16,368 nucleotides of DNA from Microbacteriaceae bacterium (GTDB lineage: Bacteria > Actinomycetota > Actinomycetes > Actinomycetales > Microbacteriaceae), in assembly GCA_009925875.1 (NCBI GenBank), contig RFQD01000010.1, forward strand, positions 1-16,368. Reading direction: 5' to 3'. Of this stretch, positions 1 to 16,368 are shown piece by piece; position 1 is the stretch's first letter, and each line of letters begins with the position of its first letter. A program made the translations under genes and the position numbers. A model generated the notes under the pieces. The model had not been told where the DNA came from and did not search any database. It was given only the letters and a program-made list of their open reading frames with translations.

Positions 1-1
1 C

Positions 2-1312
2 GTGGTGACCGTCGTGCGCCACGAACGCGACCGCCTCGTCGAGGTCATCGCCGTCGACTTACCCCAGAGCATCATCGTCGATCAAGACGACGTTCCCGGC
101 ACGGGCCGCGCCGTCGAACAGGCGATGGATGCGCTTCCCGCCGATTTCGCCGGCGAAGTGCTCGTTCTCAACGGTGATGTGCCGCTGCTGGATGCTGACA
201 CCTTGGTTGCCGCACTCACGGCGCATCGCGCGTCGGGCGTGGCGGCCACGCTGCTCACCACCCACCTCGACGAGGCGCACGGGTACGGGCGCATCATTCG
301 CGGTGAGTCCGATCTCGTTGATCGCATCGTTGAGCACGTCGACGCGACCGACGCCGAACGTGCGGTGCGAGAAATCAATGCGGGCATTTACGTGTTTGCC
401 GCGAGCCCGTTGCGCACCGCGCTCACCCGCATCACGCAGAGTAACGCGCAGGGCGAGAAGTACCTCACCGACGTGGTCGCGATTCTGCGCAGCGACAGCT
501 TGAGCGTGATGGCCTCGCCCGTGTCTCCGGCCTGGAAGGTCGAGGGCATCAACGACCGAGCACAACTCGCGTCGGCCGCCGCGCGACTCAACGCCATGAT
601 CATCCGCGGTTGGCAGTTACAGGGCGTGACCGTGATTGACCCAGCCACCACGTGGATTGACATGCAAGTGCAACTCGGTCTCGACGTGGAAATCAAACCC
701 GGCACACAGATTCTGGGCGCCTCGGCGATCGAGGAGCGCGCGATCATCGGCCCGGACACCACGCTCGTGGATACCGAGGTCGGTGCCGGTGCGGTCGTGA
801 AGCGAACAGATGCAACACTCGCCGTGATTGGCGCGGGCGCCGAGGTCGGCCCGTTTTCGTACCTGCGTCCGGGCACCTATCTCGGCGACGACGGAAAAAT
901 TGGCACGTTCGTGGAGACAAAGAACGCGAAAATTGGTGCCGGAAGCAAGGTGCCGCACTTGTCGTACATCGGCGATGCCGAGGTGGGCGACAAGAGCAAC
1001 ATCGGTGCGGGCACGATCGTCGCCAACTACGACGGAGTGAATAAGCACCGTACGACCGTGGGTTCGCACGTGCGCACCGGCTCGCACAACGTGTTCGTTG
1101 CGCCGGTCGTCATCGGTGACGGCGCATATTCGGGTGCCGGCACGGTCATCCGCAAGGATGTTCCACCCGGCGCACTGGCCATCAACGTTGCCCCCCAGCG
1201 CAACATGGACGGCTGGGTCGCTGCCAACCGTCCGGGCACTGCCGCCGCCGAAGCTGCGCAAGGCCACTCCGCACCCCCCGTCGCACCCCCCGTCGCGAAA
1301 GAAGAACCGTGA
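2..1312 (+). CDS. glmU: Bifunctional UDP-GlcNAc pyrophosphorylase / glucosamine-1-phosphate acetyltransferase, 5'-truncated by window edge
   Basis: GlmU acetylates glucosamine-1-phosphate and then uridylylates it to UDP-N-acetylglucosamine, the cytosolic precursor of peptidoglycan. The window opens inside the N-terminal pyrophosphorylase domain. Compared with the E. coli protein, roughly the first 55-60 residues are missing, including the LAAGxGTRM loop. Visible uridyltransferase motifs are PGTGRAVEQA, LNGDVPLLDADTL, GYGRIIRG, EINAGIYVF and GEKYLTDVV. The C-terminal half is a left-handed beta-helix of hexapeptide repeats with LRPGTYL, the active-site HLSYIGDAEVG, NIGAGTIVANYDG and HNVFVAPVVIGDGAYSGAGT. 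The last ~25 residues are an Ala/Pro-rich, probably disordered tail. The stop codon overlaps the prs start (GTGA), so the two genes are probably translationally coupled. The first codon shown is not the real start. Identity is secure. Confidence 0.96.
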   Translation: MVTVVRHERDRLVEVIAVDLPQSIIVDQDDVPGTGRAVEQAMDALPADFAGEVLVLNGDVPLLDADTLVAALTAHRASGVAATLLTTHLDEAHGYGRIIRGESDLVDRIVEHVDATDAERAVREINAGIYVFAASPLRTALTRITQSNAQGEKYLTDVVAILRSDSLSVMASPVSPAWKVEGINDRAQLASAAARLNAMIIRGWQLQGVTVIDPATTWIDMQVQLGLDVEIKPGTQILGASAIEERAIIGPDTTLVDTEVGAGAVVKRTDATLAVIGAGAEVGPFSYLRPGTYLGDDGKIGTFVETKNAKIGAGSKVPHLSYIGDAEVGDKSNIGAGTIVANYDGVNKHRTTVGSHVRTGSHNVFVAPVVIGDGAYSGAGTVIRKDVPPGALAINVAPQRNMDGWVAANRPGTAAAEAAQGHSAPPVAPPVAKEEP

Positions 1313-2286
1313 GCGAGATCACCACCCCCAACAAAAAGAAGCTCGTTCTCGTGTCAGGACGCGCGCACCCGCAACTGGCCAACGACATCGCCGCGGAGCT
1401 CGGAATTGCGGTGACCGAGACCGACCTCCACACCTTTGCCAACGGAGAGATTTACGCGCGGTACGGCGAGAGCATCCGCGGAGCAGACGTGTTCGTGTTG
1501 CAATCGCACGGCACCCCCATCAACGAGTGGATTATGGAACAGCTCATCATGCTCGATGCCCTCAAGCGGGCGTCGGCCAAGCGCGTCACGGTGGTCGCGC
1601 CGTTTTATCCGTATGGCCGTCAAGACAAAAAGGGTCGCGGGCGCGAACCGATTTCTGCACGGCTCATCGCGGACCTGTTCAAAACGGCGGGCGCGAATCG
1701 CATCATGAGTATCGACATTCATGCATCGCAAATTCAGGGATTTTTTGATGGTCCGTTTGACCACCTTTTTGGCATGCCGGTGTTGCTCGAGCACTTCCGC
1801 GCACAGCTCGACCCCGCAACACTGACGGTGGTATCGCCCGACATGGGTCGCGTGCGCGTCGCCGACGTGTGGAGTGAAAAACTCGGTGCACCGCTGGCCA
1901 TCATTCATAAACGTCGTGACCCCAAGGTGCACAATCAAGTGACGGTTCACGAAATCGTCGGTGAGGTGAAGGGTCGTGTCTGTCTCCTCGTCGACGACAT
2001 GATCGACACGGGTCGCACCATCGTGAAAGCTGCCGAGGCGCTCAAAGCTAATGGCGCGCTCGGTGTCGTCGTCGCCGCCACGCACGCGGTGTTCTCCGAT
2101 CCAGCGAGTGAGCTCTTACAAAACGCCGCCATCGACTCGGTTGTGGTGACGGACACGTTGCCTATTCCCGAAGAGAAACGCTTTCCGACCCTCACGATTC
2201 TGCCCATCGCACCGCTACTCGCCCGCGCGATTCGCGAGGTGTTCGACGACGGTTCCGTCACGAACCTGTTCGACGGCGCCGCGTAA
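1309..2286 (+). CDS. prs: Ribose-phosphate pyrophosphokinase (PRPP synthetase)
   Basis: Prs transfers pyrophosphate from ATP to ribose-5-phosphate to give PRPP, for nucleotide, histidine, tryptophan and NAD synthesis. The protein has 325 residues, the usual class I length. Motifs in order: FANGEIYARYGESIRGADVF (43-62), the ATP-binding region VAPFYPYGRQDKKGRGREP (96-114), the metal-binding histidine in DIHASQIQGFF (H138), the flexible-loop KRRDP (201-205), and the PRPP-binding signature DDMIDTGRT (229-237). The GTG start overlaps the glmU stop by four bases, and only a weak purine-rich stretch precedes it, so reinitiation from glmU is likely. The gene ends in a short convergent gap facing the PfkB-type kinase gene. 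Its substrate can be supplied by the neighbouring gluconate-shunt genes. Confidence 0.98.
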   Translation: MSEITTPNKKKLVLVSGRAHPQLANDIAAELGIAVTETDLHTFANGEIYARYGESIRGADVFVLQSHGTPINEWIMEQLIMLDALKRASAKRVTVVAPFYPYGRQDKKGRGREPISARLIADLFKTAGANRIMSIDIHASQIQGFFDGPFDHLFGMPVLLEHFRAQLDPATLTVVSPDMGRVRVADVWSEKLGAPLAIIHKRRDPKVHNQVTVHEIVGEVKGRVCLLVDDMIDTGRTIVKAAEALKANGALGVVVAATHAVFSDPASELLQNAAIDSVVVTDTLPIPEEKRFPTLTILPIAPLLARAIREVFDDGSVTNLFDGAA

Positions 2287-2293
2287 GCACCCT

Positions 2294-2314
2294 GACTCGT
2301 CAGATCGGCGAGTC
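2294..2314. terminator. Short hairpin between convergent prs and pfkB-type genes
   Basis: The arms GACTCG (2294-2299) and CGAGTC (2309-2314) are perfect inverted repeats. They extend inward by one wobble and one CG pair, leaving a loop of about five bases. The repeat lies in the 38-base gap between two convergent genes, where a bidirectional terminator is expected. There is no T-tract on either side, so termination strength is uncertain. Confidence 0.4.
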
Positions 2315-2324
2315 GATCGCAACT

Positions 2325-3269
2325 CTAGAGCTCGAGCTCGGCACGCGTCGGAGGGTTGCACCCCGCGCGCGAACACGTGATGGCACCCACCTGCGCTGCC
2401 ATGGTGAGCACATCGGTCCAGTCACCCGGCGTGAGGGCCCGCACACGAGACGTGGCATCCGAGCCCAGCGCATCGCGCTCCTGCAGGCCGAAGAGAGTGG
2501 CGCCGAGGAATGAGTCGCCGGCGCCAACGGTGTCCACCACATCGATGCGCGGCGCGGGCACGTCGGTGATGCGATTGCCGTCAACGTAGAGAGAGGCACC
2601 GGATGCTCCCCGCGTGACCACGATGGCGCGTCCCGATTGCGACCAGGCTGCGGCGACCGACTCTACTTCGTCGGCGGAATACAGCCACGCAATGTCTTCA
2701 TCGCTCGCTTTGACGATGTGCGCGACACCGATTTGTCGTTCGACGCGCGCGCGTTCGCTATCTCGGTCAAAACCGAGTCCCGGTCGAATGTTCACGTCGA
2801 TGACGACTGTCGTCGTGCCCAACGTGTGAAGCCGTGACGCTGTCTGCTCGATGGCCTGCGAACCCGGTTCGATGACCAGTGCGACCGATCCGATGACGAA
2901 TGCGTCCGGCGGTGACGAGACGAATGCGGCGAGGTCGTCGTGAGTGAGTCCCCAGTCCGCCGTGCCCTGAACATAAAAACTGTAGTGAGCCTTGCCTTGG
3001 TCATCGAGAGTTGCCACCGCAAGCGTGGTGGGATCTGTCGTGCGGATGAGGTGAGCGAGGTTTATTGACTCGGGGGCCAGCCAGTCGTGAAGTTTGACGC
3101 CGAAGGCGTCGACGCTCATGCGCGCGACAAACGTGACATCGACACCGAGCCGGGCAAGCGCAATGCTGACGTTGGCCGGAGCACCCCCGGTTTTCGCCTG
3201 ATACGTGCCGTCGGGTTGACCGATGAGATCAATCAGCGCCTCGCCGACGACCGCAATTCGTTTTGGCAT
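2325..3269 (-). CDS. PfkB/ribokinase-family carbohydrate kinase, fructokinase-like
   Basis: A cytosolic ATP-dependent sugar kinase of about 314 residues. It carries PfkB signature 1 around GGAPANVSIALARLG (28-42) and signature 2 DTVGAGDSF (246-254), where the aspartate of GAGD is the catalytic base. Typical sub-motifs are VVGEALIDL near the N-terminus, DVNIRPGLG, and VVTRGASGASLYV. The overall pattern resembles fructokinases, but 2-keto-3-deoxygluconate kinase or another hexose specificity cannot be excluded. I chose the ATG at 3269-3267 because conserved sequence begins there and GAAG lies about 8 bases upstream. An in-frame GTG at 3299 would add ten residues and leave a 6-base gap to gnd. 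The gene follows gnd on the same strand with 36 bases between, so the two are probably cotranscribed. Confidence 0.88.
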   Translation of the reverse strand: MPKRIAVVGEALIDLIGQPDGTYQAKTGGAPANVSIALARLGVDVTFVARMSVDAFGVKLHDWLAPESINLAHLIRTTDPTTLAVATLDDQGKAHYSFYVQGTADWGLTHDDLAAFVSSPPDAFVIGSVALVIEPGSQAIEQTASRLHTLGTTTVVIDVNIRPGLGFDRDSERARVERQIGVAHIVKASDEDIAWLYSADEVESVAAAWSQSGRAIVVTRGASGASLYVDGNRITDVPAPRIDVVDTVGAGDSFLGATLFGLQERDALGSDATSRVRALTPGDWTDVLTMAAQVGAITCSRAGCNPPTRAELEL

Positions 3270-3305
3270 CACAGTAGCTTCACGACGTTCTCCCGGCACC
3301 GCGGA

Positions 3306-4757
3306 TTAGTGCGTGCTCGGTTCGGTTTCGATTTCGGTCCGGTCACCCGACCAGAGGGTGTGAAAGGTGCCCGGCATGTCGATCCGCTTGTAGGTGTGTG
3401 CTCCAAAGAAGTCGCGTTGGCCTTGCACCAGGGCGGCAGGTAAGCGGGGCGCGCGAAGCCCGTCATAGTACGAAAGCGACGATGCGAACGCGGGAACCGG
3501 GATTCCGGCCAATGACGCCCCGGCCACGATGCGACGCCATGCTGGCAACGATGAACCGATGGCCTTCGTGAAGTAGTCGTCAAATAGAAGAGACAACAGC
3601 CCGGCGTTTTTGTCGTAGGCATCAGCGATGCGATTGAGAAACTGTGCACGAATGATGCAACCGCCCCGCCAAATCTTGGCAACCGCGCCCAAATTGATGT
3701 GCCAGCCGTACTCGCTCGCACCGGCTCGAATCGCGTCAAATCCCTGCGCGTAGGCGATGATCTTCGATGCGTAGAGTGCGTTGCGCACCTCTTCGACCAG
3801 CGTTGCTTTGTCGTGCGCATCCCGGGCGATGGTCTCCGCTGGAAGCGCTGAAACGGCGGCACGCTGTGCTGCCTGTGACGACAGCGACCGCGCAAACACG
3901 GCCTCCGCGATTCCCGACACCGGCACGCCCAGATCGAGCGCCGTCTGCACGGTCCACACACCCGTTCCTTTGGAGCCGGCCTGATCGAGCACAACGTCGA
4001 CGAGCGGCTTGCCTGTTTTCGCATCCACCTGGCGCAGAACTTCGGCAGTGATCTCGATCAGGTACGACTCAAGTTCGCCCTTGTTCCACTCCGTGAAGAT
4101 GTCCGCGATTTCGGCCGGAGTGAAGCCGCCCGCTTGACGCAAAATGTCGAAGGCTTCGGCAATTAGTTGCATGTCGGCGTATTCGATGCCGTTGTGAATC
4201 ATCTTGACAAAGTGACCCGCACCGTCGGTTCCCACGTGCGTGACACACGGCTCGCCCTCGGCCACCGCCGCAATCGACGCGAGGATGGGTCCGAGCGTCG
4301 TGTACGACTCGGCGCTGCCGCCCGGCATGATGCTCGGTCCCTTGAGTGCTCCTTCTTCTCCCCCCGAAATTCCCGCGCCCACGAAATGCACACCTGAGCC
4401 GCTCAACGCTTTTTCGCGACGAATTGTGTCGGTGAAGAGCGCGTTGCCACCGTCGACGATGATGTCTCCCGGTTCAAACCGTTCGGCGAGGGCCGTGATG
4501 ACCGCATCCGTGCCGGCGCCGGCCTGCACCATGATGATGGCCGTGCGTGGCTTCGCGAGTGACGCCACAAAGTCATCGATGGATTCGCTCGCGACGAAGT
4601 TGGCTTCCGGATGCTCCGAGACCAACAGGCGCGTCCGCTCCGGTGACCGGTTGAACACCGCGACGGTGTTTCCGTCACGACTTGCGAGGTTTCGCGCAAG
4701 ATTTGACCCCATCACTGCGAGTCCAACCACGCCGATGTTTGCTTGGGGTGTGATCAT
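3306..4757 (-). CDS. gnd: 6-phosphogluconate dehydrogenase, decarboxylating
   Basis: Gnd oxidatively decarboxylates 6-phosphogluconate to ribulose-5-phosphate and yields NADPH or NADH. The protein has 483 residues, slightly longer than E. coli Gnd. Seen in order: Rossmann motif GLAVMGSNLARNLA (12-25), IIVDGGNALFTDT, substrate-binding VGAGISGGEEGALKGPSIMPGG (starting at 126), the catalytic lysine in HFVKMIHNGIEYADMQ (K185), then GSKGTGVWTVQTALDLG, WRGGCIIRAQFLNRI and the C-terminal tail with AHTYKRIDMPGTFHT. The ATG at 4757 is preferred over longer in-frame options because AAGGAG lies ten bases upstream and conserved sequence starts within a few residues. It is divergent from gntK, whose product makes its substrate, and it leads the pfkB-type gene. 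Confidence 0.97.
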   Translation of the reverse strand: MITPQANIGVVGLAVMGSNLARNLASRDGNTVAVFNRSPERTRLLVSEHPEANFVASESIDDFVASLAKPRTAIIMVQAGAGTDAVITALAERFEPGDIIVDGGNALFTDTIRREKALSGSGVHFVGAGISGGEEGALKGPSIMPGGSAESYTTLGPILASIAAVAEGEPCVTHVGTDGAGHFVKMIHNGIEYADMQLIAEAFDILRQAGGFTPAEIADIFTEWNKGELESYLIEITAEVLRQVDAKTGKPLVDVVLDQAGSKGTGVWTVQTALDLGVPVSGIAEAVFARSLSSQAAQRAAVSALPAETIARDAHDKATLVEEVRNALYASKIIAYAQGFDAIRAGASEYGWHINLGAVAKIWRGGCIIRAQFLNRIADAYDKNAGLLSLLFDDYFTKAIGSSLPAWRRIVAGASLAGIPVPAFASSLSYYDGLRAPRLPAALVQGQRDFFGAHTYKRIDMPGTFHTLWSGDRTEIETEPSTH

Positions 4758-4849
4758 ATCGGCGGGGCTCCTTGGGGTGTTTGTGGTTCGTTGCGAGTGA
4801 GGTAACGTCGCTACGAGATTACCGAAAAGAACGAGGGCGGTGACCGAGG
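4758..4849. promoter_or_regulatory. Divergent gnd/gntK control region with interrupted dyad
   Basis: This 92-base gap must hold promoters for both directions. An interrupted dyad spans 4801-4823: outer arms GGTAA (4801-4805) and TTACC (4819-4823), inner arms TCG (4808-4810) and CGA (4814-4816), all about one centre at 4812. On the minus strand TAATCT (4820-4815) matches the actinobacterial TANNNT -10 form and lies in the right arm, with the gnd Shine-Dalgarno AAGGAG further down. On the plus strand TTGCGA (4791-4796) could be a -35 for gntK, but I see no good -10. An operator for a gluconate-responsive repressor is an inference; no such regulator gene is in the window. Confidence 0.45.
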
Positions 4850-5359
4850 GTGAAGGCAGCACCGGTCGTTGTGGTGATGGGACCTGCGGGGGCGGGTAAA
4901 TCCCTGATCGGCGCCGAGCTCGCGCGTGAACTGGGTATTGCGTTTCTCGACGCGGACACGCTGCATTCGGCGGCCGCTCGAGAGAAAATGGCCGCGGGTC
5001 AGGGGCTCACCGATGCCGATCGCGCACCGTGGCTCGAGCGCGTGTCGACGGTGTTGTCGGGCGCGTCAACATCTGGTGTGGGCCTCGTGCTCGCGTGTTC
5101 AGCACTCAAACGCTCCTACCGTGACCAGTTTCGCCTGGCGGCCCCAGACCTGTATGTCATCGAATTGGATGCGACGCCGGAAGTGTTGAGCGAACGACTG
5201 CGTTCCCGGTCGAGCCATTTTGTTACCGTCGACTTGTTGCCCTCGCAGTTAGAAGATCTGGAACCACTGGGCGCCGATGAACGCGGTGCGCGCATCGACT
5301 CCATGCGTGCACCGGCCGCGGTGGTGACCGACGCGATTCGTATCGTGCGCGCGGAGTGA
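4850..5359 (+). CDS. gntK: Gluconokinase
   Basis: GntK phosphorylates D-gluconate to 6-phosphogluconate with ATP, feeding the oxidative pentose phosphate pathway. The 169-residue length is typical. Motifs: Walker A GPAGAGKS (11-18); DADTLHSAAAREKMAAGQGL (34-53), equivalent to the family DGDxLHPxxNxxKMxxGxPL with the second D-x-D residue kept; TDADRAPWL; LACSALKRSYRDQFR; and HFVTVDLLPSQLEDLEPL near the C-terminus, matching the family HFMxxxLLxSQxxxLE. The GTG at 4850 is the only start that keeps the first beta-strand before the P-loop. A GAGG abuts it and ACGAGGG lies 12 bases upstream, so the ribosome site is not ideal. It is divergent from gnd, the next enzyme of the pathway, which strongly supports the assignment. 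Confidence 0.95.
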   Translation: MKAAPVVVVMGPAGAGKSLIGAELARELGIAFLDADTLHSAAAREKMAAGQGLTDADRAPWLERVSTVLSGASTSGVGLVLACSALKRSYRDQFRLAAPDLYVIELDATPEVLSERLRSRSSHFVTVDLLPSQLEDLEPLGADERGARIDSMRAPAAVVTDAIRIVRAE

Positions 5360-5361
5360 GC

Positions 5362-5367
5362 TAAACT
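5362..5367 (+). promoter_or_regulatory. Candidate -10 element for the rplY leader transcript
   Basis: TAAACT fits the TANNNT form of housekeeping -10 boxes in Actinobacteria and would place the transcript start near 5374, just ahead of the structured leader. No convincing -35 is seen at 16-18 bases upstream, so this is weak. Confidence 0.3.
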
Positions 5368-5390
5368 CGGAGGGAACTTCGGCGAGGGTG

Positions 5391-5436
5391 ACCGCGTTCG
5401 CGAAAGCGAAATTCGGTCGACCGTAATCGACGCGGT
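5391..5436 (+). ncRNA. Candidate three-way-junction RNA in the rplY leader
   Basis: The 46 bases can pair almost completely. P1 is ACCGCGT (5391-5397) with ACGCGGT (5430-5436), 7 perfect bp. P2 is TCGC (5398-5401) with GCGA (5406-5409), closed by a GAAA tetraloop (5402-5405), a GNRA type. P3 is ATTCGG (5411-5416) with CCG (5421-5423) and AAT (5425-5427), leaving T5424 bulged and TCGA as loop. Only A5410 and 5428-5429 are unpaired at the junction. The element lies upstream of rplY and downstream of a candidate -10. Its role as a regulatory leader domain is inferred; I do not recognise a named RNA family. Confidence 0.5.
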
Positions 5437-5457
5437 GGGATGACTTCTCTTTCGTGA

Positions 5458-5499
5458 GGTGGCGCCCCTCGTGCATGATGCCGGGGCACAAAGACCACC
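5458..5499 (+). promoter_or_regulatory. Nested stem in the rplY leader with alternative pairings
   Basis: GGTGG (5458-5462) pairs with CCACC (5495-5499) around an inner stem GCCCC (5464-5468) with GGGGC (5483-5487). Two alternatives compete. CGGTGG (5433-5438), which contains the 3' strand of P1 of the junction, can pair with CCACCG (5495-5500). TGGCG (5460-5464) can pair with CGCCA (5503-5507), which would free the start-codon hairpin downstream. Such mutually exclusive helices are typical of switching leaders. This is read by eye only. Confidence 0.4.
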
Positions 5500-5503
5500 G
5501 GAC

Positions 5504-5542
5504 GCCATTTGGCTCCGCAACGAAAAAAGGAGCCACCATGGC
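5504..5542 (+). promoter_or_regulatory. Hairpin sequestering the rplY ribosome-binding site and start codon
   Basis: The inner stem is TGGCTCC (5510-5516) with GGAGCCA (5529-5535), 7 perfect bp, around a 12-base A-rich loop. The outer stem is GCCAT (5504-5508) with ATGGC (5538-5542), 5 perfect bp, separated from the inner stem by a small internal loop (T5509 against CC 5536-5537). The Shine-Dalgarno GGAG (5529-5532) and the ATG (5538-5540) are both inside paired regions. Translation of rplY should therefore need the hairpin opened, by ribosome, protein, temperature or alternative pairing. Confidence 0.55.
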
Positions 5543-6257
5543 TGAAGAACTCGACAACAAGGTGCCCGCCGCGGTGCGCACCGAATTCGGCAAAGGGTTT
5601 GCACGCCGCCTCCGCGCAGCGGGTCAGATTCCGGCCGTCATCTACGGACACCAGTCGGAAACACGCCACGTGGCGTTGCCCGCCCACCAGGTCAGCCTGT
5701 TGTTGCGCAAGAAGAACGCCGTGCTCGACCTGCAAATTGACGGCAAGAGCCAGCTCGTGCTCGTCAAAGACGTGCAAAAAGACCCGGTGCACATGATCAT
5801 CGAGCACATCGACCTCGTTGAAATCATCAAGGGCGAGCAGGTTATTGTTGAGGTTCCCGTCCACGTGACAGGACACGCACTCTCGGGAACGATTGTGGAA
5901 CTCGATGTGAAGACCCTGCACCTGCAGGCCGAGGCGATGCACATTCCCGAGTTCGTCGAGGTGAGCATCGAAGGCGCCCGTCCAGGGTTCAAGGTGCACG
6001 TGGGTGACGTTACGCTCCCTCAGGGCGTCAGCGTCATCGGCGAAACCGACGGTCTGGTCGTGCACGTCCACGCCCCGCGCGGTGTTGACCTTGGCGAATC
6101 GGCGGAAGAACTCGCCGCCGAGTTGGCCGACGAGGCCGCACACGCCGAACACAAAGAAGAACTTCACCACGCTCAGCACGACGCCGAAAAGGCGGCCGCC
6201 GAGGCGGATGCCGAGCTTTCGGGCGCTGTTGCCGAAGCCGAAAAGGTCGTGGAGTAA
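5538..6257 (+). CDS. rplY: 50S ribosomal protein L25, long Ctc/TL5 form
   Basis: L25/Ctc binds 5S rRNA in the large subunit; in Bacillus the long form is a general stress protein. This 239-residue protein has the L25 domain first (about 1-95), with FGKGFARRLRAAGQIPAVIYG (17-37) and the segment from RKKNAVLDLQIDGK to VLVKDVQKDPVHMIIEHIDLVEI. The TL5-type C-terminal beta domain (about 96-182) follows, with VTGHALSGTIVELDVKTL, IPEFVEVSIEG and VGDVTLPQGV. The last ~55 residues are an acidic, Ala/Glu-rich, histidine-containing tail likely to be helical or disordered. The ATG is fixed by AAAAGGAG five bases upstream; a longer in-frame GTG at 5454 would translate the structured leader and is rejected. 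It heads rplY-pth-mfd. Confidence 0.96.
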   Translation: MAEELDNKVPAAVRTEFGKGFARRLRAAGQIPAVIYGHQSETRHVALPAHQVSLLLRKKNAVLDLQIDGKSQLVLVKDVQKDPVHMIIEHIDLVEIIKGEQVIVEVPVHVTGHALSGTIVELDVKTLHLQAEAMHIPEFVEVSIEGARPGFKVHVGDVTLPQGVSVIGETDGLVVHVHAPRGVDLGESAEELAAELADEAAHAEHKEELHHAQHDAEKAAAEADAELSGAVAEAEKVVE

Positions 6258-6263
6258 CAACTG
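6251..6263 (+). promoter_or_regulatory. Ribosome-binding site and CTG start of pth
   Basis: GGAG (6251-6254) sits at the very end of rplY. It is followed by the rplY stop TAA, then CAA, then CTG at 6261-6263, a 6-base spacer that is ideal for initiation. Between the stop and the conserved WLVVGLGNPG there is no in-frame ATG, GTG or TTG. The only other near-cognate codon, ACG at 6276, has no Shine-Dalgarno. Confidence 0.7.
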
Positions 6264-6854
6264 TCCTCCGACACCACGTGGCTCGTCGTCGGGCTCGGTA
6301 ACCCCGGGCCCGACTACGCCGCCCATCGCCATAACGTCGGCCAGATGGCGCTCGCGGTGCTGGCCGACGAACTGTCGGCGTCGTTCGTCTCTCACAAGGC
6401 CGGCGCGCAGGTGGCGACCGCGTTCACGTCGCCCGGTGGAGCGAAGCTCATCCTTGCGGCACCCCACACCTACATGAACGTCTCGGGCAAACCCACCGCA
6501 GCACTCCTCAAGTTTTTTTCGCTCACACCCGAGCGGCTCATCGTGGTGCACGATGAGCTCGACATCGATTTTGATCTTGTGCGCGTGAAATTTGGTGGAG
6601 GTCACGGCGGACACAACGGCCTGCGCGCCATCATCGCGGCACTGGGCACGAACGAGTTCGCGCGCGTGCGCATCGGTATCGGGCGACCACCCGGCCGGCA
6701 AGACTCGGCTGACTTCGTGCTGAGCGCGTTCAGTCGGGCACAGCGGGATGCCCTGCCCAACATCCTCGTCGACGCAGCTGACGCAACTCGCCTCATCGCG
6801 ACCGACGGGGTCCTCGCCGCACAACAAAAGTTCAACACCCGTTCACCCTCATAG
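6261..6854 (+). CDS. pth: Peptidyl-tRNA hydrolase, probable CTG start
   Basis: Pth cleaves peptidyl-tRNA released from stalled ribosomes and recycles the tRNA; it is essential in most bacteria. From the CTG the product has 197 residues, a normal length. Active-site residues correspond to E. coli N10, H20, D93 and N114: N14 in GLGNPG, H24 in AAHRHNVG, D98 in VVHDELDI and N119 in GHGGHNGLR. TYMNVSGKP and IGIGRPPG are also conserved. The first in-frame ATG (6345, residue 29) would remove both N14 and H24, so a longer protein is certain to be needed. The gene is in the same frame as rplY, one stop codon and one sense codon apart, and mfd follows after nine bases. Identity is secure; the start codon is the open point. 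Confidence 0.92.
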   Translation: MSSDTTWLVVGLGNPGPDYAAHRHNVGQMALAVLADELSASFVSHKAGAQVATAFTSPGGAKLILAAPHTYMNVSGKPTAALLKFFSLTPERLIVVHDELDIDFDLVRVKFGGGHGGHNGLRAIIAALGTNEFARVRIGIGRPPGRQDSADFVLSAFSRAQRDALPNILVDAADATRLIATDGVLAAQQKFNTRSPS

Positions 6855-6863
6855 ACTGACCAC

Positions 6864-9800
6864 GTGGTTTTCTCCGGGTTGACGCGCGCCCTCATCGACT
6901 CGGGAACCTTGACTGCGGCCGTGGCGAACGCCAACCTCGACGCCGATTTCTCGCTCACGCCCGGGCTCAACGCGCCCCTCCTTGTCGCGATGATGCGGGA
7001 GCGCATGCGCACGGGTGAGCCTCCCGCGTTGCTCGCTGTCACCGCCACGAGTCGCGAAACGGAATCGCTTCGCGACGCGTTGACCGCCCTCGAACCCGAT
7101 GCCGAGATACTCGAGTTTCCGGCGTGGGAGACACTGCCTCACGAGCGCCTCAGCCCCAGCGCCGAAATTACCGGTCGTCGCTTCGACACACTCCGGCAGG
7201 TTGCCACGTGGAGCGGCACCACCCCACTCATCGTCCTGGCATCGGTGCGAGCCGTGCTCCAACCGATTGCGGGTAACTTGCTCGCGGTGCAACCGCTCAC
7301 CCTCACGCGCGGTTCGCGAGGCAACGACCTCGCCGCCCTCAGCAGGCAGCTGGTCAACTTGGCCTACACGCGCGTGGACATCGTCACCCGGCGCGGTGAG
7401 TTTGCCGTGCGCGGGGGCATCGTCGACGTGTTCTCGCCGACGGCCGAACATCCGTACCGCCTCGATTTTTTTGGTGATGAACTCGAGACGGCTCGCGCCT
7501 TTTCGATTGCGGATCAGCGCTCGCTCGACGGCGATATTGACGAGGTGACCCTCCCTCCCTCACGCGAGTTGTTGCTCACCGACGCCGTGCGACAGCGGGC
7601 TCGAGAAATGGAACACGAGTTTCCCGCGATGGCGGGCATGCTCTCCAAGATTGGTGAGGGCATTGCCGTCGAGGGAATGGAGTCGCTGACTCCCGCCCTT
7701 GTCGACTCGCTCGTTCCTCTGACCGAGTATTTGCCGCGCGATACCGCCATCGCCATCGTGGCACCGGAGCGGGTGGCAACGCGCGCGGTCAATCTGGGTG
7801 AGACAAATCGCGAGTTTTTAGATGCGGCGTGGAACGCTGCGTCGGTGGGAGCGACCGCACCCATTGATTTGTCGTCGGGAGACTTTTTGACGCTCACCCA
7901 GGTTCGCAGCGATTACGCGCACGGGCCGTGGTGGACTTTGACCCCGTTCGACCGAGGCGACGACGAGGATGTCCGAATCCACGGGACGGCCGTGCCGAGT
8001 TTCGCCGGAAACGTTGATGGGGCGATCGAGCATGTGGGGGAGAAGCTTCGCGCCGGGTGGTCGGTGGTTATCGCCTCCGCTGGTCATGGGCTCGTCGAGC
8101 GCGCCGAACAGATGCTCGCTGAACACACGCTCGCCGGGCGAATCGTGGATGCGCTACCCGACACCCTGGAGTCCGGCGTCGCGTACCTCGTGCAAGCGAA
8201 CCTCGAGCACGGCTTCGAGCTGCCGGATGCGTCTCTCGCGCTGCTGACCGAAAGCGAGTTTTACGGGCGCTCGGCAACGTATGACGCACGAGGTACCAAG
8301 CGACTCGCCGGCAAGCGCAGTAAGAACGTTGTGGACCCTTTGCAACTTCAGGCCGGCGACATCGTCGTGCACGAGACGCACGGCATTGGTCGCTTTCTCG
8401 AACTCGTCTCGCGTGAGGTATCGAGTGGTGGGCGCGGTCCCATCAAAACCACGCGGGAGTATCTCGTCATCGAATATGCGCCGAGCAAGCGCGGGTATCC
8501 GGGGGACAAGCTCTACGTGCCAACCGATCAGCTTGATCAACTCACACGCTATGTCGGCGGTGAAGAGCCGGCTCTCTCTAAGATGGGCGGCAGCGACTGG
8601 TCATCGGCCAAATCCCGCGCACGCCGTGCCGTGCGCGATATCGCCGTCGAGCTCGTTAAGTTGTATTCGGCCCGCATGGCGAGCAGAGGACACGCGTTCG
8701 GTCCCGACTCTCCGTGGCAACGCGAACTCGAAGAAGCGTTCCCTTTTGTGGAGACACCCGATCAGCTGACGACGATCGACGAAGTCAAAGCCGACATGGA
8801 ACGTCCCATCCCCATGGACCGCCTGATTTCTGGCGATGTGGGATTCGGCAAAACCGAGGTCGCCGTGCGAGCCGCGTTCAAGGCGATTCAAGACGGAAAA
8901 CAGGTCGCCATGCTTGTGCCGACAACTCTCCTGGTTCGTCAGCATGCGGAAACTTTCACCGAACGCTTCGCGGGCTTCCCGGTGCACCTGCGCGCCCTGA
9001 GTCGATTCCAAACCGATAAGGAGGCGCGCGAAACGCTCGCCGGATTGGCCGACGGCACCATCGACATGGTGATTGGGACGCACCGTCTGCTCAGTGACAA
9101 CGTGAAGTTCAAAGACCTCGGTCTTGTCATCATCGACGAAGAGCAACGATTTGGCGTCGAGCACAAGGACGCGCTCAAAAAACTCAAAACCAACGTCGAC
9201 ATTTTGGCGATGAGTGCAACGCCGATACCCCGTACCCTGGAGATGGCCGTCACAGGAATTCGCGAAATGTCGACTCTCGCGACTCCGCCCGAGGATCGGC
9301 ATCCCATTCTTACCTTTGTCGGCCCCTATTCCGAACGACAGGTCGCTGCCGCCATTCGGCGGGAACTCTTGCGCGAGGGACAAATTTTCTTCGTGCACAA
9401 CCGGGTGTCGAGCATCAATCGGGTGGCGGCGCAACTCGCCGAACTCGTCCCCGAAGCGCGCGTCGCGGTTGCCCACGGTCAGCTCAGTGAGAGTGCGCTC
9501 GAGCAGGTCATCGTTGATTTCTGGGAACGAAAGTTCGACGTGCTCGTCTCAACGACCATCATCGAAACAGGTCTCGACATTGCGAACGCGAACACACTGA
9601 TCGTGGACCGCGCCGACAAGTACGGGCTGAGTCAACTGCACCAATTGCGCGGTCGTGTGGGGCGCGGGCGAGAGCGCGCTTACGCGTACTTGCTCTATGA
9701 CCCCGAGACTCCGCTGAGCGAAACCGCGCACGACCGACTTGCGGCGCTCGCGGCGAACAACGAATTGGGGTCGGGCATCCAAATCGCCCTCAAAGACCTG

Positions 9801-10457
9801 GAGATTCGTGGCGCCGGAAATCTCCTCGGTGGCGAGCAGTCAGGGCACATCGCGGGCGTCGGCTTTGACCTGTACCTCCGCATGATCGGCGAGGCGGTGT
9901 CCGTTTTTCGCGGCGATGTGGCCGAAGGTCAAACCGAACTGCGTCTCGAAATTCCGGTGGATGCGCGAATCCCCGAGGACTATCTCGACTCGGAGCGACT
10001 CCGACTCGAGGCGTACCAAAAGCTGTCGATTGCGAGTTCGCCCACGGCACCCGACGGGCAGATTGAACTGGTGCTCGACGAGCTCACCGACCGCTACGGG
10101 ACTCCGCCGGAGGCCGTTGCGACGCTCGCACGTGTATCGCGCCTGCGCCGTCGAGCGCACGCCGCGCACCTCGGTGAAGTGGTTGTGGTTGGACCCAACT
10201 TGCGCCTGACGCCCGTCGATCTTCCCGATTCGGTGCAGGTCCGGCTCGCGCGCATGTATCCGGGCGCCAAATACGCGCCGGCTCCGCGCGTCGTCACCAT
10301 TCCCCTCCCCGATTCGACGTCCCCCGATTCGGGTGACCTCGTTGCGTGGGTGGACGGGGTTCTCACGGCTCTGTTTCCGTCATCGAGCGTCGTGACGAGC
10401 GCGCAACCGAGCGACACGGGCACGCCACGCGACGAGGCTTCCACCCACAACGATTGA
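6864..10457 (+). CDS. mfd: Transcription-repair coupling factor
   Basis: Mfd is a DNA translocase that removes RNA polymerase stalled at lesions and recruits UvrA. The 1197 residues match actinobacterial homologues. The N-terminal UvrB-like module shows EFPAWETLPHERLSPS and RRGEFAVRGGIVDVFSP. The CarD-like RNA polymerase-interacting domain contains GDIVVHETHGIGRF (498-511). The helicase core has Walker A GDVGFGKT (657-664), Walker B DEEQ (758-761), LAMSATPIPRTL, ETGLDIAN (901-908) and the arginine-finger motif QLRGRVGRG (927-935). The C-terminal TRCF domain is followed by a variable Ser/Thr-rich tail. The GTG start lies nine bases after pth with no obvious Shine-Dalgarno, suggesting coupling to pth. 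The last 78 bases overlap the convergent nhaA gene. Confidence 0.97.
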   Translation: MVFSGLTRALIDSGTLTAAVANANLDADFSLTPGLNAPLLVAMMRERMRTGEPPALLAVTATSRETESLRDALTALEPDAEILEFPAWETLPHERLSPSAEITGRRFDTLRQVATWSGTTPLIVLASVRAVLQPIAGNLLAVQPLTLTRGSRGNDLAALSRQLVNLAYTRVDIVTRRGEFAVRGGIVDVFSPTAEHPYRLDFFGDELETARAFSIADQRSLDGDIDEVTLPPSRELLLTDAVRQRAREMEHEFPAMAGMLSKIGEGIAVEGMESLTPALVDSLVPLTEYLPRDTAIAIVAPERVATRAVNLGETNREFLDAAWNAASVGATAPIDLSSGDFLTLTQVRSDYAHGPWWTLTPFDRGDDEDVRIHGTAVPSFAGNVDGAIEHVGEKLRAGWSVVIASAGHGLVERAEQMLAEHTLAGRIVDALPDTLESGVAYLVQANLEHGFELPDASLALLTESEFYGRSATYDARGTKRLAGKRSKNVVDPLQLQAGDIVVHETHGIGRFLELVSREVSSGGRGPIKTTREYLVIEYAPSKRGYPGDKLYVPTDQLDQLTRYVGGEEPALSKMGGSDWSSAKSRARRAVRDIAVELVKLYSARMASRGHAFGPDSPWQRELEEAFPFVETPDQLTTIDEVKADMERPIPMDRLISGDVGFGKTEVAVRAAFKAIQDGKQVAMLVPTTLLVRQHAETFTERFAGFPVHLRALSRFQTDKEARETLAGLADGTIDMVIGTHRLLSDNVKFKDLGLVIIDEEQRFGVEHKDALKKLKTNVDILAMSATPIPRTLEMAVTGIREMSTLATPPEDRHPILTFVGPYSERQVAAAIRRELLREGQIFFVHNRVSSINRVAAQLAELVPEARVAVAHGQLSESALEQVIVDFWERKFDVLVSTTIIETGLDIANANTLIVDRADKYGLSQLHQLRGRVGRGRERAYAYLLYDPETPLSETAHDRLAALAANNELGSGIQIALKDLEIRGAGNLLGGEQSGHIAGVGFDLYLRMIGEAVSVFRGDVAEGQTELRLEIPVDARIPEDYLDSERLRLEAYQKLSIASSPTAPDGQIELVLDELTDRYGTPPEAVATLARVSRLRRRAHAAHLGEVVVVGPNLRLTPVDLPDSVQVRLARMYPGAKYAPAPRVVTIPLPDSTSPDSGDLVAWVDGVLTALFPSSSVVTSAQPSDTGTPRDEASTHND

Positions 10458-11588
10458 GACGGCCGATCCCGCCAACACGCCGAGCACGCCCTGATCGCGC
10501 AGAGCCGGGCTGTCGGCAAAGGCAAGCTGGTTCATCAGCAGCGACACCGTGAAGCCAATGCCGGCGACGGCGGACACGGTCACGAGATTCGCCCCCCGCA
10601 CTCCTCCCGAGGCGCCGGAGTGGTGAGCCGGGCTCCGAAGACGGGGGCGGGTTACGCGGGCCACGAGCCACCCACCCAACGTGATTCCCACGATTTTTCC
10701 GACCGGGAGGGCAACCGCGATCGCGAAGAACACCGGACCGAGCGCATCCAGACCGCCGCGGGGGAGAATCACGAGCGACGACACGAAGGCGAATAGCGGC
10801 AGTATCGCGGCATTCACGACGGGTTGCAGTGCGTGGGCGGCTTTCTCGGCGAGCGACGGGCGGAGCACGAGTCCGAGGGCAACCCCCGCGATCGTGGCGT
10901 GGATGCCCGACGAATACGTCGCCGTCCACGCGGCCAGCGCCAGCACGACCAGGGCGAGCGTGCGCAGCGTTCGCGTCCACCGCGACGTGAGGCGGAGGCA
11001 TCCCACGCCATAGAAGAGCGCAACAGATCCGATTGCGGCCACGAGTGACGCGACATCGAATCCGTGTGCGAAGAGCACCGCAATCAAGACGATGGCGATG
11101 AGATCGTCGATCACGGCAAGGGCGAGCAAAAAAACTCGGATGTTCGCGGGAAGTCCACGCCCGACCAGGGCAATCAGGCCGAGCGCGAACGCGATGTCAG
11201 TCGCAACGGGGATCGGCCATCCGCGCGCGAAGTCGGAACCCGCGATGAGCAGGTATACGAGCGCGGGGAGGGCGACCCCGGCTGCCGCGGCGACGGCCGG
11301 TGCGAGTGCTCGAGTCGGCGAATTCAATTCCCCGCGGGTGAGCTCGTGGCGAAGCTCCACGGCGACAATAAAAAAGAACAGGGCGAGTAGCCCGTCGGTC
11401 ACCCAATGACCCACGCTGAGCTCGAAGTGAGTTCCTGGCACGCGGAGCGGCGCGTGGGTCAGATCAATCAGTCCGGGACCCGCGACCGAATTTGCCACAA
11501 TCAGGCCAAGAACGGCTGCGGCGACAAGTGAAATGGCGGAGTAGCGCTCCGAGCGGAACACGGTCACGAGTGTTCGGCGTCGCGTCAT
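10380..11588 (-). CDS. nhaA: Na+/H+ antiporter NhaA
   Basis: NhaA is an inner-membrane antiporter that expels Na+ or Li+ in exchange for protons. The 402-residue protein is hydrophobic with about 12 helices. The ion-binding and transport residues of E. coli NhaA (D133, D163, D164, K300) have counterparts in D131 (PVATDIAFALG), D161-D162 (LAVIDDLIAI) and K298 (LPVGKIVGI). GLLALFFFIVAVELRHEL, SGIHATIAGVALG and AGIGFTVSLLMNQLAF are also family motifs. The ATG has no clear Shine-Dalgarno. The gene lies 26 bases after the RamB-like regulator on the same strand and may be cotranscribed with it. Its last 25 codons and stop run antisense to the end of mfd, so there is no intergenic terminator there. 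Confidence 0.95.
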   Translation of the reverse strand: MTRRRTLVTVFRSERYSAISLVAAAVLGLIVANSVAGPGLIDLTHAPLRVPGTHFELSVGHWVTDGLLALFFFIVAVELRHELTRGELNSPTRALAPAVAAAAGVALPALVYLLIAGSDFARGWPIPVATDIAFALGLIALVGRGLPANIRVFLLALAVIDDLIAIVLIAVLFAHGFDVASLVAAIGSVALFYGVGCLRLTSRWTRTLRTLALVVLALAAWTATYSSGIHATIAGVALGLVLRPSLAEKAAHALQPVVNAAILPLFAFVSSLVILPRGGLDALGPVFFAIAVALPVGKIVGITLGGWLVARVTRPRLRSPAHHSGASGGVRGANLVTVSAVAGIGFTVSLLMNQLAFADSPALRDQGVLGVLAGSAVSIVVGGSLVAWRARVARLRARHDAR

Positions 11589-11614
11589 GTGCGACAGCCT
11601 ATCCAGTCGTCACA

Positions 11615-13054
11615 TTAGGTTCCCGCTTGAGCGTGACGATCGAGGAACGCATACACTTCCGCGTCGTCGACCCCGGGAAATGTGCCCGTGGGTAGCGGCG
11701 ACAGCACGTGCGCGTGCATGCGGGCGCTCGGCCACGCTTTCCCGGCCCATCGGGCGGCCAGGTCATCAGCGGGATTCTTGCAACAGGTGTCATTGGGGCA
11801 CGTTGACACTTGCCGGTTGGCGGTGTCGCGTCCGCGAAACCATTTCGCGTCGTCGAAAGGGACGCCAACGCTGATGGAAAACTCTTCCGATGTGGAGGTG
11901 CCCGTTTGGGTGGAGTCGAAGAATGTGCCACTCGGGGTGTCGGTGTATTGGTAGAACTCGGTGGTGCGGTTCGTGCGGTTGAAGGCGAGTCGTGCTGCCC
12001 ACCGCCGGCACACGGTCTGTCCTTCGATGGCGCCGTTGATGTCGGCGGGTATGGGCAACCCGTCGTTGGCGTATCCGCGGAATACCCCACCGTCGTCGTT
12101 GACACGCAAGAAGTGGGTGGTCAGATCAAGGTGATGCGTGGCGAGGTTGGTGAACCTCAAGGCGGCGGCTTCATGCGTGACGCCGAACGCATCGCGAAAA
12201 TCTTCGATTGCAATGTTGCGGTCTTTTTTGGCCGCCTGCAGAAAGGCCACGGCACGGGTGCGGGGCATGAGACAGGAGGCCGCGAAGTAGTTGATTTCGA
12301 GGCGTTGGCGCAAGAAGTCGGCGTAGTCCACGGGCTGTTCGTGACCGAGCACGCGGTGGGCCACGGCTTGCAACGCCATGGCACGCAAACCGTGTCCACC
12401 CGGAATCGACGCGGGTGGCAGATAGATTCGACCATTTTTGAGGTCGGTGACGCTTCGGGCCGAGTGTGGCAGGTCATCCACGTAAATCAGTGTGAAGCCC
12501 AGAGATGCGGCGATGTCCGCGACCGTGCGGTGCATGAGCGCACCGGTTTCGTGTCCGGCCGCTTTGATCATGTCTTCGGCAATCTGGTCAATGTCGGGAA
12601 GGTAGTTGCCTTTCTCGAGCATCTCCCGCTGCAGTTGCGTATTAGCCCGCCGAGCTTCTTCGGGGGTGGCCGCCGCGTCACGTTCTCGACGTTCCATTTC
12701 CCGGTAGAGACCGACGATCACCTCGAGAGCTTCGGTCGGTAGCGTTTTGGATGCCCTCACCGACGGCAGGCCTAATCGCGTGTACAGCGTGCTCGACGTA
12801 ATGCGCCCCAACTCAATCTCGAGTTCGGATCGGCGATCGGGTGCTTCGGCAGACAGCAGGTCCGTGACGGTGACGCCGAGACCTTCCGCGAGTGCCGTCA
12901 GGGCGGTGAGTTTGGGTTCGCGTTTGCCGGTTTCCATGAGCGAGAGCTGACTGGGCGTCATCCCGGTTGTTTCGCTCAATTGGTCGAGCGTGAGGCCCGA
13001 CTGGGTGCGAAAGTGCCGGATGCGTTTTCCGAGAAGCAGGAGATTCGCTGACAT
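11615..13054 (-). CDS. XRE-family regulator of the RamB/PrpR (short-chain fatty acyl-CoA regulator) type
   Basis: A 479-residue DNA-binding protein. Residues 8-67 form a Cro/CI helix-turn-helix with LTLDQLSETTGMTPSQLSLM and ETGKREPKLTALTALAEGLG. A linker rich in charged helix follows (about 105-165). An IrrE/ImmA-like peptidase fold (about 166-315) has a degenerate site: AHRVLGH (232-238) in place of HExxH. The C-terminal domain (about 325-475) contains C349 and CPNDTCC (419-425). This layout is that of RamB, PrpR and MccR, which sense short acyl-CoAs and control acetate, glyoxylate and methylcitrate genes in corynebacteria and mycobacteria; PrpR is reported to carry an Fe-S cluster. The divergent neighbour pckG encodes a gluconeogenic enzyme, making it a likely target. 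Which paralogue it corresponds to cannot be told from sequence alone. Confidence 0.88.
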   Translation of the reverse strand: MSANLLLLGKRIRHFRTQSGLTLDQLSETTGMTPSQLSLMETGKREPKLTALTALAEGLGVTVTDLLSAEAPDRRSELEIELGRITSSTLYTRLGLPSVRASKTLPTEALEVIVGLYREMERRERDAAATPEEARRANTQLQREMLEKGNYLPDIDQIAEDMIKAAGHETGALMHRTVADIAASLGFTLIYVDDLPHSARSVTDLKNGRIYLPPASIPGGHGLRAMALQAVAHRVLGHEQPVDYADFLRQRLEINYFAASCLMPRTRAVAFLQAAKKDRNIAIEDFRDAFGVTHEAAALRFTNLATHHLDLTTHFLRVNDDGGVFRGYANDGLPIPADINGAIEGQTVCRRWAARLAFNRTNRTTEFYQYTDTPSGTFFDSTQTGTSTSEEFSISVGVPFDDAKWFRGRDTANRQVSTCPNDTCCKNPADDLAARWAGKAWPSARMHAHVLSPLPTGTFPGVDDAEVYAFLDRHAQAGT

Positions 13055-13060
13055 ATTTTG

Positions 13061-13066
13061 ACTATA
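13061..13066 (-). promoter_or_regulatory. Candidate -10 box for a leaderless regulator mRNA
   Basis: TATAGT on the minus strand ends six bases before the ATG, which places the expected transcript start at or next to the A of the start codon. No Shine-Dalgarno precedes the ATG. Leaderless mRNAs of this layout are common in Actinobacteria. A -35 element is not evident. Confidence 0.45.
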
Positions 13067-13093
13067 TGGAAAGAATCGAGAAAATTTCTACTC

Positions 13094-13105
13094 ATTTGCA
13101 CAAAT
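13094..13105. repeat. Inverted repeat 1, ATTTG-N2-CAAAT (candidate operator)
   Basis: The arms ATTTG and CAAAT are perfect, with two bases between. CAAATTGA on the right matches CAAATTGC in the second repeat. The left arm starts 20 bases before the left arm of the second repeat, close to two helical turns. Confidence 0.5.
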
Positions 13106-13113
13106 TGACCCGG

Positions 13114-13127
13114 ATTTGTTCGCAAAT
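13114..13127. repeat. Inverted repeat 2, ATTTG-N4-CAAAT (candidate operator)
   Basis: The same arms as the first repeat with four bases between. The right arm runs into CAAATTGCAAAA, which resembles the TTTGCAAA-type core reported for RamB sites. It lies about 8 bases upstream of the candidate pckG -10. Confidence 0.5.
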
Positions 13128-13182
13128 TGCAAAAGATAATCGAATTATCGCATTTCCATAACTGCACACCACGGGAGACAAC

Positions 13183-15018
13183 GTGAAAACTGCACTCGAG
13201 TTAAACGCACCGGAGATGGTGACCAACCGGGCCCTGTTGCACTGGCTCAGTGACATCGTCGAACTCACCAAACCGAAAGACATCTACTGGTGCAACGGCA
13301 CTCAGACGGAATGGTACGAGCTTTCTCGCATGCTCATCGATCAGGGGGTGATGACGCCGCTCAACCCGGAGCTGCGCCCCGACAGTTTTCTCGTGCGCAG
13401 TGACCCCAACGATGTCGCGCGCGTCGAAGACCGCACCTTCATCTGCTCGGTGAACGAGGCGGATGCCGGACCGACGAACAACTGGCGCGACCCCGACCTC
13501 ATGAACGAAGAACTTCGTACCCTGTTCGACGGCAGCATGCGCGGTCGCACGATGTACGTGGTGCCGTTCTCGATGGGCCCACTCGGGGGCCCGATCTCGC
13601 AGGTGGGCATCCAGCTCACCGATTCGCCCTACGCGGTGCTCAACATGCGCATCATGACGCGCATGGGCTTCGACGTTCTGCGCCTCATCGACAACGAGAC
13701 CAACTGGGTTCCCGCCGTTCACTCTGTGGGGATGCCCCTCGAAGACGTCTTCGGAAACACGATCGAAGACGTGCCGTGGCCGAGCAACCCCACGAAATAC
13801 ATTTGCCACTTTCCCGAGACGCGCGAAATCTGGTCCTTCGGGTCGGGCTACGGCGGAAACGCCCTGCTGTCAAAAAAGTGTTTCGCCCTGCGCATCGGCT
13901 CGTTCATGGGCAAGCAGGAAGGCTGGCTCGCGGAACACATGCTGTTGCTCAAGCTGACCAACCCCCAGGGCAAGGCCTACCACGTGGCCGCCGCGTTCCC
14001 GTCGGCGTGCGGTAAAACCAACCTCGCCATGATCACGCCGACCATTCCGGGCTGGACTGCAGAAACAATCGGCGATGACATTGCGTGGCTGCGCCCCGGA
14101 AAAGACGGACGCCTCTACGCAATCAATCCCGAGGCGGGCTTCTTTGGCGTGGCTCCGGGAACCGGATTCGGCACGAACGAAGTTGCAATGAACACGATGT
14201 GGGGAAACACCATCTTCACCAACGTGGCGCTCACGGACGACGGTGACGTGTGGTGGGAAGGCATGACCGACAAGGTTCCCGAGCACCTCATCGACTGGCG
14301 TGGCGAGGACTGGACGCCGAGCTCGGGTCGACCGGCCGCGCATCCCAACTCGCGATTCACCGTGCCCGTCGAACAATGCCCCACTCTTTCGAATGACTGG
14401 TTCGAAAACGCCGGCGTGCCGATCGACGCCATCATCTTCGGGGGACGTCGCGCAACCAACGTTCCTCTCGTCGCCCAGGCCTTTGATTGGAAGCACGGCG
14501 TGTTCATGGGCGCGACCATGTCGAGCGAACAAACGGCCGCGGCGGAAGGGACGGTTGGCGATTTGCGCCGTGACCCCTTCGCCATGCTTCCGTTCTGCGG
14601 CTACAACATGGCCGATTACTGGGGCCACTGGCTCGACATTGGGCGCAAACTCGGAAAAAATGCACCGAAGATTTTCCAGGTCAACTGGTTCCGCAAAGAT
14701 GACAGCGGGTCGTTCTTGTGGCCGGGCTTCGGCGAAAATTCGCGCGTTCTCGAATGGATTTGCCGTCGCATTGACAATTCGGCAAAGACGTACGAGGCCG
14801 CCATCGGCTTGGTTCCCGCGCGTGGCTCGCTCAACCTCGAGGGGCTCGAGATGCCTCGCGGAGCGATGACCAAGCTGTTCCGGGTGGAACCCGAACGGTG
14901 GTTGGCCGAATGTGACGCGACCGCGGAGTACTTCTCGATTTTTGGCGACCGACTCCCGGTCGAAATGACGAAGCAACTTCAGGCTCTTCGTCGCCGATTG
15001 AAAACGGCGACGCTCTAA
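13183..15018 (+). CDS. pckG: Phosphoenolpyruvate carboxykinase (GTP)
   Basis: PckG converts oxaloacetate and GTP to phosphoenolpyruvate, CO2 and GDP, the first committed step of gluconeogenesis, in the cytosol. The 611 residues match the GTP-dependent family, as in mycobacteria and corynebacteria. Motifs: [18 protein letters not shown] (119-136), [20 protein letters not shown] (219-238), P-loop [13 protein letters not shown] (272-284), the metal-binding GDDIAW (297-302), [14 protein letters not shown], and the guanine-binding region around [15 protein letters not shown] near the C-terminus. The GTG start is supported by GGGAG five bases upstream. The gene is divergent from a RamB/PrpR-type regulator, consistent with control by acyl-CoA or carbon source. 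A long hairpin follows two bases after the stop. Confidence 0.97.
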
Positions 15019-15020
15019 GC

Positions 15021-15060
15021 ACGAGTCCCGCTGATCATGTCTCTGGTCGGCGGGACTCGT
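15021..15060 (+). terminator. Strong hairpin terminator after pckG
   Basis: ACGAGTCCCGC (15021-15031) and GCGGGACTCGT (15050-15060) form 11 perfect pairs. Six more, including two GU pairs, extend inward to leave a 6-base loop (15038-15043). No T-tract follows, as is frequent for actinobacterial terminators. Confidence 0.75.
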
Positions 15061-15133
15061 CCGGCGGGAGAGTCCTTCCCTGAAGGCGCTCCTTGCGAGT
15101 GAGAAGATGGGGCTGCACCTGGGAGGGAACCTG

Positions 15134-15796
15134 ATGAGCAGCCCCATCTTTTCCGAATCATCGGCCGACGCGGTCGGCGAACTCGCCGTCATCATCGATC
15201 AACTGCGCTCGGCAGACGGATGCGCGTGGTGCGCGGAGCAAACACACGAGTCGCTCGTGCGCTACCTCATCGAAGAGTCGTACGAACTCATCGACGCGAT
15301 CGAGTCGGGCAATCGTGACGACATGCTCGAAGAACTCGGCGACGTGCTCTATCAGGTGCTCTTTCACGCGGATGTCGCCCGGAAAACGGTGGCCGAAGAC
15401 TTTGACATCAACGATGTTGCCCGCAACACCGCCGCGAAGATGCGCTCGCGCCATCCGCACGTCTTCGGTGACGTTCACGCCGGCACGCCCGACGAGGTGG
15501 TGGCCGTGTGGGAGCAACTCAAGCGCGAGGAGAAGTCGGAGCGCTCATCCACTCTCGACGGCGTGCCGCACGGGATGCCCGCACTCCTGCTCGCCGACAA
15601 GTTGCTCGGCAAGGCCGACAAGCTCGGTGTCGTTTCGCTCGACGGTCCTTCACCATTTCAGTTCGGCGATGAAGCCGAACTCGGCGCCGTCTTGCTCGCT
15701 CTCGTCGCCTCGGCGCGTGGTCAAGGTCTCGATGCCGAGCGTGCTCTGCGCGGTGCTTTGCGCGGACTGCAGGAAGACATTCGCAAGGCCGAGTAG
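15134..15796 (+). CDS. mazG: MazG-family nucleoside triphosphate pyrophosphohydrolase
   Basis: MazG hydrolyses nucleoside triphosphates to monophosphates and pyrophosphate; roles include clearing damaged dNTPs and tuning (p)ppGpp levels. The N-terminal domain is well preserved: EQTHESLVRYLIEESYELIDAI, then EELGDVLYQVLFHADVA, giving the EExxE...EExxD metal site, then RHPHVFGDVHAGTPDEVVAVWEQLK. The usual CPWDxEQTH motif reads CAWCAEQTH, with cysteine in place of aspartate. The second MazG domain is short and lacks a full acidic motif (DEAELGAVLLALVA). The product has 220 residues from the ATG at 15134, chosen because GGGAGG lies about six bases upstream; a longer in-frame ATG at 15107 would include that site. 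No partner overlap; hisS follows after 59 bases. Confidence 0.93.
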   Translation: MSSPIFSESSADAVGELAVIIDQLRSADGCAWCAEQTHESLVRYLIEESYELIDAIESGNRDDMLEELGDVLYQVLFHADVARKTVAEDFDINDVARNTAAKMRSRHPHVFGDVHAGTPDEVVAVWEQLKREEKSERSSTLDGVPHGMPALLLADKLLGKADKLGVVSLDGPSPFQFGDEAELGAVLLALVASARGQGLDAERALRGALRGLQEDIRKAE

Positions 15797-15843
15797 GCGC
15801 ATCAATATCCTCCGCGCTCCTAATCCCCTCTCGACGCGCGTGG

Positions 15844-15849
15844 GATGAT
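15844..15849 (+). promoter_or_regulatory. Possible -10 element for leaderless hisS
   Basis: GATGAT lies six bases before the hisS ATG. The GGGAG immediately before the ATG is only one base away, too close to act as a normal Shine-Dalgarno, so a leaderless transcript is possible. No -35 is seen. Confidence 0.25.
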
Positions 15850-15855
15850 GGGAGC

Positions 15856-16368
15856 ATGGCGAACAACGTGACGGCCCCGCGCGGAATGCGCGACTTTCTC
15901 CCGCCCGAGAAGGCTCGCCGCGAGCGTGCGCTCGCCGTGATTCGCCAGACCTACAGTGCGCACGGGTTCGAAGAGATTGAGACGCCGGTCGTTGAGGATT
16001 ACGAGCGACTGCACTCCGGTCTGGGTGGTGACAACGAGAAACTCTCGTTCAGCGTGCTCAAGCGCGGGTTGACCGCCGACGATATGGCTGCGGCTCACGC
16101 ATCCGGTGACGCACATGACCTGGCCGACCTCGGCCTGCGGTTCGACCTGACGGTGCCCTTGGCCAGGTTTTATGCGACGAACCGGGCCGACTTGCCGAAC
16201 GTCTTTCGCGCCATTCAAATAGCTCCGGTCTGGCGTGCCGAGCGCCCACAAAAGGGCCGCTACCGCCAATTCGTGCAGGCCGACATCGACATCATCGGCG
16301 AACCGGGCCCCCTCGCCGAGGTCGAGCTCATTACCGCCACGTCCGCAACGCTGAGCGCCCTTGGCCTG
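15856..16368 (+). CDS. hisS: Histidyl-tRNA synthetase, 3'-truncated by window edge
   Basis: HisRS charges tRNA-His with histidine. The first 171 codons are present. APRGMRDFLPPE opens the class II motif 1 region, IETPVVEDYERL follows, then motif 2 with FRAIQIAPVWRAERPQKGRY and RQFVQADIDIIGEPG. The substrate loop reads LRFDLTVPLARFYATN where E. coli has the TLRPEGT form. The segment GGDNEKLSFSVLKRGL and the FDLTVP form are closer to the eukaryote-like HisRS branch than to the E. coli branch. The ATG at 15856 is the only start in register with the conserved N-terminus. It lies 59 bases after mazG. The rest of the catalytic core and the anticodon-binding domain are outside the window. Confidence 0.94.
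   Translation, partial: MANNVTAPRGMRDFLPPEKARRERALAVIRQTYSAHGFEEIETPVVEDYERLHSGLGGDNEKLSFSVLKRGLTADDMAAAHASGDAHDLADLGLRFDLTVPLARFYATNRADLPNVFRAIQIAPVWRAERPQKGRYRQFVQADIDIIGEPGPLAEVELITATSATLSALGL

Follow-up and report, generated by a model that had tools for sequence, protein, structure and literature searches.

A conserved structured leader RNA upstream of rplY in Microbacteriaceae and other families of the class Actinomycetes

Introduction

The mapping of ribosomal-protein leaders is well advanced for E. coli and Bacillus but has hardly covered actinobacteria. The leader of rplY, the gene for ribosomal protein bL25, was reportedly described by Aseev et al. in 2015 for E. coli and related gammaproteobacteria. 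According to the accessible text of the review PMC10931766 and of PMC7247131, E. coli bL25 represses its own translation, and a bL25 leader is described there only for E. coli and its relatives, in agreement with the first-pass annotation of the present DNA; PMC7247131 names the L25 leader for Enterobacteria only, and the rplY leader in the accessible part of PMC13245402 is given with a citation of the E. coli work. As portrayed in these sources, the gammaproteobacterial leader is a conserved structure in the rplY 5' UTR, an irregular single hairpin located before the ribosome binding site with a weak Shine-Dalgarno (SD) sequence (GAGA), and it serves the autogenous control of a short, one-domain bL25. 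In the same phylum, structured 5' UTRs are described for other single ribosomal-protein genes, among them the actinobacterial L31 and L17 leader candidates (PMC7247131) and rpsO of mycobacteria (PMC8470358), as far as the accessible text of these papers goes. No description of an actinobacterial rplY leader was found in open-licence PubMed Central, a scope outside which most subscription papers and all supplements fall, and the main text of PMC2864571 and PMC6429828 contains neither 'rplY' nor 'L25'.

The DNA analysed here, referred to as the window, is a stretch of 16,368 nucleotides from a Microbacteriaceae bacterium (GenBank assembly GCA_009925875.1, contig RFQD01000010.1). Its rplY leader, being conserved, structured and placed in the 5' UTR of a ribosomal-protein gene, agrees with the structural and positional part of the general definition of a ribosomal-protein leader. 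It shares its place upstream of the rplY ribosome binding site with the gammaproteobacterial leader as the accessible sources present it, but is multi-branched and lies at the predicted 5' end, further upstream of an SD of the AGGAG type, and it precedes a gene for a two-domain bL25; with a branched element in place of a single hairpin by a weak GAGA SD, it was not assigned to the gammaproteobacterial kind. From the actinobacterial L31, L17 and rpsO leaders, judged on the accessible text, it is set apart by its gene. No Rfam family matches it: the window has no gathering-level match in Rfam 15, in keeping with the first-pass annotation, which knew of no such leader in Actinobacteria, and the window and 26 further loci (the latter searched in evalue mode) gave only sub-gathering matches. 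We regard the rplY leader as a new family within an already known kind of RNA.

Features of the locus

The genome carrying the window has a size of 1.75 Mb, and the named records nearest to the window include Aurantimicrobium and other Microbacteriaceae. As the first-pass annotation had stated, gntK ends at position 5359 and is followed by rplY (5538..6257, plus strand) and then by pth. The rplY product is a two-domain bL25 (Ribosomal_L25p and Ribosomal_TL5_C in Pfam), and its ATG is preceded by AAGGAGCC with an AGGAG-type SD. A -10-like hexamer, TAAACT (5362..5367, plus strand), was read in the sequence, with a predicted transcript start at about 5373-5375. The pattern TANNNT stands 13-15 nt before the conserved block GGCGAGG in 136 of 165 leaders, compared with 22 of 2805 shifted control positions, and with a -10-like box at this fixed distance the closing stem of the leader starts where transcription is predicted to start. 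The gene downstream of rplY is pth in 122 of 125 loci and the upstream gene varies (prs in 50, gntK in 11; some genomes counted twice), so the RNA belongs to rplY, or to rplY-pth, and not to the upstream gene.

A location at the predicted 5' end would also suit a constitutive structure without a specific ligand, with a role in mRNA protection or processing or in the control of transcription elongation. We consider this improbable, since the invariant unpaired blocks found across the class exceed the needs of a plain stable hairpin. Within 4800-6500 two terminator-like sites were detected, both on the minus strand, so that none was found for the leader.

Structure of the leader

The first-pass annotation had drawn a compact 46-nt three-way junction at 5391-5436, from whose description (a 7-bp closing stem, a GAAA-capped 4-bp hairpin and a 6-bp hairpin with a bulged U) 17 pairs were reconstructed. 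The 46 bases are as quoted there and all 17 pairs are complementary in the window. As a functional unit the compact fold did not hold up, its minimum free energy of -17.5 comparing with a shuffled mean of -14.32 (z -1.29; 19/200 shuffles at least as good). It was also rejected as a conserved structure on its pair retention in a MAFFT alignment (A4) of the window with the two other genomes of the genus, L002 and L003, where it keeps 6/17 and 13/17 pairs, respectively, against 24/31 and 28/31 for the conserved fold described below. The drawn closing stem keeps 3/7 pairs in L002 and 6/7 in L003, and the third hairpin 2/6 and 3/6. The GAAA-capped hairpin is real in the window and in L003 (4/4 pairs) and keeps 1/4 pairs in L002, but is the tip of a longer hairpin (P2) and not a separate one; since 5430-5436 moreover belongs to the P3 element and the adjoining junction segment, the drawn stem competes with conserved pairs. 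It joins the variable arm of one hairpin to an invariant block belonging elsewhere, and disrupts P2, which covaries strongly across family and class. A three-way junction is present in the Microbacteriaceae form, between P0, P1 and P5 and not between the drawn helices. The location stood, in that a conserved, covarying element does lie in the rplY 5' UTR; the 46-nt fold is a wrong outline of it, and the true conserved element is larger and begins about 18 nt before 5391.

The conserved leader element extends over about 5373..5491 (plus strand), which is the extent of a match to covariance model R1 (24.6 bits, E 0.0024 over 99 sources; window outside the R1 seed). The leader region 5372-5560 has a folding z of -3.60, with 0/200 shuffles as good, and that a conserved structured leader exists at rplY is virtually certain. 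Its core has the order GGCGAGG, covarying hairpin P2 and CCGUNAUCGACG, enclosed by a long-range stem, and the upstream regions of rplY in relatives show a fixed order of blocks: ACUUCGGCGAGG, a variable hairpin, CCGUNAUCGACGCGGUG, a short variable hairpin, UUUCCUC, a further hairpin and UUCGAGU.

All helices described here are on the plus strand. The closing stem consists of P0 (5377 and 5379-5381 with 5482..5485) and P1 (GAGG, 5384..5387, within the invariant GGCGAGG at 5381-5387, with CCUC at 5467..5470), the P1 3' strand being placed by alignments A1 and A3 together with the three-genome pair check; 4/4 pairs of each helix are kept in the window, L002 and L003. The best-supported helix is hairpin P2 (5388..5421; 5388-5394 with 5414-5421, 5419 bulged), whose inner stem in the window pairs 5397-5401 with 5406-5410 around the GAAA loop at 5402-5405. 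It is followed by the P3 element CGUAAUCGACG (5422..5432), with a possible 3-bp stem (5422-5424 with 5430-5432) and the loop AAUCG, and by the junction segment CGGUGG (5433..5438). The latter is complementary to CCACCG at 5495-5500, which makes the two a candidate pseudoknot confined to the window's genus: both segments are identical in all three genomes, leaving no pair changes to judge by, and the complementarity was not seen in other Microbacteriaceae. Hairpin P4 (5443..5460; 5443-5447 with 5456-5460) covaries in the family and keeps 4/5 pairs in L002 and 3/5 in L003. P5, here in a short genus form (5473..5481; 5473-5475 with 5479-5481), has a third pair that varies yet holds in the three genomes (A-U, G-U and G-C), and together with P0 and P1 it forms the three-way junction.

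Covariation in the family was assessed in A1, a MAFFT alignment of 29 Microbacteriaceae leaders that was not fitted to the structure; 83 leaders could be segmented by script, 33 of these were compact and four near-identical ones were removed, so that the seeds favoured short loops. Paired cells made up 94.1% (86.9% shuffled), double changes numbered 45 (11.7 shuffled) and covariation was 0.218 (0.088 shuffled), with 0/500 shuffles reaching any of these values, and sliding the alignment out of register left 33-50% paired. In each of A1, A3 and A6, two-sided changes affect all six modelled pairs of P2. In A1 the same was seen for 3/4 pairs of P4, 1/4 of P5 and none of P0, P1 and P3, because these last three hardly vary in the family. 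Alignment A3 (81 leaders), which leans towards the model because it was fitted to it, gave 125 double changes compared with 28.0 in shuffles. In the class-wide alignment A6 (78 distinct rows, omitting most leaders of Microbacteriaceae and those with more than 42 nt between blocks) 84.8% of cells pair (68.5% shuffled) and covariation is 0.386 (0.124 shuffled; 0/500), the second P2 pair being A-U in 42 rows, U-A in 19, C-G in 7 and G-C in 4; pairs showing double changes number 6 (5.1 shuffled), which is unexceptional (48/500). P3 shows next to no variation, and 8/78 class-wide rows break its outer pair, so it is ranked as conserved sequence first and helix second: its sequence conservation is established, and the helix is a candidate.

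The class-wide alignment A5 aligned in the 5' half only, and the class-wide 3' strand of P1 therefore rests on a strand-swap test, in which the 5' strand of each leader was compared with strands from other groups for pairing with the leader's downstream region. The own 5' strand of the closing stem (P0 and P1) beat the swapped strands in 26/28 groups (Wilcoxon p 2e-7 over groups, 164 leaders); seven of the 28 (f3, f7, f10, f12, f14, f15, f18) had come in through R1 matches and hence were not blind. The exceptions were f40 and Microbacteriaceae (mean rank 0.78), and for the latter failure may be expected if P5 splits the closing stem.

Folding of isolated elements gave z values of 0.18 (L074), -0.30 (L182), -1.01 (L135), -2.22 (window) and -4.62 (L163). 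Unaided folding produced P1, P2 and P3-like and P4-like hairpins in L135, and P1 with P2 in L163; the full conserved fold was not recovered for L074, L182 or the window. The minimum free energy of the window element (-50.5) belongs to an alternative fold with P0 and P1 but without P2-P4, and the enforced conserved fold has -31.9. That the isolated elements are not always stable counts against the explanation preferred below.

In 65 leaders outside Microbacteriaceae the 3' end of the closing stem lies a median of 24 nt before the SD, and in 79 Microbacteriaceae leaders the stretch preceding the SD folds, with a mean z of -2.0 against mononucleotide shuffles. The fold of 5372-5560 has a possible stem over the SD of the window (5511..5534, plus strand; GGCUCC at 5511-5516 with GGAGCC at 5529-5534), which is present in L003 too and shortened to GGCU/AGCC in L002. 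A class-wide switch in which the 3' strand of P1 masks the SD once the closing stem opens was rejected and is very unlikely: the reduced leaders L090 and L105 do have, before and in P1, a U-rich strand complementary to the SD region, but across 65 leaders the own P1 3' strand pairs no better with its own SD than with swapped SDs (p 0.65).

Distribution and specificity for rplY

The core was found upstream of rplY in all 97 Microbacteriaceae leaders kept for analysis, using a loose pattern that occasionally matches by chance, which may account for one or two of the 97; rows L031-L035 and L043 had been excluded as near duplicates and L046-L047 as not actinobacterial. Some of these leaders are reduced (L085, L090, L105). 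In L090 and L105, both of genus g14, the reduction is strong, with P4, P5 and P0 apparently gone; L090 has GGCGAGG opposite CCUCGCC. The complement of UUUUCCUC, GAGGAAAA, lies at the SD.

Outside the family, 67 leaders of the class Actinomycetes were taken regardless of motif (27 best-scoring protein loci and 40 spread over families), and the core is present in 46 of them, representing 18 of 27 families. Some class members with short bL25 profile matches (L199-L203) carry it as well. It occurs upstream of L25 in none of 26 leaders from outside the class; the loose pattern matches somewhere in 4/26 out-of-class loci (90.5 kb), never upstream of L25, and is absent from the whole locus L216. The gene itself was present in 147/148 sampled genomes of the class, and, as a point against the explanation preferred below, the nine sampled families lacking the core do have rplY: the core is absent from all leaders checked in f32 (5), f33 (4), f34 (3), f23 and f29 (2 each) and f25, f30, f38 and f47 (1 each), and in f40 from 1/3. 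Genus g141 of f22 has a bL25 closest to 5v7q_V (E 1e-102), which we take to be from Mycobacterium tuberculosis. In f33, the core-less rplY leaders L177 and L178 share another block, GCGCUCGUAACGCCUUCCGCUAGGGCGGGUGAGGGGGAGCGC, directly after a -10-like box, which is possibly a second, unrelated rplY leader. Three families outside the class (f61, f68, f82) gave no bL25 profile match in the genomes sampled (2, 4 and 4 listed), and rplY may be lost there.

Searched over 119 genomes of the order, model R1 matched 26 at E<=0.001, all 26 with L25 directly downstream. Within the window's own genome the rplY leader ranks first (E 0.022), followed by a match at E 1.15, among five matches up to E 10. R1 missed L085 and matched L090 (E 0.051) and L045 (E 0.56) weakly. 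The core model R2, which has the window among its 79 seeds, was run over 246 genomes of the class; at E<=0.01 it matched 186, and 140 still matched at E<=1e-5, 45 of the latter newly drawn for that search. Over a phylum sample of 149 genomes, 11 matched at E<=1.2e-5, all from the window's class or order, and the best match elsewhere had 1.1e-4; matches between 1e-4 and 1e-2, inside and outside the class, look like background, and AT-rich f40 members score only in that range. The best R2 loci inspected from both searches were at L25 in 39/39 cases. Two second strong matches were taken as chance, one (G365 C50, L271; E 7.2e-7) within a nusA-like coding sequence and one (G423 C1) antisense to a long repetitive coding frame. 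The L271 match runs through codons for ...VIDAD....

This specificity bears on a further reading, that the leader is real and its ligand is not bL25 but a different factor of the ribosome or of its assembly, or else a small molecule, for example a nucleotide, with a riboswitch-like junction acting on rplY-pth. The strong conservation of unpaired segments, the constancy of pth behind rplY and the leader's lack of resemblance to the bL25 site on 5S rRNA would fit such a ligand. A riboswitch class usually controls several genes, and the inspected whole-genome matches (26 and 39) were all at rplY and none at other genes of one pathway; we therefore regard a ligand other than bL25 as unlikely, if less so than a structure without a ligand.

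Insights into function

The first-pass annotation had proposed that the leader mimics 5S rRNA, the ribosomal site of bL25. The two are alike as branched RNAs bound by bL25, provided that our reading of the leader holds. By sequence the mimicry is not borne out: the bacterial loop E signature is found in 0/165 leaders and in 11/12 of the stretches extracted as 5S, the remaining one, L279, being a faulty extraction that is not 5S. The words that leaders have in common with 5S do not exceed in length those of shuffled blocks, a comparison in which L279 stayed. Without a loop E signature in the leaders, there is no clear sign that bL25 would recognise them in its known mode; any mimicry would be in three dimensions only. 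That function resides in the drawn junction at 5391-5436, acting as such a mimic, is extremely improbable: 17 standard pairs can be drawn for it in the window, but it folds no better than many shuffles, loses most stem pairs in L002, breaks the covarying P2 and has no loop E signature.

The likeliest function of the leader, and one we consider probable from its position and by analogy with E. coli, is that free bL25 limits its own translation through it. The observations on which this builds are the sequence conservation, the covariation of P2 and of the closing stem, the place after a promoter-like box and the attachment to rplY. The mRNA would probably start at the 5' strand of the long-range closing stem (P0 and P1), which encloses the covarying P2, the almost invariant CGUNAUCGAC element (P3) and the short hairpin P4, with P5 inserted in Microbacteriaceae to give the three-way junction. 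Base pairing accounts only in part for the invariance of GGCGAGG and CGUNAUCGAC, and these segments are the likely recognition surface. Molecules of bL25 left free by 5S rRNA would bind the leader there and keep it folded at a distance of some tens of nucleotides upstream of the SD, which would reduce ribosome loading on rplY and perhaps also on the pth gene that follows.

More tentatively, at somewhat below even chances, the leader may be old, given its presence in 18 of the 27 other sampled families of Actinomycetes including mycobacteria, with the two-domain bL25 (or another partner) recognising an RNA unlike its ribosomal site.

Conclusions

A class-wide leader missing from Rfam would represent a sizeable family to annotate. 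It offers the two-domain bL25 a candidate control circuit, the known features being tied to species with short bL25 in the accessible text of a 2024 review, and raises the question of how a 5S-binding protein would recognise an RNA without loop E. If the more tentative reading above is true, this would be the first described control of a long bL25, possibly by recognition without rRNA mimicry.
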